Origin: Candidatus Koribacter versatilis Ellin345
GTDB lineage: Bacteria; Acidobacteriota; Terriglobia; Terriglobales; Acidobacteriaceae
Direction: 5' to 3'
Length of the DNA stretch: 64,000 nt
Assembly: GCF_000014005.1 (NCBI RefSeq)
Contig: NC_008009.1
Location: 5,146,001 to 5,210,000 of the forward strand
Shown here: in pieces, positions 1 through 64,000 of the stretch
How the letters are laid out: every line of letters starts with the position of its first letter
Numbering within the stretch: the first letter of the stretch is position 1
Translations under genes and position numbers: made by a program
Notes under the pieces: generated by a model
Seen by the model: the letters and a program-made list of their open reading frames with translations, nothing else
Told to the model about the DNA's origin: nothing
Database searches by the model: none

Positions 1-25
1 TCACCTCCGATCCACTTCAGGATCG

Positions 26-80
26 AACGGGCTTGAGGCTAAGGACTTGTCACCGCTCCTTAGCAACAAGCCCGTTTTAA
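26..80. terminator. Two-stem hairpin followed by T-rich tract
   Basis: Outer arms AACGGGCTTG (26-35) and CAAGCCCGTT (67-76) enclose an inner stem GCTAAGGA/TCCTTAGC (38-45 and 57-64). The right arm runs into TTTTAATTT, as expected of an intrinsic terminator for a plus-strand gene ending before the window. It may also be the left module of a composite repeat, because the linker and a B-type repeat follow at 115-210. Confidence 0.6.
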
Positions 81-164
81 TTTCCACTCAAATCAGAGGC
101 GACAGCCCCGGGACTTTCTCCTCGCGTCAGCCCAACATCGTCGCCCGCACCACCACTGCCCTCT

Positions 165-210
165 CTTGTCATCCAGAGGAGCGCGTAACGCGACGTGGGA
201 TCTGCGTCCC
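165..210 (+). repeat. B-family palindromic repeat (copy B1)
   Basis: Starts CTTGTCATCCAGAGGAGCG and ends in GATCTGCG, around the variable stem GCGCGTAACGCG. It is preceded by the shared pyrimidine-rich linker containing CGCGTCAGCCCA, and ends 16 bp before the stop codon of the minus-strand peptidase gene. Confidence 0.8.
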
Positions 211-226
211 TTTCGGAAAAAGAGAA

Positions 227-1816
227 CTACTTACCCAAATCCGGCTCCGCCACATATCTCTTAAAGAAGCTCTCCGCCTTCCACTCCGGCTTTGCGCTCG
301 CATTCGCCACATCCACCACCAGCGCCCGCGATATCGCCTCGAACTCTCCCGCCGCAACCAAGTCCACCGGCTGGTTCGTGTCATCGCTGCGCCCGTGGTA
401 TCGCTCTTTCAACCACTGCTCCAGTACCGGATCGGCCGGACTTCCCCCCATGAACATGATCGAAGGCACTCCCACTCGCACGAAGCTGTACTGATCGCTG
501 CGAATAAAAATGTTCCGCAGCGGCTGCGGGTCGGGTTGTACCTGCACGTTCCGCTCGCCCGCCAACTTCTTCAATGCGTCGCCCAGCGTTGTCTCATTCA
601 ATCCGAACGCTGTAATCACTTTCATCGGCTCAATCGGCAGGAACATATCTGTATTAATGTCCGCCACCATCGCCCGCCGCGATACCGTCGGATGCAGTCC
701 GAAATAGCGCGAACCGAGCAGACCTTTCTCTTCGCCCGTCACCCACACAAACAGCACCGACCGCTTCAGGTTCTCCGGATGCTCCTTGAACGACCGCGCC
801 AGGTCGAGCAGCAGTGCACTGCCTGAGCCATTGTCCATCGCGCCGTTGTATACGCGATCGCCGTTCACCGGCTCTCCCATTCCCAGGTGGTCTATATGCG
901 CCGACACCACCACATACTCGTTCTTCAACTTTGCGTCGGATCCCACCAGCTTCGCGACCACGTTTGCCGATTCGATCTCCTTGCGTTCGATCGTCGTCTT
1001 GGCCTTCACCGAAACCTTGAGCGCGAAATGCGGCAACGCCTCCCGGTTCGCTCCCAGCGCGGCAATTTCGTCGAAGCTATGTCCTGATCCTTCGAAAAGC
1101 TTCTGTGCCGACGCCGGATTGAAATATCCCCCCAGCTTCTCGTCCGCCGTCTCATTCAGTTCCACCAGCCGCATCGACGCCTGTAGCCGGTTCCCCTTAA
1201 TGCGTTCCCACGGAATATCCATCGCCTTTGGGTTCGGGATCGAGATCACTCCCACCACTCCCGCCGCCTTCAACGCCTTCCACCGTTCGGCGGCAGACTG
1301 CGCATGCGAGGCCAACTCCGTCGGAATCGAAGCCGGCGATCCACTGAAGATCACCGCGACCTTCCCCTTCAGGTCGAGTCCCGCGAGGTCATCGTAGTTT
1401 TTCTCCGGAATCGTCAGCCCGTATCCCACGAACACCAGCGGTGCTTCCACGTCGCCGCCGTCCAGCCGCGCACTTAGAGTCAAGTCATCGCCCAACGTCA
1501 ACGACTCACTCTTTCCATCCTTCACCAGTGCAAAGCTTGAACCCGCCTCATCCAGCTTGCTCTCTACCAGCTTCACCGGCTGATAAAAACCATTCGTTCC
1601 GGCCGCTTGCAGACCGCTCGCCTTCGCCTGCTCCACTACGTACGCTTCGGCACGCTTCTCGCCATCGCTGCCGGTGTTTCGCCCTTCCATGTTGTCGTCC
1701 GCAAGTACCTTGACGTATGTCCACCACTGCTTGCCATCGAACGCAACCGGCCCAGTCTGCTGTCCACCCGCCGCAATCGCTACCAATAAAGAAGAGAGCA
1801 ATATCTCTTTACGCAT
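227..1816 (-). CDS. Secreted M28-family metallopeptidase with PA domain
   Basis: A 529-residue exported zinc aminopeptidase-type protein. The start at 1816 was chosen because MRKEILLSSLLVAIAAGG is a compact Sec signal peptide; an ATG ten codons upstream would give an unnatural extension. A protease-associated region covers roughly residues 120-250. The M28 metal-site motifs follow in order: AHIDHLG near 306, AMDNGSG near 325, TGEEKG near 360 (catalytic Glu) and INTD near 387. The late motif reads SDQYSF where many family members have SDH, so the last ligand may come from the nearby RYHGRSDD; this is inference. It probably degrades peptides in the periplasm. The gene stands alone between repeat elements, and the substrate cannot be read from sequence. 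Confidence 0.88.
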   Translation of the reverse strand: MRKEILLSSLLVAIAAGGQQTGPVAFDGKQWWTYVKVLADDNMEGRNTGSDGEKRAEAYVVEQAKASGLQAAGTNGFYQPVKLVESKLDEAGSSFALVKDGKSESLTLGDDLTLSARLDGGDVEAPLVFVGYGLTIPEKNYDDLAGLDLKGKVAVIFSGSPASIPTELASHAQSAAERWKALKAAGVVGVISIPNPKAMDIPWERIKGNRLQASMRLVELNETADEKLGGYFNPASAQKLFEGSGHSFDEIAALGANREALPHFALKVSVKAKTTIERKEIESANVVAKLVGSDAKLKNEYVVVSAHIDHLGMGEPVNGDRVYNGAMDNGSGSALLLDLARSFKEHPENLKRSVLFVWVTGEEKGLLGSRYFGLHPTVSRRAMVADINTDMFLPIEPMKVITAFGLNETTLGDALKKLAGERNVQVQPDPQPLRNIFIRSDQYSFVRVGVPSIMFMGGSPADPVLEQWLKERYHGRSDDTNQPVDLVAAGEFEAISRALVVDVANASAKPEWKAESFFKRYVAEPDLGK

Positions 1817-1875
1817 TTCGGAAACTCCCCAAAAAGAAGTGCCCAATTCTACACACCCCCATTTTTTTAAATGCT

Positions 1876-2046
1876 GTCATCCTGAGCGAAGCGTGCGCAG
1901 CACGCGCAGTCGAAGGACCCCTATCCTCCGACCCATGCCTCGGTAACCAGCTTCGTCCAGCGGCCAGCCGGCACTTCCGTCTCCGTCTCACCTCCTTCTC
2001 TTGTCATCCAGAGGAGCGCGCAGCGCGACGTGGAATCTGCTGTTCT
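1876..2046 (+). repeat. Composite A-B repeat element
   Basis: The A module (1876-1926) begins GTCATCCTGAGCG, carries the self-complementary insert GCGTGCGCAGCACGC and ends CGAAGGACCCCT. A pyrimidine-rich linker containing AGCGGCCAGCC follows, then a B module (1999-2046: TTGTCATCCAGAGGAGCG to GAATCTGCTGTTC). The unit ends about 25 bp before the YeiH-family start codon and so may form part of its leader. Confidence 0.85.
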
Positions 2047-2070
2047 CTCCTCTTCACCACGAATTCCGCT

Positions 2071-3030
2071 ATGATGTTCCGTTTGCCCATGTCCAAAATC
2101 CTCTTCTTCGCGCTTCTTCTTTTCTCCGCGACGCCCTGGGCATCTCCTCCGATCGCTCTCCTCTGCGGCCTCATCTTCGCCTTCCTCTGCAAGCACCCCT
2201 TCGCCGACCAATCCAAGGCCGTCACCCGCTACCTCCTCCAAATCTCCGTCGTAGGCCTCGGCTTCGGCATGAACCTCCAACAGGTCATACGCGCCGGACG
2301 CAGCGGCTTCCTCTACACCGCTCTCGGCATCACCTTCGCCATGCTCTGCGGATGGGCCCTCGGCAAACTTCTCCAAGTTGAACCGCGTCACGCCTTTTTG
2401 ATCTCGACCGGCACTGCCATCTGCGGCGGCAGCGCCATCGCCGCCGTCGGCCCCGTTGCCAACGCCACCGACGACGAAATGTCCGTCTCGCTCGGCACCA
2501 TCTTTATTCTGAATTCCATCGCTCTGTTGATCTTCCCCACGATCGGCACCCGGCTTCACATGACCCAAAATCAGTTCGGACTCTGGGCCGCCCTCGCCAT
2601 CCACGACACCAGCTCCGTCGTCGGCGCCTCCGCCAAATACGGCGCCATCGCGCTCGCCATCGGCACCACGGTCAAACTCGCGCGCGCGTTATGGATCGTC
2701 CCCATGACTCTCGCCACGAGCTACGTCGTGCGCCGCCAAACTCACTCTTCCGGCCAGCCCGTAAAGATCGCATGGCCGTGGTTCATCCTCTTCTTCTGCC
2801 TCGCCGCTGTCGCCAACACCTACCTCCCGCGCGGCGCCACGCTCTACCACTGGCTCAACTACGCCGCCAAACTCGGCCTAGACGCCACCCTGTTTCTGAT
2901 CGGCGCCAGCCTCGCCCCCGCTTCCCTAAAACGCGTAGGCGTCCGTCCGCTCCTCCATGGAATCCTCCTCTGGCTAATCGTCGGAAGCCTAAGCCTCCTG
3001 GCGATCCGCTCCGGATGGATCTCAATCTGA
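2071..3030 (+). CDS. YeiH-family (putative sulfate exporter) membrane protein
   Basis: A roughly 319-residue polytopic membrane protein of the YeiH/UPF0324 family (Pfam Cons_hypoth698), whose members are annotated as putative sulfate exporters without firm substrate proof. Family features include the glycine-rich VVGLGFGMNLQQV, TGTAICGGSAIAAVGP, the pair DTSSVVGASAKYG/ATVKLARALW-like segment, and a C-terminal LGLDATLFLIGASL helix. About nine to ten hydrophobic segments are visible. Candidate starts are 2071, 2074 and 2089; 2071 is taken here. The open frame extends further upstream, but that part only translates repeat DNA and is not coding. The gene is monocistronic, bracketed by repeat composites. 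Confidence 0.85.
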   Translation: MMFRLPMSKILFFALLLFSATPWASPPIALLCGLIFAFLCKHPFADQSKAVTRYLLQISVVGLGFGMNLQQVIRAGRSGFLYTALGITFAMLCGWALGKLLQVEPRHAFLISTGTAICGGSAIAAVGPVANATDDEMSVSLGTIFILNSIALLIFPTIGTRLHMTQNQFGLWAALAIHDTSSVVGASAKYGAIALAIGTTVKLARALWIVPMTLATSYVVRRQTHSSGQPVKIAWPWFILFFCLAAVANTYLPRGATLYHWLNYAAKLGLDATLFLIGASLAPASLKRVGVRPLLHGILLWLIVGSLSLLAIRSGWISI

Positions 3031-3045
3031 TTGCTTTTGTTTTTG

Positions 3046-3122
3046 CTTTGTATCAGGGCAGCGCTTCAGCGCTGCCGAATCGCTCCGCATAGGAAAAGGG
3101 GGCTTCAGCTCCTGCAATGTCT
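3046..3122 (+). repeat. E-family two-hairpin repeat (copy E1)
   Basis: Begins TTGTATCAGG, followed by hairpin GGCAGCGCTTCAGCGCTGCC and a second, weaker hairpin GGGGGCTTCAGCTCCTGC. Related copies are at 10862-10935 (same strand) and 43383-43440 (opposite strand), with different but complementary stems. Confidence 0.8.
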
Positions 3123-3160
3123 CGCGGCCAGCCCACATAACTCTCGCCCCCGCACTACTC

Positions 3161-3209
3161 TCTCCTGTCATCCTGAGGCGCGTATTTCGCGCCGAAGGAT
3201 CTGCTGTCC
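3161..3209 (+). repeat. B-family repeat (copy B3)
   Basis: Reads TCCTGTCATCCTGAGGCGCG, then the variable stem GGCGCGTATTTCGCGCC, then GAAGGATCTGCTGTCC. It is joined to the E copy on its left by linker CGCGGCCAGCCCACA and lies about 40 bp left of the four-hairpin D element, forming an E-B-D composite that fills the yeiH-hflX gap. Confidence 0.8.
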
Positions 3210-3248
3210 CGCGTCCACGCACACCAAAGCCCGTACCCGCATCACTCC

Positions 3249-3371
3249 AAGGCCGAAGGCCGTGTGGCTTCTAAGCACGACGCGCTAGCGTCGTGAACGG
3301 TCGCCCCAAAAAGCAAAAGCCCGCGTCAGCGGGCGGCACGACTCCCTTCGCGAGGCGCCTAGCCTCGCGAA
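3249..3371 (+). repeat. D-family four-hairpin element (copy D1)
   Basis: Four successive stem-loops: GGCCGAAGGCC; CACGACGCGCTAGCGTCGTG; AGCCCGCGTCAGCGGGC; and TTCGCGAGGC...GCCTCGCGAA. The last stem ends 6 bp from the stop codon of minus-strand hflX, so in the hflX transcript the element is the immediate 3' UTR. Copies with compensating stem changes lie at 22959-23082 and 32139-32263. Confidence 0.85.
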
Positions 3372-3377
3372 CCTAAA

Positions 3378-4733
3378 TCAAACCACATACTCCCCGAGCT
3401 TCCTCAAAACACTCTCCGGCGCCTCGACCTCTAAATGCACATTGCTCCCGCGATAGCTCCTCTTCTTCACCCGCGCCTTCGCCTCCACCAACGACAACGC
3501 CTTCCCATCCGCCTGTGGAATCTTCAACCGCGCCGTCTTCACCGGGTCTTCCGTGATCGCCTCATCAATCGCATGAAGAAGCGCTTCCATCCCAAGGCCG
3601 CTCTTCGCCGACACATGCACAACTTTGCCCGAGTTGATAAGCGCCGCTCGCTTCGACGTCGCCAGCAGGTCAATCTTGTTCATCACGTGAATCTGCGGCT
3701 TATCCTGCACTTCTAATTCCCCGAGCACGTCTTCCACCTGCCGCTGCTGCTCCAGCGCCACCGGGGACGTCGCATCCGCCACATGCAGCAACAACGCCGC
3801 CCGCTGGACTTCTTCCAGCGTCGCCCGGAATGCCGATACCAGCGTCGTCGGCAAATTCCGAATGAATCCCACCGTGTCGCTCAACAAAACCTGCCGCTTC
3901 GACGGCAACATCACTCCGCGCAGTGTCGGGTCCAGCGTCGCAAACATCTTCGACGACGCATACACTCCCGCCTTGGTCAGTGCGTTGAACAGCGTCGACT
4001 TCCCTGCGTTCGTGTATCCCACCAGCGCCACCACCGCGACCGGCACATTCTCCCGTCGCGCGCGCTGCTGCCGCCGGATTCGCCGCACATCTTCCAGCTG
4101 CTTCTGCACATGACGAATCCGCCGATTGATCTTCCGGCGATCGGTTTCCAACTGCGTCTCACCCGGGCCTCTCGTGCCAATGCCGCCACCCAGCTGCGAC
4201 ATCTCGATACCGCGCCCGCCCAGCCTCGGCAGCAGGTATTGCAACTGCGCCAGCTCGACCTGCAGTTGTCCTTCTGCCGTCCGCGCGTGCTTCGCAAAAA
4301 TGTCGAGGATCAACTGCGTGCGATCGATGACCCGCGCCTCGAGCGCGCGCTCAATATTTCTCTGCTGCGATGGCGACAGATCGTGATCGAAGATCACCAG
4401 GTCCGCATCCGACGCAGCCACGGCACCCTGTAACTCTTCCAGTTTGCCGCTGCCAATCAGCGTTGCGGAGTCCGGCCGGTCGCGCCGCTGCAACATTTCG
4501 CCGACCACACCGGCGCCCGCGCTCAGCGTTAGCTCGCGCAGTTCATCGAGAACATCTTCAGGAGGAACTTCAGAATGAGCGTCGGCCACCGGCGCTGACG
4601 ACGCAGCGCTCCGCGCGATCTTCGCCGAGGGAGGAATCGGTGAGGCTGCTTCAGATTTGCGATCCGACGGTCCATTCTTGAACCGCCGGCTCGTGAATTC
4701 CACTCCAACGAGGAACGCTCGCTCCTGGGCCAC
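3378..4733 (-). CDS. hflX: GTPase HflX
   Basis: Ribosome-associated GTPase of the HflX/Obg class, which splits or rescues stalled ribosomes under stress. In the 451-residue product the N-terminal [10 protein letters not shown] segment opens the HflX domain, followed by the Gly-rich HflX signature ([15 protein letters not shown], about 182-196), G1 GYTNAGKST (239-247), G3 DTVGF (286-290) and G4 NKID (about 351). The chosen start is GTG at 4733. The frame stays open upstream into the end of hfq (residues KKQDSDES...), so a longer product with an unusual start codon is possible. It lies 82 bp downstream of hfq, the conserved hfq-hflX order. Its stop codon abuts the four-hairpin repeat. Confidence 0.95.
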
Positions 4734-4815
4734 GGCTGTCGTGCGTTCGCGTTGCGCTTCGTAAGCCGCTACCAGCGGGCTCTCGTCGGAATCCTGTTTC
4801 TTACGGCGGGCGATA

Positions 4816-5106
4816 CTAACCCTCCGTCGTTTGGGTCGCCGGGCTGGTTGTGCCTACCGGCTTCGCATCGGAGTGCCGCACATCCGCGCCATGGGCCGGC
4901 CGCGGCAACACCACCGTCGAAATCGCGTGCTTGAAAATCAGTTGTTCTTGGTTGTTGGTATCCAGGACGACCGAATACTTGTCAAAAGAACGGATCCTGC
5001 CCGTCAGCTTCACGCCGCTAAGCAGGTAAATCGTGACAATCGTTTTGTCCTTGCGGGCTGTGTTGAGAAACGAATCCTGGATATTCTGTGCGGGCTTGTT
5101 TTCCAT
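4816..5106 (-). CDS. hfq: RNA chaperone Hfq
   Basis: A 96-residue Sm-like protein that forms hexamers and pairs small RNAs with mRNAs. The Sm1 region is visible ([20 protein letters not shown], residues about 8-27), then [18 protein letters not shown], and the Hfq-defining Sm2 motif FKHAISTVV (about 58-66), which carries the KH dipeptide of the uridine pocket. The C-terminal tail is about 25 residues and poorly conserved. First gene of an hfq-hflX operon, divergent from the membrane protein gene at 5398 across a 291-bp region that must hold both promoters. Confidence 0.97.
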
Positions 5107-5397
5107 AGCGTGCCTTCCTTTGTCTGGTCAGCCCAGCCCGGTTCCTGTCTCCGCTACGCCCCTTCGGAGCTCTCCGGGTCTGTGTTGGTTTCAGTTCTGC
5201 AAACACGCGTTGCTAAAACGCGACAACGCGAGCACAAGTACGATACGGCGGCCTCCGAGCAATTGCAACCTTAGCACTCCCCAGCCAACACTGTTTTACA
5301 ATGCCATAGCGCCGTTCTGGGATGGACGCCTATTCCAGCTCAGGGTTTGCTCGTTAGGGATAAACTCCTGTCCAGTCCATGAACCGCAGGAGCCCCC

Positions 5398-6159
5398 ATG
5401 TCCCTTGCCGCGATCTTTGCTATCACCCCGCCCCAGTTGAGTTTAGACGCCGGTCCCGCCCTCCTCCTCCTGCTCATCCGATGGGCCCATTTCATCGCCG
5501 GCATCACCTGGGTCGGCCTTCTTTATTACTTCGTCCTCGTCAGCACTCCGGTCCTCAAAACCGCCCAGCCCGGTGACCGTGGTTTCGTAATCACTCAACT
5601 GATGCCTAAGGCCCTCTTCTGGTTTCGCTGGGCCTCTGTAGTCACCGTCTTCATGGGCATGTGGTACTGGTCGGAAATCGTCCGCAGCGACGCCACCAAC
5701 GCCGGCGTCAAACCCGGCGCCGCCATGGGCAGCTTCTTCGGCATCTGGACCCTCGCCTTCATCCTCGAAATGGGCATCCTCATGTCCCCCGCCGAAATAT
5801 TAAAGAAGGGCCCAGTCCTCACCGTCCTCATGACGGTCATCCTCTTCGTCGCAACCTATTTCTATATCGCACTCAACCAGCACGGCTGGGAAAGCAATCG
5901 CATGCTCGCCATCGGAGTCGGCGGCGGCTACGGCTGGTTCATGATGCTCAACGTCTGGGGCCTCCTCTGGCGCATGCAAAAGAAAATCGTCCGCTGGACT
6001 ACGATCAACGTCGCCAACGGCACCCCCATCCCACCCGAAGCCCAAAAAGCCGCGCGCCTCTCGTTCCTCGTCTCGCGCATCAACTTCGTCCTGTCATTCC
6101 CACTGCTCCTGCTAATGGCCATCGCCTCGCACTACCCGCTCTTCGCGAACGTGGGGTGA
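5398..6159 (+). CDS. Urate-oxidase N-terminal (PuuD-type) membrane protein
   Basis: A 253-residue integral membrane protein with about seven to eight hydrophobic segments. The motif RWAHFIAGITWVGLLYYF (residues about 24-41) and the later FWFRWASVVTVFMGMWYW match the membrane domain of PuuD-type urate hydroxylases (Pfam Urate_ox_N). It lacks the C-terminal cytochrome c domain of full-length PuuD, so urate oxidation is uncertain, and stand-alone versions are of unknown function. The start at 5398 follows CGCAGGAGCCCCC, a good ribosome-binding site. It is 38 bp upstream of the aminotransferase gene and may be cotranscribed with it, but no purine-pathway gene is nearby. Confidence 0.75.
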   Translation: MSLAAIFAITPPQLSLDAGPALLLLLIRWAHFIAGITWVGLLYYFVLVSTPVLKTAQPGDRGFVITQLMPKALFWFRWASVVTVFMGMWYWSEIVRSDATNAGVKPGAAMGSFFGIWTLAFILEMGILMSPAEILKKGPVLTVLMTVILFVATYFYIALNQHGWESNRMLAIGVGGGYGWFMMLNVWGLLWRMQKKIVRWTTINVANGTPIPPEAQKAARLSFLVSRINFVLSFPLLLLMAIASHYPLFANVG

Positions 6160-6197
6160 CATTGTTCACCCCACCATACTGCTAGAATCTCTCTTTC

Positions 6198-7379
6198 ATG
6201 CCCGACACCTCTGTCACCACCACCCGCATCCCCATGCTCGACCTCAAGCGGCAATTCGCGGCCATCCGCGATGAGGTCTATGCAGCGATGCAGGAGGTCT
6301 GCGAATCGCAGCACCTGGTGTTGGGCGAGGCCGTCCAGGCCTTCGAACGCGAATCCGCCGTCTACCTCGGCGCCAAAGCCGCCGTCGGATGCGCCTCCGG
6401 TACTGACGCCCTCTGGCTCGCCCTCGTCGCCTGCGACGTCAAACCCGGCGATAGCGTCATCACGACTTCGTTCAGCTTCTTCGCCACCGCCAGCTCCATC
6501 ATCCGCTGCGGCGCGCGCCCGGTGTTCGTTGATATCCACCCCGACACCCTGAACCTCGATCCCGGACAGGTTGAAGCCAAGCTCTACTCTGCCGCGGCCC
6601 TGAACCTCAAAGCCGTGATGCCCGTCCATCTCTACGGCCAATGCGCCGACATGGACCGCTTCGAACGCTTCGGCCGCGATCACTCGCTCAAGATTGTCGA
6701 AGACGCCGCGCAGGCCTTCGGTGCCAGTTGGCGCGGACGCCGCGCCGGTACCCTCGGCCACGCCGCCGGCTTCAGCTTCTACCCGACCAAAAATCTCAGC
6801 GCCTTCGGCGACGGTGGACTCGTCACCACCAACGACAACGATCTCGCCGAACACGTCCGCCGCCTCCGCAACCACGGCAGCCGCGTGCGCTACTACCACG
6901 AAGAACTTGGCTGGAACAGCCGCCTCGATTCCATCCAGGCCGCCGTCCTGCGCGTGAAGTTGAAGTACATCGATCAGTGGAACGCGCGCCGTCGCGAGAT
7001 CGCCGAATTCTACGACAAGCTCTTCGTCGAAGTCGGCCTCGCCTCGCCCGCCAACCGCGGCGGATGGGCCGCGAAAGAACCGGTCCGCCTGCTCTGCACG
7101 CTCACCCAGGCCCACCACATCTATCACCAGTACGTAATCCGCTGCATGCGCCGCGACGACCTCCGCCAACACCTAAGCTCCCGCGGCATCGGCAGCGAAA
7201 TCTATTACCCCGTCCCGCTCCACATGCAGGAGTGCTTCAACTACCTCGGCTACCGCGCCGGCGACCTGCCCCACACCGAACTAGCCGCCAAAGAAGTCTT
7301 AGCGCTCCCCATCTTCCCCGAGATCACCGAAGAAGAACAACACCGCGTAGTCGACGCCATCCGCGAGTTCTACCGCTAA
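6198..7379 (+). CDS. DegT/DnrJ/EryC1/StrS-family aminotransferase
   Basis: A 393-residue PLP-dependent sugar aminotransferase-type enzyme. The family core is intact: CASGTDALWLAL (about 65-76), TTSFSFFATASSI, EDAAQAFGA with the PLP-contacting Asp near 169, and FYPTKNLSAFGDGG with the Schiff-base lysine near 198. MLDLKRQF at residues 13-20 is the usual family N-terminus, so the true start could be slightly internal. Such enzymes aminate keto-sugars for cell-surface glycans or secondary metabolites, but no partner sugar gene is adjacent. An A-type repeat begins 4 bp after its stop codon. Confidence 0.9.
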   Translation: MPDTSVTTTRIPMLDLKRQFAAIRDEVYAAMQEVCESQHLVLGEAVQAFERESAVYLGAKAAVGCASGTDALWLALVACDVKPGDSVITTSFSFFATASSIIRCGARPVFVDIHPDTLNLDPGQVEAKLYSAAALNLKAVMPVHLYGQCADMDRFERFGRDHSLKIVEDAAQAFGASWRGRRAGTLGHAAGFSFYPTKNLSAFGDGGLVTTNDNDLAEHVRRLRNHGSRVRYYHEELGWNSRLDSIQAAVLRVKLKYIDQWNARRREIAEFYDKLFVEVGLASPANRGGWAAKEPVRLLCTLTQAHHIYHQYVIRCMRRDDLRQHLSSRGIGSEIYYPVPLHMQECFNYLGYRAGDLPHTELAAKEVLALPIFPEITEEEQHRVVDAIREFYR

Positions 7380-7383
7380 ATCT

Positions 7384-7546
7384 GTCATCCTGAGCGAAGC
7401 ACGCGCAGTCGAAGGACCCCTACCCTCTGATCGAACGCGTCGCGTAAGCCAGCTCCGCCTAGCGCCAGCCACCACTCCCCCCACATCTCCATCACCCTCT
7501 CTTGTCATCCAGAGGAGGGCGAAGCCCGACGTGGGATCTGCTGTTC
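7384..7546 (+). repeat. Composite A-B repeat element
   Basis: A module 7384-7426 (GTCATCCTGAGCG, stem AAGCACGCGCAGT, CGAAGGACCCCT), linker with AGCGCCAGCCACCA, then B module 7501-7546 (CTTGTCATCCAGAGGAG, variable GGGCGAAGCCC stem, GGATCTGCTGTTCCC). It ends 27 bp before the cupin start. Confidence 0.85.
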
Positions 7547-7573
7547 CCGCCTGCGCCGCGCTAAAATCTCCCG

Positions 7574-7939
7574 ATGCCCACGCTGATCGCCCAACCCACC
7601 CGCATCACCGCCGCCGGCAACAAGCCCAAACTCATCGACGAATACATCGGCCGGGTCAACTCGCAAACGAGCGCAGCGAGTGTCGCCCATATGCGCTCCC
7701 CCGAAGCCTGGCAGGAGCCCGGCCAAACTCCCGATTTCGACGAATTCACCATCGTCCTCAAAGGCCTCATCCGCGTCGAACACAAAGGCGGTCACACCGA
7801 CGTCCGTGCCGGCCAGGCGATCATCACCCACGCCGGCGAATGGATCCGCTACTCCACCCCTGAGCCCGGTGGCGCGGAATACATCGCCGTCTGTCTCCCC
7901 GCGTTCTCGCCCAACACCGTGCACCGCGACGAACAATGA
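7574..7939 (+). CDS. Cupin-domain protein
   Basis: A 121-residue single-cupin protein. Sequence reading FDEFTIVLKGLIRVEHKGG (about 56-74), followed by VRAGQAIITHAGEW, matches the two cupin motifs (a G-rich strand pair and a GExxxxP-like turn), with His at AGQAIITHAG. It overlaps the FAD oxidoreductase by 4 bp (ATGA), implying translational coupling, so the two probably serve one pathway, perhaps processing or sensing an amine substrate. That role is inference. The protein contains a small TSAASVAHMRS segment with no obvious homology. Confidence 0.8.
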   Translation: MPTLIAQPTRITAAGNKPKLIDEYIGRVNSQTSAASVAHMRSPEAWQEPGQTPDFDEFTIVLKGLIRVEHKGGHTDVRAGQAIITHAGEWIRYSTPEPGGAEYIAVCLPAFSPNTVHRDEQ

Positions 7940-9027
7940 CCGCGCGCTACGATGTCGCAGTCATCGGCGCCGGTGTCTTCGGCGCCTGGACCGCCCATGC
8001 GCTCCGCCAATCCGGCAAACGCGTCGTCGTAGTCGACGCCTACGGCCCCGCCAACTCCCGCGCCTCCAGCGGTGGCGAAACCCGCATCACCCGCATGGCC
8101 TATGGCGACGACGAAATCTACTCCCGCTGGGCCTTCGAATCGCTCCCCGAATGGCGCGCCCTCGAACAGCGCAGCGGTCGTCAACTGTTCTTCGAGACCG
8201 GTGTCCTCACCTTCTCCGACGCCAACACGAACTGGGTCCAGAAGAGCGTCGAGGTCATCCACAAAATCGGCGGCGAAGCCGAACTCCTCTCGCACGACGA
8301 ATGCCGGCATCGCTATCCGCAAATCGGATTCAAGCCATCCGAGATCGCCGTCTTCGAACCGCGTAGCGGTGCGCTCCTCGCTCGTCACGCCATCAATCTT
8401 CTCGTCGAAGAACTCATCCGCAACGGTTGCGAATATCGACAACAATCCATCTCTTCGCCCGAAGACGCATTCCGCCTGAACGCCGAGCAGTACGTCTTCG
8501 CCTGCGGCGCCTGGCTCCCCAAGCTTTTTCCCGACATCCTCGGCCCGCACATCACACCCATCCGCGCCGAAATCTTCTTCCTCGGCGTTCCCCCGAACAC
8601 TCCAGCTTTCGATCCGCCACAAATGCCAACGTGGATCTTCATGGGCAACGAAAACTGGGATGCCTACGGCATGCCTAGCCTCGAAAACCGCGGCTTCAAG
8701 CTCGCCGTCGATCTCATCAAGCAGCCCGCCGATCCCGACACCATGGATCGCCAGCCCACGGCGCCCTATGTCGCACAAATGCGCGAATTCGTGCGCGAGC
8801 GTTTCCCGCTCCTCGCTGACGCGCCCATCGTAGAAACGCGCGTCTGCCAGTACGAAAACACGCCCACTCACCACTATTTAGTTGATCATCATCCGAGGTG
8901 GGAAAACATCTGGCTGGTCGGCGGAGGCTCCGGCCACGGCTTCAAGAACGGCCCTGCCCTCGGCAAGTACGTTGCGGATGCAATTACGAAGCACGCGCCA
9001 CTGGAACCGCTTTTGCGGCTCCCATAA
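7936..9027 (+). CDS. FAD-dependent amine/amino-acid oxidoreductase (DAO; sarcosine/N-methyltryptophan oxidase-like)
   Basis: A 363-residue flavoprotein of the DAO family. The N-terminal Rossmann motif VAVIGAGVFGAWTA (about 7-20) is followed by SSGGETRITRMAYGDD, the stretch that in monomeric sarcosine oxidase and N-methyl-L-tryptophan oxidase (SolA) flanks the covalent FAD site. The C-terminal WLVGGGSGHGFKNGPALGKYVAD is the second FAD-binding signature. It likely oxidises a secondary amine or amino acid and gives hydrogen peroxide; the substrate is unknown. It is translationally coupled to the upstream cupin, and its last 44 bp overlap the 3' end of the convergent fusion gene. Confidence 0.88.
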   Translation: MTARYDVAVIGAGVFGAWTAHALRQSGKRVVVVDAYGPANSRASSGGETRITRMAYGDDEIYSRWAFESLPEWRALEQRSGRQLFFETGVLTFSDANTNWVQKSVEVIHKIGGEAELLSHDECRHRYPQIGFKPSEIAVFEPRSGALLARHAINLLVEELIRNGCEYRQQSISSPEDAFRLNAEQYVFACGAWLPKLFPDILGPHITPIRAEIFFLGVPPNTPAFDPPQMPTWIFMGNENWDAYGMPSLENRGFKLAVDLIKQPADPDTMDRQPTAPYVAQMREFVRERFPLLADAPIVETRVCQYENTPTHHYLVDHHPRWENIWLVGGGSGHGFKNGPALGKYVADAITKHAPLEPLLRLP

Positions 9028-10651
9028 CCAGCCCCGACACGTACTCGCGATAGTGATCTGAATCTCGCATCAGCCGTGTCGCCTCGGCCGTGCCCTTCAT
9101 CGCCGCAGCGGCCATGTGCGTCCATGCCATGCGAAACATCGCATACGCCAGCAGGTAATTCCTCATCCGCCCGGTCACGTTGTCGCCGGTCAGCGCCGTG
9201 TACTGGCGCAGGAATTGCTCGCCCGTCGCACGGTCCATCCCCCACTCCACGATCGCGCCCGCCAGGTCCCACGCCACGTCGCACGGGCCGGGGAAGAAAT
9301 GATCGTCGCCGTGCGAGGTCGCATCCAGCTTCAGCATGCGTCCATCTTCCGTCAGCAGCCACTCGTGCGGCGACATTTTGCCGTCGCAAACCGTCGGCCG
9401 CTCCACCGGCAGATTCCTGAATTGCGGCGCGAGCTTCCGGTCGAAGCCGCGCTCGTAGTTCACCCGCAGCATCGTCGCAAGATCTTTCTGCTGCGCCTCG
9501 GTCACTTCGGTCTTGCACTCTTCGCTTCGAAACGCGCAGTACTCCGCGATCCGTTTCAATCTCTCATCACTCAGGTCTTGTGCCTTCGCCGCGCGGCCGC
9601 GTATGAGGTCATAACCCACATAGCCATGTTCATCCCGCACCGCGTTCGGCGCGAAGCCAGCATCCGCCAGCGCACGGGCAGTACTGCGTGCACGCGCACC
9701 ATACGGCCCGATGCCTTCAAACTTCCACAGCACGCGATCATCCGCGAACTTCGCACGCTCCATGCTCGTCCACACGCCCGGCCACTCACTCTCATTCGCG
9801 AACGTTTTTTTCCGCCACTCGCCTCCTCCTATCCACTCCCCCTCCGGAGACCGTCCCGCGGCCGGCGTCACCGTGCGATAGCGCTGCCATCGCACCGCCG
9901 CATTGTTGGCCCGCAACCACGGCAAATGCGGCGCATGATTCGGCACCAGCACAATCTGTCCTGACGGCACACGCTCCGCCACTAGCGCCTCCGCCACCGA
10001 CAAAAACGATGACCCGCTCAACCCCGGTCCTTCATCCACGATCACGAACAATGCATCCTGCAATCGCGCCGTCCGGATGGTGTGCGATTGTGCCGGATTG
10101 AACTTCACTTTACGGTCGAACGGATGCCCCGCTGGCCGCACCGTGAATCGCTCCACGTGCAGCCCCCGCAATCGCAACGCCGCCGTCGTCATCGCGCTCA
10201 GCGTCGTCCCGATGCTGCGTATCCCAATCACCACCACTTCGGGCGCGGCCTCGTGCGTCTTCGCGCCATGCCGAAAGACGCCGAACTTCGCCGCCACATC
10301 CGCATACTGTCGCGGATGCAGCGCGTAATACGCGAACCCCTCCGGCGTCGCGACCGTGACCTCGCCTTCCAGCCGCACCGGCAACCAGCCGCCAAGTTCG
10401 CGGCCTCCGAAATAATCTCGGTGCACGAGCTTATCGGCGCACGCGTTGCTCACCGCCGCCACATGCCGCGCCTGAGGATCGCCCGCATCTTCCAGGGCGC
10501 ATTCGAGCTCGCCGCACCGGAGCATCGCATCGGTCCACGAGTCTTCGTCTTTCGCCCGGAACAAACTCCCGCGCAACCCGGTGAGTAACTGCTCGCCCGG
10601 AACAGTCCTGCGGCCTTCACGAAACACATAAAACTTGCAGTCTGAATTCAT
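8984..10651 (-). CDS. PRTase-like plus kinase-like fusion protein, unknown function
   Basis: A 555-residue soluble protein with two recognisable halves. Residues about 137-240 look like a type I phosphoribosyltransferase fold: VVVIGIRSIGTTLSA, then FVIVDEGPGLSGSSFLS, which occupies the place of the PRPP loop (normally VDDVxxTGxT). The C-terminal half resembles an aminoglycoside-phosphotransferase/choline-kinase fold: YVGYDLIRGR, a catalytic-loop-like CDGKMSPHEWLL, then KLDAT and PGPCDVAWDLAGA. Similar PRTase modules occur in tellurite-resistance-type biosynthetic operons, but no ter gene is present. It could be a nucleoside- or sugar-modifying bifunctional enzyme. The first 130 residues are unassigned. 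It is convergent with, and overlaps by 44 bp, the oxidoreductase gene. Confidence 0.7.
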   Translation of the reverse strand: MNSDCKFYVFREGRRTVPGEQLLTGLRGSLFRAKDEDSWTDAMLRCGELECALEDAGDPQARHVAAVSNACADKLVHRDYFGGRELGGWLPVRLEGEVTVATPEGFAYYALHPRQYADVAAKFGVFRHGAKTHEAAPEVVVIGIRSIGTTLSAMTTAALRLRGLHVERFTVRPAGHPFDRKVKFNPAQSHTIRTARLQDALFVIVDEGPGLSGSSFLSVAEALVAERVPSGQIVLVPNHAPHLPWLRANNAAVRWQRYRTVTPAAGRSPEGEWIGGGEWRKKTFANESEWPGVWTSMERAKFADDRVLWKFEGIGPYGARARSTARALADAGFAPNAVRDEHGYVGYDLIRGRAAKAQDLSDERLKRIAEYCAFRSEECKTEVTEAQQKDLATMLRVNYERGFDRKLAPQFRNLPVERPTVCDGKMSPHEWLLTEDGRMLKLDATSHGDDHFFPGPCDVAWDLAGAIVEWGMDRATGEQFLRQYTALTGDNVTGRMRNYLLAYAMFRMAWTHMAAAAMKGTAEATRLMRDSDHYREYVSGLVMGAAKAVPVARAS

Positions 10652-10689
10652 CGCATCGGTATCTGGCCAGATCCGTTAGGGTTCCGTTG

Positions 10690-10869
10690 AGGCCCGACTT
10701 CATGCGTCTTGTATCAGGCCCGACGTCATGCGTCTTGCATCAGGCCCAACTCATGCGCTTTGTATCAGGCCCGACTTCATGCGTTTTGTATCAGGCCCCA
10801 CTTCATGCGTTTTGCATAGGCCCCACTTCATGCGCCTTGCATCAAGCCCGACTTCATGCGCCTTGTATC
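10690..10869 (+). repeat. Seven tandem copies of a 26-bp unit
   Basis: Units of 25-26 bp start at 10690, 10716, 10742, 10767, 10793, 10818 and 10844. Each has the pattern AGGCCCGACTTCATGCG followed by TTTTGTATC-type sequence. There are no spacers, and copies differ by one to four substitutions. The array runs directly into the E-family element, and each unit resembles the first half of that element (TTGTATCAGG plus a GC-rich arm). Confidence 0.95.
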
Positions 10870-10935
10870 AGGGCAGCGCTTCAGCGCTGCCGAAAGAGCC
10901 CGGCCAGAGAACGGGGCTTTAGCCCCTGCACAACC
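10862..10935 (+). repeat. E-family two-hairpin repeat (copy E2)
   Basis: CTTGTATCAGG, hairpin GGCAGCGCTTCAGCGCTGCC, spacer, then hairpin ACGGGGCTTTAGCCCCTG. It is immediately downstream of and overlaps the last unit of the tandem array. Confidence 0.85.
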
Positions 10936-10972
10936 TTGCCAATGTGAGATGCCGATTTCCGCCCAAAAGAAA

Positions 10973-10993
10973 AGCCGGGCTCTATGCCCGGCT
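10973..10993 (-). terminator. Intrinsic terminator of the 74-aa gene
   Basis: Perfect 8-bp stem AGCCGGGC/GCCCGGCT with a 5-nt loop. Read on the minus strand it is followed by TTTTCTTTT, 17 bp past the stop codon at 11010. Confidence 0.8.
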
Positions 10994-11009
10994 CTTAAAA
11001 ATTCCGCTT

Positions 11010-11234
11010 TTACGCCGCCTTTTTCTTCTGGCCCCTTGGCGAACGCGAAATATCCCCCTCTTTATCAATGAAATACAAGAATTGGTTGTCGCGATCCACG
11101 GCCTTCTGCACCAGCACCTCGGGATCGCCCTCGCCTGACTTCGGCTTCTGGCAAACGCTGCCCTCGCCATCAATGTAGTAGAGGAACTTCTTGTAATCCC
11201 GTTTCAGCTTCAGGTCTTTCACTTTCTCAGCCAT
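11010..11234 (-). CDS. Small hypothetical protein with duplicated FLYxIDxEG motif
   Basis: A 74-residue lysine-rich protein, not recognised as a named family. It holds two copies of one pattern, KKFLYYIDGEGSVCQKP (about 15-31) and QFLYFIDKEGDISRSP (about 51-66), so it is an internal duplication of a short beta-hairpin-like unit. The start at 11234 is preceded by GGTTGGAG on the minus strand; an upstream ATG would add 17 unlikely residues. The tail is GQKKKAA, suggesting contact with nucleic acid or the ribosome, though that is only a guess. It has its own terminator, so it is probably a single-gene transcript. Confidence 0.7.
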   Translation of the reverse strand: MAEKVKDLKLKRDYKKFLYYIDGEGSVCQKPKSGEGDPEVLVQKAVDRDNQFLYFIDKEGDISRSPRGQKKKAA

Positions 11235-11496
11235 AGCGGTTTTCTCCAACCCGTTGGATGGCCCGCACCCCCAACCTGATGCCATTTTCAGGGCAAAATC
11301 GAGAGTTCCTGCCGCAAATTGTGACGCAGAGATACCCCCTCCACCATACCCCGATCTTTTATTTTCAGCAGTTTAGCGAGAAAACCCGCCTAGATCTCTG
11401 GGAACCAAGGACTTAAATCCCAGAATATTCAAAATAAGGACTTAGCGTCTCTTTGAACCGATCAACCGAATCACCTAATACCTAAAACCGGCCCCT

Positions 11497-12666
11497 TCAC
11501 TTCTTCTTTTTCTTCCCCGCGCCTTCCGCCTTCTTCACCGGCTCAGGCCGCGCCAGCTTCGGATCCGTCTTCTCATTCTGTCCCGGCAACAGCACCCGAC
11601 GAATCACCGGCTGGATCATCCGATACTTCCGCGGCACGATCCGTCCCGTCTCGTCTTTTAGCTGGATCGTGAACACCGGCTCATCGCCTTCCTTACCAAA
11701 GTTCTCGATGCCGGACGTCACCGGATACACGCCCCACAAATTCCGCTCGCGGTACGCCGTCTCGTATCGATGCCGCTTCAAATTCCAACTGAACACGCGG
11801 ATCGAATCGTAGTCGTACGGCAGTCCGTCTCTCGGAGCCGCCATCAGCACCAGGTACTGCGCCACCTGTTTGTCCTCATCCGGAACCTTGTTCAGGATGA
11901 AGTACCCCATGATCCGCTGTCCCTCGGCGTACTGCGCGATATCGAGCGGCACATCAATGTCCACCATCCGCGCCAGTACCCAACCCACGTACCCTTGCGA
12001 ATTCCGCACCAGGAACCAATCTTCCATCGGTACAGGCTCGTCGGCTTTTTCCGCCGCAAGCTTGTCCGTCGGCTTCACCGCTGCGGTCTTCGCCTTCTCC
12101 GCCTCCGCCTGCGCCGCCGGATCGGCCTTCTTCACCGGCCCCTTCGACACAATCGGTTTCACCGTCTGCTTCGGCGTGCCGCCCCTCGGCGCGCTCGCCT
12201 TCTTCAAAACTTCGACCTTCTCGCCCTCTTTCATCTGGTAAAGATGGTCGCCCTCGCGGTCCGGCGTCAGGTGGATATTCAGTTCCGCGCGTGTCGTGCC
12301 ATGCGCCTGCACAATCGTCTTCGCGTTGTCGGTCTTCAGCTTGTCGAAGCCATCCGCCACGTCCTGCCCAGCCAGGTAACGCAACTCGAGCCATCCATCG
12401 CGGCCATCCTTGGTCTTCACATGGATGAACCGCTTCTGCTTCTCAAGGACTTCGACCTTGTCCCCCGCATATACCACGCCGACCTTGTTATAGACAGCCG
12501 ACACGCGGTCGCGCAGGTTCGCCTGCGGCACCGAGACGTACATCATCTCGGCCTGCTTCAGCGGCCCGCGCTTACATGCAAATGTGAAAAGCAAAAACAG
12601 ACAGGGCAGGAGAACCTTCAGCGATCGCAGACCGCCGCCAATCGAGGAAAACCGTAGGCCAGACAC
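11497..12666 (-). CDS. SH3-domain lipoprotein
   Basis: A secreted lipoprotein of about 389 residues. The signal LKVLLPCLFLLFTFAC ends in a lipobox-type Cys followed by KRG. A bacterial SH3 (SH3_3) domain follows (MYVSVPQANLRDRV ... WLELRYLAG), then a second SH3-like segment reading LNIHLTPDREGDHLYQMKEGEKVEVLKK, an Ala/Lys-rich linker with KPIVSKGPVKKAD, and a C-terminal domain ending in basic GAGKKKKK. Such domains usually bind peptidoglycan or act as envelope scaffolds. The start is uncertain: GTG at 12666 or 12675, or an ATG at 12729 that would leave an overlong N-terminus. It appears to be a lone gene divergent from the cytochrome c gene. Confidence 0.72.
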   Translation of the reverse strand: MSGLRFSSIGGGLRSLKVLLPCLFLLFTFACKRGPLKQAEMMYVSVPQANLRDRVSAVYNKVGVVYAGDKVEVLEKQKRFIHVKTKDGRDGWLELRYLAGQDVADGFDKLKTDNAKTIVQAHGTTRAELNIHLTPDREGDHLYQMKEGEKVEVLKKASAPRGGTPKQTVKPIVSKGPVKKADPAAQAEAEKAKTAAVKPTDKLAAEKADEPVPMEDWFLVRNSQGYVGWVLARMVDIDVPLDIAQYAEGQRIMGYFILNKVPDEDKQVAQYLVLMAAPRDGLPYDYDSIRVFSWNLKRHRYETAYRERNLWGVYPVTSGIENFGKEGDEPVFTIQLKDETGRIVPRKYRMIQPVIRRVLLPGQNEKTDPKLARPEPVKKAEGAGKKKKK

Positions 12667-12774
12667 AGATTTCACAGGACTCGTATCAACATTTTCACTA
12701 TAGCAGCGGATTCCCGCCAGCGTATCCACCGCGCACCTGCGTAGTTACGCAAATCTGTGAATGAATTCAATTTC

Positions 12775-12904
12775 GGGTGCCCCATGTCTCGCGATTTTCG
12801 AGACGTGGGGATGTTCGCCAAGCGGCCAGCCCACACCACCGCTCTCACCTCCCGCACTCTCTCTTGTCATTCAGAGGAGCGCAGCGACGAAGAATCTGCT
12901 GTTC
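12775..12904 (+). repeat. Composite C-B repeat element
   Basis: C module 12775-12812: GGGTGCCCCATGTCTCGCG, then TTTTCGAGACGTGGGG, a hairpin whose GTCTCG/CGAGAC stem lies inside the constant CCCCA...TGGGG arms. Linker AAGCGGCCAGCCCACACCAC, then B module 12863-12904 (CTTGTCATTCAGAGGAGCG ... AGAATCTGCTGTTC). It occupies the space between the SH3 lipoprotein and cytochrome c genes. Confidence 0.88.
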
Positions 12905-13018
12905 TTATGCGAAACCCTGACTTTTACAAAACCTGAACAAACCGTCACTCCAATTCCACTCCGCTTTTCCCCATTCCCGCATACAATCTCTTGGACTCTT
13001 CTAGGGGAGAACTCTCGC

Positions 13019-13573
13019 ATGCGTGGATTCATCCTGGGTGTCCTCATCACCCTCGTCGTGCTCTTTGGCGGTGTCTTTCTCTATCTCAAGCTCGGCATGC
13101 TCGACATCCGCGCCGCCCAACCCATCAGCGGCATTGAACACGAAATGGCGGAAATGGCCATGGACTCCTCGGTTGACAAACAAGCCCCACACACCGAGAA
13201 CCCCATCAAGCCCACCGACGACAACCTGATGACCGGCGCCATGCTCTACGAAAAGAACTGCTCCCTCTGCCATGGCAGCGTCGCCGACCCGAATCACACC
13301 AGTCCCATGGCCCAGGCCTTCTACCCGCACGTCCCGCAAATCGTCAAACGCATTCCCGGCGATGAAGACTGGCACCTCTTTTTCGTCACCAAGTACGGCG
13401 TCCGCGACACCGGCATGCCCGCTTGGGAAAAGACCATGAAAGACGACGACATCTGGCGCGTCGTCACCTTCGTCAAGCACAGCGACAAGCTCTCGCCGAC
13501 GGTCCAGGAAATGTGGCAAACCTACGGCACCCCCAGCGGCGTAGCCCCCGCCCCCGCCAAACCAGCAAAATAA
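13019..13573 (+). CDS. Membrane-anchored monohaem cytochrome c
   Basis: A 184-residue c-type cytochrome. MRGFILGVLITLVVLFGGVFLY is an uncleaved N-terminal anchor or signal. The haem-binding motif CSLCH lies at residues 81-85, and the likely axial methionine is in GMPAW. The fold of the C-terminal half (KYGVRDTGMPAWEKTMKDDDIWRVVTFVK) is that of a class I cytochrome c used as a soluble-side electron carrier. The start at 13019 has an AGGGGAGA site upstream; the longer open frame only translates repeat DNA. The tail is Pro/Ala/Lys-rich. A C-B repeat composite starts 14 bp after the stop codon. Confidence 0.9.
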   Translation: MRGFILGVLITLVVLFGGVFLYLKLGMLDIRAAQPISGIEHEMAEMAMDSSVDKQAPHTENPIKPTDDNLMTGAMLYEKNCSLCHGSVADPNHTSPMAQAFYPHVPQIVKRIPGDEDWHLFFVTKYGVRDTGMPAWEKTMKDDDIWRVVTFVKHSDKLSPTVQEMWQTYGTPSGVAPAPAKPAK

Positions 13574-13586
13574 CCAAATCCTTCTG

Positions 13587-13715
13587 GGTGCCCCATGTCT
13601 CGCGATTTTCGAGACGTGGGGATTTTCCCCTCGCGTCCAGCCCACACCACCGCCCGCACCCCCACCGCCCTCTCTTGTCATTCAGAGGAGCGCAGCGACG
13701 AAGAATCTGCTGTTC
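13587..13715 (+). repeat. Composite C-B repeat element
   Basis: Nearly identical in layout to the copy at 12775: C hairpin 13587-13624 with GTCTCGCGATTTTCGAGAC, linker CGCGTCCAGCCCACACCAC, B module 13674-13715. It lies between cytochrome c and E2, so it is both a 3' UTR and a leader sequence. Confidence 0.88.
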
Positions 13716-13798
13716 CGCCGGATGCCCGCACCCGCCCGCGCGCTCTCCGCATCTCTATCTCAGCTATAATTTCCAGTTTGCCATCTCAGAAGGAACCC

Positions 13799-15466
13799 AT
13801 GCCTACCGACGTCATCATGCCCCAGATGGGGGAATCGATCTTTGAAGGCACCATCACCAAATGGCTCAAACAACCGGGCGACCAGGTCCAGCGCGACGAG
13901 CCCCTCTTCGAAATCTCCACCGATAAAGTCGACGCCGAAATCCCCGCCCCTGCCGCGGGCATCCTGAAAGAAATCAAGGCCCAGGCCGGCCAGACCGTAC
14001 AGGTCAACACCGTAGTCGCCATCATCGACGCCGCCGGCTCCGCGACCACTTCCGCTCCGAAACCCGCCGCCGCTGCGCCACCGAAATCCGCGCCGCAACC
14101 CGATGGCGTAAGCTCCTCTGCCCCGTCAACGAGCGCGCCGAGCGTCCCCGCCGCTGGTCCCAAGACCGACGTCGTAATGCCGCAGATGGGCGAATCCATC
14201 TTCGAAGGCACCATCACCAAGTGGCTCAAGAATGTTGGTGACACCGTCCAGCGCGACGAGCCGCTCTTCGAAATCTCCACCGACAAAGTGGACGCCGAGA
14301 TCCCCGCCCCAGTAGCCGGAGTCCTCAGCGAAATCAAAGTTCAAGCCGGCGCCACCGTCCAGGTCAACACCGTCGTCGCCACCATCGGCGGCGCCGCTGG
14401 AGCCAGCGCGCGCGCGCCGCAAGCCGCCGCACCCGCTCCTTCCGCACCTGCTCCCGCAGCCCCCGCGCCACAAGCGCCCGCTGCAGCCGAGCCCGAAGAA
14501 GAAGAAATCTCCGCTAGTGGCGATCGCGTCCGCACCAGTCCGTTAGTCCGCAAAATGGCAAAAGAAGCCAACGTAGACCTCGGCAAAGTCCGCGGCACCG
14601 GCATGGGTGGACGCATCACCAAGGAAGACATCCAGGCCTTCGTCGAAAAACAAAAGACCGCGCCGACTCCAACGCCGCAGCCGCAAGCCGCGCAACCTTC
14701 CGCGCCCGCACCTGCTCCCAGCGCCCCCGTCGCCGCCACACCAAACAAATTCGCGGGCACTCCCGGTGCCATCGAGCCCATGTCGGTCATGCGCAAGAAA
14801 ATCGCCGACCATATGGTCATGTCGAAGCGCACCAGCGCTCACGTGCATGGCGTCTTCGAGGTCGACTTCACCAAAATCGTGAAGCTCCGCGAGAAAAACA
14901 AAAACAGCTTCCAGGAAAAGACAGGCCTCAAGCTTACCTACACGCCGTTCTACGCGCGTGCAGTGGCCCACGCGTTGCGCGCATGGCCCATCATCAACGC
15001 CTCCGTCGAAGGCGAGAACATTCACTATAAAAAGGACATCAACCTCGGCATCGCCGTAGCTCTCGACTGGGGCCTCATCGTCCCGGTGGTCAAGCAGGCC
15101 GACGGCCTAAGCTTCGTCGGGCTCCAGCGCGCCATCACCGACCTCGGCGAACGCGCCCGCGCCAAAAAGCTCAAACCCGAAGACGTCCAGGGCGGCACCT
15201 TCACCATCACCAACCCCGGCATCTTCGGAGCAAAGTTCGGCATGCCGATCATCAGCCAGCCCCAGCTCGCGATCTTAGGCATCGGCGCGATCACGAAAGT
15301 CCCCATGGTCGTCACCGACAAAGACGGCAACGACAGCATCGCCATCCGCTCGCGCTGCCACATCTCTATCGGCTACGACCACCGAGTAATCGACGGCGCA
15401 GTCGCCGACCAGTTCATGGTCGTAGTACGAGACTACCTCCAGAACTGGAACGAACCGTTAATCTAA
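13799..15466 (+). CDS. 2-oxoacid dehydrogenase E2 acyltransferase, two lipoyl domains
   Basis: Dihydrolipoyl acyltransferase core of a 2-oxoglutarate, pyruvate or branched-chain dehydrogenase complex, 555 residues. Two near-identical lipoyl domains occupy about 1-78 and 121-198, with lipoylated lysines in STDKVDAEIP at residues 43 and 163, joined by Ala/Pro-rich linkers. A peripheral subunit-binding domain follows (SPLVRKMAKE ... GMGGRITKEDI, about 252-285). The catalytic CAT domain runs from about 330 to the end, with the active-site signature YDHRVIDGA. The choice of oxoacid cannot be fixed without the missing E1. The start at 13799 follows AGAAGGAA, and a TATAAT at 13765 is a possible -10 box. 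A C-type hairpin follows the stop codon. Confidence 0.93.
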   Translation: MPTDVIMPQMGESIFEGTITKWLKQPGDQVQRDEPLFEISTDKVDAEIPAPAAGILKEIKAQAGQTVQVNTVVAIIDAAGSATTSAPKPAAAAPPKSAPQPDGVSSSAPSTSAPSVPAAGPKTDVVMPQMGESIFEGTITKWLKNVGDTVQRDEPLFEISTDKVDAEIPAPVAGVLSEIKVQAGATVQVNTVVATIGGAAGASARAPQAAAPAPSAPAPAAPAPQAPAAAEPEEEEISASGDRVRTSPLVRKMAKEANVDLGKVRGTGMGGRITKEDIQAFVEKQKTAPTPTPQPQAAQPSAPAPAPSAPVAATPNKFAGTPGAIEPMSVMRKKIADHMVMSKRTSAHVHGVFEVDFTKIVKLREKNKNSFQEKTGLKLTYTPFYARAVAHALRAWPIINASVEGENIHYKKDINLGIAVALDWGLIVPVVKQADGLSFVGLQRAITDLGERARAKKLKPEDVQGGTFTITNPGIFGAKFGMPIISQPQLAILGIGAITKVPMVVTDKDGNDSIAIRSRCHISIGYDHRVIDGAVADQFMVVVRDYLQNWNEPLI

Positions 15467-15479
15467 AAAGTTTGGAAAA

Positions 15480-15518
15480 GGGTGCCCCACTCTACGCAAA
15501 GCGTAGGGTGGGGTTTTC
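15480..15518 (+). terminator. C-family hairpin acting as likely E2 terminator
   Basis: GGGTGCCCCAC flank, variable stem CTCTACGCAAAGCGTAGGG, then GTGGGGTTTTCGC. It lies 14 bp after the E2 stop codon, and the right arm runs into TTTT. It has the same constant arms as the other C repeats but a different inner stem. Confidence 0.72.
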
Positions 15519-15549
15519 GCTTTGTGTTTCGGAAAATGTACTAGCCCTA

Positions 15550-15600
15550 TCATCCTGAGCGAAGCGTGCGAAGCACGCGGAGTCGAAGGACCCCTGTCGC
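15550..15600 (+). repeat. A-family repeat
   Basis: ATCATCCTGAGCG, stem GCGTGCGAAGCACGC, then AGTCGAAGGACCCCTGTCG. It stands alone, with no B partner, between two convergent genes. Confidence 0.85.
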
Positions 15601-15616
15601 TACCCAAATATCTTCC

Positions 15617-16162
15617 TTAATGCACGAGCACAGGAACCCGTCCACTCTCCATCCGCCCACGCTGCGTCTCCACCGTCACCTGTACCCACCACTCTCTCGC
15701 CGCGAACGAACGCAGCTCACTCTCTCCCGGCACAGTTAAGATCATCTGCAACTCTGACACCGGCGCAGCCTCCGCCTCCGGGTCCACCGCAAACTCCGCC
15801 GTCACCACCGTCCGCGGATCATCGCCCTTCACGCTGGCCATCATCTCCGCACTCCACCATCGCACCGACTTCGCCATCTCGCCCGACGTCTGCAACGCAA
15901 CCGCAAACGCTTCGCCCGCCCACAACTCCCGCGACGACAACTCCACCCGCATCTCCGGAATCTGTACTACCCGCCGCCGCTTCTGCTGCCATGTCATCCA
16001 CAGGCCTGCCGCGAAGCACGCACCCGCAACGCAAAACCAACCCCAACTCCGCACCATCGCCGCATACGGAATCAGCACCGCCCACGCCAGAAGCAGCCAC
16101 CGCAGCACAAACCAAAAGCAGCCCACATCATCCACCCGCTGCCACTCATTCGTCCCATTCAC
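15617..16162 (-). CDS. Hypothetical membrane protein
   Basis: A protein of about 181 residues with two adjacent hydrophobic segments near the N-terminus (FWFVLRWLLLAWAVLIPYA and WGWFCVAGACFAAGLWM), a basic KRRR stop-transfer signal, and a soluble C-terminal domain rich in beta-strand-like segments (RVELSSRELWAGEAFAVALQ ... WWVQVTVETQRGRM). It is not recognised as a named family; the two-helix anchor plus a beta domain suggests an envelope protein. The start is uncertain: GTG at 16162 is taken because upstream codons translate a C-type repeat. It adjoins the phage cluster but has a different character, so it is not assigned to it. Confidence 0.5.
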   Translation of the reverse strand: MNGTNEWQRVDDVGCFWFVLRWLLLAWAVLIPYAAMVRSWGWFCVAGACFAAGLWMTWQQKRRRVVQIPEMRVELSSRELWAGEAFAVALQTSGEMAKSVRWWSAEMMASVKGDDPRTVVTAEFAVDPEAEAAPVSELQMILTVPGESELRSFAAREWWVQVTVETQRGRMESGRVPVLVH

Positions 16163-16192
16163 AACGCGATCATAAATGCTGTGCTGCCTTTG

Positions 16193-16320
16193 GGTGCCCC
16201 ACGTCTCGCGCTTTCCGAGACGTGGGGTTTTTCCCAAGCGGCCAGCCCACCCCACCCCCCTCGTCTCCTTTACTCTCTCCTGTCATCCTGAGGAGCGCAG
16301 CGACGAAGGATCTGCTGTTA
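16193..16320 (+). repeat. Composite C-B repeat element
   Basis: C hairpin 16193-16230 (GGGTGCCCCACGTCTCGCG, then TTTCCGAGACGTGGGGTTTTT), linker AAGCGGCCAGCCCACCCCAC, B module 16279-16320. The B module ends at the stop codon of the first phage-cluster gene. Confidence 0.85.
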
Positions 16321-16572
16321 CTTCGCCCAGGCACTAGCGTTCAAACAATCCACCACGCCATCCACAATCTTCGACAGCCCACCGTTAAACTTTCCCGCGT
16401 CCACCACGTTCTTGTTGGCGATCGCATCCGTTAGCCCAATCGCCGATCCCACAAACGACAGCGCCGCCTCTTTCTTATCGTTCCCCGATTTACTTCCGAA
16501 CAACGCCTCGATCCCATGAACAATCGCCGGCACAAATGCAATCCCCTGTAACAACTTAGCCAAAAATCCCAT
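16318..16572 (-). CDS. Small phage-cluster protein, unknown function
   Basis: An 84-residue protein, MGFLAKLLQGIAFVPAIVHG at the N-terminus, then a KSGNDKKE turn and a mildly hydrophobic helix-rich C-terminal half. It is not recognised. The amphipathic N-terminal helix and its position as the last gene after a holin-like protein suggest a lysis accessory or virion protein, but no catalytic motif is visible. The start at 16572 is preceded by GGAGGAGAG, a strong ribosome-binding site. The upstream 190 bp contain a C-type hairpin (16675-16708). Confidence 0.55.
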   Translation of the reverse strand: MGFLAKLLQGIAFVPAIVHGIEALFGSKSGNDKKEAALSFVGSAIGLTDAIANKNVVDAGKFNGGLSKIVDGVVDCLNASAWAK

Positions 16573-16674
16573 CTCTCCTCCTTCATTTCTAAAAAAACAA
16601 AGAGCCAGGAAGCCCTCTCCCATGCCGTCATCGGGCACGCGGCAAGCTCCCCAACTCTTTAACTCAAAAAATGT

Positions 16675-16708
16675 GGGTGCCCCACCCTTCCCGAAGGGAG
16701 GGTGGGAT
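16675..16708 (+). repeat. C-family hairpin
   Basis: GGGTGCCCCAC flank, inner stem CCTTCCCGAAGGGAGG, then GTGGGATT. It lies between the two last phage-cluster genes, with the same outer arms as other C copies but a unique inner stem. Confidence 0.8.
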
Positions 16709-16764
16709 TGCTGACGCACGCGCCAACTTCGCCCAACCTAACTCCTAATTCCTAACTCCTGTCT

Positions 16765-17004
16765 TTACCGATGCACCCGCAACCACCCCATCACCAAATT
16801 CATCACCGTCACCGCCGCCGCTACCACCGAACCCACGCCCATCATCCGCTGCAAATAGGTCTCATGACGATTCAATCGCTGCTCGATCTCCTGGATCTTC
16901 CCTTCATTACCCGTTCCCACCAGGCACCGCACGTGCACCTTCAACTCCGCCAGGTCCGACAACACTCGCTCCTCGAACGCCCCCATCTCCCTCACCCCGC
17001 TCAT
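16765..17004 (-). CDS. Holin-like protein (XhlA type)
   Basis: A 79-residue protein: a coiled-coil-like N-terminal half (AFEERVLSDLAELKVHVRCL ... IQEIEQRLNRHETYLQRM), followed by one hydrophobic segment, GVGSVVAAAVTVMNLVMGWL, and a short basic tail RVHR. This layout is that of haemolysin XhlA-type holins, which help release phage lysins, but sequence alone does not prove membrane-permeabilising activity. The start at 17004 overlaps the stop of the upstream baseplate-like gene (ATGA), so translation is probably coupled. No endolysin gene is adjacent. Confidence 0.6.
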   Translation of the reverse strand: MSGVREMGAFEERVLSDLAELKVHVRCLVGTGNEGKIQEIEQRLNRHETYLQRMMGVGSVVAAAVTVMNLVMGWLRVHR

Positions 17005-19277
17005 AATGGCCAATCCACTCGCAGCAACATCGCATCGCGCGAATAATTCCGCGGCGTCGCGCCGTCAAACTGCCGCACATAAAAACTCGCCGACCGCGAC
17101 AACCGCGGAACACTAAAGCTCTGCGCCGTAAACCGCCCCCAAAGATTCCTATCGTTGTCCGGACCCCACCCCTGGTCCGCCCCACGCACCTCGAACCCGC
17201 CTCCGCTCGGCGGCGCCAGATGCGTCGCAATCGTCACCTGCGATGCCAGCACCTGCGTGATCTCCGCATCTTTCACCGGCGCCAGCGTCCAGTTCCCCGG
17301 ACTCACCGCTCCTACCACCGGCAATTTCAGTTTCGCAGTATCGAAACTCAGCGACAGTGACTCCGCCGCATCATTCGCAAATCGAAGCCGATACTCGCAC
17401 CGGTCCTCACGCAACTCTCGAACTGCAACATCTACCTCTCTGACGATCGCAGTGAACGAAGCCTCCTGCGACGGCGCATTCACCTGCACCGCATCGCCCG
17501 GACGCACATCCGTCGCTCCCAGAAAATCGCCCCACACCGCGTACGTCCCAGACCACGCCGTCTGTGTCGCGTCCTCCAACAGCGCTCGCGCGCCATTCGC
17601 GCAATCGCCGGCTGTGTGCGCCTCCGGCACTAGCAGTCCCCGCACGCACGACCGCACCCCGTCGTCACTCCCATTCGCCATCGCCGCGACTGACGCCTCA
17701 TCCCGCTGCTCCGCTTTCGAAGCCGCTCCCGTCCGATACGTGACGACGATCTGCTCCGTTGGCGCTGGTACCTGCGCAGCCATGAAGTACAAATCCGTCG
17801 TCGTCACACGACACTCGCCGCCATCCGCCAGCGCGCCCTGCAGCCGCGTCACGAATCCATCACCCGGAAACTCGCTCCGCACCACGGTTCCGCCATTCCG
17901 GCGCATCCGCGTGTACGCTACGTTGCAGTGCAGATCGCTTCCGTTCATCAGCGCATAGTTGCAGAATCCCGCAACATTCTTCAGCACGTCGTCATACAGC
18001 ACCGTCGAGGCCGCCGCCATCGTCGCCGGGCTTGTCGGGTCCACGTCATGTACCTCCAGCACTACCCGCGCATCCGAAGCAACGCTTGCTCCGCCAACTC
18101 CCGCTCCCGCCGCGTGCGCCGACGAATGGAATACCTGCCCCATCCGCCGCGCCTGCTCCGCAAACACTCGCGTCGTCAGCTGATACTGGTGTCCCGCCGT
18201 CGTCGTAATCGTAGGTCCCGTCGCCGCACCATTCACCACGCCCTGGAGTACTGACTGAGCGCCGCTCTTCGCGACATTGAACCCCGCCACGCACTTCGCG
18301 CCATCGAACAATCCGCCGAGCATCCCCCCGCTCGCTCCCGAAAACTCAAAGCTCCCATGCTGAATAACAATCCCGCCCGCAATCTCCACCATTTCCACAA
18401 GCTGCACGGAAGCCGCACCATTCGCCGTCAACATTCCATCGCCCACCGATGCCGTCGACCCCGCTCCATTCGCCCACAGCACCGGATTCAGCCCGTCTCC
18501 CGGGAACTCATCCTCAAACACCGTGTGGTCAATCGTTCCCATCGGCGACGCCGCCAGCGGGAAACTCAGCGTCAGCCCATCGCCTTCGAAATACTCCTTC
18601 ACATACGTGCGCGGCTCGAATCCGCCCACCAGCGTTACATCGTTCAACGAGCAAGGTTGGGCCGCCACCGCTAGCCCCGCGCGATTGCAATTCTTCTGCG
18701 CCTCATCAATCGTCACCGTCCGCTCGCCCACCGGCGCAAACGAAATCGCCCCATCCTCTGCGCAATAAACTGCCCGTGACCGCCGCGCCAGTTCCGACAC
18801 CTGCTCCGACCATGCGCGCTGCACCTCCGCCGTATACGCCGGAACTACATCGCAATCCGCTACACCGCTCGTATCAAACTTTGCCGCAGCAACATCCTCT
18901 GTCATCTGCCGTACGATCGCACCCGCCTTGCGTGCGACATAAGGCATTCGCTGCGGCAGCACCTTCTTGTCCAGCAACCACTCATCGCTCGCGCACAGCA
19001 GCGTGTACCGCGCCACCGCTGCGCCGGTCATGCGCCCCAAATATTCGTACTGCGGATGCTGCGCCACATAGCCCGCGAACAATGTCGTCCCATCGCTCTT
19101 CTTCAGCCACACCCGAGAACCCTGTCGTGGCGCGATACCTTCCGCCATCACCAGCCGCGCCTTCATCGCCGACGCCTTATTCAATCGCCGCGCGACCGTC
19201 GGCAGCATCTCCGCATCCAAGTACTGCGTATAATCCACCGTCCCCAGCATGTCGAAGTTGTCTATCATCAATTGCAT
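17001..19277 (-). CDS. Phage baseplate/tail-fibre-like protein
   Basis: A 758-residue protein. The N-terminal region (DNFDMLGTVDYTQYL ... LWLLDKKVLPQRMPYVARKAG, to about residue 300) resembles tail-associated baseplate-hub proteins that begin a receptor-binding complex. The middle (about 275-420) has a jelly-roll/LamG-like look (EFPGDGLNPVLW, GSFEFSGASGGMLGGLFDG), and the C-terminal part includes PGDAVQVNAPSQEAS and the final SFYVRQFDGATPRNYSRDAML. A second EFPGDGF motif near 480 suggests a repeated carbohydrate-binding unit. The function is inferred from position after the tail-tube-like gene. The start at 19277 follows GGGGAGAGATT. Confidence 0.6.
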   Translation of the reverse strand: MQLMIDNFDMLGTVDYTQYLDAEMLPTVARRLNKASAMKARLVMAEGIAPRQGSRVWLKKSDGTTLFAGYVAQHPQYEYLGRMTGAAVARYTLLCASDEWLLDKKVLPQRMPYVARKAGAIVRQMTEDVAAAKFDTSGVADCDVVPAYTAEVQRAWSEQVSELARRSRAVYCAEDGAISFAPVGERTVTIDEAQKNCNRAGLAVAAQPCSLNDVTLVGGFEPRTYVKEYFEGDGLTLSFPLAASPMGTIDHTVFEDEFPGDGLNPVLWANGAGSTASVGDGMLTANGAASVQLVEMVEIAGGIVIQHGSFEFSGASGGMLGGLFDGAKCVAGFNVAKSGAQSVLQGVVNGAATGPTITTTAGHQYQLTTRVFAEQARRMGQVFHSSAHAAGAGVGGASVASDARVVLEVHDVDPTSPATMAAASTVLYDDVLKNVAGFCNYALMNGSDLHCNVAYTRMRRNGGTVVRSEFPGDGFVTRLQGALADGGECRVTTTDLYFMAAQVPAPTEQIVVTYRTGAASKAEQRDEASVAAMANGSDDGVRSCVRGLLVPEAHTAGDCANGARALLEDATQTAWSGTYAVWGDFLGATDVRPGDAVQVNAPSQEASFTAIVREVDVAVRELREDRCEYRLRFANDAAESLSLSFDTAKLKLPVVGAVSPGNWTLAPVKDAEITQVLASQVTIATHLAPPSGGGFEVRGADQGWGPDNDRNLWGRFTAQSFSVPRLSRSASFYVRQFDGATPRNYSRDAMLLRVDWPL

Positions 19278-19304
19278 CTAATCTCTCCCCGGAGCCGAGT
19301 TCGC

Positions 19305-19616
19305 ATGACTGATCGCGAAACCGAACACGTCGTCGCGTTGCAAACCGCTCTCACCGCAAAATTCACCGAGCTCGGATTCCCCGCCGGCCCCGACCTCGGC
19401 AACCTCGTCCATCACCTCTCCGAAATCGCCGCCCTCGGCCAAACCTTCTCCCAGGAATCCCTGCCGCTCCTGCTCTCCCTCTCCACCGACCACCGCCAGT
19501 CCTTCGCCACGTTGATCGCGCAAATCAAACACGACCTCGATTCCATCCGCGACGCCATTACCGACGCCGACGCCCCTCTAGCCGACCTCCTCGCCCACCT
19601 CGCCCACGAGCAGTAA
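19305..19616 (+). CDS. 103-aa helical hypothetical protein in phage cluster
   Basis: A plus-strand gene starting only 27 bp from the divergent start of the baseplate-like gene. The product is helix-rich (TEHVVALQTALTAKFTEL ... IKHDLDSIRDAI) and acidic, with no recognised domain. Codon use is strongly C-ending like real plus-strand genes here, and GGAG lies 10 bp before the ATG. Its promoter must lie inside the divergent gene. It occupies the position where a tape-measure gene or its chaperone is expected in siphophages, but on the opposite strand. The function is unknown. Confidence 0.55.
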   Translation: MTDRETEHVVALQTALTAKFTELGFPAGPDLGNLVHHLSEIAALGQTFSQESLPLLLSLSTDHRQSFATLIAQIKHDLDSIRDAITDADAPLADLLAHLAHEQ

Positions 19617-19652
19617 CCGCGCCCCGTAATTGCGACGCGGCAATATCCCTCT

Positions 19653-19704
19653 GTCATCCTGAGCGAAGCGTGCGAAGCACGCGAAGTCGAAGGATTCCTG
19701 TCCT
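19653..19704 (+). repeat. A-family repeat
   Basis: GTCATCCTGAGCG, stem GCGTGCGAAGCACGC, then AGTCGAAGGATTCCTGTCC. It lies 37 bp after the 103-aa gene. The rest of the 314-bp gap before the cold-shock gene holds no other gene; TACAAT at 19821 may be part of the cold-shock promoter. Confidence 0.85.
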
Positions 19705-19930
19705 CTCCCGGACCTATCGGGATACGACTCTTCCCCGGCCCAAACCCGCGCTCCGCCCCCCAAAGCCCCTCCCAAAGAGCCCTCCAACCGTCCTAATGGG
19801 TTCCCACTAGACACGTGCGGTACAATCATTTCCGCGTTTGACGAACGGACGTGCAGTACCTGCTGTTCAGCCTGTACACACCCTCCGCTTCACCTAACGT
19901 ACAAATCAACAAAAAGGAATTTGCATCACC

Positions 19931-20131
19931 ATGGAGCAAGGAACAGTAAAGTGGTTTAACGACGCTAAAGGTTATGGCTTCCTCACCCGTCAAAGCGGCG
20001 AGGATGTCTTCGTGCATTTCTCCGCCATCCAGTCCAAGGGCTTTCGCAGCCTTCAGGAAGGTCAGACGGTTTCCTTCAGCGTCGTAAAAGGTCCAAAGGG
20101 TCTACAGGCCGAGAACGTGCAGATCGTGTAA
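19931..20131 (+). CDS. Cold-shock protein (CspA family)
   Basis: A 66-residue single-stranded nucleic-acid-binding OB-fold protein that acts as an RNA chaperone. RNP1 (KGYGFL, residues about 13-18) and RNP2 (VFVHFS, about 26-31) are both intact, and the full length equals the family norm. GGAATTT precedes the ATG, and a leader of roughly 100 nt from a possible -10 TACAAT at 19821 would fit the long 5' UTRs of csp genes. A strong terminator follows at 20157. It is a plus-strand gene inside the minus-strand phage cluster between tail genes, so either a phage cargo gene or host DNA that splits the cluster. Confidence 0.97.
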
Positions 20132-20156
20132 CAGCACGTCCCCAGCTTGCATTTCG

Positions 20157-20187
20157 AAAAGGGCAGCCCCCACCAGGCTGCCCTTTT
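20157..20187 (+). terminator. Intrinsic terminator of the cold-shock gene
   Basis: A 12-bp perfect stem, AAAAGGGCAGCC/GGCTGCCCTTTT, with a 7-nt loop, 26 bp after the stop codon. It ends in TTTT and, with A-rich left arm, could work in both directions. Confidence 0.92.
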
Positions 20188-20209
20188 CGCATGCACTAAT
20201 GTTCCCTCT

Positions 20210-20264
20210 GTCATGCTGAGCGCAGTCGCGCATAAGCGCGACGGAGTCGAAGCACCCCTATCCC
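20210..20264 (+). repeat. A-family repeat with TCGCGC stem
   Basis: GTCATGCTGAGCG, stem TCGCGCATAAGCGCGA, then AGTCGAAGCACCCCTATC. It has the constant A flanks but an inner stem unrelated to the GTGCGC type. Confidence 0.82.
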
Positions 20265-20345
20265 CTCCCGATTGCCTGCGAGAGCGCTCCCCAAAATTCC
20301 CTTCGTGAACCTTCGAGTCCTCCGTGGTGAAAGCTTTTGCTTTTT

Positions 20346-21317
20346 CTAAAACGCCGCTGCACTCTCAGAAGGAAGGTAACTTCTCCAGCACACGCACGCT
20401 TCGCCATCTATCCCGTCCACCATCGGCATCGCCCGAAACACCGCCTTCAACGTCCTTCCCACAATCGGTGACGCAATCTCTTTCACCCCTTCCGCCGCTC
20501 CGCCCAACACCTGCAACCGCGGATAGAAGAAACAGATCTGCCCTCCCGAATCGGATGGCATCACAAACACCGCCGACCACTCCTGGAAGTAGCTGCCTCC
20601 CTCACGGTCAACAAATCCCGCAACTTTCTGCACCGCCGCGTTCACCTGCGGATCGCCCCCCGGCAACGCCTGCGCCAGCACCAGTGAAGTCGCAGTCTTC
20701 GATTGCACCCGCCCCACGTTGAACGTCGCACGACGAGTGAAGTCCATATCGCGCATCACGCCGTCGTTCGCCGGCACGTAAGCCGCCGCAATTCCCGATC
20801 CCACATATCCGGCCTCGCCGCGATAATCCACATCCACCGCAACCAATTCCCCAGCGGCAAACCCCGCCAGTGCCGCAGCCTCCAGCACCAACTGCGTCGC
20901 CGTGGATCCCGCCATCAGTGTGCTCGCCACTGCCGCCTGTCCCCCGCACGGCTGCAACGATCCCCCAACTCCCGCGAGCACGTTGTAGTGCACGGACCCT
21001 CCGGCCAGCGCCATCTGCAGCTTGCCCCAATTCAAAAACTCGCACTCCACCCGCGCATCAATCGCTGAACGATACTGTGCCGCCACTGCGCCACTCTCGC
21101 CTGTGCGCACCGCATTCACCGCAGTCTGCGGCGTGCGCGCAAAGTTCTCCACGCAGCCAAGATCGATCCACGGTTTCGTCGGCGCATCCGGATCAAACCC
21201 CGTGCATGGATCGAAAATTGCCGGCGTCCCATTCACGCGATCCACCGGCGCGAAGTATGCCCGCACGCTCCGCCCAATCGGATGCATCTGCGATTGCAAA
21301 ACCGGCGCCGTGCTCAT
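20346..21317 (-). CDS. Putative phage tail-tube-like protein
   Basis: A 323-residue protein placed directly after the head-joining genes, where the major tail protein is expected. It has an N-terminal SVRAYFAPVDR segment and many short beta-like stretches (VECEFLNWGKLQMALAGGSVHYNVL, GFAAGELVAVDVDYRGEAGYVG, RLQVLGGAAEGVKEI). No homologue could be named with certainty, and the assignment rests on synteny and on similarity in style to tail-tube proteins. The start at 21317 overlaps the previous gene's stop codon (ATGA), indicating coupling. Confidence 0.5.
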   Translation of the reverse strand: MSTAPVLQSQMHPIGRSVRAYFAPVDRVNGTPAIFDPCTGFDPDAPTKPWIDLGCVENFARTPQTAVNAVRTGESGAVAAQYRSAIDARVECEFLNWGKLQMALAGGSVHYNVLAGVGGSLQPCGGQAAVASTLMAGSTATQLVLEAAALAGFAAGELVAVDVDYRGEAGYVGSGIAAAYVPANDGVMRDMDFTRRATFNVGRVQSKTATSLVLAQALPGGDPQVNAAVQKVAGFVDREGGSYFQEWSAVFVMPSDSGGQICFFYPRLQVLGGAAEGVKEIASPIVGRTLKAVFRAMPMVDGIDGEACVCWRSYLPSESAAAF

Positions 21318-21805
21318 GCCGCACACTCCGGGTAGAAGTACACCGCCATCGTCGCCGCACGCCCGAGCATCGTCGCCGTCTGTGTCAGCGGCCCCAACTC
21401 CGGCGCTGCCCAGAACACCTTCGACCCCAACCCGCACGCCGTCGTCCGCGAATAGTCCAGCTTCGGTGTCTGCTGCGGCGAGGTGATCGCCATCAGTTCC
21501 GCGTCCATCGTTGCCAGCGAGCGTCCACGATCGCCCTCACCGCCATCGCATCCGCACGTGCGATACCGCACTGTCACGTCCGCCTTAAATATTCGCGACT
21601 TCACTTCCGTCGCTTCGCTCAACGGACGCACGTTCCCCCACTCCATGCAAAATGCCTCCGCCGGATGCGCGCACTCACCTGCCTCGTTCTCCGATACAAG
21701 CAATCCCGGCCGCACTTCGCCCGCCACCACCACCGTCCGCTCCGGATTCACCTGTTGCAACCGCGCACATAGCGCCATGTAAAAACTGTCTTTCGCTGCC
21801 TGCAT
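21314..21805 (-). CDS. Phage head-tail joining/tail-completion-type protein
   Basis: A 163-residue protein with an amphipathic N-terminal helix (AAKDSFYMALCARLQQVNP), a beta-rich middle (RTVVVAGEVRPGLLVSENE, KADVTVRYRTCGCDGG) and YSRTTACGLGSKVFWAAPEL near the C-terminus. It is unassigned by itself, but its place between the 138-aa protein and the tail-tube-like gene fits a tail-completion or minor tail protein. It starts 2 bp past the previous gene and overlaps the next start by 4 bp. A longer upstream frame merely shadows the 138-aa gene. Confidence 0.5.
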   Translation of the reverse strand: MQAAKDSFYMALCARLQQVNPERTVVVAGEVRPGLLVSENEAGECAHPAEAFCMEWGNVRPLSEATEVKSRIFKADVTVRYRTCGCDGGEGDRGRSLATMDAELMAITSPQQTPKLDYSRTTACGLGSKVFWAAPELGPLTQTATMLGRAATMAVYFYPECAA

Positions 21806-21807
21806 CT

Positions 21808-22224
21808 CTAAACCTCCGCCGTCACGCGATACACGTACTCCACGCCCGCCAGGAACTCCGCCTGCACATTCGTAATCCGCAGCAGCGTTCCTTCGTGCAT
21901 GATTCCGCGCGCTCCCGCCAGCCATTGCGTTCCGCTCGGTTCGCCTTCTTGCTCCGCGAATTTGCGCACCACGCGCGCCGGCATCACGATTTTCAATTTC
22001 ATCGCGGCCGGCGGTACGCATTCCGCGCTCACCACCGCCGGCCCGACCACCACATCGTTGTATTGCGGCAGCGCCTGTCCCAACTGCCGCTGTTGCAATG
22101 TCCCCGTCTTTTGCGACACCCGGATCACATGCACATTCGTCGCGCCCACCGCGCGCAGCATCGCCTCCGCCGCGCGCGCCATCGCAAATCCTCTCGCCGC
22201 CGATGCCCCCATCGCATCCAGCAT
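21808..22224 (-). CDS. Phage head-closure/joining-type protein
   Basis: A 138-residue protein with a helical N-terminus (AARGFAMARAAEAMLRAVG) and a beta-rich remainder (VHVIRVSQKTG, VVVGPAVVSAECVPPAAMKLKIVMPARVV, EGTLLRITNVQAEFLAGVEYVYRV). By position after a gp6-like connector it may be the head-closure protein or neck component. No signature motif confirms it. The TGATG overlap with the connector stop codon suggests translational coupling. Confidence 0.5.
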   Translation of the reverse strand: MLDAMGASAARGFAMARAAEAMLRAVGATNVHVIRVSQKTGTLQQRQLGQALPQYNDVVVGPAVVSAECVPPAAMKLKIVMPARVVRKFAEQEGEPSGTQWLAGARGIMHEGTLLRITNVQAEFLAGVEYVYRVTAEV

Positions 22225-22811
22225 CAGCCCACCTTCTGCGCCACATAAGGCGCCAGCAACTCGCGCACCGACTCATCCAGCAGCGAATCGCGGAAATAGT
22301 CCACCCGCATGGTGTCGATCTTGCTCGTCTTTACGTTCAGCGCCGGTGTCGCCACCGCATTGCGCACAATCTGCGCGCACGCATGCTTCACCGCATCGGG
22401 AACCTGCGCCCACCCCGCGGTGTACGTGATCTCCAGTTCATCGAACGTGAATCCCAGCATCGTGGAGATCACGTTCACTTCGCCCGTCTCCGCAAACGTA
22501 TCGAGCGACGACGTATCCATCGCCGTCCAGGTCCCCGGGATCCCAAACACCGCCGCCACGTCCGCCATCTCTCCGCGCCGCGCCTGCGAAAACCTCCCGC
22601 GCGTGCTCACCACTTGGGCCAGCGGCAAATACGAAAGCCGCACCGTCCGCGCCCCCGGCAGCACCCGCACCCGCTCCACATACTGCGTCTGCTCCAGCGA
22701 CGGCCTCTTGCAATGCGCATCGATCATCGTCGATGCCATCTCCACCCAAACATCCGGCACCGCCGGATCCAACCCATACTGCGAATACTCCGAAGCATCG
22801 AGATAACTCAT
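22224..22811 (-). CDS. Phage gp6-like head-tail connector protein
   Basis: A 195-residue protein resembling HK97 gp6-like connectors: an N-terminal helix region starting SYLDASEYSQYGLDPAVPD, the WVEMASTMIDAHCKRPSL helix, a beta hairpin with RVRVLPGARTVRLSYLPL, and the C-terminal LLDESVRELLAPYVAQKVG helix typical of family members. It would form the ring that links portal to tail. The start at 22811 has GGGGAGATGCGGGG upstream; the longer frame runs into repeat DNA. It is separated from the capsid gene by 283 bp filled with a C-D composite repeat. Confidence 0.72.
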   Translation of the reverse strand: MSYLDASEYSQYGLDPAVPDVWVEMASTMIDAHCKRPSLEQTQYVERVRVLPGARTVRLSYLPLAQVVSTRGRFSQARRGEMADVAAVFGIPGTWTAMDTSSLDTFAETGEVNVISTMLGFTFDELEITYTAGWAQVPDAVKHACAQIVRNAVATPALNVKTSKIDTMRVDYFRDSLLDESVRELLAPYVAQKVG

Positions 22812-22858
22812 CCCCGCATCTCCCCAATCTCTGTAGTTCCGCGTGAAGTTTCCACGGC

Positions 22859-22897
22859 CGGGTGCCCCATGTCTCGCGCCTTTCGAGACGTGGGGAT
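22859..22897 (+). repeat. C-family hairpin
   Basis: CGGGTGCCCCATGTCTCGCG, then CCTTTCGAGACGTGGGG, the stem GTCTCG/CGAGAC inside CCCCA/TGGGG. A pyrimidine-rich linker joins it to the D element at 22959. Confidence 0.85.
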
Positions 22898-22958
22898 GTT
22901 CACTCCGTCCCACCCGCATTTCGCGCTCATCGAGGAACCCTCTCCCCCACACCATCGC

Positions 22959-23082
22959 AAGGCCGAAGGCCGGCCACGCTTCTAAGCACGACGCGCCAGC
23001 GTCGTGAACGCTCTCTCCAAAAACAGAAAGCCTGCTTTAGCAGGCGACACGGCAACGCTCGCGAGGCGCCAACCTCGCGAGC
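22959..23082 (+). repeat. D-family four-hairpin element (copy D2)
   Basis: Hairpins in the same order as copy D1: GGCCGAAGGCC; CACGACGCGCCAGCGTCGTG; AGCCTGCTTTAGCAGGC; GCTCGCGAGG...CCTCGCGAGC. The last stem ends 12 bp before the capsid stop codon. Stem 3 differs at paired positions from D1 and D3, which is compensatory change. Confidence 0.85.
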
Positions 23083-23094
23083 AAAGCCAACCTC

Positions 23095-24066
23095 CTATCG
23101 ATGCACCTGCACCGCGGCATGCGCATAACTCGCGCCCTTCACCACCACGCCGCCAAACTTCACCACGACCAACTGCGACGCCAAATTCCCCGACAGTCCC
23201 AACTGGAACACCCGCGGATTCGCATCCGTCAGCCAGTGGTACTCGATCATGTCTTCCTGCACGATGTAAGCCGGCAGCACCGCAGTCCCGCTGCCCGGCG
23301 TGCCCGTGTAACCCAGCGACCAATCCGGAATCAGCGGCAACTCGCCGGCCTGCGTGGCCAGCGTCTTCACCTTGTATCCAGCCGTGATCTCCGAAGTCGA
23401 AAGCACAACGTTGAACTCCGACTTCATCTCGCGATCGAGCAGATCGAGCAGCACCGGGTTCGCATAAATCGCCGACGGACGGCACTCGTAATTCGAATTC
23501 GCGACCATGCTCGCAATCTGCGATTTGAGCGCATCCACAATCGAATCCGTAGTCGCGACCGAAGTAATGTTGCCGCCGCTCGTGATCTGGTTCGCAACGC
23601 CGTAGTACTGCGTCGTGGTCGGTGCACTCAGCGACGTATCGTTGCCGTTCCACAGCGCAACATCATGCGTGCGCATCAAGCCACTGACGGCGTCCGCCAG
23701 GTCCTTCGCTTGCAGATAAGCGAACTGGCTCTGCTGTGCGCCGACTTCCAGGTCGAACAGGTTGTAGTTGATCTGCGAAACCATCGCCTTCAGCGGCACC
23801 GAACGCTCCACCCGTGTCGGTGACGAAACCGTCGCAACAATCGTTCGCGGATCAACAAACGCGTTGCCGGCGGAAGGAGCCGCAATCGCCGTCTCCTCGA
23901 AGAACCGCGACGGATGCCCGGTTGCCGGAACCTGCTTGATGCGCTGCCCAAACACGCCGCGGCGCCGGACAATGTCCGTAATCTCCGACTGATAGCGGTT
24001 CACTTCCACCGCACCCGGTCCCATGAAATCCGCCGCCGCATGCAAATCAATAAACTGTGTCTTCAT
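23095..24066 (-). CDS. HK97-type major capsid protein
   Basis: A 323-residue capsid protein of the HK97 gp5-like fold. Recognisable features are the N-arm region (DIVRRRGVFGQRIKQVPAT), the E-loop-like RVERSVPLKAMVSQINYNLFDLE, the RTHDVALWNGNDTSLSAP core, the spine-helix/P-domain part DALKSQIASMVANSNYECRPSA with the YANPVLLDLLDRE motif, and a C-terminal A-domain strand ending VVVKFGGVVVKGASYAH. The usual proteolytic delta domain is not obvious, consistent with a separate scaffold upstream. The start at 24066 has AAAAGGAGAAGTGGGA. An own terminator lies upstream at 24106, so it probably has its own promoter. Confidence 0.85.
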   Translation of the reverse strand: MKTQFIDLHAAADFMGPGAVEVNRYQSEITDIVRRRGVFGQRIKQVPATGHPSRFFEETAIAAPSAGNAFVDPRTIVATVSSPTRVERSVPLKAMVSQINYNLFDLEVGAQQSQFAYLQAKDLADAVSGLMRTHDVALWNGNDTSLSAPTTTQYYGVANQITSGGNITSVATTDSIVDALKSQIASMVANSNYECRPSAIYANPVLLDLLDREMKSEFNVVLSTSEITAGYKVKTLATQAGELPLIPDWSLGYTGTPGSGTAVLPAYIVQEDMIEYHWLTDANPRVFQLGLSGNLASQLVVVKFGGVVVKGASYAHAAVQVHR

Positions 24067-24105
24067 TCCCACTTCTCCTTTTCGAAAAAGAAACCCCAAA
24101 ACAAA

Positions 24106-24128
24106 ACGGCGAGCTCAAAGCCCGCCGT
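24106..24128 (-). terminator. Hairpin between putative scaffold and capsid genes
   Basis: Stem ACGGCG/CGCCGT (24106-24111 and 24123-24128). Read on the minus strand it is followed by TTTTGTTTT. It would stop transcription from the upstream head genes into the capsid gene. Confidence 0.6.
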
Positions 24129-24138
24129 CCCCACTCCT

Positions 24139-24198
24139 GTCATCCTGAGCGAAGAATCCGGACACCGATCCGGATTCGCAGTCGAAGGACCCCTATCG
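24139..24198 (+). repeat. A-family repeat with AATCCGG stem
   Basis: GTCATCCTGAGCG flank, inner stem AATCCGGACACCGATCCGGATT, then CAGTCGAAGGACCCCTATC. It shares a nearly identical inner stem with the inverted copy at 60109, about 36 kb away. Confidence 0.85.
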
Positions 24199-24318
24199 GT
24201 TCCGGAATGCGTCGGCTCCAAAATGCGTCAGTTCCCCAACGCGTCGGTTCCCAATGCCTCCTCCGGAACGATCCGAAAATTCCCTTCGTGCCCCTTCGTG
24301 GTAAAAGTTTTTTGCGGT

Positions 24319-24633
24319 CTACCGCAAAACCCCAGCCCGCGCCAATTCCGCCTTCACCGCGATCCGCTGCTCCACGCTCAATCCCACAAGCGCCTTTTCG
24401 ACAGCCGACTCCTCGTAATGCTCCACGCCACTCTTCGCCAGCAGCGAAGCAATCACCGGCGAAATCGTCTTCCGCTGCGAAGCTTCCGCCTTCACTTCGA
24501 CCGCAGCCTTGTCCTCCACGCACGCCACAATGCGATCCACTTTCGCATTCAGCGCCTCATACTGCGCCTCAATCCGTCCCATTACGCTCTCCAACTTATC
24601 CAGCGCTGCCGTAACCTTCTCATCCATAGTCAT
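24319..24633 (-). CDS. Putative phage scaffold-type protein
   Basis: A 104-residue, charged, helical protein with a coiled-coil N-terminal half (VTAALDKLESVMGRIEAQYEALNAKVDRIVACV) and a C-terminal helical region SPVIASLLAKSGVEHYEESAVEKALVGLSVE. It lies between the prohead protease and the capsid gene, the usual place of a scaffolding or delta-domain protein, and its size fits. This is positional inference; no sequence signature exists. The start at 24633 is an ATG preceded by AGGAGATTG. Confidence 0.55.
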   Translation of the reverse strand: MTMDEKVTAALDKLESVMGRIEAQYEALNAKVDRIVACVEDKAAVEVKAEASQRKTISPVIASLLAKSGVEHYEESAVEKALVGLSVEQRIAVKAELARAGVLR

Positions 24634-24653
24634 CAATCTCCTTAACTGTTGTT

Positions 24654-24815
24654 GTCATCCTGAGCGAAGCACGCGAAGCGTGCGCAGTCGAAGGACCCCT
24701 GTCCTCTCCACAACGCGTCGTTCCACCCTCGCCCGGCGCAGCCACCACACTCTTCCCCTCACCACTACACTCTCTTGTCATCCAGAGGAGCGCAGCGACG
24801 AAGGATCTGCTTTTC
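24654..24815 (+). repeat. Composite A-B repeat element
   Basis: A module 24654-24705 (stem CACGCGAAGCGTG), linker with CGGCGCAGCCACCACAC, B module 24774-24815 (CTTGTCATCCAGAGGAGCG ... GGATCTGCTTTTC). The B module abuts the prohead-protease stop codon at 24816. Confidence 0.86.
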
Positions 24816-25307
24816 CTACTCGAGACCAAACGCCGTCTCGCGATACGCCGCCTTCTCCCGCTTCAACACCGCTGCCCCCGTGAATGCAAACTCCGTCACC
24901 GCCCACACCCCGCGCGACGCCTCACACACTCGCGCATCGGCAATCTCGTAGCTCATCCCCAGGTCGTAAGACGACGCAATCTCTCCCACCACCTCGGGAA
25001 AATCGTGCGCGAACAAATGTCCCGACACTTCCACCCGATCGCCCACCAACTCCGCGGAAGTAATCACGCCAATCTTCCGTCGCGCGTCGTGCCCATCCAT
25101 CAAAGGCGTGTAATCCACCGCCATCCCCAGCAATGAATTCATCGCCCGCTCGGTAGCCGCCCGCGTCAGAATCACACGATTCCCCCGCGCCCCCGAAGGC
25201 GCCCGATCGCTAGCCCTCCCCACAACCGTCAACACTCCCCGAAACCCGCGCCGATTCGGATGCCCCGTCACTACAGGCATCTCCAGCGCCATCGCCTCCA
25301 CTTCCAT
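24816..25307 (-). CDS. Prohead (HK97-type) serine protease
   Basis: A 163-residue maturation protease that would cleave scaffold and capsid during head assembly. It matches the U35/S78-type phage protease pattern: an N-terminal strand (RGFRGVLTVVGRASDRAPSG), PLMDGHDARRKIGVITSAEL with the likely catalytic His (about residue 93), and SSYDLGMSYEI with the likely Ser (about residue 125), then FTGAAVLKREKAAYRETAF. The residue choice is inferred from family pattern and not tested. The gene follows the portal by 39 bp, start ATG at 25307 after GGGAGGAGGACTGA. Confidence 0.78.
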   Translation of the reverse strand: MEVEAMALEMPVVTGHPNRRGFRGVLTVVGRASDRAPSGARGNRVILTRAATERAMNSLLGMAVDYTPLMDGHDARRKIGVITSAELVGDRVEVSGHLFAHDFPEVVGEIASSYDLGMSYEIADARVCEASRGVWAVTEFAFTGAAVLKREKAAYRETAFGLE

Positions 25308-25346
25308 TCAGTCCTCCTCCCAAAATTCCTTCGTGTCCTTCGTGTT

Positions 25347-26612
25347 TCAAGATTTTGGGTTGAGTCCGCGCATCCTTCGCACTTCCTCCACCGTCAACAC
25401 GCCGCTGCGAATCAGAATCTCCTGCAACTGCGCCTGTTCGAGTTCGTTCGTTGTATCCAGCCCCGTGAAAACGAACTCGATATCCCGATACCCCATTCCC
25501 TTCGCCATCACATCGCGCGTCAGATGCTCGGCAAACAACCGCGCCGTCGGCACAATCGCCTGCTGGAACGCCATGTCCGTCAACTCCGCTGCCGTCGATC
25601 GGTTCACATCGTTCTCCAGTCCCAGGAACACCGCCGGCAGATCGAACGCATCGGCAATAATGCGCATCAGGAACTCCTGCCATTGCAGCCGAAGATCGGC
25701 ATCCGTCCCGCCGCCGAAGCGCAGCACCTCCGGCTTCTGCTCCGCCGAAAGTATCGGTACGCGACCCGTTCCTTCGATCTCGTCCTGCCACCACCGGATC
25801 AGCCGCTCATGCTGCGCCGGCGTCACATCGTTCAGCCACAGCGCATACTGCACAACAGAGTTGGAAGCCAGCCGCCCCGCATACCGGTGCGCCCCAAGGA
25901 ACGCATGCACCGTCTCAAACGCGACTTCCAGCCTTCCCAATCCAAACGGCGTATGCGTCCGCGGGTTCAGCCGTATGTACGACAGCTCTTCATCGTTCAG
26001 CGATACTTGTCCCGCCGCGCCCCACGCCCCCGTCTGCTGCACATAGCGCGGCGATCCCTGCTTCCCATCCCAATCCGGCCGGATCTTGATCGTCGCCCCA
26101 TCGACGGGCCACAGTTCCATTCCATCGTTTTCTTTGCAGATCTCAATCGCGCCAAACCCACCGACAATCACATCCTCGAGCACCTGCTCCGCCAGCGACC
26201 GAAACGAATCATCCGGGTTCGGTGACTCAAGCATCTCCGTCACCGCCGCGATGCGCTGTTCCATCTCCGCGTCGAGCTGTCGCCCCGCCCGCGGCTGCAC
26301 CCGCCATCCCATGCAGGCAATCCGGTCCTTGATCGTATTGATCGCCTTACGAGCCACCGGCGTCTCCGCAAAGTTCCGCAAATTCGCCGGCGTAGCCTTC
26401 GGCATCCCATCGCCACGCGCCCCCATCGTTAAGACAGACGGCAGCGCCCGAGTCTTCCGCGCCTCTCCACCCGAAGCCTGCACCGATCCCGCCAATTTCT
26501 CGCCGTCCGCGCCCACCGACAATCCCAGCGTTGTCATGGTGAGCGAAGCACGCGCAGTCGAACCATCCCTATCGATCCGAAATACTTTCCCCAACTTCTC
26601 TCCAATCCCCAT
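25347..26612 (-). CDS. Phage portal protein (repeat-derived insert near N-terminus)
   Basis: A 421-residue portal-ring protein. Portal landmarks are visible: TPVARKAINTIKDRIACMGW, the wing region SLAEQVLEDVIVGGFGAIEICKEN, QVSLNDEELSYIRLNPRTHTPFGLGRLEVA and the clip/stem region around RLIRWWQDEIEGTGRVPILSAEQ, ending MAFQQAIVPTARLFAEHLTRDV. An A-family repeat is in frame at 26533-26573, encoding residues near 14-27 (GSTARASLTM), an unusual coding use of a non-coding element. The gene starts at 26612 after GGGAGGAGATTAG. Confidence 0.83.
   Translation of the reverse strand: MGIGEKLGKVFRIDRDGSTARASLTMTTLGLSVGADGEKLAGSVQASGGEARKTRALPSVLTMGARGDGMPKATPANLRNFAETPVARKAINTIKDRIACMGWRVQPRAGRQLDAEMEQRIAAVTEMLESPNPDDSFRSLAEQVLEDVIVGGFGAIEICKENDGMELWPVDGATIKIRPDWDGKQGSPRYVQQTGAWGAAGQVSLNDEELSYIRLNPRTHTPFGLGRLEVAFETVHAFLGAHRYAGRLASNSVVQYALWLNDVTPAQHERLIRWWQDEIEGTGRVPILSAEQKPEVLRFGGGTDADLRLQWQEFLMRIIADAFDLPAVFLGLENDVNRSTAAELTDMAFQQAIVPTARLFAEHLTRDVMAKGMGYRDIEFVFTGLDTTNELEQAQLQEILIRSGVLTVEEVRRMRGLNPKS
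26533..26573 (+). repeat. A-family repeat inside the portal coding region
   Basis: GTCATGGTGAGCG, stem CACGCGCAGT core, then CGAACCATCCCTATCG. Divergence from the consensus (GG for CC, ACCATCC for AGGACC) fits a decayed copy that is now under coding constraint. It supplies residues reading GSTARASLTM in the portal protein. Confidence 0.8.
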
Positions 26613-26653
26613 CTAATCTCCTCCCAATCTTTCTTCTGCGCCCTAAAGCAAAA

Positions 26654-26672
26654 CGCTCCCATCCCGGGAGCG
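26654..26672. terminator. Bidirectional hairpin between portal and TonB-like gene
   Basis: 7-bp stem CGCTCCC/GGGAGCG with a 5-nt loop. TTTTG follows on the minus strand and CCTTTTC on the plus strand. It would limit read-through from the terminase side into the portal operon. Confidence 0.6.
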
Positions 26673-26724
26673 CCTTTTCACAATCTCTCGTCCAATCTCT
26701 CGCAACCCACTACAATCTCACCCG

Positions 26725-27468
26725 ATGCGCCTCGCGTTCATCCTCGTCCTCTGCACCTCAGCGCTCTTCGCTCAGTCCAAACCCCCCGATAATCCCTGGT
26801 GCAAACATCTCCCCCCGTCTGACGTCCGCATTTTGCAACCCTATGCCCAGAGCTTTCTCACGAAGCGCGTCGAACTCCAATGTACCGGCGCGTGCGCCTC
26901 AGCGCTGCGCATGCAAGGACAAGTGGCAGTCGACATCGTCGTCAATAGGGACGGCGAGCCCATCTCAATTTGTGGGTTATCCGGACCACCGCCTCTCATC
27001 ACAGCCGCCATCGACGCCGTCCGCCAATGGCGCTTCAGGCCTTATCTTCTAAACGGAGAACCGCACCCGTTCGTAACCACGTTCGCCCTCAGCACCACAG
27101 CCCTGAGCACCACAGCCCCCAACCCACAATCCACTCCACTCAAAGAATCTTGCACCACCATCAAGGAACTCCGCCGTGCCCTGCGCATTCGAACCTCCGA
27201 GGTCGTCGCCCGCGACCTCCTAATCAAACGCATCGATCCTGTCTGTACCGGATCCTGCGAATCGCGTCACGATACGATCGTTCTCAGGGTGACCATCAAC
27301 GAGAGGGGCGAACCCACTTCCCTGTGCGTTTTCTCCGGGACCGGACCTCTCATCAATCCCTCCATCGAAGCCGTTCGGCAATGGCGTTTCAAGCCTTATC
27401 TTTTGAATGGCGAACCCGAACCAATCGAATCGCTCATCACCCTCACCTACCCGACCGAGCACAAATAG
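26725..27468 (+). CDS. Secreted protein with two TonB C-terminal-like domains
   Basis: A 247-residue protein. MRLAFILVLCTSALFAQS is a signal peptide. Two TonB C-terminal-type domains follow: the first about 65-120 (QGQVAVDIVVNRDGEPISICGLSG ... DAVRQWRFRPYLLNGEP), the second about 165-235 (DTIVLRVTINERGEPTSLCVFSGTG ... EAVRQWRFKPYLLNGEP). Each ends in the conserved WRF-x-P pattern, and each has an extra Cys pair (CTGAC/CTGSC). It lacks the transmembrane anchor of a true TonB, so its role may be substrate binding in the periplasm. It lies on the plus strand inside the phage cluster as apparent cargo. Confidence 0.75.
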   Translation: MRLAFILVLCTSALFAQSKPPDNPWCKHLPPSDVRILQPYAQSFLTKRVELQCTGACASALRMQGQVAVDIVVNRDGEPISICGLSGPPPLITAAIDAVRQWRFRPYLLNGEPHPFVTTFALSTTALSTTAPNPQSTPLKESCTTIKELRRALRIRTSEVVARDLLIKRIDPVCTGSCESRHDTIVLRVTINERGEPTSLCVFSGTGPLINPSIEAVRQWRFKPYLLNGEPEPIESLITLTYPTEHK

Positions 27469-27472
27469 AGAA

Positions 27473-27491
27473 AGCTCCCGTCAAGGGAGCT
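27473..27491 (+). terminator. Short hairpin after TonB-like gene
   Basis: 7-bp stem AGCTCCC/GGGAGCT with a 5-nt loop, 5 bp past the stop codon. The downstream sequence ATCACGCC lacks a clear T tract, so the terminator is weak. Confidence 0.4.
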
Positions 27492-27517
27492 ATCACGCCT
27501 GGTTGGCGCCCCGAAAT

Positions 27518-27901
27518 CTAAAGACGCCCTTCGTCGTACATCCGCCGTCTTCCTTGCAGATGTCTCATGAATGCGGTAATCATCTTCCTCACATCCTGAA
27601 GTTCGGCTGACAAGCGCCCATACACCGGGACGACGAGAAATCCAAGATCTCGCGCTAGCAAAAGGTGATTCTCCAATTCGCTTGCCGATCCGGATGCAAT
27701 CTGCAGAAACCGCAGAAATTCTGGATTGCTGTCCTTCCCCGCGCCTTCCGCTATGTTCGCTCCGATGGACGCAGCCGCTCTGCGAGTCTGCGATGTCAGT
27801 CCGTATAACTCAGAAGAGGGAAATCCCCCGGTTTCTCGATACACCCCTAACGTCAGCCGGTGCGCCCTCTCCCAAATTGCAAGTGTCCGAAAGTCCCGCA
27901 T
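27518..27901 (-). CDS. Four-helix bundle (23S rRNA IVS-type) protein
   Basis: A 127-residue protein of the family found in rRNA intervening sequences (TIGR02436). The signature is clear: FRTLAIWERAHRLTLGVYRETGGFPSSELYGLTSQTRRAAASIGANIAEG, then SNPEFLRFLQIASGSASELENHLLLARDLG. The role is unknown, although related bundles sit in phage and mobile loci. It lies between the TonB-like gene and the large terminase on the minus strand, with its start ATG at 27901. Confidence 0.9.
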   Translation of the reverse strand: MRDFRTLAIWERAHRLTLGVYRETGGFPSSELYGLTSQTRRAAASIGANIAEGAGKDSNPEFLRFLQIASGSASELENHLLLARDLGFLVVPVYGRLSAELQDVRKMITAFMRHLQGRRRMYDEGRL

Positions 27902-28061
27902 GCGCTGTTCTCTCGCCCATCTCGAGCCCTTCCATCCTATGCACGATCTCACCTCTCAGATGTGCGCCACATCACAATGCGACCCAATTCGGGTCGCCGT
28001 TTGACCTCACATTGCTAACCCCTAATGCCTAACTCCTAAATCCCTTCTTCCCAACCCGCTG

Positions 28062-29552
28062 CTAAACACTCACCGCAATGCTCATGGCCAAAACCAAATC
28101 ATCATGCGCTCCGCTACTAGCCGCGCACGCTCCGTCGCTCTTCCGCACAAACGCCTTACACTCCTCCAGCAACCGCCGCGATTCGAATTTCTCCGGTTCC
28201 TGCCGTAGAACGCTAGCCAACTGCTCAATCATCCGAGGCCGCGAAGCCGAAGTAGTCAACCACCCCGTCTGCCCGCGCTCTTCATAAAGATGACGATAAC
28301 TCTGTTCCAAACACACCAGCACGGCGCAACCATGATTGTTCCGCTCCACCGCCACCAACGCGTCGTTATACTCGCGACCCAACTGTGAAACTCGCGAAGC
28401 CAGTTCCACCGGCGTGTAATGCCCGCGCAATTCCGCGCACTGCAACCCCGTCGAGCGTTCAATCACTTGCGCTGCGGCATAGTCGCCTTCCGATCCACCG
28501 CCCGCCGGATCCACGCCAATCACATACTCTCGTCCACGCACCGGCGGATAGTAAGTCTCGATCCGCCCGTTCTCGCGCGTCTCCACCGGCCCGCGCAATT
28601 CGGCCAAACGTTTCTCGATGACGTCCACTTCGAACACGCATTCGCCGCTCGCCAGGAAACACTCTTCCGGCGTCTCCGCATACTCCTGCCGCGCCAATTT
28701 GCCGAAGTTAAATTGCAGCTCGCGACGAAACGCAATCTGCTCTCGCGATAATCCATATCGCCCCACGAGCGACTCCTCCTCCGGACTCAGCTCCTCCGCG
28801 CGATGCCCAATCGTGTAGCTCTTCTCCCACCACCACGGAAAGAAGTGCTGCGTGTATCCCTTCTCTTCCGCATGTTGCCACTCATCGTAAAAACATCCAC
28901 CCGCGCCATTCGGCGTGCTCTCCAGCACAATCTCGCCATGCTTCGGCACCGCCGCCCGCAGTGACGCCAGCACCTCCGCCGCATCTCCCGGCCAGCGCGC
29001 CACCTCCGAACAATGCAGGTTATGGATCGTCAGCCCACGCCCCGCATTCACGTCCGCCGCGCTCTCCACCAGGTACGCGCTATCCAGTTTCGGAAACACA
29101 ATCTGCCGCGTGTTCAGCCGCGACGTCGTTAAAGCGCCCTTCCGCATCTCTTCGGGCAGGTTCTCCACGAAGCGATGCACGATGCGGAAGATCTCCTCGG
29201 CCGCCGTCTGGTCGTGCGCCACCTGGACCGTAACCGTCCCCGGCCGCATAATCGTACTCAAGAAAAATCGCGACGCGACATACGTCGTAATTCCCAGCTG
29301 TCGCGCCTTCAAAACAATGTTTCGCCGCGAGCACGTCTTCGCATAGTGTTGCTGTGCCCGGTTCAACCGAAGTGGAATCAGGTGCCCATGCTTCTCGCGG
29401 ATCTGCAACAGCATCGTCGTCCACACGTCACGATTCAGCCACCGCTTCGAATACCTCTGGTCCAGTTTCCGGCCCTCCTCCACTAGATCGAGAAGATCCG
29501 GATCATCCACCGCCTCCGCCTTCGTCGGAGTCTCCACCACATCGCTGCTCAT
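28062..29552 (-). CDS. terL: Phage terminase large subunit
   Basis: A 496-residue DNA-packaging motor. The ATPase part has a Walker A-like motif LKARQLGITT (about residue 80) and Walker B-like region HNLHCSEVARW (about 175); the nuclease part has the acidic metal-site segments VIGVDPAGGGSEGDYAAAQ, ALVAVERNNHG and GAHDDLVLAMSIA, all three conserved. It cuts and loads DNA with portal. It lies apart from the portal by 1.4 kb of inserted cargo (TonB-like, four-helix), unlike canonical phage order. The start at 29552 has GAGGGTGGGG upstream. Confidence 0.92.
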   Translation of the reverse strand: MSSDVVETPTKAEAVDDPDLLDLVEEGRKLDQRYSKRWLNRDVWTTMLLQIREKHGHLIPLRLNRAQQHYAKTCSRRNIVLKARQLGITTYVASRFFLSTIMRPGTVTVQVAHDQTAAEEIFRIVHRFVENLPEEMRKGALTTSRLNTRQIVFPKLDSAYLVESAADVNAGRGLTIHNLHCSEVARWPGDAAEVLASLRAAVPKHGEIVLESTPNGAGGCFYDEWQHAEEKGYTQHFFPWWWEKSYTIGHRAEELSPEEESLVGRYGLSREQIAFRRELQFNFGKLARQEYAETPEECFLASGECVFEVDVIEKRLAELRGPVETRENGRIETYYPPVRGREYVIGVDPAGGGSEGDYAAAQVIERSTGLQCAELRGHYTPVELASRVSQLGREYNDALVAVERNNHGCAVLVCLEQSYRHLYEERGQTGWLTTSASRPRMIEQLASVLRQEPEKFESRRLLEECKAFVRKSDGACAASSGAHDDLVLAMSIAVSV

Positions 29553-29579
29553 CCCCACCCTCACATCTTCCTCACGCCA

Positions 29580-32006
29580 TCAATTCGTAATCGTGTAAGC
29601 CAGGCACGCTGGGTTCGTCGTCGGACCCATGTTCGTCTCGATCGTGAATCCCACTCCCGCCGTTCGCGTGCTGACGAAATACGCCGCTCCCTCCGAGGCC
29701 GACGCCGTAGTGCACGTCACTCCCAACGCCGCCCCCACAGACTCGTCGAACATCACCGTAATCGTCGAGGTCGCCGTCACCGCCGTCGTGTTCACCGTCA
29801 CTGAGTTTGCCGCTGCCGCAATATTCACGAACCCCTGCGCGCTCGAGCCACATGGCGCCGGGACCGCGGCAGATGCACAGTGTCCGAGAGCGAGCGACGT
29901 TCCCACGATTTCCGCAAATGTTCCTCCCGCACTCGACACGAATGGGATCGCGGCCGTCAGTTGGCTGCTGGTAATGTCGAATACGTCCGCGCCCATGATG
30001 GTCGTGTTGTTCGCCGCCGCATAGAAGTGGTGTTGCGTTGCCGCGTATTGCACCCCGCTTCCACCGCCATAGTTCAGCACCGTGTTCCCCGCCGAAGCAT
30101 TCGACAGTATCAACGTATCGAGATGCGACCCATCGTAAGAACGGGTTGCGAACGGACAGGTTTGCAGCGTATTTGCCGACTCTGCGGACTCACAAACCAG
30201 GCCTGCCCCGGTCCCAGTGGTGAAAACTGTAAGGTCGCCAACACCCACCGTTGCTCCGCCCACCGCAACCGGACCGGAGAGCACGCGGTATTTGTTGAAT
30301 GTCTTGTCGAGATAATCGAACGTGACAGCGGACGCTTCACCCAGCGACCAGTTCAGCGAAGCCTCGTCATAGATCGTGAGGTTCGCGGCGGAAGTGTTCG
30401 CAACCGTGCCATACACCGCTCCGCACGCTTGATAACGGTTCCCGCTCAGATACGACGTGCCGTTCCCGGCGCTTCCGCCAACGTGACCGAGATAGATCGC
30501 CTGGTTACCCGTCCCACAAATTCCGAAATGTGAGTTGATAATGCGAAGTCCTAAGATCGAACCCGATGTCGGATCCGCATAAAGCTGGTAGTACGGGCCG
30601 CCGCTGCGAGACGTGTTGTTGGCCTCAAGCCATGCCCCGTAGAAATCGTTCTCGACCACACCCTGCGTCGTGTTACCTACCAGCTTCACCCCTTCAAGCC
30701 CGTTTTGTTCGGCAATCAACCCATAGAAGTGCAGGCCCACCCCGCCTTCCACGTCCACTCCGTTGAGAGAGTTGAACCCGAACCGGCAGCCAAAACACTG
30801 GATCGTCGTGTTGATGTTCCCCGACACTCCATCGCCAATCACCATCCCTGATCCCGAGTTGTAGTCTCCGTGAATTCCGTAAAAGTTGATCTCCTCGGCC
30901 GCCACCAAATTGAACCCTGCCGTCTTGAAGTGCTGCGCCAGCACGTTATAAATGTTTCCGTTCGCCGAAAGCGGGCCGCCTGACGAATGCCCGAACAGAA
31001 TGCCGCTCGTGCATGTGCGGTTCCCGTCGAGCAGCAGATCGTAAATCGCAAATCCCTGGGTCACGCCCGCCGACACCGCGCTGTTCACCGTGAACAACTC
31101 GCCCGACCCCGTGCACTTGATGAACGCCGACGACGTTGCATTCGAGCCCGAGCCGCGAATCACAAACGATCCGCCAAGAACGATACCGCCCGCCGTCGAA
31201 TAACACTTGCCCGGCGAAAACACGAACTCCCTGCCGTTCGACGCAACCAGCGCGTTCTCCCAGCCCGTGTAGCAATTGCCCGTCGTGCCATCCCCTGCGG
31301 TCGAAAACTGGTCCACCATCACCGTACCGTTCACCGTTTGCGACGTGATTCCCACGCTGAATGCCTGCGGTTGCGTGAAGGTGTTTGCCGCGTTCGTCCG
31401 CGCCGCATACACACTCCCGCCCGCATTCGCATCCACATAATTTTTGCTCGCGGCGTCCGTTGCCTTCACCGGGTCCGGCACGCTCGGTGACGTCGCAAAA
31501 CTCTTCGCGCCCGTCACCGTCTGCGCTCCGCCCACCGACACCAGGTTCGATGTCGCCCAGTCCTCGGTCAAACTCTGCACCGCCATCGTCGCCGGAACTT
31601 CCGTCGCCCTCACCCGTGCCACCGTCACCGGAGATTCCGCCGGCACCAGCCAAGCCTCCTTACTCGACGCCCCTCCATCCAGCTTCATCGTCACCGAGTA
31701 ATACGAACCCGCCGGAATCGCGCCCGCATTCGGCGCCAGTGTTACAGAGAAGATCCCATCCGCCCCCAACTGCACCGACTTCGTCCCCGCCGCCACCGCC
31801 GCGCCATCCGCGGTCACAAACGCGTTCCAGGAAATCACCACCCATCCCGAGGCCGGCTTCCCATCGGCGCGATAAACAACGTCTGCAATCGTCGTAACCT
31901 GCGGCCCCGCAGCTCGCGCCTCCATCACCGCCCACGCACAAACCACCCCCGCCAAAACCGCCCAACAAAAAAGCCGCCCCAGGCGGCCACCCAATCTAGT
32001 CATCAT
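29580..32006 (-). CDS. Secreted tail-fibre/spike-like protein (paralogue 1)
   Basis: An 808-residue protein with a signal peptide (CWAVLAGVVCAWAVMEARA) followed by a jelly-roll-like domain (VVYRADGKPASGWVVISW ... FSVTLAPNAGAIPAG). A tail-fibre-type motif then appears (ATDAASKNYVDANAG), followed by a long right-handed parallel beta-helix-like region with repeated short Asn/Gly-rich turns (about 240-560) and a C-terminal beta domain. It shares the first 200 residues with the gene at 32269. Tail fibres are not normally exported by Sec, so an envelope- or surface-acting role is possible. It lies just upstream of terL. Confidence 0.72.
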   Translation of the reverse strand: MMTRLGGRLGRLFCWAVLAGVVCAWAVMEARAAGPQVTTIADVVYRADGKPASGWVVISWNAFVTADGAAVAAGTKSVQLGADGIFSVTLAPNAGAIPAGSYYSVTMKLDGGASSKEAWLVPAESPVTVARVRATEVPATMAVQSLTEDWATSNLVSVGGAQTVTGAKSFATSPSVPDPVKATDAASKNYVDANAGGSVYAARTNAANTFTQPQAFSVGITSQTVNGTVMVDQFSTAGDGTTGNCYTGWENALVASNGREFVFSPGKCYSTAGGIVLGGSFVIRGSGSNATSSAFIKCTGSGELFTVNSAVSAGVTQGFAIYDLLLDGNRTCTSGILFGHSSGGPLSANGNIYNVLAQHFKTAGFNLVAAEEINFYGIHGDYNSGSGMVIGDGVSGNINTTIQCFGCRFGFNSLNGVDVEGGVGLHFYGLIAEQNGLEGVKLVGNTTQGVVENDFYGAWLEANNTSRSGGPYYQLYADPTSGSILGLRIINSHFGICGTGNQAIYLGHVGGSAGNGTSYLSGNRYQACGAVYGTVANTSAANLTIYDEASLNWSLGEASAVTFDYLDKTFNKYRVLSGPVAVGGATVGVGDLTVFTTGTGAGLVCESAESANTLQTCPFATRSYDGSHLDTLILSNASAGNTVLNYGGGSGVQYAATQHHFYAAANNTTIMGADVFDITSSQLTAAIPFVSSAGGTFAEIVGTSLALGHCASAAVPAPCGSSAQGFVNIAAAANSVTVNTTAVTATSTITVMFDESVGAALGVTCTTASASEGAAYFVSTRTAGVGFTIETNMGPTTNPACLAYTITN

Positions 32007-32018
32007 CTCTCACCCTCT

Positions 32019-32072
32019 GTCATCCCGTGCGAAGTCGCGCAAAGCGCGACGCAGTCGAAGGACCCCTATCCC
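32019..32072 (+). repeat. A-family repeat, left module of A-D composite
   Basis: GTCATCCCGTGCG, stem TCGCGCAAAGCGCGA, then CAGTCGAAGGACCCCTATCC. A linker with GCGTCAGCCCGCACCACTC joins it to the four-hairpin D element at 32139. Confidence 0.85.
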
Positions 32073-32138
32073 CGCGATCCAGCATCCCCCTCATGCGCCA
32101 AGCGTCAGCCCGCACCACTCTCTCCCTCACACCGCCCC

Positions 32139-32263
32139 AGGCCGCAGGCCGACGCGGCCTCTCAGCACGACGCGTCAGCGTCGTGAAACCACGGACCAAA
32201 AATTAAAGCCCGGCTTTAGCCGGGCGGTGCGGCCTCTGCTCGCGATGCGCCAGGTTCGCGAGC
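32139..32263 (+). repeat. D-family four-hairpin element (copy D3)
   Basis: Hairpins: GGCCGCAGGCC; CACGACGCGTCAGCGTCGTG; AGCCCGGCTTTAGCCGGGC; GCTCGCGATG...GTTCGCGAGC. It ends 5 bp before the stop codon of the tail-spike-like gene at 32269. Stem 3 is a GC-richer version than in D1 and D2. Confidence 0.85.
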
Positions 32264-32268
32264 CGACC

Positions 32269-34935
32269 CTAATTCACCACCACCGCTCCCACCGCCCGCG
32301 CCGCGCTCCCGTCCCAAACAAACTCCTGCACCGAACACTTCCCGCTCGACGCCCCAATCACCCCGCCGCCCTTCACCGAAGCCGGCCACGCAAACGTCCG
32401 CGACCCCGTCGCATCCTGGCAAACGATAAACAGCAACCTCTGCCCCGCCGCCGCATTCGTCAGCGTCGACGACGTCACGTTCCCCGTCAGCGTAATCATC
32501 TGCGTATCGCCCTTGCTGAAATCAAATGCCGGCGTCGCCGAAAACGTCACTGCCGCGAATCCCCCAATCAATCCACCCGCAGCCGAGATCTGCTGATCGC
32601 TCTTCAACACTCCCGCCGACCCACGATACAAATTCGTATCGGATGTATTGGAATTCCCTGCATACCACTGCAGCTTCCCCGCCACATCCAAGTCGAACTC
32701 CGGATAATTGGTCGCCGCCGAATTATGGTTCGTGTCGCGCGATTGCAAAACTTTCCCATTCGCCTGCAGCGTCACATAATCGTTGATAAGCGTGTTCCCC
32801 GCCGTAATCCGCGGCGTCGAAGTCATGTTCATATCGAGGGAGCTCAAGTCGCAGTTGCCCGCGCATTTCGGCCACCAGCCATAACCGAAGTCCGCGCTCG
32901 GTGGCTGTACCACGAACGCACTGGCCCATCCCGTCATGTGCAAATCGCGCACATGCACAATCGCGGTGTTGCAATCCGTCGGGACGTTGCAATACAGCCC
33001 CATCGGCGCGCTCGTGCCCACGGTGCTCCACGCCGGGTTCTGCCCCGTGATGTTCTCGATCGTCACATCCACGGGAAATCCGTTGTTGCCCGTCGCCGTT
33101 GTATTCACCAGCGCCACGATTGCGCCGCTGTTCGCGAACGGCACCGCGTTGTTCTCAATGCGCGCATCGGAGAACTTGTATTTCGTCCGCGGCTGCCCGC
33201 AATTCGCCGGCGTGTTATCGATCAAGAAATATCCCAGCGGATTCGTCGGCGGCAGCGGATTATTCAACGGACTCAAGTCCGCCGTGAACCTGTCAATCAC
33301 CGCGCTCGACGCCACATAGCACGGTGCCGCCGATGCGAACCGCACCATGTATCCCGCAATCGAATCCCACCGTAACTTCTGCCAGTGCAAATTCACGAAC
33401 CCTTGCGTCAATTCAATCGAATTCCCGCTCGCTCCCAGGAAGCCGTCTTCTTCAAGGAAAAATCCCGCGTCTACCGCCGCATCGAATTCAATGTGCGTCT
33501 TCGGCCAGTTCGTTCCCATGCGCAACTGCACACCCTTGATGCCGCCCCAACTCGCGCCGCCTGCATAGCCCGCGGGCACCGTCACCATCGTCCCGCCGGT
33601 CGCGCCCACCCACAGCAGCGACGTCTTCAGCGGCCCCATCCCTTGCCACGGCACGCTCTTGTACTGCAGCGTTCCACTCACCACGTAGTTCGCCGCCGGA
33701 AACAACAGCGTCGGACACAGGTTCCACGTTCCACCGCCCGCATTGCATCGCGTCTTCGCCGTATCAATCGCCGACTGGATCGCTGCCGTGTCGTCCGTTC
33801 CAATCACCGCCTGAAACAGAAAGCTCACCGTCGCGTTCGACGTCGTATTCGCTGCAGCCGCCGTCAGGTTCACATGGCTTGCATCGGTAAACGATGCGAC
33901 GGTCGTTTGCAGCACTCCGCCATTCGCCGCGGCGCCCGGCACATAAATCGTGTATCCCACCATCGCCGCCGAGAATTTCGCCGACGCGCTCGTCAGTACT
34001 TTGCTTCCCGACGTCATAGCCCCATCACTCACAGAGAGCGGTGCAATTGTCGTCACCGCCTGCGCGGCGAGCGTCACGTGGTTCGAATCCGTGCACGATG
34101 CAATCGTCGTTTGTAGCGTCGCGCCACTCGTTCCTGCGCCCTGCACCCAGATCGTCCGCCCCACGTCCGTCGGACACGTAAACCGCCCCATGGCCGACGC
34201 CAGCGCCGCGCTCCCCGCCGTCATCGCCGCATCGGAAATGAACTTCCCATCGCCCTTCACGCCAAACCACCGCACGTCGATGTAAGTAGGAGACGACCCG
34301 CCGACAACAACGTCCGCCATCGACTGCTGCTGCGTGAACGTATTTGCCGTTGCAGTCCGCGCCACGCCAGTCAGTGCCGCATTCGCCGTCGCATCCACAT
34401 ATCCCTTGCTCGCCGCATCCGCCGTGTTTTGTGGCGATGGCACGCCGGGCGACTGCGCAAACGACTTCACCCCACTCACGCTCTCATCGCCTGCTTTATG
34501 CATCGCGACAAGATCTACATACGCCTTCGTTGCTGCCTGCGCTGCGACGTTCGGCGGCATCATCTCCGTTCGAATGATCGCCAGCGTTGTGGTCTTTGTG
34601 GCCGGTACCACCCAATACTCCGAAGCCGTCACGCCCGCTGTATCTCGCGTCACGACTTTGTAGAACGTCCCCGCCGGCACCGCGCCCGCATTCGGCGCCA
34701 GCGACACATCCACCGCACCACGGGCGCCAATCGCGACGGTCATCGATCCCGCTGCCACCGCTGCTCCATCGGCGGTCGTAAATTCCGGCCATGTGATCGT
34801 AAGCGTCCCCGACGCCACCGATCCGTCGGCGCGATACATCGTGTCCTGCACCCGCGTCAGCCCCGGTCCCGCAGACCACCCGCGCACCACCCACACCAGG
34901 CACAGCGAAATCAACACCCACCCAAACCTCTTCAT
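32269..34935 (-). CDS. Secreted tail-fibre/spike-like protein (paralogue 2)
   Basis: An 888-residue protein with signal peptide MKRFGWVLISLCLVWVVRGWS, a jelly-roll-like N-terminal domain matching the paralogue (DTMYRADGSVASGTLTITW ... VSLAPNAGAVPAG), the tail-fibre motif NTADAASKGYVDATA, then YIDVRWFGVKGDGKF, a motif typical of pectate-lyase-like phage tail spikes. Repeated segments (DGAMTSGSKVLTSA, TTIASCTDSNHVTLAAQ) follow, and the beta-helix core (about 480-720). It may be a host- or polysaccharide-binding spike, but the Sec signal makes an exported role possible. The stop codon abuts the four-hairpin D3 repeat. Confidence 0.74.
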   Translation of the reverse strand: MKRFGWVLISLCLVWVVRGWSAGPGLTRVQDTMYRADGSVASGTLTITWPEFTTADGAAVAAGSMTVAIGARGAVDVSLAPNAGAVPAGTFYKVVTRDTAGVTASEYWVVPATKTTTLAIIRTEMMPPNVAAQAATKAYVDLVAMHKAGDESVSGVKSFAQSPGVPSPQNTADAASKGYVDATANAALTGVARTATANTFTQQQSMADVVVGGSSPTYIDVRWFGVKGDGKFISDAAMTAGSAALASAMGRFTCPTDVGRTIWVQGAGTSGATLQTTIASCTDSNHVTLAAQAVTTIAPLSVSDGAMTSGSKVLTSASAKFSAAMVGYTIYVPGAAANGGVLQTTVASFTDASHVNLTAAAANTTSNATVSFLFQAVIGTDDTAAIQSAIDTAKTRCNAGGGTWNLCPTLLFPAANYVVSGTLQYKSVPWQGMGPLKTSLLWVGATGGTMVTVPAGYAGGASWGGIKGVQLRMGTNWPKTHIEFDAAVDAGFFLEEDGFLGASGNSIELTQGFVNLHWQKLRWDSIAGYMVRFASAAPCYVASSAVIDRFTADLSPLNNPLPPTNPLGYFLIDNTPANCGQPRTKYKFSDARIENNAVPFANSGAIVALVNTTATGNNGFPVDVTIENITGQNPAWSTVGTSAPMGLYCNVPTDCNTAIVHVRDLHMTGWASAFVVQPPSADFGYGWWPKCAGNCDLSSLDMNMTSTPRITAGNTLINDYVTLQANGKVLQSRDTNHNSAATNYPEFDLDVAGKLQWYAGNSNTSDTNLYRGSAGVLKSDQQISAAGGLIGGFAAVTFSATPAFDFSKGDTQMITLTGNVTSSTLTNAAAGQRLLFIVCQDATGSRTFAWPASVKGGGVIGASSGKCSVQEFVWDGSAARAVGAVVVN

Positions 34936-34949
34936 CCCAATCTCCCTCT

Positions 34950-34999
34950 GTCATCCTGAGCGCAGTTCGCAGAGCGACGGAGTCGCAGGACCCCTATCC
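34950..34999 (+). repeat. A-family repeat
   Basis: GTCATCCTGAGCG, short TTCGCAGAGCGA stem, then GAGTCGCAGGACCCCTATCC. It lies just upstream of the start codon of the tail-spike gene (minus strand), in its leader. Confidence 0.82.
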
Positions 35000-35072
35000 G
35001 CTCCCATCCCGTCTCGCGTGGGCGAAGAAAACCCTATCGCACCCCGACCTCCCGTTTCAGTGACGCAAAAAA

Positions 35073-35102
35073 GCGAAGCCCGGCATTTTTGCCGGGCTTC
35101 GC
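35073..35102 (-). terminator. Intrinsic terminator after the phosphatase gene
   Basis: 12-bp perfect stem GCGAAGCCCGGC/GCCGGGCTTCGC with a 6-nt loop. On the minus strand it ends in TTTTTT (35067-35072 on the plus strand). Confidence 0.9.
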
Positions 35103-35131
35103 ACAGGAGGTACTCGCTCCCTACGTCACGT

Positions 35132-35180
35132 TTGGGTGCCTCACTCTATCGCCGCTTTTTGGCGATAGGGTGGGGGTTTT
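35132..35180 (+). repeat. C-family hairpin forming the phosphatase gene's end
   Basis: GGGTGCCTCACTCTATCGCC, loop, then GGCGATAGGGTGGGGGTTTTT. Read on the minus strand it encodes the last residues PHPIAKKRR and stop codon of the phosphatase. The inner stem TCTATCGCC/GGCGATAGG is unique among C copies. Confidence 0.82.
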
Positions 35181-35634
35181 TCTCAACCAACTTTTTCTCC
35201 CACGTCTTCACAAACCGCTCCACGCTCTGCACGTACACGTCCGCGAAGTCCACCACGTAACGGCGGCCCTGGATCAACTCCATCGCGTCTTCCAGTTCCC
35301 ATCCCGTCGCGCGCATCACTGCCAGCGCCATCATCGGCGCCCGATGCACTCCCGCTGCGCAATGGATGAACACTTTCGCGTCGTTGTATTCGAACGCCGC
35401 AAGCGCAAACTTTACCCCGCGCTCCAGCAGCTCATACGGCTTCGGCTTGAAGTCATCGTCCGTCGGGTTCCACAGCACCGCGACGCCCGCTTCGCGTCCC
35501 AGCGCCGTGTCGTCGAACTCAATCTGCATGTCGATCACGTGGGTCACACCCTGGCGCACCAGCTCGGCCATCTTCTCCGAGACCCAGATCCCGCCCCCCA
35601 CCGCTACCCGGTCTGTTACCCAAGTTATGTCCAT
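35146..35634 (-). CDS. Dual-specificity phosphatase-like protein
   Basis: A 162-residue protein tyrosine/dual-specificity phosphatase. The signature loop HCAAGVHRAP (about residues 97-106) gives the CX5R catalytic pocket, and an earlier DDDFKPKPYELLERG holds a likely general acid Asp. It begins DITWVTDRVAVGGG, a typical DSP N-terminal strand. It may dephosphorylate host or phage proteins. Its C-terminal PHPIAKKRR is encoded by a C-type palindromic repeat, so the last residues are recently acquired. Cargo gene between the possible small terminase gene and the spike genes. Confidence 0.88.
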   Translation of the reverse strand: MDITWVTDRVAVGGGIWVSEKMAELVRQGVTHVIDMQIEFDDTALGREAGVAVLWNPTDDDFKPKPYELLERGVKFALAAFEYNDAKVFIHCAAGVHRAPMMALAVMRATGWELEDAMELIQGRRYVVDFADVYVQSVERFVKTWEKKLVEKNPHPIAKKRR

Positions 35635-35671
35635 GTACTTTTCTTCGATGCACTTTTATTCTACCCCGCAC

Positions 35672-36196
35672 CTACTCGTCGGACTTCGCAGGTTCATCCG
35701 CTCCCAAATCCTCTTCGCGGAATTTCTTCAGCAGAGCCTGCAAGACTGACTTCTTCCTGATCGGCTTCGCCAGCGGCGTCCGAATGTCCGACACCCCGGA
35801 CCAATCCAGCACAAACTTCGCGCAACTGTAGTTCCCACTCTTCGCCGACTCGCAATTCCCGTCGAGAATGTTCTCTACCTTCTGCAACACCCGCAACTGC
35901 GCCCGACGAACCCGCTCCCTTGGCGTCAGCAAACGTCCGTTCTCATCGTGCGAGTAGTCGTCGTCGGCTGGCCGCCGATTACATCCCTCGCAGGGTTTCT
36001 TCGGCGGTTTTTTCTCTTCTCCCCGGGGCTTCGCCTCCGTATTCGTTTTTTTCGACTTCGCCTGGATTCTCATCTCCGCTTCTCGAACCAGTTCGTCGTA
36101 CCTGCCGGATGCTTTCAACTCCGCAATTTCCAACCTGCTGTAAAACCTTCCTTCCGGCTTTCTCAATCGAAAGCTCGGCCCATTTCTCTCTGCCAT
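35672..36196 (-). CDS. Phage-cluster hypothetical, possible small terminase subunit
   Basis: A 174-residue basic protein. The N-terminal half is helical and charged (RFYSRLEIAELKASGRYDELVREAEMRIQAKSKK), followed by a CEGCNRRP segment, and a C-terminal half with the helix RERVRRAQLRVLQKVENIL, then SCAKFVLDWSGVSDIRTPLAKP and a lysine-rich tail with a helical patch. The shape is like small terminase subunits that bind DNA and recruit the large subunit, but no motif proves it. The start at 36196 follows GGGGGTGAG. It is separated from the sigma-like gene by two terminators. Confidence 0.5.
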   Translation of the reverse strand: MAERNGPSFRLRKPEGRFYSRLEIAELKASGRYDELVREAEMRIQAKSKKTNTEAKPRGEEKKPPKKPCEGCNRRPADDDYSHDENGRLLTPRERVRRAQLRVLQKVENILDGNCESAKSGNYSCAKFVLDWSGVSDIRTPLAKPIRKKSVLQALLKKFREEDLGADEPAKSDE

Positions 36197-36360
36197 CTCA
36201 CCCCCAATTCCGTGTCCGGCTGCGTTCCCACCCATCGCAACGCACCCTAACCGGCGATCGCCACGCAGCGCACCACCGCCACGCTTTCTCCGGGATGCCC
36301 AGTCCCGCAGTTCCACCGCCGTCGCAGCCGGACACGGTTCCCGCGCTGCCCACCAAATAA

Positions 36361-36417
36361 AAAGCCCGGCGTCTTCGCCGAGCTTTCACTGCAAATAAAG
36401 ATCGGGGCTTTCGCCCC
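36361..36417 (-). terminator. Two tandem hairpins with T tracts (minus strand)
   Basis: First stem AAAGCCCGGCG/CGCCGAGCTTT (36361-36386) with TTTTTATTT on the minus strand; second GGGGC/GCCCC (36404-36417) with CTTTATTTG. Both lie upstream of the 174-aa gene. The 243 bp to the right (36418-36660) are AT-rich with no gene, and include inverted arms TGACAA/TTGTCA at 36571-36588 that may be an operator. Confidence 0.7.
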
Positions 36418-36660
36418 TCCGTCTTCGCCGCCGCTTCTTACTGCGGCGTCTCGTTTCACTCTATCTAAGTTCAGAATATCAACTCAGAGGGGGTAAACCG
36501 GACACTTTTTTGAAATTTATTTCTCCGTTTGTTTCAGCAGCTTGCAAAGAAAACCGCCAAAAATGCCTCTTGACAACAATTTTTGTCACTCGGGGAAATT
36601 CCTACCAAGGTGGTACAAATTGCGCCCTTTGTGGGAAGTGTTTTTCAAACTACAAAGAAA

Positions 36661-36682
36661 AGGGGCGCATGCTCGCGCCCCT
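36661..36682 (-). terminator. Intrinsic terminator after sigma-like gene
   Basis: 8-bp stem AGGGGCGC/GCGCCCCT with a 6-nt loop, 19 bp past the stop codon at 36701 on the minus strand. TTTTCTTTG follows. Confidence 0.82.
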
Positions 36683-36700
36683 CGATCACTTCCAGACGCC

Positions 36701-37339
36701 CTACGCAAACGCCAATACTTTTGCTTTCGCCGGCACGCCTTCCGACCCACACCCTTTCTTTGGAGGCAGGACGTGCTCGAGTGACCACGCATTTCGTCGC
36801 AACACCGGACAGCCCTCGAACCATCCTTCTCGAGCCAATTCGTCTCCGATCCAGTCCATCGGCTCGATCAAACGAAAGCGCAGCAGGATCTCACTCATCT
36901 CATCAATCGCGTCGCAATAGATCCGCCGCGCACTGCGTTCTTCGCATCCGATCCGCCTCGCAGACTCCTCCTTCGAGTATTCCTCAAAGATGTTCAGGAC
37001 GATGAACCGCCGCGCCGTTTCCCCCAAACGCTCCAGGCATTTTCCGAAGTCGGTCACGAAAATCACCAACTCCTCGAAACCGGTCACCTTATAGCTGGTT
37101 ACCTTGGCCCGGAACATTTCTCCGCCCAGCACTGACGGCAAGCGCCCCAGATCCAGCGAGACAGTTAAGTATTTCTGCAACAATGCAACTGTCTCGTACC
37201 GGTACTGGAACAGCTCCGAGCGGAACGCCTGGGCATCCCTCTCGCTCACTCGCCCCGTCAGCACGCTTGCCATCCTGAGCGAAGCGTGCGCAGTACGCGT
37301 AGTCGAAGGACTCCTATCCTCACGATCCGGTTCTCTCAT
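36701..37339 (-). CDS. Phage sigma-70-region-4-like regulator (repeat-derived N-terminus)
   Basis: A 212-residue protein. A helix-turn-helix resembling sigma region 4 is near residues 120-150 (IFEEYSKEESARRIGCEERSARRIYCDAIDEM), as in ArpU/RinA-type late-gene regulators. Residues 9-23 (RSPSTTRTAHASLRM) are the translation of an A-family repeat. The start at 37339 is supported by its 4-bp overlap (ATGA) with the zinc-ribbon gene, so the repeat really is within the coding sequence. It may drive the phage structural genes, but no target promoter could be confirmed. Confidence 0.68.
   Translation of the reverse strand: MREPDREDRSPSTTRTAHASLRMASVLTGRVSERDAQAFRSELFQYRYETVALLQKYLTVSLDLGRLPSVLGGEMFRAKVTSYKVTGFEELVIFVTDFGKCLERLGETARRFIVLNIFEEYSKEESARRIGCEERSARRIYCDAIDEMSEILLRFRLIEPMDWIGDELAREGWFEGCPVLRRNAWSLEHVLPPKKGCGSEGVPAKAKVLAFA
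37270..37320 (+). repeat. A-family repeat inside the sigma-like coding region
   Basis: CCATCCTGAGCG, stem GCGTGCGCAGTACGCG, then TAGTCGAAGGACTCCTATCC. It supplies the N-terminal residues of the regulator; the flanking frame stays open on both sides. Confidence 0.83.
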
Positions 37340-37521
37340 CGCGCACCTCCCGCCAACCCGCACAACTGCTTCTCCTCCGGACGAAACTCCGAAGGCGCCA
37401 GGAACACCCGCGCCATCTCCCGGGTACATCCCGCGCAATAAACCTGCTGACTTCCCTCTTGCCGCAGTCCTAAAGTGCCGCAGCGTTCGCAATATTTCAT
37501 TTCCAAATGTTGCATTTCCAT
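37336..37521 (-). CDS. Small zinc-ribbon protein
   Basis: A 61-residue protein with two CxxC knuckles (YCERCG near residue 10 and YCAGCTREM near 28), forming a zinc ribbon typical of phage and transcription-associated small proteins, followed by APSEFRPEEKQLCGLAGG. The start at 37521 has AGGAAAAGGG about 7 bp upstream. Two other ATGs (37515, 37500) are possible. It overlaps the sigma-like gene's start by 4 bp, so it is translationally coupled and probably acts with it at early or late promoters. Confidence 0.65.
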   Translation of the reverse strand: MEMQHLEMKYCERCGTLGLRQEGSQQVYCAGCTREMARVFLAPSEFRPEEKQLCGLAGGAR

Positions 37522-37588
37522 GAATGGTCCCTTTTCCTGCATGTAATGATCTTTAAAAAGACAGGGCTCCCCAGAAACCCCTATCCGC

Positions 37589-37617
37589 TGTAGTAAAACA
37601 GTTAACGTTTTTCGCAA
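37589..37617 (-). promoter_or_regulatory. Candidate phage promoter/operator with GTTAAC palindrome
   Basis: Outer arms AAAAC/GTTTT enclose GTTAAC (37595-37611). On the minus strand TTGCGA (37617-37612), a 17-bp spacer exactly spanning the palindrome and ACTACA (37594-37589) give a weak -35/-10 pair facing the zinc-ribbon gene. The repressor encoded at 37989 could bind here; this is inference. Confidence 0.3.
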
Positions 37618-37626
37618 CTTTCTCAC

Positions 37627-37970
37627 TGCACGTTTTTCTCCGCGTCTGCTACGATGGGCCGCAATTCCCCCAGTGAGGCTCTATGCTCGTCCCCTTTTAC
37701 GTTGCGCACATCGTTTGTCTTCTTCCACCGGGATGACCTTCGTCCTCCCTCACTTCCTCCTTCCCCCCAGATGTTCACCGTCTAGCCATCCGCAGGCTCG
37801 CCTCTTTCGCAGGCCTGCCGATGTCTCTATTGCCGGCATCGGTCGCTGATACGCAGCAATCCGTGTGCGGCACGAAGGTTTGTCTCTGAACCTGATGGCA
37901 CCTTAGCTCGCCTTGTCGCAGGTAACAAGGGTTGGCTAATACCGTCGGATGTGACTGCAATCACCTTTTT
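37627..37970. other. Non-coding region between early phage genes and repressor
   Basis: About 340 bp without a convincing gene. It includes a local hairpin GCCGATG...CATCGGT (about 37816-37842) and CTTGT...ACAAG (about 37914-37930). It marks the change from C-rich to balanced plus strand. No DnaA box of the TTATCCACA type was found, and no tRNA. Confidence 0.6.
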
Positions 37971-37983
37971 TAGCTGGGAGCTA
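37971..37983 (+). promoter_or_regulatory. Hairpin over the repressor ribosome-binding site
   Basis: TAGCT-GGG-AGCTA, with the GGGAG ribosome-binding motif partly in the loop, lies 5 bp before the ATG at 37989. It could mask the start or be a coincidental short hairpin. Confidence 0.3.
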
Positions 37984-37988
37984 TAGCA

Positions 37989-38705
37989 ATGTTGGGATTT
38001 CTTGAATTACAGGAACAATTGCGCAGGTTACTTCGGTCACGCATCGATCAGGGAGAACTCACCGGGATGATGCTCGCGGAGAAAACCGGCTTCCGCCAAG
38101 CGCATATCTCCAACTTCCTGAACCACAAGCGCGGCCTCTCCTTCGACGCCGTCGACCGCATCCTCGCCGCCGAGGACCTCTCCGTGCTCGATCTGGTTCC
38201 CGCCGACGACATCAACAGCCGCGCTTCCATCCCACCGCCGCCGGAGGATGAGTACGCCAACATCCTGCTCGTCTCGCCGCAGCGCGCCTTTCAGCCGCAG
38301 GTGCATGCGCGCGAAGTTCTGGAGGTGCTGAAGTTCAAGCAAACCTTCCTGCGGCGGATGAAGGCCGAACCCTCGCGCCAGCGCGCGACCTGGCTTCGCT
38401 TCGTGATGATGAAGACCAGCCGCGCCTGCACGGAGGCGATGTCTCCGCGCGTCGGCCCGGGATGCACCGTGCTCCTCGACCGCCACTACAACTCGCTCAC
38501 CGCCTATCGCAAGGGAGAGAAAACCATGTACGCGATTCGCGTCGGAGGCGACACCATCGTCCGATACGCGCACCGCGATGACGACATGCTGGTCCTCGAA
38601 CCCGAGTCTCGCGACGCGCGCACCCGCATCCTCCACATCCCCTCCGACTTGACTGCCGAAGACCTGATCGTCGGCCGCGTCGCCTATGTCAGCATGGAGA
38701 CCTAG
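37989..38705 (+). CDS. CI/C2-type repressor with LexA-like C-terminal domain
   Basis: A 238-residue protein. The N-terminal part is an XRE-type helix-turn-helix (MLAEKTGFRQAHISNFLNHKRGLSFDAVDRI, about 27-57). The C-terminal part has the beta-rich S24/LexA-like shape (SPRVGPGCTVLLDRHYNSL ... MYAIRVGGDTIVRYAHRD), but the catalytic Ser-Lys pair is not confirmed, so self-cleavage is uncertain. It faces away from the phage genes and may repress them, which fits a lysogenic control gene. GGGAG precedes the ATG. Confidence 0.72.
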   Translation: MLGFLELQEQLRRLLRSRIDQGELTGMMLAEKTGFRQAHISNFLNHKRGLSFDAVDRILAAEDLSVLDLVPADDINSRASIPPPPEDEYANILLVSPQRAFQPQVHAREVLEVLKFKQTFLRRMKAEPSRQRATWLRFVMMKTSRACTEAMSPRVGPGCTVLLDRHYNSLTAYRKGEKTMYAIRVGGDTIVRYAHRDDDMLVLEPESRDARTRILHIPSDLTAEDLIVGRVAYVSMET

Positions 38706-38807
38706 CCGCAGCGTGAGCCCGTGCTGGAATCGCCCGCCGGCTTGCGCCGGTCATTGACGCCCGGCGCCTGAAGAGCCTATGCTGCATTGCAGCAATTGAA
38801 TACCGCT

Positions 38808-40016
38808 ATGCCTGAACCGCTTTCTCTTGACACCGCAGATTTGCTGGCGCTCGGCCGTTTGGCCACCCGCGGAGTTTCCGGAGTAACCGATGTGGTGGAA
38901 GATGTGCACTCCCATGTTGCCTTTCCCTGCGCTCAGCTGCGGCCGCCTGCTTCGACAGGGTTTCCTACCGGCATTCCTTCGCTGGTCTACAACAGCATCC
39001 GCGCTGTAACCGGGCTTGTTGACAGCAGCCTTGCGGTCGCTGCCGAGCACGCCTCGCCTTCGCCCAGGGGAAGAGTGTCGTCAGGACGAGAGGCGCTGGT
39101 CGCAACGCTCAATGGCGTCTTCGGGGACTACCTCGAGCAAACCAGGAATCACCTCGCCATCTCCATGGCGGTTCGTCCCCACGGAAAATCGATTGCGATG
39201 CGACGTGTGGCGCTAAAGGCCGCGTTTCCCAAGCCGTCCGAACGGGTTCTGCTGCTGGTCCACGGCCTGTGCATGAACGATCTGCAATGGAAGCGGGAGA
39301 GACACGATCACGGGGCGGCGTTGGACCGCGATCTCGGCTACACCCCGGTATACCTGCATTACAACAGTGGCTTACACGTTTCTCAGAACGGCCGGTCGCT
39401 CGCTGATTTGCTGGAGGCGCTCCTCGCCCAGTGGCCCGTGCCGGTGAAGGAACTATCGATCCTGGGGCACAGCATGGGAGGCCTCGTAGCCCGCAGCGCC
39501 TGCTTCTATGCTGCGGAGGCGCGCCACGGTTGGCTTGCGCGCTTACGAAGGCTCGTGTTCCTCGGGAGCCCGCATCACGGCGTGCCTCTCGAACGGTTGG
39601 GGAGCTTCGCAGACGAAGTCCTTGAAATGAGCCCTTATAGCGCGCCGTTCGCACGTCTCGGAAAAATCAGGAGCAGTGGGGTTACTGATATGCGGTACGG
39701 CAATCTGGTGGACGCCGACTGGCTAGGACGCGAACGTTTCACGGCTTCGGCGGACAGCCGTGCCCCTTTGCCGCTGCCAGCCGGCGTGGAAAGCTACGCG
39801 ATCGCTGCCATCAGCGCGAAGAAAACTCAAATCTCGGATCCGGACGTCATCGGAGACGGCCTGGTGCCGCTGAACAGTGCACTTGGCCGCCATCGCAATT
39901 CCGCCATGGATCTCGGACTCACTGAATCGCACACCAGGATCTGCTACGGCATGAACCATTGGGATTTGCTCTCTCGTCGCGCCGTCTACGAGACCATTCG
40001 GCGCTGGCTCGATTGA
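38808..40016 (+). CDS. Alpha/beta-hydrolase (lipase-like)
   Basis: A roughly 402-residue soluble hydrolase. The nucleophile elbow GHSMGG (about residue 220) holds the catalytic Ser, RVLLLVHGLCMND (about 146) forms the oxyanion strand, and a late DGLVPLNSA Asp and C-terminal NHWDLLSRR His complete a likely triad, as in lipases and esterases. No signal peptide is seen. The ATG at 38808 is taken; an in-frame TTG at 38787 is possible. It sits right after the phage repressor and is more likely a host gene. It follows the change to a G-richer plus strand. Confidence 0.8.
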   Translation: MPEPLSLDTADLLALGRLATRGVSGVTDVVEDVHSHVAFPCAQLRPPASTGFPTGIPSLVYNSIRAVTGLVDSSLAVAAEHASPSPRGRVSSGREALVATLNGVFGDYLEQTRNHLAISMAVRPHGKSIAMRRVALKAAFPKPSERVLLLVHGLCMNDLQWKRERHDHGAALDRDLGYTPVYLHYNSGLHVSQNGRSLADLLEALLAQWPVPVKELSILGHSMGGLVARSACFYAAEARHGWLARLRRLVFLGSPHHGVPLERLGSFADEVLEMSPYSAPFARLGKIRSSGVTDMRYGNLVDADWLGRERFTASADSRAPLPLPAGVESYAIAAISAKKTQISDPDVIGDGLVPLNSALGRHRNSAMDLGLTESHTRICYGMNHWDLLSRRAVYETIRRWLD

Positions 40017-40047
40017 GCATCCTGAGTTCACTCATCCCGCACCGGAA

Positions 40048-40443
40048 TTACTCGATCTTTTGTAGCCTCGGCGGATCGACGATGTTCAAGTACTCGTAGG
40101 CTTCCTGCATCGACCGCACGATGCGCAACCGGTCGCGCGATTCGCCGCCGAGCATCTGGTACATGCGCGCCATGCCGAACAGGTAGTCTTCATTGACCAC
40201 GATGCAGCGATCGCTGTCGTCCGGAAACATTGGTGGGTGTTCGGCCAGCGACTTTACGATCTCTGGGGAAGCGTTGAAGGATGCGATCTGGGTGCCGTCG
40301 AGAATGCCGCGCTCGAGCGCATGGGTCATCGAGAGCCGGCGGGCCGCGCGAAACGCGTTCACCAGGTCAGGGTCCCGCACCTCTCCCGTGAATGTAATCA
40401 ACAGGAGCTTGGACTCCGGGTCGTATTCGAAGCGCGCTGCCAT
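40048..40443 (-). CDS. Hypothetical STAS/SpoIIAA-like protein
   Basis: A 131-residue protein. FEYDPESKLLLITFTGEVRDPDLVNAFRAARRL resembles the beta-alpha start of SpoIIAA-like/STAS domains, followed by GILDGTQIASFNASPEIVKSLAEHPPM and a C-terminal helix MQEAYEYLNIVDPP. The function is unknown; it could be a small regulatory or sensor module. The start at 40443 (ATG) is taken; a TTG at 40488 is also possible and neither has a strong ribosome-binding site. It is divergent from the 70-aa gene. Confidence 0.55.
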   Translation of the reverse strand: MAARFEYDPESKLLLITFTGEVRDPDLVNAFRAARRLSMTHALERGILDGTQIASFNASPEIVKSLAEHPPMFPDDSDRCIVVNEDYLFGMARMYQMLGGESRDRLRIVRSMQEAYEYLNIVDPPRLQKIE

Positions 40444-40541
40444 CCCGTGTGGTGCGGGTAATTGTATCTCCGATTTGCTGCCCGTCAATGCGGCGCCGCC
40501 GCTGCTAAAATTCTTCTGTAGATTCTTGGAGGCACCAAACC

Positions 40542-40754
40542 ATGGACCAACCGCCCGTCCCGGCCGCCGGCCAGCGTCGCAACGAAGATATCGCCCTCGA
40601 CATGATGAAGTTCATCGCCGTCACCACCGGCTACGGCAAAGCCGGTTCCGCCAGCGCCGGCTTCCAGGGCGGTACCCCGTCCCTGGCCGACGATTACGCC
40701 AAGCACCTCATCGACCTCTACAAACAGTGCCTCGCGGCGATACCGGGGAAATAA
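40542..40754 (+). CDS. Small hypothetical protein
   Basis: A 70-residue protein, MDQPPVPAAGQRRNEDIALD then MMKFIAVTTGYGKAGSASAGF, and a C-terminal helix LADDYAKHLIDLYKQCLAAI. It is not recognised; the Gly/Ala-rich middle could be disordered. It has a strong GGAGG site upstream of ATG 40542 and is followed by a bidirectional terminator. Confidence 0.65.
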   Translation: MDQPPVPAAGQRRNEDIALDMMKFIAVTTGYGKAGSASAGFQGGTPSLADDYAKHLIDLYKQCLAAIPGK

Positions 40755-40766
40755 GCGCGCAAACGA

Positions 40767-40792
40767 AAAGGCACGGCGCGCGCCGTGCCTTT
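40767..40792. terminator. Bidirectional terminator between convergent genes
   Basis: 12-bp stem AAAGGCACGGCG/CGCCGTGCCTTT with a CG loop, flanked by A-rich and T-rich sides, between the 70-aa gene and the FtsX permease operon. Confidence 0.88.
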
Positions 40793-40810
40793 GTTTCATC
40801 GTGAACCGAG

Positions 40811-42124
40811 CTACTCGTAGCGCAGCGCTTCCACCGGATCCAGTCTTGCTGCTTTCACTGCTGGATACATCCCGAAGAACAATCCCACGCTCATTGCGAC
40901 GGCGACTCCGCTGATGACCGCCCATAGCGGGACCGAGGTGCTTAGCGTGGTGAAGATCATGCTGATCCCCTTGGCGCCGAGCATGCCGAAAATTACGCCG
41001 ACCACGCCGCCCGCACCGGTGAGCACGATGGCTTCAGTGAGGAACTGGCGGATGATATCGCCCTTCTTCGCGCCGATGGCTTTACGCACGCCGATCTCGT
41101 GGGTGCGTTCCGTCACCGACATCAGCATGATGTTCATTACGCCCACGCCGCCTACGAGCAGGCCGATCGACGACACTACGATGGTCATCAGGAACGTCAT
41201 CGACATGATCTGCCGGAACTGATCGGCGATTGCATCCGCGCTATCGATGCCGAAGTTGTTGGGCTGGTTCGGCGGAACGCGGCGCCGCACGCGCAGCACG
41301 TTGGTCACTTCATCCTGGGCCTGCGCCATCTTGCCGGGGAATGCCATTGCGGCAATGAAGCCTTCGTGGTCCTGGGGATGGTGCTTCTGATAAGTCCGGT
41401 ACGGGACTTTTGCGATCTTGTCCTGGCTGTCGTCGCTGATGAGGTATTGCTTGCGCTTTTCCAGTACGCCCACGATGGTGTAGTTGATGCCGTCAATCAG
41501 GATGTTCTTGCCAATCGCATCGTGTCCGGGAAAGAGCGCATCCTCAATGCCGGCGCCGATCACGACTACGTCGGCGCGATGCTCATTCTCGGCATCGGTG
41601 AACCAGCGGCCTTCCTGGGTCGGCGCGTTGTGCACTACCTCGTAGGTAGGCAGCGTACCCGAGTGGTCGATGCTGAAGACCTCGTGGCCGCCCGAGCGCG
41701 CTGTGATATTGCGCGGATTGCTCCACCAGTCCTGGAAGATCTCGACATCCACTTCCGCCACCGACGGGCAAAGTTCCTTGATCGCCTCGCCGTCTTCCAG
41801 CGTGAGTACCTTGCGCTGGCGTTCTTCCGCGCTCAACCGGCCGGTGTGGATGCCAGGGTTGAATCGTTGAATGAACAGCGTGTTCGCGCCAAAGGACTCC
41901 AGCATCTCGCGCATGCTGGAATCGAAGCCCACAAGGATGGAGGCAACGAAGATCTGCGCCGCCACGCCGATGACCACGCCGAGCACGGTCAGGAACGAGC
42001 GCATTTTGTGGTTGCGCAGGGTGTCGAACGCCATGCGCGCATTTTCGCCGAAGCCGAACCGCTTCCAGCGGGCGCCGAGGGTTACATGAGGCTGCGCGTT
42101 CGATGCAATCGTTGGGGTCGCCAT
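40811..42124 (-). CDS. FtsX/MacB-type ABC transporter permease
   Basis: A 437-residue permease. One N-terminal helix (FLTVLGVVIGVAAQIFVASIL) is followed by a large periplasmic MacB_PCD domain (about 70-280) and three C-terminal FtsX helices (MTFLMTIVVSSIGLLVGGVGVMN, then AIVLTGAGGVVGVIFGMLG and AVISGVAVAMSVGLFFGMYPA). The EIGVRKAIGAKKGDI motif is the coupling-helix region that contacts the ATPase. Such proteins export macrolides, lipoproteins or peptides. It starts directly after the stop codon of the paralogous permease gene (42125). No ATPase gene is nearby. Confidence 0.9.
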   Translation of the reverse strand: MATPTIASNAQPHVTLGARWKRFGFGENARMAFDTLRNHKMRSFLTVLGVVIGVAAQIFVASILVGFDSSMREMLESFGANTLFIQRFNPGIHTGRLSAEERQRKVLTLEDGEAIKELCPSVAEVDVEIFQDWWSNPRNITARSGGHEVFSIDHSGTLPTYEVVHNAPTQEGRWFTDAENEHRADVVVIGAGIEDALFPGHDAIGKNILIDGINYTIVGVLEKRKQYLISDDSQDKIAKVPYRTYQKHHPQDHEGFIAAMAFPGKMAQAQDEVTNVLRVRRRVPPNQPNNFGIDSADAIADQFRQIMSMTFLMTIVVSSIGLLVGGVGVMNIMLMSVTERTHEIGVRKAIGAKKGDIIRQFLTEAIVLTGAGGVVGVIFGMLGAKGISMIFTTLSTSVPLWAVISGVAVAMSVGLFFGMYPAVKAARLDPVEALRYE

Positions 42125-43360
42125 TTATGCCTCGAACCGCAAGGCCTCGATCGGATCGAGGCGCGCCGCCTTGCGCGCGGGATAGACGCCAAAGAACATG
42201 CCGACGGCACTCGAGATGCCGATGGCCAGGACCACGGAATAGATTGGTACCGACATCGGCACCGGGGTAAACCACTTCACCAGCATCGCCAGGCACCAGG
42301 CAATGAACAACCCGGCCACGCCGCCGATCCCCGACATCACTACCGACTCGATCATGATCTGGAGCACGATGTCCGCCTTGCGCGCGCCCAGCGATTTGCG
42401 AATACCGATTTCACGCGTGCGTTCGGTGACCGAGGCCAGCATCACGTTCATGATCACGATGCCGCCGATCAGCATGAACACCGAAACCAATCCGACCATG
42501 CCGCTCGCCAGCGTACCGGTCAGGTTCTTCCACAAACTCATCAGCGAATCGGAGCCGACGATGCCAAATGTGTCCGGATCGTTGGGGCCGAGATGCCGGT
42601 TGGCACGCATCAGCATGCGCGCCTCGTCCTGGCTGCGCTCCATCCATTCCTGGCCGCGTGCCTGCACCAGCACGCTGATGGACTGGGTGTTCTCACCGTA
42701 GACTTTCAGGAAGGTGTGGATCGGCACGTAAATGAAGTTGTCCTGCGACTGGCCGAATGCGGTGCCAATTGATTTCGCCACGCCGATCACGGTAAATTCG
42801 TGGCCATCCACCATCAAAGGCTTGTTCAGCGGGTCCTGGCCGGGGAAAAGCTTGTCCGCCACCTCGGAGCCGATAAAGGCAACTTCCGCGCGATGCTCGT
42901 CGTCGCTATCGGTGGGCCATCGGCCGTTGGCAACTTCTTCCGTCGCCATGTAGGCGTAGTTGCCGGTCATGCCGTTCACGCTCACGTCTTCCAGCGACTG
43001 GTTCCCCACGCGAACTTTGCTGCCGTGGTTGTGGACCGATCCGGCAACCGCTTTCGGAAGCGTCAGATTGTCGCGCAACAATTCGTAGTCTTCCCACGTC
43101 ATCTTGCGGTTCGTCCGCTGCGCTTTTACCCACGCTTCTTCGCTATTGATGATCCCGAAGCGGTTCACGCGGAATACGCCCGCACCCATGTTCGCGACCT
43201 TGTCGGCGAAGTAGACGTTCACGCCGTTCACGAGCGAGATGACCAGGATCAGCGTCATGACGGAGAGGATGACGCCGAGCAGCATGAGAAACGAGCGCAG
43301 TTTGTGCGACCGCATGGTCTCAAGCGCAATCAGCGTCGGTTCTTTGAAATTGATCTTCAT
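42125..43360 (-). CDS. FtsX/MacB-type ABC transporter permease
   Basis: A 411-residue paralogue of the downstream permease with the same layout: SFLMLLGVILSVMTLILVISLVNG helix, a MacB_PCD domain, three C-terminal helices and the coupling motif EIGIRKSLGARKADI. First gene of a two-permease operon with no spacer, so a heterodimeric transporter is likely, with the ATPase encoded elsewhere. Its upstream region is filled by the inverted E3 repeat and 52-bp tandem repeats, so the promoter may lie within or beyond them. Confidence 0.9.
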   Translation of the reverse strand: MKINFKEPTLIALETMRSHKLRSFLMLLGVILSVMTLILVISLVNGVNVYFADKVANMGAGVFRVNRFGIINSEEAWVKAQRTNRKMTWEDYELLRDNLTLPKAVAGSVHNHGSKVRVGNQSLEDVSVNGMTGNYAYMATEEVANGRWPTDSDDEHRAEVAFIGSEVADKLFPGQDPLNKPLMVDGHEFTVIGVAKSIGTAFGQSQDNFIYVPIHTFLKVYGENTQSISVLVQARGQEWMERSQDEARMLMRANRHLGPNDPDTFGIVGSDSLMSLWKNLTGTLASGMVGLVSVFMLIGGIVIMNVMLASVTERTREIGIRKSLGARKADIVLQIMIESVVMSGIGGVAGLFIAWCLAMLVKWFTPVPMSVPIYSVVLAIGISSAVGMFFGVYPARKAARLDPIEALRFEA

Positions 43361-43382
43361 GCTGGTGAGTTCGTGCAGGGGC

Positions 43383-43440
43383 TAAAGCCCCACCGCTATC
43401 CGTAGCCTTTCGGCACGACTAAAGTCGTGCCCTGATACAA
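43383..43440 (-). repeat. E-family two-hairpin repeat (copy E3, inverted)
   Basis: Read on the minus strand: TTGTATCAGG, hairpin GGCACGACTTTAGTCGTGCC, spacer, then GGGGCTTTAGCCCCTGCA. Stem 1 is unlike those in E1 and E2 but complementary. Confidence 0.85.
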
Positions 43441-43546
43441 AGCCGGCTCGATCCGAATTTCAGCAGCCTGGTAAAGTCGTGCCCTGATACAAAGCCGCTT
43501 CGATCCGAATTTCAGCAGCCTGGTAAAGTCGTGCCCTGATACAAAC
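43421..43546 (-). repeat. Tandem 52-bp repeat (three starts)
   Basis: AAAGTCGTGCCCTGATACAA occurs at 43421, 43473 and 43525, period 52 bp, with the intervening text ATCCGAATTTCAGCAGCCTGG repeated twice nearly identically. It iterates the outer end of the adjacent E element. Confidence 0.92.
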
Positions 43547-43569
43547 CGGATGCCGCTAAAAACCGTCAA

Positions 43570-45063
43570 CTACTCTATTCTACAGACGTAAATGCCATCT
43601 TTCTGATAGGGGCAAGCGCTTAGTCCCATCGAATGATCGGCGATGACCCAATCGGCACCGAACCGCTGCCGCAAGTGTAAAACTTCGTCACGTCCGAAGC
43701 TGGCAAATCCGTCCTGCGCATGCACTTGTTCCTGCCACTTGGGCGCCAAAGCCGGGAACAGGCATATAACGCCGGGGTCTTTGTCCCAATCGGCAAGAGC
43801 GCCGCGTTCAGCCAGGCCGCGGAAGCCATGTTCGTCCTCGCCGCGCTGCATCATGTAGCGCGGATCGAGGGCAAAGTATGCCTCCCGGGGCGTGTTCTCT
43901 CTTATCCATACGAAAGCTCTCACCCAGCGGTTCCCGGTATCTCGGCCGGGCCACTCGATGTGGCGCGTTCCGGGAAACAGGTCGCGCTGGGCATAAAACA
44001 TGCCGATCGACGTCCCAATCAGCAGGACCGCATAGAGCCATACCTGCGCCCGCAGCACACGTTCGAAGATCAGCCCGCCGAGAATCAGAAAGAAGAGCAA
44101 ATAGATGAGGTGAAAGCCGCGCATCGGCTGGTACGGCGTCAGGCGCTCAAGGCGTTGCGGGATGGTGACGATCAGCCCGACCACAAAACAAAAGCCGCCG
44201 TAATAGACCAGCGACTTGCAGAGCGTGGTGCGGAACGAAGTCGCATCGTCCTGCCGCCAACTGCGTTCGGTCATCGAGGCGATCATCCATAGGATCACCA
44301 GCGGCCCGAAGATTCCCAGCCACTCATACCACGCCCACTTCAGCAGGAAGTGTTGCGAACGGGTGAGCATCGCCTCACGCCATGCCGGTGAGCCCGGCTC
44401 GAACAGTGTCGCCAGCGGCAACCCGAAGAATATGGCGCGTCCGCGCAGCGAGCCGAACACGGTCGGCCACGCGAGGAAGACGAGAAACAGTCCTCCGAAG
44501 AATGCCATCTGGATGTGCACCAGCGCGGCAAGGAAGATCATTACCGTCGCACGCAGCCAGCGGCGGTCCATGACGTCGGGGATCGCGAAGAGGATGAAAG
44601 CCGTCGCCAGAGTGCGCGGGTGCAGGTACTGGTCCACGATGTACAGCGCCGTGCCGGTGACTGGAATAGTTAAGAGAACCGTTAACAATGCCAGCCCAGC
44701 CCAGGCCTGCCGCTCGCGCTCAAAGCATCTGCGCGCAATGCGTAGCGCCGCCGCTAGAAACAGGAAGATCGAAAGCAGATGCCAAAGAAACACCGAGCCT
44801 TCCACGCCCAGGTGCATGAACTTCGACGAGTAGGCAGCAATCTCATCAATCAGGGTCGGCCGAACTTGCGGCAGAAAAAACTCGGCATCATGCGGATACA
44901 GCGCCGGATTCAGATCGAACTTCACCCCCGGCAAGTAAATCGCCTGGTCCTCAATGCCGAGGTGATACCCGTGGATCGATAACGCCGCGAAAGTAAAAAG
45001 GGCCAGCCAAAGAAAATCGCGCGCGCGAAAGCGTCTGCGCTCCTGGCTGTGGGATAAGGGCAT
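43570..45063 (-). CDS. Polytopic membrane protein (DUF6798-like)
   Basis: A 497-residue membrane protein with about ten hydrophobic segments (FLWLALFTFAALSIHGYHLG, FLWHLLSIFLFLAAALRIA, GLALLTVLLTIPVTGTALYI, MIFLAALVHIQMAFFGGLFLVFLAWPTVF and more). A C-terminal soluble stretch (ENTPREAYFALDPRYMM ... FASFGRDEVLHLRQRFGADWVIA) resembles the periplasmic end of GT-C-like membrane glycosyltransferases and of the DUF6798 family. Probably envelope biogenesis, substrate unknown. ATG 45063 was chosen because MPLSHSQE precedes the first helix; an upstream start would add an unlikely tail. Confidence 0.7.
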   Translation of the reverse strand: MPLSHSQERRRFRARDFLWLALFTFAALSIHGYHLGIEDQAIYLPGVKFDLNPALYPHDAEFFLPQVRPTLIDEIAAYSSKFMHLGVEGSVFLWHLLSIFLFLAAALRIARRCFERERQAWAGLALLTVLLTIPVTGTALYIVDQYLHPRTLATAFILFAIPDVMDRRWLRATVMIFLAALVHIQMAFFGGLFLVFLAWPTVFGSLRGRAIFFGLPLATLFEPGSPAWREAMLTRSQHFLLKWAWYEWLGIFGPLVILWMIASMTERSWRQDDATSFRTTLCKSLVYYGGFCFVVGLIVTIPQRLERLTPYQPMRGFHLIYLLFFLILGGLIFERVLRAQVWLYAVLLIGTSIGMFYAQRDLFPGTRHIEWPGRDTGNRWVRAFVWIRENTPREAYFALDPRYMMQRGEDEHGFRGLAERGALADWDKDPGVICLFPALAPKWQEQVHAQDGFASFGRDEVLHLRQRFGADWVIADHSMGLSACPYQKDGIYVCRIE

Positions 45064-45123
45064 AGTTTGAATGTAGGGGAATGCAGAGGGGGAAGGCAAA
45101 TGGACGGGAGAGAAGCGCTTCTT

Positions 45124-45504
45124 CTACTCTTCCGAGTAGTGCACGGCTTCCCAGATTCCGATCCACAGGTCTACCAGGCCCAGGCCTGAGAACAGGCCGC
45201 GGACGAAGAAGTGGCCCAGGAATGCGCGGAGCGCGGGGAACTTCATGACTAGCGGGTTGGACATCCACACCTGTTTCCAGGGTAGGACGGCCAGCATGAT
45301 GCCGACTTCCATGCAGAAGACGACGAAGATGATGAGGCCGAGGCGGCGCGGCCATACCCGTTTCCTGTCCGGATCGGCGGAAACGTTCGGGCGCACGTAG
45401 GCCAATACCGGCCCGGGACGGCTGTTTCCTAAAGGATCGGCGGCGCCCAAATTTGCGTTCCCTTGCTCGCGGGGTTGACCCGGATCTCCAGCCGTAGGCT
45501 CCAT
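45124..45504 (-). CDS. Small membrane protein, unknown
   Basis: A 126-residue protein with a disordered 45-residue N-terminus (PGQPREQGNANLGAAD) and two hydrophobic segments, LGLIIFVVFCMEVGIMLAVL and FFVRGLFSGLGLVDLWIGIWEAV. It is not recognised as a known family. It lies 9 bp from the TPR gene's stop codon and in the same direction, so it is likely in one operon with it and the polytopic protein. Confidence 0.65.
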   Translation of the reverse strand: MEPTAGDPGQPREQGNANLGAADPLGNSRPGPVLAYVRPNVSADPDRKRVWPRRLGLIIFVVFCMEVGIMLAVLPWKQVWMSNPLVMKFPALRAFLGHFFVRGLFSGLGLVDLWIGIWEAVHYSEE

Positions 45505-45513
45505 GTTTCGATT

Positions 45514-48216
45514 CTACGACCTGACACCTTTGATGCGCTCTGCCACGTCCCGGTAGTCGATATTTACGCCGTAGACCTCCATGAAATGCTGGAGGGCCTG
45601 CGGCCTATTGCCTGCGGCTTCGTAGGCGGAACCGAGTTCGTAGTGGATCGCGGTGCGAGTTTCCTGGTCCGGCGCGATGGTCAGCGCCTTCTCGTACCAG
45701 CGATACGCGGCATCAGGAACGCCCTTTTCGATGAGGCAATGCGCCAGCCAGGTGTATGCCTGGAACGCCTGGGAGAACGGCACGCCATGGTCAACCGCCT
45801 GGCAAACTTTTTGCAGTTCGCCGATGGCTTCGTCCATCAGGCCCATTTCCTTGAAGGCCATGCCGAGGTTGTAGTGGGTATCGGGATCGCCGTAATCGGC
45901 GGCGCCCTCTTCCACATCTTCTTTGAATTCCGCGAAGAGGTCGCCCAGCATGTCGCTGGCGCCGGGATCGGCAAACAGGTCCACGGCCGGAAGTTCTTCG
46001 GCGACGGGCGCAGGCGCCGAGGCAGCCGCGGCAACCTGCGGACGCACCGCAGGCGGCGGAGCCGGCGGAGGTGGAGTGGGCCGCGATGTTGCAGCCGCAG
46101 GCTTCGACGGAGCCGCTGCAGCAGGTTTCGCCGGTGCACCGGCCACGTTGAAGTCGTCGCCGAGCGCGTCTTCAAGGTCGCTGACGAAACCGCCCATGCC
46201 TTGTTCGGCGGGAGGCTTCGCGGCAACCGTCTGCGTGTCGTCGAGCGAAAGCACGTGATCTTCGTCTGCCTGTACTGCGGCAGGAGAGGCCAGTTTCGCC
46301 TTCCACTCGCGCAGCTTGGAGAACGCGGGAGCAATCGCTTCAAGCTTCTTAATTGCGACCTTGGCCTCATCCACCATGCCCTGGCCAAGATAGAACTGGA
46401 TCTCTTCGACGAGTTCCTGCGGGGCGCCTTCGACGGTCTTCACGGGCTCGTCGGTGTGCGTCTCCCAGTCATCGGAGATATCGATCTCCTGATTGGTGGA
46501 CGCAGCAACTGCGAACTCCGGCAGGTTGGCGTCTGCAGCAGGCGTTTCCACTTCGATCTCGAAGGTGTGTTCGACGGTGGCAGGCGCGGCCGGGGCAGGC
46601 GCAGCGGCTTTGGGCTCCGGCAGCCACGGCGTGATGTCTACGAACGGAATCGGGATGCCGGCCTGTCCCGCGTACTTCAACGCGAGCGAGGCAAATTCCT
46701 TGGCGCGGTCGGGATGTCCGTAGTGCTCGAACATCTTCTGAAGGATCACGCAGCAGCGCGAGGCGTCCTTAGGACGGTTCGCCTTACGATATAAGCCCGC
46801 GAGGCGCTGGTTGAGGCGCACATCGCCCGGCGCTTTCGGCAGCACCGCTTCGAGCGGCGCAATGGATTTCGCCGGCAGGTTGTAGGAATCGAAGAGCTCG
46901 CTGTCGGTGAGCGCTGCGCGCACGGCGGCCTCGACGTCGGGCGCCCATTCCTGTTCGATCTCGGCGGAGGTGCTGTCGAGCTCTTCCACCATCATCGGCG
47001 CATTGGCTTGTTCCTTCGCCAGTGGCTTGGAGAGCGGATCGTCGCCCAGCTTCGCCGAGAGCTGGCGATAGTTCTGCGCATGGACCGGGTTCTCGGGCTC
47101 CAGCTCTGCCAGTTCGCGATAGATGTCGCGGGCGCGCTTGAGGTCGCCCTTCTGCACCAACGCATGCGCCAGCAGTTCGCTGATCTCGTTGAGATACGCC
47201 TTCTGGCCGAGCTTGATGAAGAGCTTGCGCAGCAGGTCGAGCGCGGTGGCATCGTCCTTCACGCGGCCAATGCAGTTGTGCAGCATCTCGGCGGTACCAC
47301 TGTCGTTGGCAGCGACGAGACGATCGGCGAATTCGTCGAGCAGCTTGAGCGCCGGCAGGAACTTGCCGTTTTGCATCAGCGCATCGACGGTTACCGCGAT
47401 GCCCCAGATGTCCTTGTAGTGGATGAGCAGGGTGCGCGCCTGGCGCTCGGCGTCGGCGAGACGATTCGCTTTCAAATAAGCGCGGACGAGTTCTTTCAGT
47501 CCGTCGGGATTGGTTTCGAGGTCGGCGACTTGCTCGAGCCAGGTGATGGCCCCGGCGGCGTCGCCGCCCTCCATCGAGATCTGGCCGCGCAGCATCAACG
47601 CGCGCGAGTTGTGGGGATCGAGGGCGAGAACGCGTCCGAGCGCTTCATCGGCCTGTGGCAGCGAGCCGCGGGCATAGAGCGAGTCGGCGCTGCGGAAGAA
47701 CATATTGCGCGCTTCATCTTTATTTCCGACCTTCTCGTAGAGGTCAGCCAGCTTGTTCTGCATCGTGGTGTTCTCGGGATCGAGTTCGAGAACACGCTGG
47801 AAGATGCGGGCGGCATCCTGGAGCTGGTTGCTGCGCATGAATTGGTCGGCAACAACGAGGTACTGCTGGCGCGCGTCGGAGTAAAGGCCCTGCTGGGTAT
47901 AAAGCTCGGCGAGGCGCTGCACGCAGTCATAGGCCTGCGGATTCAGCTTCGTCAGCTTCTTGTACATGGCGATGGCTTTTACGGTGAAGCCGTCGGAGGA
48001 ATAGCGATCGCCCACTCGCCTGAAGTAGTCGGTGGCCTGTTCCACGTGCCCCACGCGAGCGTAGAGGTCGCCGATGGTGTTGAGCACCGTCAGGTCCTTG
48101 GGGTCCGCCTTGGTGATCTTCTCGTACTCAGTGATCGCGTTCTGCAGCTTGCCTTGCTGCACGTAACGCTCGGCGTTCGCCAATACCTTGTTCTTGTTGA
48201 AACCAAAACCTAGCAT
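45514..48216 (-). CDS. Large TPR-repeat protein
   Basis: A 900-residue soluble protein. Tetratricopeptide repeats fill about residues 10-400 (for example LQNAITEYEKITKADPKDLTVLN, then VKAIAMYKKLTKLNPQAYDCVQRLAELYTQQGL) and recur at the C-terminus (about 760-890, NLGMAFKEMGLMDEAIGELQK, AAYRWYEKALTIAPD). A long Ala/Pro/Asp-rich spacer (about 440-740, with PAAAAPSKPAAAT) holds several acidic patches and QEIDISDDWE. Such proteins build multi-protein scaffolds, for instance in motility, secretion or chromosome-related complexes; the precise role is unknown. The start at 48216 is MLGFGFNKNK; the upstream extension has no support. Confidence 0.85.
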   Translation of the reverse strand: MLGFGFNKNKVLANAERYVQQGKLQNAITEYEKITKADPKDLTVLNTIGDLYARVGHVEQATDYFRRVGDRYSSDGFTVKAIAMYKKLTKLNPQAYDCVQRLAELYTQQGLYSDARQQYLVVADQFMRSNQLQDAARIFQRVLELDPENTTMQNKLADLYEKVGNKDEARNMFFRSADSLYARGSLPQADEALGRVLALDPHNSRALMLRGQISMEGGDAAGAITWLEQVADLETNPDGLKELVRAYLKANRLADAERQARTLLIHYKDIWGIAVTVDALMQNGKFLPALKLLDEFADRLVAANDSGTAEMLHNCIGRVKDDATALDLLRKLFIKLGQKAYLNEISELLAHALVQKGDLKRARDIYRELAELEPENPVHAQNYRQLSAKLGDDPLSKPLAKEQANAPMMVEELDSTSAEIEQEWAPDVEAAVRAALTDSELFDSYNLPAKSIAPLEAVLPKAPGDVRLNQRLAGLYRKANRPKDASRCCVILQKMFEHYGHPDRAKEFASLALKYAGQAGIPIPFVDITPWLPEPKAAAPAPAAPATVEHTFEIEVETPAADANLPEFAVAASTNQEIDISDDWETHTDEPVKTVEGAPQELVEEIQFYLGQGMVDEAKVAIKKLEAIAPAFSKLREWKAKLASPAAVQADEDHVLSLDDTQTVAAKPPAEQGMGGFVSDLEDALGDDFNVAGAPAKPAAAAPSKPAAATSRPTPPPPAPPPAVRPQVAAAASAPAPVAEELPAVDLFADPGASDMLGDLFAEFKEDVEEGAADYGDPDTHYNLGMAFKEMGLMDEAIGELQKVCQAVDHGVPFSQAFQAYTWLAHCLIEKGVPDAAYRWYEKALTIAPDQETRTAIHYELGSAYEAAGNRPQALQHFMEVYGVNIDYRDVAERIKGVRS

Positions 48217-48728
48217 GCGCGTGGGCTCCAGGCGATCGTCCCCGGTTTGCTTAACGTTCGAGCGCAAACGGGAGTGAGGATCAGGACAGTTTCCGCCAAA
48301 CACCGAAGTGGTGCAAGAACAGACACACGGCGGTCAGGCCGTCTGTCCATCTCCGGCAACTCTGGCAATTTTACCTATGATAAGCCGTGCAACAAGAAAA
48401 GAGCATACCCGAGCGACCGAAAAATGACATTACGAAAGGACTTAGGAGGAAAACCGGGGGAAAGCGGCTAGGAGGGTTACGAGAGGACCGCTTGGAGGAG
48501 AGCGGATTGGGAGGATCGACGCGGCGACCGAGGCCAGAGACAGCCTTTGGGGGAACGGGGGTCGGTTCACGGGAGAGACACAGAGTCTCAGAGATTTCGA
48601 AGGATGCTCTGGGTTATGGGGAGATGCTGGTTGAAGGACTTGCAAAGGCTGAAACGGGGATATTGGCTGTGGGTAGGCCACTTCTTACGAGTGTTCATCG
48701 ATGGGAAATTAGGGTGTGGTACGGGCTG
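48217..48728. other. 512-bp region without a clear gene
   Basis: Short open frames on both strands are inconsistent with the local codon use. It is G-rich in 48470-48560 with several GGAGG stretches. I see no hairpin of the repeat families; a short ACACAGAGTCTCAGAG segment at 48579-48594 recalls the palindrome at 58020. Confidence 0.6.
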
Positions 48729-49523
48729 TTACAGACAGCTATGTTCCCAGTACGTCAGCGTCCGATTCGTCAGTTCCATTCTCTGTCGAGAAGCATCCCT
48801 TAACTGATGGTATTTGCGGCGTCGCACCCAGTTTCCAACTTCGTCTGAATCGTACTCGATCACGCAGATCGAATTGGGAATGCAGTCGGTACCCCAATCG
48901 TTGAACGACAGGATTCTCGATTTCCGCCCTTGGTCATCGTACTCGTGCCTGTACAGACCATCCCCAAGCGGATCGCCTGCCGCTGTCAGACCCCAGGTCT
49001 CATGCACCCGGCCCATCTGATCGTACTTGGTAATCCACCGCTCGCTGAGTGAGCCGCTGAAGCCGTAATACTTCGAAATTTGCTGCGTGAGTGAGCTTTC
49101 CGAATACGCGAACTCTCGCTCGATCACTGGAACTCCGCTTGCAAGCGTCGTTCGTGATCGTGCCAGCCGCCCTTGCTCGAAGTGGTTTTCGCCACGCCGA
49201 ACCATGCTCCCATCACAGTCGAGTCCTAGCCAACTGATGGGTCGCCCTTTGGAGTCGCATTGAAACTCACTGCTACCCGTTCTATTACCTTGCCCGTCAA
49301 AAAACTCGGTGCGGACGAGAGTGCCTGCGTCATCGAAACAACTCGACTCGATGCCAGTTACGGCACCATCGTTGTCGTAATGTGTTGTTCGGAGAACGTG
49401 ACCTGCAGGATCGAAATCAACGTCGAAGGTCTGAAAATTGCGAAAACGCTTTAGTGCAGGATGGCAAGGCGTCCGCTGCTCGATTCGACGTACGCGGCCT
49501 TGAAGGTCAAACGTTTCATTCAT
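48729..49523 (-). CDS. RHS/YD-repeat-like protein
   Basis: A 264-residue protein composed of repeated beta motifs of YD/RHS type: FDLQGRV, FDPAGHVLRTTHYDNDG, FDDAGTLVRTEFFDGQGNR, YDQMGRVHETW, YDDQGRKSRILS and YDSDEVGNWVRR. These fold into an elongated beta filament in larger RHS toxins, but here there is no toxin or core domain and no signal peptide, so it may be a fragment or a small stand-alone RHS-like protein. It lies in a low-density accessory stretch before the IS element. Confidence 0.6.
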   Translation of the reverse strand: MNETFDLQGRVRRIEQRTPCHPALKRFRNFQTFDVDFDPAGHVLRTTHYDNDGAVTGIESSCFDDAGTLVRTEFFDGQGNRTGSSEFQCDSKGRPISWLGLDCDGSMVRRGENHFEQGRLARSRTTLASGVPVIEREFAYSESSLTQQISKYYGFSGSLSERWITKYDQMGRVHETWGLTAAGDPLGDGLYRHEYDDQGRKSRILSFNDWGTDCIPNSICVIEYDSDEVGNWVRRRKYHQLRDASRQRMELTNRTLTYWEHSCL

Positions 49524-49641
49524 TACCCATGGATGCGGCAGGAATTGGTAGCAACCATGTGCCGCTGTTGGTTAAGGGTAGCACCGGGCAGTGATTACCG
49601 TTGGCAAATCCCCTTACCGCCTTGCGGAAGATTGCTGTCAT

Positions 49642-50076
49642 CTAACGCAACTTGGGCGATCTTGCTGCGACACGAAGGCACCAATCGGCAGTGAATCTGA
49701 CTTCGAGTTGTTCGTGGTTCACCTGAGACGACGGCGCTGCGAGTTCGACCTTGATAGGTTCGTAAGAGGGCTTCGTCATCAGAATCACGTACTTTCCCGG
49801 CTTCTGTACCCCGAAATCGAATCCACCATCGGCATCCGTTCTTGCGGTTTGCAAGACCGCCTTGTCCCATGTGACCGCCTTATCGGATGTCTGCCGTGAG
49901 TTCTCCGTTAACACATGAAGTTCAAGAGTCGCCGCTTTGATCGGGTTATCGTCCAACGTTATGACACCGGCAATCCCGTCTGCATGAATTTCGCCGAATG
50001 GTACGTTGATCTGATAGCACGCCAACACCGTCGTCCTAAGCAACAACAGCAGCAATATTCGCCGTAAGAGGGGCAT
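49642..50076 (-). CDS. Secreted protein with carboxypeptidase-regulatory-like domain
   Basis: A 144-residue protein with signal peptide MPLLRRILLLLLLRTTVLAC and an Ig-like fold of the CarboxypepD_reg type (GEIHADGIAGVITLDDNPIKAATLELHV ... TARTDADGGFDFGVQKPGKYVILMTKPSYEPIKVEL). Such domains often bind or present outer-membrane receptor subunits. The TDADGGFDFGV motif is clear. It is divergent from the plus-strand small gene; both are host accessory genes. Confidence 0.75.
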   Translation of the reverse strand: MPLLRRILLLLLLRTTVLACYQINVPFGEIHADGIAGVITLDDNPIKAATLELHVLTENSRQTSDKAVTWDKAVLQTARTDADGGFDFGVQKPGKYVILMTKPSYEPIKVELAAPSSQVNHEQLEVRFTADWCLRVAARSPKLR

Positions 50077-50137
50077 AGCCTCAGTATCATGTCATAGCTG
50101 TTGGAAGTCCCCTTACCACTCACAAACGAGGAATCCG

Positions 50138-50305
50138 ATGACAGTTGAACTCACGAGAGACGAGTTGGGAATCATCAACAACGCTCTAAATGAGGTATGC
50201 AACGGCATACATTTGGAAGGCGAGTTCGATACGCGAATGGGATGCGACGTGGAGGAAGCCAGAACGCTGCTCGCCAAGATTCACGCCCTCGCTTCGGATT
50301 ACTAG
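50138..50305 (+). CDS. Small 55-aa protein, hypothetical
   Basis: A 55-residue acidic protein with start MTVELTRDELGIINNALNEV and a second helix VEEARTLLAKIHALASDY. AGGAATCC precedes the ATG at 50138. Charge and helix pattern suggest a small globular or coiled protein; no family recognised. Divergent from the 144-aa gene with about 60 bp between starts, so they share a promoter region. Confidence 0.62.
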   Translation: MTVELTRDELGIINNALNEVCNGIHLEGEFDTRMGCDVEEARTLLAKIHALASDY

Positions 50306-50417
50306 CGATAAATCGCCTTCTCACAAGTAATTTGGGTGACCCAAAATAGATAGTGATAAGGGCTGTTATCGCCAACAATCGTTGGAACCGCCCGTAGTTG
50401 AGCAGTGTCTATAGGTT

Positions 50418-50984
50418 ATGCACCTGAAAATGGGTCTCGTGTTATTGGCGCTCATGACGATTTCCTGCGCGTGTTCTCGGAGTGGGTTTGAGCGCGAGAA
50501 TGCCATCGCCCGTTCCCACAATCCTGTCGGAGTCGAACTGCACATCCAAACCAAGAACCACAAACGCGAGTTCTCAGCCGGAGAGAAATTGCAGTTCGAG
50601 GAGTTCTACACATCAAAATATCCGGGACAGTGGCACATCGAGGTGCTTGAAGGCGTCAACGGACCAGCGAACACAGACGTCGTTTACATTTTTGATGGCA
50701 AGAGGTCATGGACGAGTAGCGTGAATCAGTCATCCATCGCGTGCTGCATGACGCGTCACGTTTGGCTGGGATTGGAGCCGACACGGGTTCCTTATAACGC
50801 GCACCCGGAAGACATCTTCGGCGGCAATCCCGAGTATCGCGAGTTTGCAGTTCCTGACACTCCTGGAAAATACGAGATTTACCTCACCAGTGACCGCCTG
50901 TATTCACGAGATGAAAAGACGGAAACCTACTCCGGCAAAGGGACGCGCATGACGTCGGACATAATGAGCATCCGTGTTCGATAA
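50418..50984 (+). CDS. Hypothetical lipoprotein
   Basis: A 188-residue protein with signal MGLVLLALMTISCACSRSG; the Cys pair provides a lipobox-like cleavage site. The rest is a beta-rich soluble domain (PVGVELHIQTKNHKREFSAGEKLQFEE ... EVLEGVNGPANTDVVYIFDG ... PGKYEIYLTSDRLYS). It is not assigned to a family, and lies just upstream of the IS element, possibly as a host gene whose downstream part is undisturbed. No downstream T-rich stem was found. Confidence 0.62.
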   Translation: MHLKMGLVLLALMTISCACSRSGFERENAIARSHNPVGVELHIQTKNHKREFSAGEKLQFEEFYTSKYPGQWHIEVLEGVNGPANTDVVYIFDGKRSWTSSVNQSSIACCMTRHVWLGLEPTRVPYNAHPEDIFGGNPEYREFAVPDTPGKYEIYLTSDRLYSRDEKTETYSGKGTRMTSDIMSIRVR

Positions 50985-51033
50985 ACGAACACGAAGACGC
51001 GAAGCGACTTTTCGTTGGCGGTAAATTGATTGG

Positions 51034-52449
51034 ATAAGGACGAAGGCTTACAGCCGACGCGGTATGTTCTTTGGTTGAGGACCAAGAAGAACCGGGTCAG
51101 GAGAAGCCTTCATGATGATTGTAGGGTGTGATTTCCATCCTGGCTGGCAACAAGTTGCCGTTTTCGATTCAGAAACCGGCGAGATCAGAGAACTGAGGCT
51201 GCACAACGAGAGCGGTGAGGCCGAGCGCTTCTATCGTTCGCTTCCGGTGCCAACGTTGGTCGGGCTTGAGGCGTGTGGCAACACGCAGTGGTTCGAGGAT
51301 CTGCTCGATCGTTTGGGACACGAAGTGTGGATCGGGGATGCGGCAGCGATTCGCGCCAGTTACGTGCGCAAGCAGAAGACGGATCGACGCGACGCTGGGC
51401 ACATTCTCAAGCTGCTGATCGAGGGCCGCTTTCCTCGACTGTGGCGACCTAGTGCGGCGGAGCGCGATGTGCGGCAGTTGCTCATTCATCGCGATCGCCT
51501 GGTCGGCATTCGTTCCCGCGTTAAAAACGGACTGCAGCACTTGATGCTGAACAAGGGCAGGCAGATGAAGTTCAAGCTGTGGAGTGAAGCCGGCCAACAG
51601 CAGCTCCGAGAGTTGCCGCTCGAAGGATGGGCAGCACAACGACGGAAAGACCTGCTGCATTTACTCGGGCAGATCACCCCGTTGATCGAAGAGCTGAATC
51701 GTGCAGTGGAGCAGGCCGCCTATGCAAATGAACGTGCACGGTTGCTGATGACACAACCGGGAGTCGGTCCGATCACGGCGCTTGCATACGTTCTGACGAT
51801 GGGCGATGTCTCGCGGTTCAAGCGCGGCAAGCAAATCGGCAGCTATCTAGGGCTGATTCCATCCGAACACAGCTCGAGCAAGCGGCGCCGACTGGGATCG
51901 ATCAGCAAACAAGGCAGCCCGTTCCTCCGCATGTTGCTGGTGGAGAGCGCGCAAACGGTGACCCGCTTGGACGAAGGATTTCGAAAGCAGTATCAACATC
52001 GCTGTCACCGCAAGATGAAAGCCGTAGCTAAAGTGGCGGCAGCGAGAAGGTTAGCCGTGCGACTCTACTGGATGCTGCGTAGCAACACAGCGTATCCGGA
52101 GATCGCTCGCATCGAGGGCAGCCCGAGGTAAGGTGTGGTCGGCGAAAGCCAGACCGTGAAATTGATTGGGCACTCTCGCATCCAGACCGATCGCTGCAGA
52201 AGACGGCGCTTCGCGCCTTGGAAAACGCTGCGCGTTTCCCACTTCCGCACCGATCCGGCGGCTGGATGTCCGAATGGAAAATCATGGTCGAAGTTCAGGC
52301 CGAATAGATGGATGGTGGAGCGATAGGCCCACCGTAAGTGATTCAACGTGGATGCTCGGAACTCTTGGTCCTCACCCAAGTCCGGCGGTCACGCGGTGTC
52401 ACAAACACTGAACGGCACAGTTCCGTCTTGACAACGCCTTCGTCCTTAT
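51034..52449 (+). mobile_element. IS110/IS1111-type insertion sequence
   Basis: A 1416-bp element with terminal inverted repeats ATAAGGACGAAGGC (51034-51047) and GCCTTCGTCCTTAT (52436-52449), and subterminal repeats TGAGGACCAAG (51076-51086) and CTTGGTCCTCA (52364-52374). One transposase gene is intact. Long 3' non-coding region (52132-52449), where IS110 relatives carry guide-RNA and end structures. No target-site duplication is expected in this family. Confidence 0.9.
51112..52131 (+). CDS. IS110-family transposase
   Basis: A 339-residue DEDD-type transposase. The N-terminal RuvC-like part shows GCDFHPGWQQVAVFD (first Asp), VGLEACGNTQWFEDLL (Glu), and DRRDAGHILKLL. The C-terminal Transposase_20 part includes LLMTQPGVGPITALAYVLTMGDVSRF, KRGKQIGSYLGLIPSEHSSSKRRRLGSISKQGSPFLRMLLVESAQ, with the serine nucleophile region typical of this family. 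Full-length, so probably active. The start has GGTCAGGAGAAGCC upstream within the element. Confidence 0.96.
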   Translation: MMIVGCDFHPGWQQVAVFDSETGEIRELRLHNESGEAERFYRSLPVPTLVGLEACGNTQWFEDLLDRLGHEVWIGDAAAIRASYVRKQKTDRRDAGHILKLLIEGRFPRLWRPSAAERDVRQLLIHRDRLVGIRSRVKNGLQHLMLNKGRQMKFKLWSEAGQQQLRELPLEGWAAQRRKDLLHLLGQITPLIEELNRAVEQAAYANERARLLMTQPGVGPITALAYVLTMGDVSRFKRGKQIGSYLGLIPSEHSSSKRRRLGSISKQGSPFLRMLLVESAQTVTRLDEGFRKQYQHRCHRKMKAVAKVAAARRLAVRLYWMLRSNTAYPEIARIEGSPR

Positions 52450-52521
52450 AGACGCCTTACCGCAAGTAATCCCGACGTGGCACGATTACTCAAAATCCCT
52501 TACTTCCTTTGAGCTCGCTCA

Positions 52522-53106
52522 TCACGATGCTTTGCGACGAGGTCTGGGCCGTGGGGTGGTGGCTCGAGCTACCGGTTTTACGAGTTCGATTTTCTGTCCG
52601 ACGGCAGGCGCATTACTGGCTTCGGCTTCCGCGTCGTCCACATGGATGTGAAAGACCTGCAAGGCTCCGCCCATCTCCGTAAGGCGAACGATGAGGTTGA
52701 CGGCCTCGCTGAGCCCGATGGCCGGAATATCACGGATATCGGCGGTGAAACTGATCTTGTGTCGGGCGGCGCCGGCGGGGGCGTGCGCGGCCGAAAGCTG
52801 CCACAGCCGTGCAACCGCAAGGATGGAGTGGCTGCCGCAACCGCGACAGGACTCGTGCGGACTGTCGGTAATGGCATCGCAGTTGGCGCAATACACCGCA
52901 TTGACCAGCGGGATTGCGTTCAGAGATCCAATGTTGGCGCCAGCGACACGCGGGGCTTTCGCGAATGTGCCGGGGGCCCAAAACCTGCTCAGCCACGTGG
53001 GTGGGAAAAGCCATGCGACACAGGCGATTGTGCCAATCACAAGGCCCCATGGAGCGGTGTCGACGCAAATGATGACGAGGAAAACGAAACCTAACAGACG
53101 CAACAT
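52522..53106 (-). CDS. Membrane protein with zinc ribbon
   Basis: A 194-residue protein. Two N-terminal hydrophobic segments (MLRLLGFVFLVIICVDTAPWG, GLVIGTIACVAWLFPP) anchor it; then a zinc ribbon with two CxxC pairs (YCANCDAITDSPHESCRGCGSHS, about residues 71-93) and a helical C-terminal domain (DIRDIPAIGLSEAVNLIVRLTEMGGALQVFH) with a basic tail. Function unknown; possibly a regulatory membrane protein. The start at 53106 avoids 52 unsupported upstream residues. Confidence 0.62.
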   Translation of the reverse strand: MLRLLGFVFLVIICVDTAPWGLVIGTIACVAWLFPPTWLSRFWAPGTFAKAPRVAGANIGSLNAIPLVNAVYCANCDAITDSPHESCRGCGSHSILAVARLWQLSAAHAPAGAARHKISFTADIRDIPAIGLSEAVNLIVRLTEMGGALQVFHIHVDDAEAEASNAPAVGQKIELVKPVARATTPRPRPRRKAS

Positions 53107-53272
53107 AAAACACCTGGGACGGTGGCACGACGAGGCGTTAGTTAGATGCTTACTCCAAATCGCGAGCGAGGAAACTGGCAAAACCGGCAGGGACAGGCAG
53201 CAGCTCTGGCCAGAGATGCTCACCGGGCAAAGGGCGCCCGCAGCGCGAAATCGCGGGGCCATCGTCAGCCGC

Positions 53273-54757
53273 CTACACTTTGAACTCGCGAATCGCGTCC
53301 CCGGCGCCGCTGAGGTTCGCGAGGCGCATCTCAGAATACTTGCGCGATAGGAGCACGCCGGAGGCGCCGGCGCGGAGTGCCGCGAGAACTGCGGCCTTTA
53401 CGCTTTGCGGAGTGCACTTGCTGTTCTCGGGCTCAGTCGGGATATCGATATCGATGCCGGGCCAGATCCGGGTGTTGGTGCCGGCAACTCCTTCCAGCGC
53501 GCGTTTCGTTTCGCGGAAGACGTAGTCGGCGGAAAGTCCGGTGCGAGGGATCTGCTCGTAGCTGCCCTCCTTGAGTCCCATCAGCGCATAGTTCATATCG
53601 AGCAGGCCTTGTTTCGAGAGATCGCCATAGAGTGTCGAGCCGATATTGTCCGCGTAGAGCGCCATTCGCTCGCCGCCGCAGTTGTTGTACATCACGACCT
53701 TTATGAAATCGGAATACTTCGCGAGCTCCTGCAGGTCTTGTTCCGCGCGATAGATGGGGTTGAACGAGTTGTTGTGCCAGATGTGCCAACCCACCGGCAC
53801 CGCCGGTTTCGCTGCTTTGACGGTCTTGTAGATGGCGGCGTAGTTTTCGCGAAGACCATCCGTGAAGAGCATTTCCCAGGCGGCCAGTTCGGGATAGCGC
53901 AACAGGATCCGCCAGAATTGAACGTAGTATCCGTCCACGGGGCGCTTGCCGCCGCGAGACGCGCGAACGAATTTTTCCAACTCAAGAAATCCCTGCCGTG
54001 CGCGCTCCGGGTTGATGCCGCGCTGCTTCGCCTTGGCCTGACAGAACTCGCAGAAGCAGGTCACCTCTCCGGGATCGATTGGCGGCGTGTCGTGGGTGGC
54101 GCCCAGACTGTCGGAAAGCGCGCCCTGCCGTTCCGAGCCCCACATGATTCCGTCAATGTCGTAGGACCGCGCGTAGTCTTCGACCAGGCCGGTGAAGAAA
54201 TTTCGATAGTCGGGATTGTTGACGCAGAGCGTCTCGGTGTTCCGCCCGTGGAGGTCGCGTTCCTGGACCTTCGCGATGTTGGGCAGGTCGGTGCGAAACA
54301 CGTCCTCCAGCCAGCAGATGACTTTCATGCCACGCTTCTTCGCGGCGGGGAGAACTTCCGCCAGGATGTCGAGGTTGCCGTGGTCGGGCGCGCGCGTTTC
54401 CTTGATCACCGTGTTCTTGTAGAACTCAGGATGAGGCGTGGCGAAGTTCCCGCCGTGAAAGTTGAGATCGTACTCCTGCTTGCCGTGATCGGGCAGCGGC
54501 TGTCCGTGAATCTGCCGGCCGGCAATGCCGCGGCCGTAGGTGAATACCGCAAGAAACAGGGTATTCACGCCGGCGCGCTCCTGGAGTACATCCAGGACTT
54601 TCTCCGTGCCTTCGTCCACAAACGAAACTGCGCCCACCTGGATGCCGATCATTTTGGAAGAGACATCGCCAAGTGCGAAATTTGGCAGAGCGAGGGCAGC
54701 GCCGGTGCCAGCCGCGAGCTTCACGAACTCGCGGCGATTCACGTCGAACTTCAACAT
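53273..54757 (-). CDS. Tat-exported TIM-barrel protein, carbohydrate-related (unassigned)
   Basis: A 494-residue protein with Tat signal NRREFVKLAAGTGAALALPN. The mature part looks like a glycoside-hydrolase-type TIM barrel: repeated beta-alpha segments (GVNTLFLAVFTYGRGI, RGMKVICWLEDVF, YDIDGIMWGSERQGA, PVGWHIWHNN, DFIKVVMYNNCGGERM, IWPGIDIDIPTEPEN), including a WGSERQG motif that may carry an acidic catalytic residue, and a CFCEFCQAKA Cys cluster. No GH family could be named with certainty. Third of three minus-strand genes with 9-18 bp spacing, so an operon. Likely periplasmic polysaccharide processing. Confidence 0.68.
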   Translation of the reverse strand: MLKFDVNRREFVKLAAGTGAALALPNFALGDVSSKMIGIQVGAVSFVDEGTEKVLDVLQERAGVNTLFLAVFTYGRGIAGRQIHGQPLPDHGKQEYDLNFHGGNFATPHPEFYKNTVIKETRAPDHGNLDILAEVLPAAKKRGMKVICWLEDVFRTDLPNIAKVQERDLHGRNTETLCVNNPDYRNFFTGLVEDYARSYDIDGIMWGSERQGALSDSLGATHDTPPIDPGEVTCFCEFCQAKAKQRGINPERARQGFLELEKFVRASRGGKRPVDGYYVQFWRILLRYPELAAWEMLFTDGLRENYAAIYKTVKAAKPAVPVGWHIWHNNSFNPIYRAEQDLQELAKYSDFIKVVMYNNCGGERMALYADNIGSTLYGDLSKQGLLDMNYALMGLKEGSYEQIPRTGLSADYVFRETKRALEGVAGTNTRIWPGIDIDIPTEPENSKCTPQSVKAAVLAALRAGASGVLLSRKYSEMRLANLSGAGDAIREFKV

Positions 54758-54766
54758 GCGCGACTC

Positions 54767-56275
54767 CTATTTTCGTTGGTAGCAGCCGATGTCGATGTTG
54801 CCAGATTTCGTCCGCGGCGAGCCGTCAAGATCCAGTGCTCCCACCGGCATTCCGTCAATGGCTCCTGCGGCGATGGCCTTAGAGTCTGGCTGCAGGTGGA
54901 AGTCCTTCGCGGCAGCGTCGACAAAATGGGGATCCTGAAAATGCGAATTGCGGTCATTGCCGCTGGCCTGCGAGTACTCTTCAAATCCCGTCACAGTGGC
55001 GGCAGTGTTTTTCCACGTGCTCGCCTTGGCACCGGAAGCGCAGTAATAGAGGTTGTGATCGATATTCGCGGGCGGTTGGCCGGGCTTGACTTCAGTTTTG
55101 AGAATCGTCATCAGGCACTGCGGCCCGGCGTACACGATGTTATTCGCGAAAATATTGTCTGCCATGTTCCATTGCATCTGGAACTCACCGGAGCCGGTGG
55201 CCGAGGTGTCGTCGTCGTAGAGCGTGTTGTTGATCACCGTGCAGTGCTCGGTGTGTCCGCGCTGCGGATCGTAGCCGCCGATGGAAACACCGGCGGTGTG
55301 GTTGTGATAGACGAGATTGTTGCGCGCGATGACGTAGCTGGTGGCGCGGTCCTTGTGCTCACTCGCCAGCTCGATGCCGAAGTCCACATCGTGAACTACG
55401 TTGTGTTCGATAAGGATCCGGGTGCCGCCGTCCACGTAAATGCCGTCGGAAGATTCATCGTTACGGTAAGCGGGATTGCCCTTCGAGGTGATGTTGTAAA
55501 CCAAGTTGCCACTGACGAGCCCGTCGCGCGCCTGGTCCACCGCCGGGTCGGGCGCGGTATGCTCGAAACCGATGACGTCGATGCCAATGTTGTTGTTGTC
55601 GTGCACAACGTTGTGCGTGATGCGGAAGTTGGTGACGTTCCCGTTCACCACCACCGACTCGCTCGAACCGGTCTTGAGGTGATGCACCTCGTTGCCATCG
55701 ATGACCAAATCCGTGATCGGAGTTTTGGCGCTGGTTCCGTACACCGCAATGCCAAACGCGTTGGCGCCGTGCCCCGGACCATCGCGCCCTTCAAATGTCT
55801 GCTGAATGTGGTGGACGTTGTTCTTCAGCAGCTCGATGTGAGAGCCCGCGCCCATTACGTCGATGCCTAGCGGAGCGAGGTCATGCTCGGCGGTGCGGAA
55901 GTTGCGAATCTCAAAGCCTTCGACCCGCACATAACTCTGGTCGTGAATCGTCAGTACGCCGGTCCTTCCGGGCGGCGTGATGTGCTCGGCCTCGAGGATC
56001 GCCGCCTCGCCGGGATAACTTCGAAACGTGATGAAACCATCGCTGGCGTTGCCGGATGCGTGGAGGCTCACCAGCTCTTCGTAGGTTCCGCCGCGCACGT
56101 TGACGGTACTGCCCGCGCGCGCCGTGTCTGCGGCATGTTGAATGGTGCGCCACGGCGCTGCTTGCGTGCCGGCATTTGAATCCTTCCCGGTCGTCGCAAC
56201 GTAGAAAGATGTGTTCGGCTGGCCATATGCTGCGCAGACGCACGCAAGGAACGCGAAGAGGATTGAAATTTTCAT
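54767..56275 (-). CDS. Secreted right-handed parallel beta-helix protein
   Basis: A 502-residue protein. MKISILFAFLACVCAAYG is a signal peptide. A DUF1565-like opening (SFYVATTGKDSNAGTQAAPWRTIQHAADTARAGSTVNVRGGTYEE) is followed by a beta-helix repeat region (about 110-420), with typical Asn/His/Val repeats such as LVIDGNEVHHLKTGSSESVVVNGNVTNFRITHNVVHDNNNIGIDV. This is the architecture of polysaccharide lyases and poly-glycan binding proteins; catalytic residues cannot be assigned. The start at 56275 has GGGAG 6 nt upstream. Middle gene of the secreted operon. Confidence 0.83.
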   Translation of the reverse strand: MKISILFAFLACVCAAYGQPNTSFYVATTGKDSNAGTQAAPWRTIQHAADTARAGSTVNVRGGTYEELVSLHASGNASDGFITFRSYPGEAAILEAEHITPPGRTGVLTIHDQSYVRVEGFEIRNFRTAEHDLAPLGIDVMGAGSHIELLKNNVHHIQQTFEGRDGPGHGANAFGIAVYGTSAKTPITDLVIDGNEVHHLKTGSSESVVVNGNVTNFRITHNVVHDNNNIGIDVIGFEHTAPDPAVDQARDGLVSGNLVYNITSKGNPAYRNDESSDGIYVDGGTRILIEHNVVHDVDFGIELASEHKDRATSYVIARNNLVYHNHTAGVSIGGYDPQRGHTEHCTVINNTLYDDDTSATGSGEFQMQWNMADNIFANNIVYAGPQCLMTILKTEVKPGQPPANIDHNLYYCASGAKASTWKNTAATVTGFEEYSQASGNDRNSHFQDPHFVDAAAKDFHLQPDSKAIAAGAIDGMPVGALDLDGSPRTKSGNIDIGCYQRK

Positions 56276-56293
56276 GGTCATCTCCCTGTGCCT

Positions 56294-57865
56294 CTACACC
56301 AACGGCTGATCGGGTTTGTAGTTGTGGCGCAGCGTCAATGAGCCATCGGGATTGACCTGCCGGCACGCCCATCGGACCGGATAACGAACGCCCTTCACTT
56401 CGAGTTCGGCTTTCAGTCGCAGGCCTTTCCAGTCAACGCCCGCAGGCAGTTGGAGCATGGCCTGATGAATGCCGATCGGCTTCGGATAGCCGGCGTCGAC
56501 GCAGCCGGAGAAATGCACCTTGCCATCTTCGCTCAACACCGTGAGCCGCAGCACGCCCGGAACCGGAGCGATTCCGTCGTTCGCCAAGCCCACCACCAGC
56601 CCATGCGCTCCGTCGCGAACGAACGTCCAGATAAATGACGGTCGAATGCGGTAGCCGATCTTGCGGGCCATCTCGTCAATCGGCGCCGGATATTTCTCGT
56701 AGTAGCTCAAGAGATTGTGGGCCGAGAGCTTGTGCCAGTTCCAGAGCGACAGGTAGTTCACGCCGACGTCGGCCGCGTGGGTAATGATCTGCTCGTTGTA
56801 GGTGATTCCGTCCTGGTCGATCTGGAGTTCTTTGGGATCGCCAGTGGTGAAACCAACTTCGCAGATGGCTGCCGTCCACGGCGGACGGTAACTCAACGCC
56901 TCGATCTGCGTGTTCTCAATAAAGATCGTATCGGTGCGCAGCCAGTTGCCGGTACGGACGGTGCGGTCGAGCATGTCGGCATTGCCCACATTGCTGAAGT
57001 CGGGCTGGGTGTTGGTCGCCAGCGGAACTTTTGTCCAGAGCTGAAGTTGCAGTTCGAGCATCTGCATCCACGTTTGCTCCGCCACCAGCGCACTCGGGAA
57101 AGGATTGCCCTCGTACGGCCAGGTGTGGCCCTCGCCCCAGAAGCCGTACATCATGGTGTCCATGAACTCGACCTGCGGATGACCGTTGTACTCGGCGGCC
57201 AGCAGTTCGTTCAATTCGCGAAACGCCGCCTGGTACGCCGGATGGTCGTAGCGCGGCACGCGGTTATCTTTCTTGTAGCGCTGCTCTCCGGAACTCCCCT
57301 TCCACTCACCTTTGAGCTTTACGTAGGGAACCTTGTTAATCAGAAAGTCGGGCATGCCCGGTTCCGGCGAGTCGGGGTTTTCCAGTTGAATGCGGAAGCC
57401 GATGCGCTTGTCGTAACGGCGGGCGAGGTCGAAGGTCTCCTTCCAGTATTCCGGAAAGTCGAGACGGCCCGGTTGTTTCTGGATCTCACGCCAGTTGGGA
57501 CGGATGTAGATCTTCTGCGCGAACGGCAGCTTGATCAGGTCTTCGAGAGCTTGCGCCTGCGGCTGGCCGGGGACGTTGATCGGGCCAGTGTCGTCGGAGA
57601 CATAAACCATCAGACCCATGCCGTAATTGCTGACGATGTCGCGCGACGACGAAGTGATCATCGAGACATCGCTCTCGGGAACTACCGCGCATGGACCGTA
57701 CTGGGGAAATGGCCCTTGATAAAGCCGGTCGGGAACCGCAGGCCCCGCTCCCCAATCGTATTTGTCCCAGTTGTGTTCTGGTACGGAGGCTTGGCTGGTG
57801 GCCTTCAACAAACCTAGGGTCAATCCCGTGGCAGCGGTGGACTGCAAGAACCTGCGTCGATCCAT
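56294..57865 (-). CDS. Tat-exported glycoside-hydrolase-like protein
   Basis: A 523-residue protein with Tat signal DRRRFLQSTAATGLTLGLLKATSQA. The mature domain has TIM-barrel-like features with aromatic, acidic segments: KIYIRPNWREIQKQ, RIGFRIQLENPDSPEPGMPDF, VEFMDTMMYGFWGEGHTWPYEG and YLSLWNWHKL; WGEGH and MDTMMYG might be active-site loops. A C-terminal Ig-like domain follows (GLVVGLANDGIAPVPGVLRLTVLSEDG). Family not certain. First gene of the three-gene secreted operon, preceded by a 400-bp region with no gene. Confidence 0.7.
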   Translation of the reverse strand: MDRRRFLQSTAATGLTLGLLKATSQASVPEHNWDKYDWGAGPAVPDRLYQGPFPQYGPCAVVPESDVSMITSSSRDIVSNYGMGLMVYVSDDTGPINVPGQPQAQALEDLIKLPFAQKIYIRPNWREIQKQPGRLDFPEYWKETFDLARRYDKRIGFRIQLENPDSPEPGMPDFLINKVPYVKLKGEWKGSSGEQRYKKDNRVPRYDHPAYQAAFRELNELLAAEYNGHPQVEFMDTMMYGFWGEGHTWPYEGNPFPSALVAEQTWMQMLELQLQLWTKVPLATNTQPDFSNVGNADMLDRTVRTGNWLRTDTIFIENTQIEALSYRPPWTAAICEVGFTTGDPKELQIDQDGITYNEQIITHAADVGVNYLSLWNWHKLSAHNLLSYYEKYPAPIDEMARKIGYRIRPSFIWTFVRDGAHGLVVGLANDGIAPVPGVLRLTVLSEDGKVHFSGCVDAGYPKPIGIHQAMLQLPAGVDWKGLRLKAELEVKGVRYPVRWACRQVNPDGSLTLRHNYKPDQPLV

Positions 57866-58019
57866 GAGCTCTCCGGCGAGCGCAAAGTTTGGCAAGAGCG
57901 CGCGATGCCGGAGATAGTACATCACGAGCGTTAGCTTGTGAAAGTATTTGAAAGATTTCGCAAGTAAATCGCGGCGGAACGGAACCAGTACGCATTCCCG
58001 GGGGCCGGAGATCGGTTCA

Positions 58020-58085
58020 CCACAGAGGCACAGAGGGCACAGAGAGGAAAGGAATAAAGACCTCTGTGTCTCTGTGCCTCTGTGG
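58020..58085. repeat. Perfect 16-bp inverted repeat CACAGAG type
   Basis: CCACAGAGGCACAGAG (58020-58035) and CTCTGTGCCTCTGTGG (58070-58085), perfect arms, 34-bp loop. It lies in the 402-bp non-coding region upstream of the secreted operon, which otherwise only holds an inverted B-type repeat. Confidence 0.85.
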
Positions 58086-58182
58086 ACCAAACGCTGCCCG
58101 AAACTCCACGGCACGTCACCGCGGTGATGCCTCGAGTTCTTCGAGAGAAAGGTGCAGGCGTTCGTGTGGCAGTCGACGGTTC

Positions 58183-58220
58183 GGGGATTGCCACGTCGCT
58201 GCGCTCCTCGCAATGACAGG
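58183..58220 (-). repeat. B-family-related repeat (inverted)
   Basis: Read on the minus strand: CCTGTCATTGCGAGGAGCG, CAGCGACGTGGCAATCCCC. It lies just before the PadR promoter region. Orientation opposite to all copies left of 38 kb. Confidence 0.8.
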
Positions 58221-58231
58221 GGCATGCTCCC

Positions 58232-58277
58232 TTGACGATCTGTGATATAGTTCATATGAGCTAATTCATGAGAACTA
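58232..58277 (+). promoter_or_regulatory. PadR promoter with operator overlapping the start codon
   Basis: TTGACG (58232-58237) and TATGAG (58255-58260), 17-bp spacing. Imperfect 30-bp palindrome with TAGTTC/GAACTA outer arms (58248-58277) and TGAG/TTCA-type inner arms overlapping the -10 and ATG 58268. No ribosome-binding site upstream, which fits a leaderless mRNA. Probable autoregulatory PadR site. Confidence 0.5.
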
Positions 58278-58930
58278 AACAACAAGAACGCTTCGGTCTC
58301 TGGGAACTCGCGGTGCTCGCGCTGCTGCGCGAGGCGCCTATGCACCCCTATCAAATGCAGAAGCTGCTGCGGCAGCGCCACAAGGACGAGATCCTCTCGC
58401 TGAAGCGCGGCTCGCTGTATCACGCGATTCACCGGCTGGAGGCTGCGGAGTTGATTGACGCAGTGCGCACGGCACGCGATGGCAAGCGGCCGGAGCGGAC
58501 TACCTATCGCATTGCGGCTGCGGGGAAGAACGCACTCCAGGAGTGGATGCAGCAGATGATCGGCGTGCCTAAGCAGGAGTCCAGCGACTTCATGGCCGCG
58601 CTGAGTTTCCTGCCGCTGCTCACCGTGGAAACAACCACGAAGAAATTGGCGGAGCGGGCTGCGGCGCTGGAGGCTGAGATCGCAGGCATGGCGGGGGGTA
58701 TCAAGGTCACGGCTGAGTGGCTCCCCCGGATACACCTCGTCGAATCCGAATATTTGCTCGCGATGCGGAAGGCGGAGTTGGCATGGGTGCGCGGCTTGGA
58801 GGCCGACCTACGCAGCGGCAAGCTCGCTTGGGACGGCGAAGAAATCCTGAAGAACCCGCACGTGGTGAAGGCGCGCGAGGACGCGGGCAAAGATGCGGAG
58901 CCCCGCCGCGCTGGAAGGAAATCGAAATGA
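58268..58930 (+). CDS. PadR-family transcriptional regulator
   Basis: A 220-residue regulator. The N-terminal winged helix (FGLWELAVLALLREAPMHPYQMQKLLRQRHKDEILSLKRGSLYHAIHRLEAAELI ... GKRPERTTYRIAAAGK, residues about 9-85) is the PadR DNA-binding domain, with the wing containing RPERTTY. The C-terminal half is helical (AAALEAEIAGMAGGIKVTAEWL) and suits PadR dimerisation. It overlaps the membrane protein gene by 4 bp (ATGA). It likely represses that gene and itself through the palindrome overlapping its start. Confidence 0.92.
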   Translation: MRTKQQERFGLWELAVLALLREAPMHPYQMQKLLRQRHKDEILSLKRGSLYHAIHRLEAAELIDAVRTARDGKRPERTTYRIAAAGKNALQEWMQQMIGVPKQESSDFMAALSFLPLLTVETTTKKLAERAAALEAEIAGMAGGIKVTAEWLPRIHLVESEYLLAMRKAELAWVRGLEADLRSGKLAWDGEEILKNPHVVKAREDAGKDAEPRRAGRKSK

Positions 58931-59937
58931 GTTCACCCAAACGCTCTACGCTCGCGCCGGCACTCACGCTCATGGTGCTTGCGCCGGTGATTGCCGAGGT
59001 GATGAGCGGCGCTACCCGCCTCAGCTTTCTCTTCGCGCTGCTGCCGGAAATTCTTGTTTGGGGCGGCGGCGCGCTGCTCATCCGCGAACTGGTGCGGCGC
59101 TGGGGCGGCGGGTGGACGAGCATGCTGCTACTTGGACTCGGCCTCTCGATGGCCGAGGAGTTCCTCATCCAGCAGACGTCGCTGGCGCCGCTGCCATGGC
59201 TCGGCAACGCGGTGCAGTACGGCCGCGCGTGGGGCGTGAACTGGATCTACTTCCTCTACATGCTCGGATTCGAGAGCGTGTGGGTCGTTCTGGTGCCGGT
59301 GCAGATCACTGAGTTGATGTTCCGCGATCGCCGTGAACAGACCTGGCTGCGCACCCGCGGGATAATCATCGTCTCCATCTTCTTCGCGCTCGGGTCGTTC
59401 GTGGCGTGGTTCGCGTGGATCAAGCAGGCGCGGCCGAATGTATTCCACGTGCCGCCCTACAATCCTGCGCCAACAACTTTGCTCGCGGGATTTCTTGCGA
59501 TCGGGCTGCTCGGCGTTTTGGCTTACGTCCTGCGCAATGTGCGCGTGGTGCCGCGCAGCAACGGCAAGCACCTATCTCCGTGGTTGGTCGCAATCTTCAC
59601 TGCCGTGCTCGCGCTTCCGTGGTGGTGGCTGATGGTCCTCATCTTCGTGCCGGGACAGCATTTGCCGTTCGGCATTGCGATGGCGCTCGGCGTGGCGTGG
59701 GCCGCGATTTCCTACTTCGTCATCTCGCGCTGGACAAGCGCGGCGGGATGGAGCGACATCCATCGCTGGGCCACCGCGTTCAGTGCGACGGTAGCCATGA
59801 TGGCGATTACCTATCTCGGGAGCAGCACGTGGTCAAAGACCGACCTCGTGGGAAAAGTGGTGGGGAATGTAGTCATGGTGTTCCTACTGGTATTGCTACT
59901 GAAGAAACTCAGAGCCTTGTCATCGCGAGGAGCGTAG
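58927..59937 (+). CDS. Polytopic membrane protein, PadR-coupled
   Basis: A 336-residue protein with about nine hydrophobic segments (LTLMVLAPVIAEVMSGATRL, LLPEILVWGGGALLIRELV, WIYFLYMLGFESVWVVLVPV, GIIIVSIFFALGSFVAWFAW, LAIGLLGVLAYVLRN, LVAIFTAVLALPWWWLMVLIFV, WAAISYFVIS). AEEFLIQQT and the REL motif resemble CPBP-like membrane proteases, but catalytic residues cannot be confirmed. Its final residues, SSRGA, and stop codon lie within a B-type repeat. The start at 58927 overlaps PadR's stop codon. Confidence 0.75.
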   Translation: MSSPKRSTLAPALTLMVLAPVIAEVMSGATRLSFLFALLPEILVWGGGALLIRELVRRWGGGWTSMLLLGLGLSMAEEFLIQQTSLAPLPWLGNAVQYGRAWGVNWIYFLYMLGFESVWVVLVPVQITELMFRDRREQTWLRTRGIIIVSIFFALGSFVAWFAWIKQARPNVFHVPPYNPAPTTLLAGFLAIGLLGVLAYVLRNVRVVPRSNGKHLSPWLVAIFTAVLALPWWWLMVLIFVPGQHLPFGIAMALGVAWAAISYFVISRWTSAAGWSDIHRWATAFSATVAMMAITYLGSSTWSKTDLVGKVVGNVVMVFLLVLLLKKLRALSSRGA

Positions 59938-59952
59938 CGACGCGGCTATCCG
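59918..59952 (+). repeat. B-family-related repeat overlapping the gene's 3' end
   Basis: GTCATCGCGAGGAGCGTAG, then CGACGCGGCTATCC. It encodes the end SSRGA and the TAG stop codon of the PadR-coupled gene. The region up to 60172 holds two more, inverted, repeats and no gene. Confidence 0.8.
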
Positions 59953-60030
59953 GATGCGGTTCGCTGTCTGACAACGGCTTGAAAGTCTCTCTCGAAGATC
60001 CTGACGCAGTATTGCAGGGATCAACATTCT

Positions 60031-60080
60031 CGGGATTCCCACGCTGCGAACGCTACGCGTTCTCCGCTCGGAATGACAGG
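60031..60080 (-). repeat. B-family-related repeat (inverted)
   Basis: Minus-strand reading: CCTGTCATTCCGAGCGGAG, stem AACGCGTAGCGTT, CGCAGCGTGGGAATCCC. It lies 28 bp from the inverted A copy. Confidence 0.8.
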
Positions 60081-60108
60081 TGGCGAGGGCCTAAGCGTTC
60101 CCAGCGAC

Positions 60109-60168
60109 GATAGGGGTCCTTCGACTGCGAATCCGGATCGTTATCCGGATTCTCCGCTCAGGATGACA
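60109..60168 (-). repeat. A-family repeat (inverted) with AATCCGG stem
   Basis: Minus-strand: GTCATCCTGAGCGG, AGAATCCGGATAACGATCCGG, ATTCGCAGTCGAAGGACCCC. It directly precedes the stop codon of the kinase gene (60173), giving that gene a repeat 3' UTR. Stem nearly identical to the copy at 24139. Confidence 0.85.
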
Positions 60169-60172
60169 AGGG

Positions 60173-62989
60173 CTACTTCTCTTTCAGCAGCACCACATCG
60201 GAACTGGCGTCGGCGCGGGCGATGGCGAGGGTCTTGCCATCGGGCGACCAGTGGAAGTTGGAGATGAGTTGCGAGGTGAAGTTCGTGAGTTGGTGGCCGG
60301 GCGTGCCGTCGATGGGCTGGATGAAGACGTTTTCGACGCCATGCTCGCGGACGACGTAGGCCACCGATTTACCATCGGGAGTGAAGGTGAGCGTGTTCGC
60401 CAGGCGTCCACTGGAGATGCGCGGATCGGCGTTAATGATTCGCTGAGCAGCACCGGAGCCGTCCAGCGTAACGAAGACAATCTTCTCTCCCACGTGTCCC
60501 TGGGCATCGGTGCTGATCTCAGCGTTGAAAGCTAGCAGTTTGCCGTCGGGCGAAACAGCGTGGCCCACGCCGATGCCGAACCCTCTTTCTACCTCACTGC
60601 CGGGCACGGTTTCCTGTTTTCCGCCGTCGATGGGAACCCTGGCGACGGTGGCTTTGCTCGTGGTCGGTTCGAAATAAACGGTTTTGCCATCGGGTGAACA
60701 GTTGGGGCGGCCGTCGTAACTGCCATCCGTGAGCCGCAGGGGATTGGAGCCGTCGAGATTCACCCGCCACACAGGATAGCTGTAGCCGCCGCCATGAAAG
60801 GCCCATTGCAGCACGAAGTATCGGTCGCCGCAGGGTGCGAGTTCCACGATGTAAGCGTTGCCATCTCCAAGCACCGTCGTGGTCGCGGCGCCCGCAAGGT
60901 CAGTGCGACGCAGCGTCTGGTCGTCACTCACGAGCAGGCTGCCATCCGGGTTGAACGCGAAAGTGTGCGCGTTCTCAACTCCGGCGACCGATTGCGGTGG
61001 CGCGGCGAGCGCGTCGTTGGACATCGCTGCTGTCCAAAAAGTGCGGGTGACGCGCTGTTGCACGGCGGCGATCGTCTTGCCGTCGCCTGAAAGCGACATG
61101 CCTTCATAGGAGTTGGTGTCGCGGGTGATGGGCACGACCTGGCCTGAGTCCGAGAGCACGCCGATCTGCGATTTCGTGTAGTTGGATTTGTCGAGACCTC
61201 GGATGAGCAGCGATGAACTCCCCGGCAAACGCTCGAGCTCTTGCACAAGCGTAGAGGTTTGAGCAGAGAGAAGGCTGGCTTTCTTGCTCGCAATTTCGAT
61301 TTGCCGGATTTCACTCAGCGCAGTTTTAAGCGTGAAAATGTTGTAGAAGAGGCGCTTGCCGTCCGCTGACCACGCAATGCTTCGTGGGAGGTCCACCGCC
61401 GACCCGATATACACCGTCTCCTCGTTGCTGCCGTCGAGGTTGGCGATGAGGAAGTACAACTTGCCGACTTCGGGATCGTTGCCGCGGAAGTAGGCCATCT
61501 TCGTACCGTCGGGCGAGAACGTGACGTTGCTGTCCACATCCTTGGCGAGCACTTGCGGCGAGCCGCCGAGCACGGGGATGCGGAAGATGTCCCACTCGCT
61601 CTGCGCTGCGCTGGAAGCCTTGCGGTAATAGATGTAGTTGCCGTCGGGCGAGAACGTGAGCGTGGCGTAAATGACGGGAGACGGCGGCAGGACCTGCGTA
61701 TCACTGCCGGTGGGGACGTTGCGCAGCCACAAACTGCGGACGCCGTTGTCGTCCTGCACGCTGACGACGTACTTGCCGTCGGGCGAGATCGCCGACTGGC
61801 GCGCTTTGCCGGTGTTCGTCAGTTGCGCAACTGTGAAATTCTGGAACGGCGCCTGCGCGCTGCGTGAGAGGAACTCGTAGATCCCAAAGCCGCCCGCACC
61901 GAGCAGCCCCAGCGCGACTACGGCTATTCCTACGAGTCCGAACTTATGCTCGCGGGCCACGGCGATCACGCTCGAACTACCCGTGGAATGCGAGGGCGCA
62001 GAAGCTTGAGCCACGGGCGCGGCGCTCGCGGAAGACGAAGGCGGAACATAAGCGGCACTGACACGCGCGGAACTTGCTTCGGTAGTTGGGGCCGAGGCCT
62101 GGCGCGGCGCGGAACTGCTGTCGCGCTGCAGGCGCTTGAGGTCGCTGCGCATTTCGGACGCGTGCTGATAGCGCAAATCGCGGTCTTTCTCCAACGCCTT
62201 TTGAATGATCTCTTCCAGCTTCGCCGGCACCTTCGGATTGAAGCGCAGCGGCGGCAGCGGATCGCGATTGAGGATGGCGTCGAACATCAGCGCCGACGTC
62301 TCGCCCTGGAACGGCAATGCACCGGTGACCATTTCGTAGAGCACGGAGCCGAAGGAGAAGAGATCGCTGCGCGCGTCGAGTTCCTTCCCCTTCGCCTGCT
62401 CCGGCGACATATACGCGATGGTGCCGAGCGTGGATCCGGGACTGGTGAGGTGCTCGTCTTCCACCGCGAGTTCGGTGGCGGTCATGGTGTTCGCGGACGG
62501 CACGCTGGACGCGCTGCGCGGCGTCACCTTCGCCAGGCCGAAGTCGAGGACCTTGGCATGGCCGCGTTCGATGACGAAGATGTTCGCAGGCTTGATGTCG
62601 CGGTGGACGATGCCCTTGGAGTGCGCAGCGTCGAGCGCATCGGCGATGTCGATCGCTAAAGTCAGCACCGTCTCGAGGTCCACGGGCTGGCTGTTGATGC
62701 GGTGCTTGAGGGTCATGCCCTCGAGGAACTCCATGGCGATGAAGCCTTGCCCGTTGTCGTCGCCAATGTCGTAGATGGTGCAGATGTTGGGATGGTTGAG
62801 CGCCGAGGCGGCTTGCGCCTCACGCTGGAAACGAGCCAGGGCCTGCGGATCGCGGGCGAGTTCGGGTGGAAGAAATTTCAATGCGACGAAGCGATGCAAG
62901 CGCGTGTCTTCGGCCTTGTACACCACGCCCATGCCGCCGCCGCCCAGTTTTTCGAGGATCCGGTAATGCGAAAAGGTCTGCCCGATCAT
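60173..62989 (-). CDS. Ser/Thr protein kinase with beta-propeller sensor
   Basis: A 938-residue membrane kinase of PknB type. Kinase domain about 9-275: Gly-rich [14 protein letters not shown], Lys in VALKFL (38), catalytic HRDIKPAN (129-136), DFG (149-151), APE-like SPEQ. A Ser/Ala/Pro linker follows, a single TM helix ([25 protein letters not shown], about 355-379), then a periplasmic WD40/PD40-type beta-propeller with repeated [35 protein letters not shown] and SPDGKTVYF blades. It probably phosphorylates cytosolic targets in response to an envelope signal. Start ATG 62989 without upstream alternatives. Confidence 0.94.
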
Positions 62990-63085
62990 TTAGTGCGAAG
63001 TGGCTCCCAGGGAGGTTTGGCAATGGTATGGAGAAGCGGGGGGCGCGTCAATGAAAGTTGCGCGTCGGGGCGCCGGGGAGCGTTC

Positions 63086-64000
63086 TCACTTCTTGAGTTC
63101 CGTCTCCCAATTGGTTACGAGCACGACGGGCGCGTTGTTCTCCATCACGGAGTTCACGAGCAGGAAGCGTCCGTCGCGCGTGACATCGTAGCCGTTCGCG
63201 GTGATGGAGTCGCGGATCGTGGTCTGGAATAGCGTCTTCGGCGCACCGATCTGTGGAGAGTCTCCCCTCAACTGGATGTCGACGGAGATCAAGTGTTGCG
63301 AGTTGTCGAGATAATAGAGACGCTTCCCGTCTTTGCTCCACAACGGCTGCGTCGCGCCGCTCTGCGACACCTGGTACTTCGCCCCCGGATGCGGAAAGCG
63401 CGTGAGATACACCTCGGAATGGCCCGATTCGTTCGACTGGTAGGCGAGCCAGTCGTTGGATTCCGGCTTTAAGGACGCTTTACTGTACGCCGCGACAGAA
63501 TCGAGCACTGTGAACGGCGCGTCGCCGCTGCCCAGCGGTAATGCCTTCAACACCTCATTGTTGTTGAGGCTTCCCGGGATAAGTTCTTCGTACAGGAGCC
63601 ACCGTCCATCCTTGGTGGTTTCGACCGGAAGCACATCCCCGTCAATTTTGAGCAATGTGCGTTCCGGTGCGGACCCGTCAGCCGGCACGGCACGGATTTG
63701 CTCATGCCCGTCTTTGTCGGACTGGCCGAAGTAGATGGTGCGTGCATCCGCCGACCAAGTCGGCATGTCGACAAAGACGTCCCCCTTGGAGAGTCGCGCA
63801 CGGGCGCCCCCCAACAGGTCCCACATCCAGATGTCGCTATCGCCGGTGGCGGAGGACACTGGAGTGACCACGCGCGTTCCATCCGGTGAGAGGCGCGTGG
63901 GCCCGTAATAACCCGGCTCCGAAATCTGCGCACCCGGTTTACCGGATGCATCCGTCCAGACGTGGCGGTCTCCGGTCTCGCTGGAGCCCGGCTGATAGAG
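63086..64000 (-). CDS. Beta-propeller (PD40) end of a protein cut by the window
   Basis: 304 residues of a gene continuing past the window's right edge. It shows PD40 blades (LSPDGTRVVTPVSS, DIWMWDLLGGARARLS, WSADARTIYFGQSD, LWSKDGKRLYYLD) and ends in FLLVNSVMENNAPVVLVTNWETELKK. Given the same layout as the neighbouring kinase, this may be the C-terminal sensor of a second Ser/Thr kinase, but the N-terminus is missing. It lies 96 bp upstream of the intact kinase gene and could be in one transcript with it. Confidence 0.85.
   Translation of the reverse strand, partial: LYQPGSSETGDRHVWTDASGKPGAQISEPGYYGPTRLSPDGTRVVTPVSSATGDSDIWMWDLLGGARARLSKGDVFVDMPTWSADARTIYFGQSDKDGHEQIRAVPADGSAPERTLLKIDGDVLPVETTKDGRWLLYEELIPGSLNNNEVLKALPLGSGDAPFTVLDSVAAYSKASLKPESNDWLAYQSNESGHSEVYLTRFPHPGAKYQVSQSGATQPLWSKDGKRLYYLDNSQHLISVDIQLRGDSPQIGAPKTLFQTTIRDSITANGYDVTRDGRFLLVNSVMENNAPVVLVTNWETELKK

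Follow-up and report, generated by a model that had tools for sequence, protein, structure and literature searches.

A dispersed palindromic repeat lies in frame in the N-terminal coding region of a sigma region 4-like regulator gene of Candidatus Koribacter versatilis

Rickettsia palindromic elements (RPEs) are described as repeats of approximately 150 bp, mostly located within genes, that have entered the reading frames of unrelated proteins (PMC10969869, PMC3733652). Intragenic REPs of the GTAG and CGTC types, surveyed by Di Nocera and colleagues, are short covarying hairpins that are described in the available part of the survey as mostly intergenic, with some copies in genes and some supplying stop codons (PMC3733652). 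The same part cautions that repeats at protein N-termini are suspect, as the start may be misplaced, and Acidobacteria are not among the phyla listed there for the GTAG and CGTC repeats. Here, we describe a palindromic repeat in the coding region of a putative regulator of strain Ellin345. As far as these sources go, the phenomenon is already known in other bacteria from RPEs and intragenic REPs, and the Koribacter case is a new example, which adds a free-living acidobacterium to the protein-coding palindromes best known from Rickettsia. Searches of the open-licence literature for palindromes in Acidobacteria or Koribacter and for the letters of the repeat found no description of it.

The analyzed window is a stretch of 64,000 nucleotides (5146001–5210000) of the one contig, 5,650,368 bases long, that was searched as the genome. 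The regulator frame (37339–36701) sits within a longer open frame and contains the repeat (Table 1). An earlier note on this DNA had read residues 9–23 of the regulator as the translation of a repeat. This reading was confirmed: the residues, RSPSTTRTAHASLRM, are encoded by the repeat core in reverse complement. The core is 40 nt long, and a copy at another genomic site (L045) matches it at all but one base. Similarity among 41 aligned copies extended beyond the core on both sides, from about 6 bases before it to about 22 bases after it, and was weak at the outer edge. The footprint at this locus was therefore set to approximately 66 bp, corresponding to about residues 4–24, and the repeat-derived stretch is thus somewhat longer than in the earlier reading. 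The frame has remained open despite a few bases at which the copy in the regulator does not follow the consensus of the repeat. By reading of the core with consensus flanks, one of the three minus-strand frames and two of the three plus-strand frames are free of stops; hence, it is not unlikely that a copy entering a gene is read through without a stop. We consider it very probable that the repeat came to lie in frame, by insertion or replacement, that the conserved upstream start was kept, and that the extra residues lie in a neutral, disordered tail.

Table 1 Features of the regulator locus (window coordinates)
Feature	Position	Strand	Basis
Repeat core CATCC...AAGGA	37271..37310	+	Strict-pattern match
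Estimated footprint of the palindromic repeat (edges ± several bases)	37266..37331	+	Conservation profile, 41 copies
Six-pair stem with 3-base loop	37284..37298	+	Covariation, folds
Sigma region 4-like regulator, 212 aa, ATG start 37339	36701..37339	-	Alignment, Pfam, fold match
ATGA start/stop overlap with zinc-ribbon gene	37336..37339	-	Sequence, kept in relatives
Shine-Dalgarno (SD) GGAGGT of regulator	37345..37350	-	Sequence, comparison with orthologue
CxxC zinc-ribbon gene upstream, longest frame (own start uncertain)	37336..37626	-	Open frame, relatives
Divergent HTH/S24-type repressor	37989..38705	+	PHROG 4 E 4.8e-07; Pfam below cut-off; 23/29 loci
Phosphatase-like gene downstream	35146..35634	-	Name by motif reading; 17/29 loci

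The core consists of CATCCTGAGCGAAG, a variable hairpin, and NAGTCGAAGGA. The strict pattern CATCCTGAGCGAAG-N{3,33}-AGTCGAAGGA gave 39 matches in the 5.65-Mb genome, and 100 strict copies were obtained when one base was left free; the reversed-pattern control gave none in either search. When only the left half was searched and as many as three mismatches were allowed, 231 matches were obtained as against 10 in the control. The tetranucleotide beside the stem was GNAG, namely GAAG in 39 copies and mostly GGAG among the 61 copies with another base. The pattern was present in 21 of 61 genomes, all of them within the family of the window (21/37 within, 0/24 outside). In 21 copies (17 distinct), 98.0% of the cells of the six-pair stem were paired compared with 79.0% in shuffles, and the covariation score was 0.533 compared with 0.141; none of 500 shuffles was as high in either measure. 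In two of the five stem measures, the number of pairs with both bases changed and the number of different pair types, the copies did not surpass the shuffles. Since the stem covaries across copies, the hairpin seems to matter to the repeat family as such.

As a palindromic repeat dispersed in many copies and found in frame in unrelated protein genes, the element resembles the RPEs as they are described in these reports. The RPEs are about 150 bp long and described there as lying mostly in genes, whereas the Koribacter unit is about 66 bp long and 4 of the 67 copies examined were confirmed in genes. It shares with the intragenic REPs, as presented in the available part of the survey (PMC3733652), the short covarying hairpin, the mostly intergenic location with some copies in genes, and copies that supply stop codons. 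It differs from them in being acidobacterial, a group outside the phyla listed in that part, and, compared with the GTAG type, in having GNAG instead of a fixed GTAG and longer conserved flanks. Neither hallmark of a REP with a RAYT was detected: the hairpin end did not carry a fixed GTAG but the variable GNAG, and no tyrosine transposase was linked to the repeat at the four Y1_Tnp loci of the genome. A full copy was absent from all four loci (about 3.3 kb each), one of which (L065) had a partial left-half match. A RAYT as the mover of the repeat was set aside because no linkage was seen at these loci; a transposase might act from a distance.

The repeat would be extragenic and serve as a leader if translation began downstream, at ATG 37273 or GTG 37264. 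A codon-usage caller indeed preferred GTG 37264, a repeat-derived AGGA lies 8 bases before this codon, and at two other copies (L042 and L055) the gene probably starts only after an open frame that runs through the repeat. The caller was crude: it scored 31 of 40 copies as intergenic, wrongly including the window copy because it chose GTG 37264. The earlier note had placed the start upstream of the repeat on account of the ATGA overlap with the zinc-ribbon gene and had named homologue alignment as a check. This comparison favored the upstream start against the choice of the caller. In 25 of the 29 loci of relatives, the regulator start formed an NTGA overlap with the stop of a frame having at least two CxxC motifs, compared with a background, true sites included, of 34 with two CxxC upstream among all 572 NTGA sites of the same loci at which the upstream frame has a minimum length of 40 aa. 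Three of the 29 loci (L007, L014, and L016) were without the zinc-ribbon overlap. In the fourth exception, L002, which has the ATGA, the upstream frame is cut by the contig end after 25 codons. This locus carries the same-genus orthologue (65% identical; also found as PLWX01000273.1), which keeps the ATGA overlap and the SVLTG motif, lacks the repeat, and has GTA at the position of GTG 37264; its N-terminus is MKDSSRWQHSSVLTG, compared with MREPDREDRSPSTTRTAHASLRMASVLTG in the window gene. Furthermore, the SD sequence GGAGGT, separated from ATG 37339 by a 5-base spacer, is much stronger than the repeat-derived AGGA, and an SD at this start is conserved in relatives. ATG 37339 is therefore well supported by these sequence comparisons, and a downstream start is unlikely. 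Because a conserved overlap between the two genes fixes the start, the usual objection of a start-site error is avoided.

We propose that, in the lineage of the window, the N-terminal coding region of the conserved regulator gained a short, non-autonomous palindromic element of the REP/RPE kind, either as an insertion or in place of part of the previous sequence, and that the element landed in a stop-free frame. Translation would still begin at the conserved ATGA overlap, and the protein would be made with approximately 15 to 21 repeat-encoded residues in its disordered N-terminal tail. After removal of the footprint, about 3 residues were left before SVLTG compared with 10 in the orthologue; thus, as far as is visible, this was not a clean insertion. 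The repeat presumably arrived by a transposition-like event, and its mobility is suggested by its dispersal and by the sites that are empty in relatives. The mobile hairpin that the earlier note saw in a coupled gene pair is accordingly found within the coding region of the second member of the overlapping pair, "mobile" being the part that these indirect signs suggest. Because the tail would already have been free to vary, the insert was probably tolerated and is most likely neutral.

The alignment of 26 regulator sequences showed no conservation before the YR motif (residues 46–47) except the start methionine, and the N-terminal tails were very different in length. These sequences represent 26 of the 31 matched genomes, leaving aside L007, L014, L016, and L030, in which the start or end is unclear, and G010, which has no locus. 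In an AlphaFold model built from a nine-sequence alignment (mean pLDDT 61.1), residues 5–30 had a pLDDT below 50, and confident helices lay within residues 88–154. The residues supplied by the repeat thus belong to a tail that lacks conservation and is predicted to be disordered, and they most likely represent a passenger that the protein tolerates and that would probably do nothing. The tail could instead have been put to use, for example as a basic extension aiding the binding of DNA or RNA polymerase, as it is rich in arginine and its frame has stayed open despite a few departures from the consensus. However, the relatives manage without it, it is predicted to be disordered, and similar peptides occur in unrelated enzymes. 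Such a use is thus highly unlikely.

The description of the protein as sigma-like held in the form of a likeness to sigma-70 region 4. The Sigma70_r4_2 profile was matched by 23 of the 26 family members (E up to 0.1), whereas the window protein alone gave a Pfam E of 0.011, below the curated cut-off. The best Foldseek E for the window protein was 0.025, with no match at 0.001 or better. The matches in profile and fold cover approximately residues 88–154. Unlike ECF sigma factors, the regulator returned no match to region 2, is paired with a zinc ribbon by the NTGA overlap, and lies beside a divergent S24-type repressor.

The earlier note had also suggested that the repeat forms an mRNA hairpin near the start codon that tunes expression of the regulator. 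The covariation of the stem across copies would fit such a role, but the folding analyses did not support it. The minimum energy of 141 nt around the start was -48.0 kcal/mol, compared with a shuffle mean of -49.1 kcal/mol (z +0.33), and 126 of 200 shuffles were at least as stable. The accessibility of the SD was 0.33, compared with 0.32 (sd 0.12) when the repeat was shuffled, and that of the SD and start together was 0.42, compared with 0.37 (sd 0.10) when the repeat alone was shuffled. On the mRNA strand, one G-U pair of the plus-strand stem becomes an A-C mismatch, and the stem had an energy of -3.9 kcal/mol, compared with a median of -9.5 kcal/mol; of 22 copies with the same length, the window copy included, 20 had a stronger stem. 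An expression-tuning hairpin is therefore extremely unlikely. The fold of the region as single-strand DNA was also unremarkable (z -1.22), and an Rfam scan of 36400–38600 returned two chance-level matches below the gathering score, neither at the repeat.

The term "phage regulator" in the earlier note applied in part. Relatives of the regulator were encoded at 11 viral contig loci, several of them with identical proteins, and the CxxC overlap was present in 8 of the 11. One of these loci (L130) carries the chromosomal neighbors, and another (L133) contains replication-type genes, judged by reading of its frames. A search of 50,697 annotated phage records yielded no match to the regulator. It was found in 31 of the 37 genomes searched within the family and in none of the 24 outside. 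Judged by its neighborhood, the window copy does not appear to lie in a prophage of this genome: its neighbors are common to relatives across the family. Their counts (Table 1) come from loci of which some are cut by contig ends, and that of the phosphatase-like gene includes one stretch of 25 aa at a locus edge. The genes between 35146 and 38705, encoding the phosphatase-like protein, the sigma region 4-like regulator, the CxxC zinc ribbon, and the divergent HTH/S24-type repressor, form a family-wide chromosomal module, and viral contigs likewise carry the pair of regulator and zinc ribbon. The module resembles a phage-type switch that resides on the chromosome, and a shared origin with phage regulators, in either direction, is plausible.

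The survey of copies in genes covered 67 of the 100 strict copies. Four copies were accepted as in frame within real conserved genes: that of the regulator and three others, in genes for hydantoinase A, a ribonucleotide reductase, and a glycosyltransferase, with homologues on both sides of the repeat. In hydantoinase A (L041 866–2872), the repeat encodes GPSTARASHASLRM in the same orientation and frame as in the regulator. Three of six relatives (G001, G005, and G022), including the same-genus orthologue, lack 23 residues between well-aligned flanks; the loop evidently varies, as it is shorter by 5, 16, and 18 residues in the other three. In the B12-dependent ribonucleotide reductase (L033 1320–3038), the segment VILSEGAPAPESKD lies in the linker before the C-terminal cysteines, and insertion and replacement are indistinguishable because this linker varies in all relatives. 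In the PMT_2-type glycosyltransferase, the same-genus orthologue has different residues at the site. The copies in the reductase and hydantoinase offer an easy test of the view that the repeat is a harmless passenger. That the repeat, with its stop-free frames, is a recurrent donor of in-frame protein segments in this lineage (the regulator tail, the reductase linker, and the hydantoinase loop), with the regulator segment used as a basic extension, appears very unlikely.

In the same-genus glycosyltransferase (L119), the residues at the repeat site are arginine-rich although different, and are perhaps an independent insert. Frames through the repeat at L145 and L057 were set aside by reading as probable shadow frames, and those at L042 and L055 as N-terminal additions to genes whose starts lie downstream. 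In five further copies (L047, L050, L054, L058, and L144), an upstream frame with coding-like codon use ended within the repeat as LSS-stop, and the repeat seems to supply the last residues and the stop of the neighboring gene. The repeat is clustered in the window, as 7 of the 39 strict GAAG-type copies of the genome were located in its first 37.3 kb (1878–37310), all on the plus strand.
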